Positions 1 to 10,709 of a stretch of 10,709 nt of DNA are shown here, piece by piece (position 1 is the first letter of the stretch; every line of letters starts with the position of its first letter). The position numbers and the translations under genes are program-made. The stretch covers positions 1 through 10,709 of the forward strand of contig USSR01000183.1 in assembly GCA_900557355.1 (NCBI GenBank), read 5' to 3'. This stretch comes from an uncultured Bacteroides sp. Lineage in GTDB: Bacteria; Bacteroidota; Bacteroidia; Bacteroidales; Bacteroidaceae. The notes under the pieces are model-generated. The model saw only the letters and a list, made by a program, of their open reading frames with translations, was not told where the DNA came from and made no database searches.

Positions 1-2
1 CG

Positions 3-62
3 GTGGAAGAGGAAAGTTTGATGAGAGGGTTTCAGAGGTGGAGAAAGAAAATGAAGAGATGA
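3..62 (+). other. possible 3' end of an upstream gene
   Basis: The frame from position 3 is open from the window edge to a TGA at 60-62 and ends in a basic tail (QRWRKKMKR), which would suit the C-terminus of a gene that starts outside the window. The stretch is purine-rich and short, and a second frame is also open here, so this is weak. No family can be named. Confidence 0.15.
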
Positions 63-91
63 CGCTACGAAAAAATCACACCTTATTTAAT

Positions 92-101
92 AGTGATCAC
101 T
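92..101. promoter_or_regulatory. 10-bp perfect palindrome upstream of the DUF1653 gene
   Basis: AGTGATCACT is a perfect inverted repeat about 110 bases before the DUF1653 start. It could be a small operator, but no regulator is encoded next to it and an AT-rich sequence of this size gives such palindromes by chance. I could not find a clear TAnnTTTG promoter element between it and the gene. Confidence 0.15.
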
Positions 102-208
102 TAATAACGACAGGTTACACAACGTTAAAAAAAAATATCAGAAACAACCGACTCTTATTATCTAAGAATTTACTACTTTTATACCTGCATAAGAACAATG
201 GTAGTATT

Positions 209-478
209 ATGGAAAAAGAACGATATTTCATTCATTTTAAAGGTGGACTGTATAAAATGCTGGGTATTGCCCAGCATAGTGAGACACTTGAGGAGATGGT
301 TGTTTATCAGGCATTATATGGTAAACATGAAATATGGGTCCGCCCTAAAACTATGTTTTTTGACAAGGTAGTCCGAAATGGTATTAAAATGGATCGTTTT
401 AAAGAAATAACAGAAAAAGAAATATATGCCTATTACCCAGAACTAAAAGATTTGAAGGATTTAACATGGGAGGACTAG
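209..478 (+). CDS. DUF1653 family small protein
   Basis: This is an 89-residue protein of the DUF1653 family, whose function is not established. The whole family core is visible: HFKGGLYKMLGIAQHSET at residues 8-25, then VVYQALYG and the WVRPKTMFF motif near residues 48-56. Family members are usually 60-90 residues, so this copy is complete. The frame stays open upstream to position 38, but the extra 57 residues are low-complexity, Leu/Asn/Lys-rich and match nothing in the family, so the ATG at 209 is the better start. There is no Shine-Dalgarno sequence, as is normal in Bacteroidetes. It is intact and does not look functionally tied to the restriction island to its right. Confidence 0.85.
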   Translation: MEKERYFIHFKGGLYKMLGIAQHSETLEEMVVYQALYGKHEIWVRPKTMFFDKVVRNGIKMDRFKEITEKEIYAYYPELKDLKDLTWED

Positions 479-492
479 TAAGTTAAAATAGA

Positions 493-893
493 ATGAATAT
501 AAGAACTGATACCAATATAACATACGAGAAGAACAGAGATATTATTCAATTGATGCATATCTTATCCAATCCCAGTACCTCAATTGAGATGTATCGTAAT
601 AGATATATACCCAATCTTGTTAAAGAACGAATGGCGCTATAACAGAGATACTCCGTGAATGTCCCTCTTTTTCTTATAAATCAAGAAGAAAGTTTTACAA
701 ACACGTCGATCGCTTAAATATCCCCAATATACTTCCCATACTATTCATCCGATTTTCAGATGAACTTCATTATTTACGGTATTACGTTCTGTTTGATAAA
801 CAATATTATAAATTACTCTTAAAATATCTACCACAATGTACTTTTTTAGTTTTTCATCCAATGATTACACATGTATTTGAAGTTGCTGTTTGA
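493..893 (+). pseudogene. degenerate frameshifted ORF, unknown family
   Basis: A 49-codon frame starts with ATG at 493 and stops at TAA 640-642. A second frame, open from 624 to TGA 891-893, continues without its own start codon near the break. Loss of a single base around 630-645 would join them into one protein of about 133 residues, with basic and aromatic-rich stretches such as SYKSRRKFYKH and LHYLRYYVLF. I do not recognise the family. The last 29 bases are antisense to the end of the M1 methylase gene, so the ORF may have been cut short when the restriction island was inserted. Chance open frames in AT-rich DNA are the alternative explanation. No other gene was seen in positions 479-864. 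Confidence 0.3.
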
Positions 894-1856
894 TTGATTC
901 AGCTAAGGCATTAGCCAAATTAACCGGGACTGCATTTCCAATCATCTTATATCCAGCTGCAACACTATTATAATAGAAAATAAAATCATCCGGAAATGTT
1001 TGAATCCGAGCGCATTCCCTAACACTTAACCTTCTATAAAGATGTTCCTTCCCTTCTACAAATTTTCTCACATTTTGCTCTACAAATTCCATCAAAGGTG
1101 CTTGCGGATGTATAGGAGCTTGCCTGCCCCCAGCCTGAATTGTAAATGATTGTTCATCCCATTTTCGCACCCTATTCCTAGACATGAATATTGGAGAAAA
1201 TCCTCCTGTCATATATTCATGGTTAGTCACTTTACAATCAGGGTTTGCTTTATTATTCCCAATGGAAGGGACGACATTATCTGCAAGATCTCCAATCGCG
1301 TCTTTTAATGTTTTCTTATAAGGATAAGGTTTTGGAAATTCGAACTTAAAATTAAGATCTTTCCTTATACCTATAAAAAATACCCTTTTACGATCTTGCG
1401 GGACATTATAATCATGTGCATTAAGCATATTAAATGATAATTCATAGCCAATTCCAGCATTTGCAAACATATTTTTATATTTGATAAAGCTTCCGAATGT
1501 CTTCCTAAAAGCATCCCACTAACATTTTCTGCTAAAAAAAACAAAGGCTGTTTATCCTGTAGAATACGTATAAAATCAAAAAACAACTGTCCGCGTTTAT
1601 CATTGATTCCTCTTAAAGCCCCTGCTTCGCTCCAACTTTGGCAAGGTGGTCCACCAATTATTCCATCACATTCCGGGATGTCAGTTGTTGGAATATCAGT
1701 TATACTCCTTTTATCTAATATTGTATTGCTATGATTCTTTTCATACGTTTTCCAAATATCTTTATCATATTCATTTGCCCACACAATATCAAATCCAGCT
1801 CTCTCAAAACCCAGGTCTAATCCTCCTGCTCCCGCAAACAGTGAAACTATTTTCAT
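865..1856 (-). pseudogene. C5-cytosine DNA methyltransferase M1 (HaeIII/NgoPII type), frameshifted
   Basis: The gene encodes a cytosine-5 methylase that would modify its own restriction site, but it is split between two frames. The N-terminal frame (from 1856) has motif [12 protein letters not shown], catalytic Cys72 in GGPPCQSW and the ENV motif near residue 111. The C-terminal frame has [10 protein letters not shown], the target-recognition segment [12 protein letters not shown], the [10 protein letters not shown] motif and GNAVPVNLA. The switch falls at an A5 run (T5 at 1472-1476 on the plus strand), where adding one A restores a 330-residue protein, the same length as M.HaeIII. No other damage is visible, so the break is recent, a sequencing error, or a reversible slippage site. 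Unrepaired, the first frame runs on to about 161 residues and lacks the target-recognition half. It is transcribed divergently from the C-protein gene. Confidence 0.85.
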
Positions 1857-1888
1857 CTTTACCTATTTATTGTTATTCAAGTTGATGG

Positions 1889-1896
1889 CAAAGATA
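1889..1896 (-). promoter_or_regulatory. -7 promoter element of M1 (TAnnTTTG)
   Basis: On the minus strand the bases read TATCTTTG, an exact match to the Bacteroides -7 consensus TAnnTTTG. It lies 33 bases before the M1 ATG, leaving a leader of about 25 nucleotides. No strong -33 TTTG is seen at the usual spacing. The element overlaps one arm of the 18-bp palindrome at 1894-1911, so a bound regulator could block it. Confidence 0.5.
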
Positions 1897-1911
1897 CAAT
1901 TTAAATTGTAT
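1894..1911. promoter_or_regulatory. 18-bp perfect palindrome, candidate operator on the M1 promoter
   Basis: ATACAATTTAAATTGTAT is a perfect inverted repeat without spacer. Its left arm overlaps the probable -7 element of M1. It lies about 30 bases from the putative C-box and has a different sequence, so it may bind another factor, or be the site by which a methylase or the C protein represses M1. It could also be a chance AT palindrome, although 9-bp perfect arms placed on a promoter make that less likely. Confidence 0.5.
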
Positions 1912-1936
1912 TCTAATCCCCAAAAACATTAATTTG

Positions 1937-1964
1937 TAGACAATAGTCCGTTGCACAATTGTCG
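1937..1964. promoter_or_regulatory. tandem C-box operator for the C protein
   Basis: Two imperfect palindromic half-operators lie side by side: GACAATAGTC at 1939-1948 and ACAATTGTC at 1955-1963, with centres about 15 bases apart. The layout, and the TAGTCCGT joining segment, closely resemble the C.Esp1396I operator as I recall it (two GACT-ATAGTC type boxes around a TCCGTG spacer). The site is 25 bases upstream of the C-gene ATG, where C-protein operators normally sit. The left box should be the high-affinity site for activation and the right box the repression site. The comparison is from memory and was not aligned by computer. Confidence 0.6.
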
Positions 1965-1988
1965 AAGAATAAAGAACTTTGTAAAGTT

Positions 1989-2201
1989 ATGACAATAAAT
2001 GAATTATTTGGTATTAGAGTGAGAGAACAACGCATAGCATTAAATCTCTCACAAGAGAAATTGGCTAATATAGCCGACATAGACAGAACATACCTTCCTG
2101 ACATTGAAAATGGAAAGCGTAATGTTTCACTAGCTGTTGCCGAAAAAATAGCAAAAGCTTTAAATGTACCATTAACCAAACTTCTAGAAACACATGAGTA
2201 A
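1989..2201 (+). CDS. C protein: XRE-family controller of restriction-modification
   Basis: This 70-residue helix-turn-helix protein is the size of known C proteins. The HTH covers about residues 8-60, with the typical LSQEKLANIADIDRTYLPDI turn followed by ENGKRNVSL and KIAKALNV. C proteins bind as dimers to tandem C-boxes and first activate, then repress, their own gene and the linked restriction gene, which delays cutting until methylation is done. A TTG start at 1959 would add ten residues but lies inside the C-box, so the ATG at 1989 is preferred. The 3' end overlaps the R1 start by 8 bp (ATGAGTAA), so C and R1 are translationally coupled, the standard C-R order. A GAACTTTG at 1974-1981 is close to TAnnTTTG and could be a -7 element giving a nearly leaderless message. 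Confidence 0.8.
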   Translation: MTINELFGIRVREQRIALNLSQEKLANIADIDRTYLPDIENGKRNVSLAVAEKIAKALNVPLTKLLETHE

Positions 2202-3090
2202 TTTTGGAAAAACAGAACGCAAGATAAAAGACTTATTTTTATCCGAAAAAAAGTTCACTTACGAACAAGCCAACTATTCGGTATTAAAATGTGATAAGCC
2301 CACGTCCTCTAAAGGAGAATGCAAAACTGATGTATATGTATTAGCCCAAGATGACCTTGGTAATCAAAAAGAATTTAAAATATCAGTTAAACAAAACAAT
2401 GCTGATTTTCTAGAAAATAAAATTAGCTTGGATAGAGCAATTGAAATTTTAGGAAGCGACGCACAATCAATTATTGAAAGAAGCATTGCAAAAATAAAGA
2501 AAACCTTCGAAGATGATTACCTAGTATATTTCAAGCCATACAAGAAAACGAAAGCTTTAAGCTTGACAATGGGCTGGAAATTTGAGTTTATAAATAAGTT
2601 AGGAGGAAAGAAATGTGGAATTATAGATTTAACCGACCAACAAAAAATAGATATATATGCTGGTACAAATTTAAATTTAGATAAAAAAAATTCTAGCGTA
2701 AATGGTGAAACTGTCATAAATTCTGGGGTTGCTAATTACATTATAACTATAGATGCGCCCAATAAAGATTTAAATTATTATCTATCTAAGATGCAGCCTA
2801 TTGAACATTTTGCAAAACAACAAGATGTATATTTTGTTTGTAAAGCCTTAAACTACAGAGCCAACAAAGACAAATGGGATGGGGACAGATCATTGTCTGT
2901 GTATGTTAACTGGTTTCTAGATCAAGAAGGAAAACTCCAAGGAAAGCTCGTTTTCGAAAAGCCATTGTCAGTAAAAGGACATAGCATAGGCAAAAATATA
3001 AAAAACTTGTTAGCTACTTTGCAAATAAATAAGAACAATTTCCATGAACTAAATAAATATCTACACAAAGACGTTAGAAGAATTCAATAA
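2194..3090 (+). CDS. putative type II restriction endonuclease R1, PD-(D/E)XK type
   Basis: This is a 298-residue protein in the restriction-enzyme position of a C-R-M cluster, coupled to the C gene. I do not recognise the exact family. The segment GECKTDVYVL (41-50) followed by FKISVKQNNADFLENK (61-76) looks like the catalytic core of a PD-(D/E)XK nuclease: Asp46 and Lys66 fit the motif, Ser64 takes the place of the second acidic residue, and Glu42 may compensate. The remaining 220 residues are charged, lack membrane segments and probably carry the target-recognition surface (for example NKDKWDGDRSLSVYVNW). It is very AT-rich, like the C gene and unlike the GC-richer M2 and M3, which suggests that C and R1 arrived separately from the HaeIII-like module. 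The natural partner is M1. It could instead be a non-restriction nuclease, but context argues against that. Confidence 0.65.
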   Translation: MSNFGKTERKIKDLFLSEKKFTYEQANYSVLKCDKPTSSKGECKTDVYVLAQDDLGNQKEFKISVKQNNADFLENKISLDRAIEILGSDAQSIIERSIAKIKKTFEDDYLVYFKPYKKTKALSLTMGWKFEFINKLGGKKCGIIDLTDQQKIDIYAGTNLNLDKKNSSVNGETVINSGVANYIITIDAPNKDLNYYLSKMQPIEHFAKQQDVYFVCKALNYRANKDKWDGDRSLSVYVNWFLDQEGKLQGKLVFEKPLSVKGHSIGKNIKNLLATLQINKNNFHELNKYLHKDVRRIQ

Positions 3091-3117
3091 TTCATCGAAG
3101 TATTATACCTTTTATAA

Positions 3118-4644
3118 ATGGATATTTGGAGCAAAAAGAAACGTTCTGCCGTTATGGCAAAAATAAGGAGTAAAGACACAAAGCCAGAGTGGATTGTACG
3201 ACGTTACTTGTTTTCAAGAGGATACCGTTATCTCAAGAATGTAAAAGGATTGCCTGGTACACCCGATATAGTATTGCGTAAGTATGGTATTGTAATATTT
3301 ATCCATGGATGTTTTTGGCATGGGCACAAAGTAGACGGACATATTCCACATTCCAACAGTGATTATTGGCGTAATAAAATAAAGCGTAACCAACAAAGGG
3401 ATGAAAAGCATAAAGAGGTTTTAAAGAAAATGGGCTGGAAAGTAATGACTATTTGGGAATGCCAATTAAAACCTGCTGTAAGAGAACAGACATTACATGA
3501 AATGGAATACTGGATAAACCATAGCTTTTTAGAACATTATCGGCAAAAGCTTCCTAAAACTTATGAGATTACAGAAAATTCTCCCTGCATTGCAGCCGAT
3601 AATATAACGGAATATGAAAAAAAGAGAAATAAGAATGCTGTTTTTACAGGAGTTTCAGTAACTTCGCATCTAAATAAACACCCCATAATTATGAGTAGTA
3701 AAAGTAATGACCAAGGAAGGGCTTATGAATTCGTATGTTTGCTCACCCTTGAAGAAAAAATCAAAAAGCTTCGTCCTGTCAATATAATAAAAAATAGTAG
3801 TTACTCCGCAGCAGAACGTGCATGGTGCACTTTATCCAATGAGATGCAAGAGACTTACAAGGCAAGCTCTTATGTTGCCGTTGCTAAGATTTTTGAATTA
3901 GAGCCCCGTATCGTCGAGAACAATAATGACATTTTGGAATTACTGATACAGACAGACGCTAAAGGGAAAAAAGGTGATGTACGAGATATATTAATAATCC
4001 GGCACAACATCCAGTGGGAGATTGGGTTAAGCCTCAAGCATAACCATTTTGCAGTAAAACATAGCCGCCTAAGCAGAAGATTGGACTTTGGAAAAGAATG
4101 GTATGGAATTCCTTGTTCACAGGATTATTGGAATGGAGTTAAACCAATATTCGACTATCTCATTGCAGAAAAAAACAAACATACAAAATTTAATGAACTG
4201 ACAGATAAAGAAAATGACGTATACATACCCTTGCTAACAGCTTTTATAAATGAAATCAACCGACAATATCAGGTTCATAAGGACATCCCCGGCAAATTGG
4301 TAGAATACCTTTTAGGCAAGCATGATTTCTATAAAATAATTAGCATCGATAAAGAACAAACCACTCGGATTCAATCGTATAATTTGCACGGTACGCTCAA
4401 TCAAAACAGCGAATCAGAACAAGCATCCATTCAAATTCCAGTAGCATGTTTGCCTACACGCATTGTGAGTTTAGGTTTTGTTCCGGAGAAAACTAACACT
4501 GTTGAGCTTTATATGGATGGTGGTTGGCAGTTCTCTTTTCGCATACATAATGCAGAAACCTATGTTGTGCCAACTTTAAAGTTTGATATTCAAATAGTAG
4601 GCATGCCTACTGCTATAATCACAATAAATTGCCTTTGGAAATAA
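3118..4644 (+). CDS. Vsr mismatch endonuclease fused to HaeIII-family restriction endonuclease
   Basis: A single 508-residue frame joins two nucleases. Residues 1-135 are a Vsr very-short-patch repair endonuclease, which nicks beside T in T:G mismatches: Glu24, Asp50 in [14 protein letters not shown] at 63-70 (His68) and WEC at 113-115. One of the Cys ligands of the structural zinc in E. coli Vsr (C73) has no clear equivalent. After a linker at about 140-190, residues 192-508 are a complete HaeIII-type nuclease (GGCC): KGDVRD at 285-290, [19 protein letters not shown] at 300-318 (Asp287, Glu301, Lys307), and a C-terminal [11 protein letters not shown] segment. An internal ATG at 3691 (Met192) would give a 317-residue protein, about the length of HaeIII, so both fused and separate products are possible. 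The M2 ATG follows 2 or 5 bases after the stop. Confidence 0.85.
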
Positions 4645-4649
4645 ATATG

Positions 4650-5663
4650 ATGAACTTGATTAGCCTTTTTTCTGGTGCAGGAGGTCTTGATTTAGGCTTT
4701 CATAAAGCCGGTTTTAAAGTAGTTACAGCGAATGAATTTGATGCTAAAATTTGCCCGACCTTCCGAGCCAATTTTTCAGATACTAATCTAATTGAAGGAG
4801 ATATCCGTGATATACCATCATCCGAATTTCCGGATAATATTGCTGGTATAATAGGCGGACCTCCATGCCAGTCATGGAGTGAAGCAGGCTCTTTAAAGGG
4901 CATTGAGGATGCCCGGGGACAGTTATTCTACGAATACATTCGTATTTTACACGACAAACAGCCTTTGTTTTTTGTTGCTGAAAATGTATCCGGCATGTTG
5001 GCCAAGCGCCATACAGATGCCGTGCGTGGCTTCATGGAATTATTTGACAAAGCAGGCTATGATGTAAATTTGAAAATGCTTAATGCTAATGATTACGATG
5101 TGCCCGAGGACCGTGACCGTGTATTCTATATCGGATTCCGTAAAGATTTGAATATTCATAACTTTGAATATCCTACTCCCCAAAAACACAAACCAACACT
5201 ACGTGAAAGTATCTGGGACTTGCAATTTACAGCTATACCGGCTCTCGAAAAGAACAAGACAAATGGAAAGGCTTGCAAAATACCTAACAACGAGTATTTC
5301 ATTGGTGCATATTCGCCTATATTCTTATCCCGAAATCGAGTTCGTTCATGGGATGAACCAGGTTTCACGGTTCAAGCAAGCGGTCGCCAATGCCAACTGC
5401 ACCCTCAAGCACCTAAAATGATTAAGGTTGAAAAGAATCTGCAGAAGTTTGCTGAAGGATACGAACACCTTTACCGCAGGATGACAGTCCGTGAAGTTGC
5501 CCGTGTACAAAGTTTCCCTGATGAATTCCAGTTCATATATGATGATGTGAATTATGGTTATAAAATGATAGGTAATGCTGTACCAGTAAACTTGGCTTAT
5601 CATGTGGCAATGCAAATAAAGAAAACTTTGGTTGAAAAGGGAATCATTGTTGATTTGAAATGA
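4650..5663 (+). CDS. C5-cytosine DNA methyltransferase M2, M.HaeIII type (GGCC)
   Basis: This intact methylase adds a methyl group to carbon 5 of cytosine in the site cut by the adjacent HaeIII-like nuclease. At 337 residues it is close to M.HaeIII (330). Motif I is [11 protein letters not shown], the catalytic Cys is Cys73 in GGPPCQSW, then AENV, the [10 protein letters not shown] motif and [10 protein letters not shown]. The target-recognition segment [17 protein letters not shown] matches what I recall of M.HaeIII almost residue for residue, which supports GGCC specificity. The frame is open to TTG 4629, inside the nuclease gene. The double ATG at 4647/4650 fits better because MNLISLF is how M.HaeIII begins. 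The 3' end overlaps M3 in an ATGA, so the nuclease, M2 and M3 are very likely one transcript. Confidence 0.9.
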
Positions 5664-7039
5664 AAGTAGCATCTTTCTTTGCAGGATGTGGCGGACTAGA
5701 TCTTGGCTTCGAGCAGGCTGGTTATGAGGTTATCTGGGCGAATGAATTTGATGAAGGTATACACGAAACCTATCAGTTCAATCACCCAAATACATACCTA
5801 TGCAAATCCGATATCCGTACATTAAAGGCTGCTGATATTCCCGATTGCGATGGATTTATAGGAGGACCTCCATGCCAATCATGGAGCGAAGGTGGTAAAC
5901 AGTTAGGACTAAATGATGACCGGGGACGTTTGTTTCTTGACTATATCCAATTAATAAAACAAAAACGTCCCAAGTTTTTCATCATAGAGAACGTACAAGG
6001 AATGATAAGCGACAAGCATTTTAAAACCTTCCTGTCATTCCTTTCCAGCCTTGAATGTGCTGGTTACGTGGTAAGCTATTCGTTGCTGAATGCTGCTGAT
6101 TACTGCATACCGCAAGATCGCTTCCGTGTATTTATTGTTGGCTTCATAAAAGAACTGAATGGCGCATTCAAATTTCCGGAACCATCACAAAAGCCTCTGG
6201 TAACACTGCAAAAAGCAATTGGTGACATTACTGAAGAACCACATCTATATGACAATGAACGCGTAAACCAAGAATATGAGAAATGGACTAACCATGACGT
6301 TTTTACCGGTCCGTTCGATACAAAATTTATGGCCCGTAATCGCGTACGTTCTTGGGATGAAGTATCATTTACCATACAAGCACAGGCTAAAAATTGCCCT
6401 TTACATCCGCAGGCACCAGTTATGAAGTACGTTTCCCCCAATCAACGCATCTTTCTTCCCGGTTATGAACACCTCTACCGTCGATTAAGCGTGAGGGAAT
6501 GCGCCAGAATCCAATCATTCCCCGATAAATTCCGTTTTTCCTATACACATATAAAAGAAGGTTATAAGATGGTGGGAAATGCTGTACCCCCTCGGCTGGC
6601 CAGATGCTTAGCTTTAAGCATCAAAGATGCTCTAGGCTCTATGAACGGAAAAAAGGAAGCAGACGTTCTTGTTGCTTATTATAAAGACGAACACCAATTA
6701 CGCATGACATTGAGGAACAAACTTTATTATGTACGCACAGGGTTTCGCAGAGGAGCATTGCAAATGCCAATAGGAGCTACTTCCCCTAAATATCTGTTGC
6801 TACACAATTGCAGTAACAGATATTTGTATGCAATGGTAGAAGATCACCCGAAAGTCATGTCTGGGTCAGAACTATCCTACCTTGGTTTTGCCCCTTCCGG
6901 CAATGAATACCTGACGTTCAAACTAAAAACTGCGGAATGTATCAATCTTGAATGCTTGAATTTAGCAGATGTAAAATTCCGAGGCAATAAAAGAGATATA
7001 GCAATCCCTTATATCGCCAACATTCAAGAACTTTTTTAA
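5660..7039 (+). CDS. C5-cytosine DNA methyltransferase M3 with C-terminal extension
   Basis: This is a third cytosine-5 methylase, 459 residues. Residues 1-330 form a full catalytic domain: [11 protein letters not shown], Cys72 in [11 protein letters not shown] at 110-112, [21 protein letters not shown] and GNAVPPRLA. The target-recognition segment ([17 protein letters not shown], about 237-253) differs from M1 and M2, so a different site is likely. Residues 331-459 are an extra domain absent from M1 and M2, with [18 protein letters not shown] and [19 protein letters not shown], probably beta-rich; I cannot assign it. It may be an added DNA-reading domain or a partner-binding module. The ATG overlaps the M2 stop by 4 bases. 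No restriction gene lies downstream, so M3 is an orphan or protects against R1. Confidence 0.85.
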
Positions 7040-7075
7040 AACAAAGCATACATTACAACTACCTCAAAACAGGAA

Positions 7076-7279
7076 TTATTTAACAATAGCTCTTTCACTC
7101 TTTTTTTCAATTTTAAGTATCCCATCATCGGGAAACTGATTTTGAGCAAGTTTCAGTATTTCCCAAAAGAAATGAGAATCTTTCAAAGCTGAAATCATTT
7201 TTCCATTAGATACTCTAGGCATCTCCCCTTCTTCGCATTTTCTATATTGGTTATCGCCAAAAACTAAAAAATTAAACAT
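7076..7279 (-). pseudogene. C-terminal remnant of an MqsA/YgiT-like XRE antitoxin
   Basis: The 67-codon frame carries FGDNQYRKCEEGEMPRVSNG and then KMISALKDSHFF, which resembles the second half of the helix-turn-helix in MqsA/YgiT-type antitoxins (pattern: GxNxYRxYExGExPSxSN). The N-terminal zinc-finger and the start of the HTH, which would lie to the right, are missing: a TGA sits directly upstream of the ATG, and the DNA beyond belongs to a different, opposed gene fragment. No toxin partner is present. The family resemblance is from memory. A real short standalone protein is the less likely alternative. Confidence 0.45.
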
Positions 7280-7288
7280 TCAAAGTGC

Positions 7289-7490
7289 ATGCATACCATC
7301 CAAGCAAGTAAAGGCTATACGTAAGCAATACAATCTTACACAAATCGAGTTATCTAAAAAATCAGGAGTGGGATTACGTTTTGTTCGTGAATTGGAACAA
7401 GGCAAACAGACTCTTCGAGTAGATAAAGTAAACCAAATACTAAATCAGTTTGGAAGTGAAGTAGGCGTAGTGCAAATAAATATCACTTAA
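7289..7490 (+). pseudogene. HipB-like XRE antitoxin fragment, start lost by frameshift
   Basis: The frame ending at TAA 7488-7490 reads VKAIRKQYNLTQIELSKKSG, then VGLRFVRELEQGKQTLRVDK, then VNQILNQFGSEVGVVQINIT. This is a typical HipB/y4mF-type helix-turn-helix from its first helix to its C-terminus. It has no ATG, GTG or TTG in frame. An ATG at 7289 reads MHTIQASK, the kind of beginning these proteins have, but is out of frame and stops after 11 codons, so a small indel around 7300-7312 appears to separate start and body. No hipA toxin gene follows; the next gene is a TetR regulator. The ORF is too interrupted to be expected to give protein. Confidence 0.6.
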
Positions 7491-7538
7491 ATTTCCTACA
7501 TTTTTTCCTAATGAAGAATATGTCACCACTTTGAAGTC

Positions 7539-7546
7539 TACCTTTG
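7539..7546 (+). promoter_or_regulatory. -7 promoter element of the tetR operon
   Basis: TACCTTTG is an exact match to the Bacteroides -7 consensus TAnnTTTG and lies 27 bases before the preferred TetR ATG at 7574. No good -33 element is visible at the usual distance. It overlaps the inverted repeat at 7544-7563, so the regulator could repress its own promoter. Confidence 0.5.
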
Positions 7547-7563
7547 TCATCGAACAGTGACAA
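7544..7563. promoter_or_regulatory. candidate TetR operator, inverted repeat
   Basis: TTGTCA and TGACAA are 6-bp perfect arms around an 8-base spacer. The site begins inside the -7 element and ends 10 bases before the TetR ATG, the expected place for an autorepressor site. Binding by the adjacent TetR protein is inference. Confidence 0.4.
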
Positions 7564-7573
7564 TATTTATATT

Positions 7574-8182
7574 ATGAAATTAAGAAATGCAGAAAAACGG
7601 CTGCTAATTGCCGTTAGCCAAATTATTGAAAACGAAGGATTCAGTAAAATCGGAGTCAATAAGATCGCCAAGCAGGCAAAATGCGATAAAGTGTTAATCT
7701 ACCGTTATTTTGGTGGACTGGAAGGTTTATTAGCTGCTTGGGCTAAAGATAATGATTTCTATACTTTAGCTTATCAGGCTTATTCGGAAAGGATGACAAA
7801 AGCGGAAAGTTCTGAAGATATTATTAAATTGACCCAAACCGTCTTATTGAAACAACTGAACTTCTTACGGACAAACAAGCTAATGCAGGAATTGTTAGCA
7901 TGGGAGTTATCGGGAAATTCTACATTCAGAAGTATTCAGGATGAACGGGAAAGAAATGGTTTCAAACTTCAGGAGGAACTGGAAAAGAAATTGGGAAAAG
8001 AATCGAAAGATGTACGTATGTTCATCACTATATTAATTGCTTCTATAAATTACATTGTCTTAGCCACAAGACAATATCGTATATTCAACGGTATCGATTT
8101 TAGTAATCCAGAAGCTTGGGAGTTATGCAAGCAAACTATTTATAAATACATTCGTGCACTTTTTGAAAATATCCTGAAATGA
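7574..8182 (+). CDS. TetR/AcrR-family transcriptional regulator
   Basis: This 202-residue regulator has a TetR-type DNA-binding domain near residues 8-52: IIENEGFSKIGVNKIAKQAK, then CDKVLIYRYFGGLEGLLAAW, with the typical IYRYF recognition-helix end. The C-terminal two thirds are helical and would bind an unknown ligand. A TTG start at 7544 would add ten residues but falls inside the promoter and operator candidate, so ATG 7574 is chosen. Its stop overlaps the next ATG (ATGA), and the exported protein and EFR1 genes follow on the same strand, so it probably controls this small operon. The ligand cannot be told from sequence. The EFR1 partner hints at a redox or xenobiotic signal, which is speculation. 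Confidence 0.88.
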   Translation: MKLRNAEKRLLIAVSQIIENEGFSKIGVNKIAKQAKCDKVLIYRYFGGLEGLLAAWAKDNDFYTLAYQAYSERMTKAESSEDIIKLTQTVLLKQLNFLRTNKLMQELLAWELSGNSTFRSIQDERERNGFKLQEELEKKLGKESKDVRMFITILIASINYIVLATRQYRIFNGIDFSNPEAWELCKQTIYKYIRALFENILK

Positions 8183-8868
8183 AACGATTTTATCATTTAA
8201 CGACTATGCCACACAATATTATTGAATGTAATACAATATTATCCTGCTTAGTGATATGCTGTTCTATATTGTATAGCATTTCTTGTAATGCACAGGCCCG
8301 GCAGAGACATTTTGAATCTGTTTGTGGAAAAGAAAAGAACATAATAATATGGAATGAGAAAACAGAAAACAACATTATTTTTCTGACTACTTCCCAAAAT
8401 TCAGAAGTTCATCATTATCGCCTCTCGCCTTTATGCACAACTCTATCCTGGCAGTTGACTGATTCAATAAAACATACGAATCTGACTATTGTCTTATATA
8501 ATAATAACTACTATTTTAAAGGTACACTCAACAACCAGCCCTATAATAAAACGGTTAAAAGCAAAGGCTATCCGTGGTATCAAAATATAGCTTATTCTGC
8601 CGGACAAACAATCAATAAGAATAGTATAAAATACGAGTGTTTTCGTCCTGACAATCTGGAATTATATGTCATGCAGGCAGAACGAAAAGCTACCACTGTA
8701 TTATTCAACAATCAAAAAACCTATGAAATAAAGGTGAGGCTTACAGGCATCTTATCTCACTTTTGGAGTTGCCTCTACTATTTCAATGCGGCAAATCACC
8801 AATTCATAGGTTACAAAGGAGTAAACGGCGGTCCCGGTACTCCTGAAACAATTATCAAAGCTAAATAA
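8179..8868 (+). CDS. exported protein of unknown function
   Basis: This is a 229-residue protein I do not recognise with certainty. A basic start and a hydrophobic stretch (about residues 18-35, ILSCLVICCSILYSIS) end at SCNAQA, consistent with a signal peptide cut after AQA near residue 40. The Cys could suggest a lipoprotein, but the lipobox is poor. The mature part is rich in Asn, Tyr and beta-forming residues and ends with YFNAANHQFIGYKGVNGGPG then TPETIIKAK, a layout reminiscent of DUF6134-like secreted proteins, though that is only an impression. It overlaps the TetR stop by 4 bases and precedes EFR1 by 49 bases, so it probably works in the periplasm or outer envelope under TetR control. 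Confidence 0.75.
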   Translation: MKRFYHLTTMPHNIIECNTILSCLVICCSILYSISCNAQARQRHFESVCGKEKNIIIWNEKTENNIIFLTTSQNSEVHHYRLSPLCTTLSWQLTDSIKHTNLTIVLYNNNYYFKGTLNNQPYNKTVKSKGYPWYQNIAYSAGQTINKNSIKYECFRPDNLELYVMQAERKATTVLFNNQKTYEIKVRLTGILSHFWSCLYYFNAANHQFIGYKGVNGGPGTPETIIKAK

Positions 8869-8917
8869 ATAATACTCAATGATATATTCACGATTTAAAT
8901 TTAAAAAAAATAGAACA

Positions 8918-9736
8918 ATGAAAGCAATTATTATCTATGTTTCTACTTACCAAAGTAATACGCTCAAAGTTGCCCAAAGAATGGCAAACGAACTATCTGC
9001 TTTTTTAGCCACTACCCGGGAAGCAGAAAATATCGACTTATCAGATTATGACTTAATCGGACTCGGTTCAGGAATAAACTTTGCCCAACATCACTGTAAA
9101 CTTCTCTCATTTGCGAAGTCACATGAATTCAGAAATCGCAACGTCTTCATCTTCTCCACCCGCTGCCGTCCATTCCTTGGAAAGTATCATCAAGCACTCA
9201 AAAGGATATTGTCAGATAAAGGTGGAAATCTTATCGGTGAATTTTCCTGTAAAGGTTTTGATAGGACTGGTCCATGGGTAGCAATAAACGGATACAACAA
9301 GGCACGCCCTAACGAGAAAGATTTATTTAAAGCGAAATTATTTGCCGATAGTATGAAAAGACGCATACATCCATTAGCCAAATTCTCCAAAATGAAGAAA
9401 TTTATGATTGATAAGATAGACTATTCCCCTATCTACAAGCATCCCTCTAACGCTAATAAGATTGCCGGCAAAACGACATTATTAAATATTACGACTTGTA
9501 TTCATTGTATGAAATGCATCAATCTATGTCCAATGCATGTGTTTGAGATAAAGGAATATGATAATTCAAGGATTATTCTTCCCACGGGAGAAAGCAACTG
9601 TATCCAATGTCAGACATGTAGCAGGAATTGTCCTACGAATAGTATTTTTATTAATGAGTCGTTCATCAACGGGATACGGATTGCTATTCGGGAAGCAGGC
9701 AGTGATAAACTACAGCAGGCATATAGATATTATTAG
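8918..9736 (+). CDS. EFR1-family flavodoxin-ferredoxin fusion protein
   Basis: This 272-residue cytoplasmic electron-transfer protein joins a flavodoxin-like domain (about residues 1-150, FMN loop at STYQSNT, residues 9-15) to a bacterial ferredoxin domain with two [4Fe-4S] clusters. The eight cluster ligands are Cys194, 197, 200, 204 and Cys228, 231, 234, 238, each set as CxxCxxCxxxCP. This matches the EFR1 architecture (flavodoxin plus 2[4Fe-4S]) common in anaerobes, whose partner reactions are not known. The ATG at 8879 would add 13 residues with no counterpart in the flavodoxin fold, while MKAIIIYVST at 8918 is a normal flavodoxin beginning. It closes the probable operon begun by TetR. 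Confidence 0.88.
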   Translation: MKAIIIYVSTYQSNTLKVAQRMANELSAFLATTREAENIDLSDYDLIGLGSGINFAQHHCKLLSFAKSHEFRNRNVFIFSTRCRPFLGKYHQALKRILSDKGGNLIGEFSCKGFDRTGPWVAINGYNKARPNEKDLFKAKLFADSMKRRIHPLAKFSKMKKFMIDKIDYSPIYKHPSNANKIAGKTTLLNITTCIHCMKCINLCPMHVFEIKEYDNSRIILPTGESNCIQCQTCSRNCPTNSIFINESFINGIRIAIREAGSDKLQQAYRYY

Positions 9737-9788
9737 GATTTACCCCCAGTTCGGAGATCAGTTTTGAAGCTATCTGTCTAAGAATATA

Positions 9789-9852
9789 GCTTTTTTCAAT
9801 TATAATCGAAAAAGCCAGAGTAAAAACACGTTTTCTCGATTATAATCGAAAA
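9789..9852. repeat. two palindromic direct repeats, 40-bp period, in a convergent gap
   Basis: ATTATAATCGAAAA occurs at 9799-9812 and at 9839-9852, exactly 40 bases apart. Both copies are inverted repeats: TCGATTATAATCGA (9836-9849) is perfect and TCAATTATAATCGA (9796-9809) has one mismatch. The first can also fold as a longer hairpin with a GCTTTTT/AAAAAGC stem. They lie in the 138-base space between the converging EFR1 and TIGR02757 genes. They may act as bidirectional terminators of AT-rich type, or be paired protein sites. Neither has a classical GC-rich stem. Confidence 0.55.
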
Positions 9853-9874
9853 TTTCATTTTATAGGATTATGTA

Positions 9875-10582
9875 TTAAATCTCCCCATTCACCCCTAATC
9901 CGAACAAGGCAAAATCGCCCAAACATGGATCATCCGGGAAGACCTCAGCCAATGCTACCGTTATCTGGCGGGCATTTTTCAAAGAAAAGGTTTCTGCATC
10001 CGTCAACTTGAAATAATGGGCTACCCGGCAGACATGTGTATCCAAGGGAACAATCAAATCCCTGCGATCAAAACTCTCCCAAATGCCCAAATCGACCGCC
10101 GAGTCCCGGCGAATCATCCAACGCAAAAACATATTCAGTTTCTTTTGAGGACTTTTGGCAGAGACTTCAAGAAATGCACATAGCTTTTCCATCGGTATTC
10201 CGGGGTATGTCTTCAAGGCTTCTTCCAAACTTTCAAACTGTGTATAAGCAATGTATAATCGCTGGAAATATCCATAGAAATCAGCATGTGACAGCATCCG
10301 ATAAAAACTACCGGTTGCCCCCGGTGGGAAATCCCCCTCCCACTGACGGGACAATACATACTGATAAGGTGAATCTCCCATTAGCCCGTGCAGCTCTTCC
10401 GCCTTCTTCAATATCTGTTTGCGATTGCCAAAACTCATAATTGCCGTCAGCAAACCGCTGACTTCGATATCCTGTTTCAGCGTATAACGATGGGGAAACT
10501 GCACCGGATCGCTTTGTATAAAGTCTGCGCGATGATACATCTCCGCACACATTAAAAGTTTATTCTTTATATCTTCAGTCAT
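9875..10582 (-). CDS. TIGR02757/DUF2400 family protein
   Basis: This 235-residue protein belongs to the TIGR02757 (DUF2400) family, which has a helix-hairpin-helix DNA-glycosylase-like fold but no proven activity. Visible family features are QDIEVSGLLTAIMSFGNRKQ near residues 37-56, LNMFLRWMIRRD (149-160), the VPLDTHVCRVAHYF motif (178-191) and the acidic C-terminal PDDPCLGDFALFGLGVNG (216-233). It is a little shorter than typical members, with no loss of conserved blocks. The ATG at 10582 follows a TAnnTTTG element at 10611-10618. In Bacteroidetes this gene is common and chromosomal, which suggests the right side of the window is core genome. Both strands carry shadow frames here. Confidence 0.88.
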   Translation of the reverse strand: MTEDIKNKLLMCAEMYHRADFIQSDPVQFPHRYTLKQDIEVSGLLTAIMSFGNRKQILKKAEELHGLMGDSPYQYVLSRQWEGDFPPGATGSFYRMLSHADFYGYFQRLYIAYTQFESLEEALKTYPGIPMEKLCAFLEVSAKSPQKKLNMFLRWMIRRDSAVDLGIWESFDRRDLIVPLDTHVCRVAHYFKLTDAETFSLKNARQITVALAEVFPDDPCLGDFALFGLGVNGEI

Positions 10583-10610
10583 TTCGAGAAAGTATCAAGT
10601 ATTGAAAGTA

Positions 10611-10618
10611 CAAAAATA
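10611..10618 (-). promoter_or_regulatory. -7 promoter element of the TIGR02757 gene
   Basis: On the minus strand the bases read TATTTTTG, an exact TAnnTTTG match, 28 bases upstream of the ATG at 10582. It lies just after the stop of the upstream gene, so this gene may have its own promoter besides any read-through. No clear -33 element is seen. Confidence 0.4.
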
Positions 10619-10624
10619 CATATT

Positions 10625-10709
10625 CTAGTTGGATTTCCTCTTTAAGTAAATGACGGATTGTATCCCTAATAAAATAACAAAGAGATATTCTGCCGTCATA
10701 TACACAGTC
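10625..10709 (-). CDS. 3' end of a membrane-protein gene (partial)
   Basis: The frame is open from the window edge to a TAG at 10625-10627. The last 27 residues contain YLFVILLGIQSVIYL, a likely membrane-spanning helix, followed by the basic tail KRKSN. The start and identity lie outside the window. The gene runs in the same direction as the TIGR02757 gene, 42 bases upstream of it. It is short, but the hydrophobic helix with a positive tail is a typical C-terminus. A second frame here is also open, so confidence is moderate. Confidence 0.5.
   Translation of the reverse strand, partial: TVYMTAEYLFVILLGIQSVIYLKRKSN

Follow-up and report, generated by a model that had tools for sequence, protein, structure and literature searches.

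The window, by which we mean the whole stretch of DNA analysed here (10,709 nt of contig USSR01000183.1 from an uncultured Bacteroides sp.), holds a frame in which a Vsr-type repair nuclease runs without a break into a HaeIII-type restriction enzyme. This situation raises the question of whether the two belong to an established two-domain protein or whether two neighbouring genes have come to share one frame.

Reading the window, we find one open frame of 508 codons that ends in TAA (Table 1). Profile searches place PF03852 at residues 1-72 (E 1.6e-30; 105.2 bits against a curated cut-off of 27) and TIGR00632 at residues 1-116 (132.5 bits; curated cut-off 97.85), and the Vsr call for the first part is common to three libraries (PF03852, TIGR00632 and PADLOC Vsr). 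The second part matches PF09556 at residues 200-497 over the full length of the profile (1-298 of 298; E 3.8e-145, 483 bits). When solved structures were compared by sequence, the Vsr chains 1cw0, 1vsr and 1odg were significant relatives of the first part only.

Table 1. Positions of the fused frame, its parts and the two methylase genes that follow it, in window coordinates.
Feature	Positions	Strand	Basis
Fused frame: Vsr, linker and HaeIII-family restriction endonuclease (508 aa)	3118..4644	+	open frame and domain searches
Vsr domain (residues 1-143)	3118..3546	+	PF03852, TIGR00632, residue conservation, structure model
Linker, predicted unstructured (residues 144-191)	3547..3690	+	pLDDT <50 at 150-191; alignment with split loci
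Seven-A run keeping both genes in one frame	3617..3623	+	re-reading at other run lengths; P0123, P0002, P0122
HaeIII-family restriction endonuclease with its own ATG (residues 192-508; 317 aa when separate)	3691..4644	+	PF09556
M1, cytosine-5 methyltransferase of M.HaeIII type, GGCC expected	4650..5663	+	1dct (M.HaeIII), 489 bits over 1-324
M2, second M.HaeIII-like methyltransferase with ~130 extra C-terminal residues	5660..7039	+	1dct, 352 bits over 2-325

We checked the conserved residues of the Vsr half against 23 aligned sequences and against E. coli Vsr. M13, E24, D50, C65, F66, W67, H68, H70 and C115 are invariant among the 23, and H63 is nearly so (at least 90% of them). At the catalytic and wedge positions of E. 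coli Vsr, the half retains all of M13, E24, D50, H63, F66, W67 and H68. Of the zinc site of E. coli Vsr (C66, H71, C73 and C117), C65, H70 and C115 are kept here, and the position of C73 is not a cysteine. By family models and retained residues, the first half is a predicted Vsr mismatch endonuclease, and the second, by its full-length PF09556 match, is a HaeIII-family restriction endonuclease. The preliminary description of this locus had proposed an uninterrupted 508-residue frame with a whole Vsr and a whole HaeIII-type nuclease, and the frame together with PF03852, TIGR00632 and PF09556 bears this out.

Structure prediction, which that description had recommended, gave two folding parts and an unstructured linker. 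Foldseek found no match at E ≤0.001 for the whole 508-residue model against the PDB, and the model was then compared with solved structures by VIA-align. The enzyme half is predicted to adopt a restriction-enzyme fold of the PD-(D/E)XK class, to which HinP1I and MspI belong. The Vsr half had low confidence in the whole model because the alignment adds only enzymes, and it was therefore folded separately. Folded alone, 13 of its first 14 ten-residue blocks exceeded pLDDT 80, and its best solved structural matches were 1cw0 and 1vsr. Two mixed alignments were kept out of the structure work: A1, where separate Vsr rows fell against the enzyme (its 34 rows of at least 300 aa served for the conservation count only), and A3, which was judged from low identities alone to place enzymes against Vsr. 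Aligned with the split loci described below, the linker consists of the Vsr tail and a stretch that is intergenic there; its residues 169-191 are read in this frame only if the genes are fused. With a fold predicted for each domain and an unstructured stretch of about 45 residues linking the two, a two-headed enzyme is plausible.

The ATG at 3691, residue 192 of the frame, lies at the domain boundary and had been proposed as a start for the enzyme alone. A search of about 5.8 billion proteins returned 3548 relatives, and lengths were compared for the best 120. Ninety of these 120 are exactly 317 aa, which is the size of a protein that runs from residue 192 to the last, and 111 fall at 316-320 aa. 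The 317-residue forms P0003, P0006 and P0009 begin at residue 192, and across 37 aligned rows M192 hardly varies. By these comparisons, the separate enzyme has its start codon at 3691, as had been suggested.

How common is the joined form? Among the best 120 of the 3548 relatives, one, the 508-aa P0002, has both domains. A search with the Vsr half, limited to proteins of 280-889 aa, gave 47 candidates and 30 matches; these were one Vsr-HaeIII protein (P0002 again), one Vsr-NgoPII protein (P0242, on one contig), 15 with a cytosine-methyltransferase domain (P0249, P0251, P0252, P0254-P0261, P0264-P0266 and P0269) and 13 others. Of the four methyltransferase fusions that were read, P0249 carries Vsr at its C-terminal end, and P0252, P0254 and P0264 carry it at the N-terminal end. 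Besides these, the 657-residue P0045 (69 member sequences, 1 contig) combines a HaeIII-family enzyme with a cytosine methyltransferase domain. The database search for the same two-domain order, also recommended beforehand, thus found P0002 as the sole Vsr-HaeIII cluster among the results listed, and these counts agree with the earlier view that the fusion is rare. The same order in several divergent lineages was not found among these proteins, and a dedicated Vsr-HaeIII family was rejected on the single cluster with both domains. Our literature search, with most subscription journals and REBASE outside its coverage, found no paper on a Vsr-restriction-enzyme fusion.

Taking one genome per species, we compared 49 loci. 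Six have both a Vsr and an enzyme match, none of them fused, and among these six vsr lies directly upstream on the same strand only in L001 (Bacteroides ihuae), L005 (an uncultured Odoribacter) and L035 (Parabacteroides chinchillae). The two genes stand apart in L035 and L005, where 59 nt and 49 nt, respectively, lie between the vsr stop and the enzyme start. The enzyme frame is closed 18 nt (L035) and 39 nt (L005) upstream of its ATG, so one indel at the vsr end could not fuse them. In L001, near 7001-7335, several stops and frame changes interrupt vsr; the enzyme, again separate, and both methylases are open there despite the broken vsr. Measured against L035, dN/dS is 0.075 for vsr, 0.053 for the enzyme and 0.037 for M1; these low values, which bear on the genes and not on the fusion, indicate that all three have been under constraint.

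Wider genome sets gave no uninterrupted fusion among the matches listed. The family of B. ihuae had some match in 217 of 399 genomes, a search in which weak-scoring fused copies could escape and a strong one would rank first. For the order of the L005 Odoribacter, 11 of 393 genomes matched at E 1e-60; the 399- and 393-genome sets are draws from larger groups and partly overlap. DNA matches were found in 14 of 158 genomes of the B. ihuae genus and in 7 of 123 of the P. chinchillae family, both with 3400-4644 as the query, which distant copies would escape. Mobile elements were searched as well. None of the 201 plasmid records or 32 phage records with a match holds at least 80% of the query in one place, the 25 plasmid records and 1 phage record that matched at the DNA level all fall short of 80% coverage of the query, and a pattern search of viral_contigs gave no match. 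Spread of the fusion by plasmids or phages was rejected on these grounds.

We then looked at what keeps the frame open. Within 3540-3690, continuity depends on one homopolymer, the run of seven A's listed in Table 1. Re-reading the window with run lengths of 4-10, we obtained the fusion with 4, 7 and 10 only, whereas a run of 5, 8 or 9 stops Vsr at 170, 171 or 181 residues. With six A's, the window encodes a 180-residue Vsr that is identical at 180 of 180 positions to P0123, the closest separate Vsr (180 aa). Against the seven-A window, P0123 agrees over the first 168 residues and then differs at all 12 remaining positions; its six-A state is deduced from this protein identity, not from its DNA. 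The seven-A reading is also found outside the window, in P0002 (506 of 508 residues identical, both differences in the restriction half) and in P0122 (249 aa), whose residues 1-241 are identical to the window frame and span the junction. The run length thus appears, from the proteins, to differ between near-identical sequences and to shift the frame.

The P0123 cluster has 84 member sequences on 45 contigs, the longest of 6,806,968 bases, and one source names Bacteroides ovatus. Since P0002 and P0123 are 90% clusters, membership does not make every member fused, or split; with that reservation, the size of the P0002 cluster (448 member sequences, 10 contigs) suggests that the seven-A allele may recur and that selection for it is possible. 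At the homologous place the run has 5 A's in L035 and L001 and 6 in L005. When the window is read with six A's, the enzyme frame extends without a stop for 72 nt ahead of its ATG, and 43 nt of it lie within vsr; 24 consecutive sense codons there seem unremarkable. The preliminary description had pointed to a frameshift near 3540-3690 as the weak point of the fused reading. None is present in the window, but one is implied as a natural allele by the match of the six-A reading to P0123.

Downstream, M.HaeIII is the best solved relative of both M1 and M2. The start of M1 was set by its likeness to M.HaeIII, and the open-frame reading begins at 4656. Just before the conserved RR.TVRE motif, M1 and M.HaeIII have an identical 17-residue stretch in which M2 differs; GGCC is therefore the probable target of M1 and a less certain one for M2. 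As two M.HaeIII-like methylases follow the enzyme, the target of the operon is probably GGCC, and we infer GGCC cutting by the enzyme half from the M.HaeIII-like M1. The order enzyme-M1-M2 is kept in L001, L002 and L035. The extra C-terminal residues of M2 lie at 6650-7039, beyond the methyltransferase match, and such an extension is also seen in the 460-residue M2 of L001 and L035.

Upstream lies another system, made of a controller-like gene (1959-2201), a restriction enzyme (2194-3090) and a divergent, frameshifted methyltransferase. The latter, at 865-1856 on the minus strand, is the third cytosine-5 methyltransferase of the window and is split by a frameshift around 1470-1490. The 2194-3090 enzyme would have no methylase of its own, except if M1 or M2 takes on that role. 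A similar pair of controller and restriction enzyme is found in P. chinchillae (L035:11315-12444), downstream of vsr, restriction enzyme, M1 and M2; the two systems are neighbours in both places, in a different order. Farther along the window, two 22-nt copies that are 91% alike and 40 nt apart occupy 9791-9852, between a ferredoxin-like and a TIGR02757 gene.

Taken together, these observations make it likely that the locus is a GGCC-type operon (vsr, restriction enzyme, M1, M2), to judge by its relatives that of a Bacteroides-group gut bacterium, in which a one-base change in an A-run joined vsr to the enzyme. The change in the length of this short run near the 3' end of vsr would remove the vsr stop and set the gene in frame with the enzyme gene downstream. 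Translation from 3118 would then yield Vsr, tether and HaeIII domain as one protein of 508 residues, and ATG 3691 may still give rise to some of the 317-residue enzyme. M1, perhaps M2, would methylate host GGCC sites, incoming DNA would be cut by the enzyme half at GGCC sites that lack methylation, and T:G mismatches arising when 5-methylcytosine is deaminated would be nicked by the Vsr half. With whole domains and a tether predicted to be unstructured, the halves probably act much as when separate, and the fusion is probably near-neutral. It appears to be a run-length allele of an adjacent gene pair and not an established two-domain family: a real sequence feature with ordinary parts and an unusual junction.

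The preliminary description had gone further and suggested that the fusion would tie T:G repair to restriction. A fixed architecture of this kind finds no support here, as the six-A reading equals the free Vsr of the P0123 cluster and as L035 and L005 have two unfused genes. V.NgoAXIII is reported to act on T:G mismatches whatever the surrounding nucleotides (PMC6116569), which means that the recognition sites of a Vsr and its partner need not coincide.

Could the run be a reversible switch? In a phase-variable tract, 6 or 8 A's would give Vsr and the enzyme as free proteins and 7 A's the fused one, and toggling between the two states by one-base strand slippage would change how much repair and restriction there is, or where they act. 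Six-A and seven-A readings on otherwise near-identical sequence fit such toggling, as does the restriction of fusion to three of the run lengths read. There is also a precedent in PMC6789123, where a phase-variable G homopolymer truncates the specificity subunit of NgoAV in Neisseria gonorrhoeae. However, the run is shorter still in the three related loci, and the enzyme would never be off in any state as its own ATG remains. Seven A's are, moreover, short for a phase-variable tract. We therefore hold a switch to be unlikely, and somewhat more so its extended form, in which a gut commensal alternates between the free pair and tethered Vsr-HaeIII while an in-phase A AAA AAG heptamer possibly frees some Vsr even when the genes are fused.

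A sequencing or assembly error, with a true run of six A's and separate genes, deserves attention since the frameshifted 865-1856 methyltransferase calls for care about indels in this record, and P0123 implies a split allele one A different. That frameshift is not in the longest nearby run (1534), though, and 7 A's at 2246 and 8 A's at 2683 leave the enzyme gene 2194-3090 open. P0002 and P0122, moreover, read through the junction in the same frame. With both readings found outside the window, a plain error is quite improbable.

Selection for a two-headed enzyme, whose tether would be beneficial by fixing the Vsr/enzyme ratio or bringing repair to GGCC sites, would fit the complete folds predicted here and the recurrence of Vsr fusions with methyltransferases (15 of the 30 long Vsr proteins) and with an NgoPII-type enzyme (P0242). 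Yet those other 16 fusions have 1-4 member sequences each, the enzyme match of P0242 stops at profile position 217 of 262, and Vsr-HaeIII is a single cluster among the results listed; we consider such selection very unlikely. Programmed frameshifting at A AAA AAG (3618-3624), a slippery heptamer of the E. coli dnaX type, would give free 171-residue Vsr beside the fused protein from one gene; the heptamer is in the right phase for a -1 slip, which reads two further codons to a TAA as in the eight-A reading. This we consider extremely improbable, since in-phase A6[AG] also occurs at 2247 (gene 2194-3090) and 6649 (gene 5660-7039), the heptamer itself depends on the seven-A allele and only -9.6 kcal/mol (a value with no shuffle control) is predicted for folding of the 110 nt that begin at 3618.

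With a run-length allele as the preferred reading, the locus suggests that a single slipped base can join adjacent genes of a restriction operon and leave the start codon of the second gene in place. It would capture in nature one way in which restriction enzymes of several domains could come about. Should cells produce the fused protein, and should the run length differ among cells of a clone, the locus would act as a switch, to our knowledge uncharacterised, between a state in which repair and restriction are separate and one in which they are tethered. If not, the locus offers a caution, as one base in an A-run decides here between one gene and two.

Comparing the locus with known systems, we find that E. 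coli Vsr (1cw0/1vsr) shares its fold, its domain length and most of the catalytic, wedge and zinc residues with the Vsr half; the position of the zinc ligand C73 is a non-cysteine in the window, and only the window has a second enzyme in the same frame. The HaeIII system (GGCC) has the PF09556 enzyme family in common, and M1 is closest to M.HaeIII among solved structures, but the window adds an upstream vsr and a second methylase, and its allele joins the enzyme to Vsr. In the Vsr-methyltransferase fusions (P0249, P0252, P0254, P0264) and in Vsr-NgoPII (P0242), as in the window, Vsr is joined to a restriction-modification partner; there, the partner is a methylase or an enzyme of another restriction family, and Vsr is N- or C-terminal. 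NgoPII also cuts GGCC. Removal of a frameshift likewise joined two restriction-modification genes, hsdM and hsdS of EcoKI, into a working fused restriction system, as PMC3510504 reports; that fusion was engineered, is Type I and unites subunits of one enzyme. In the L035 and L005 pairs, vsr, restriction enzyme and M1 follow one another on one strand as in the window, with M2 too in L035, whereas vsr and enzyme keep separate frames.
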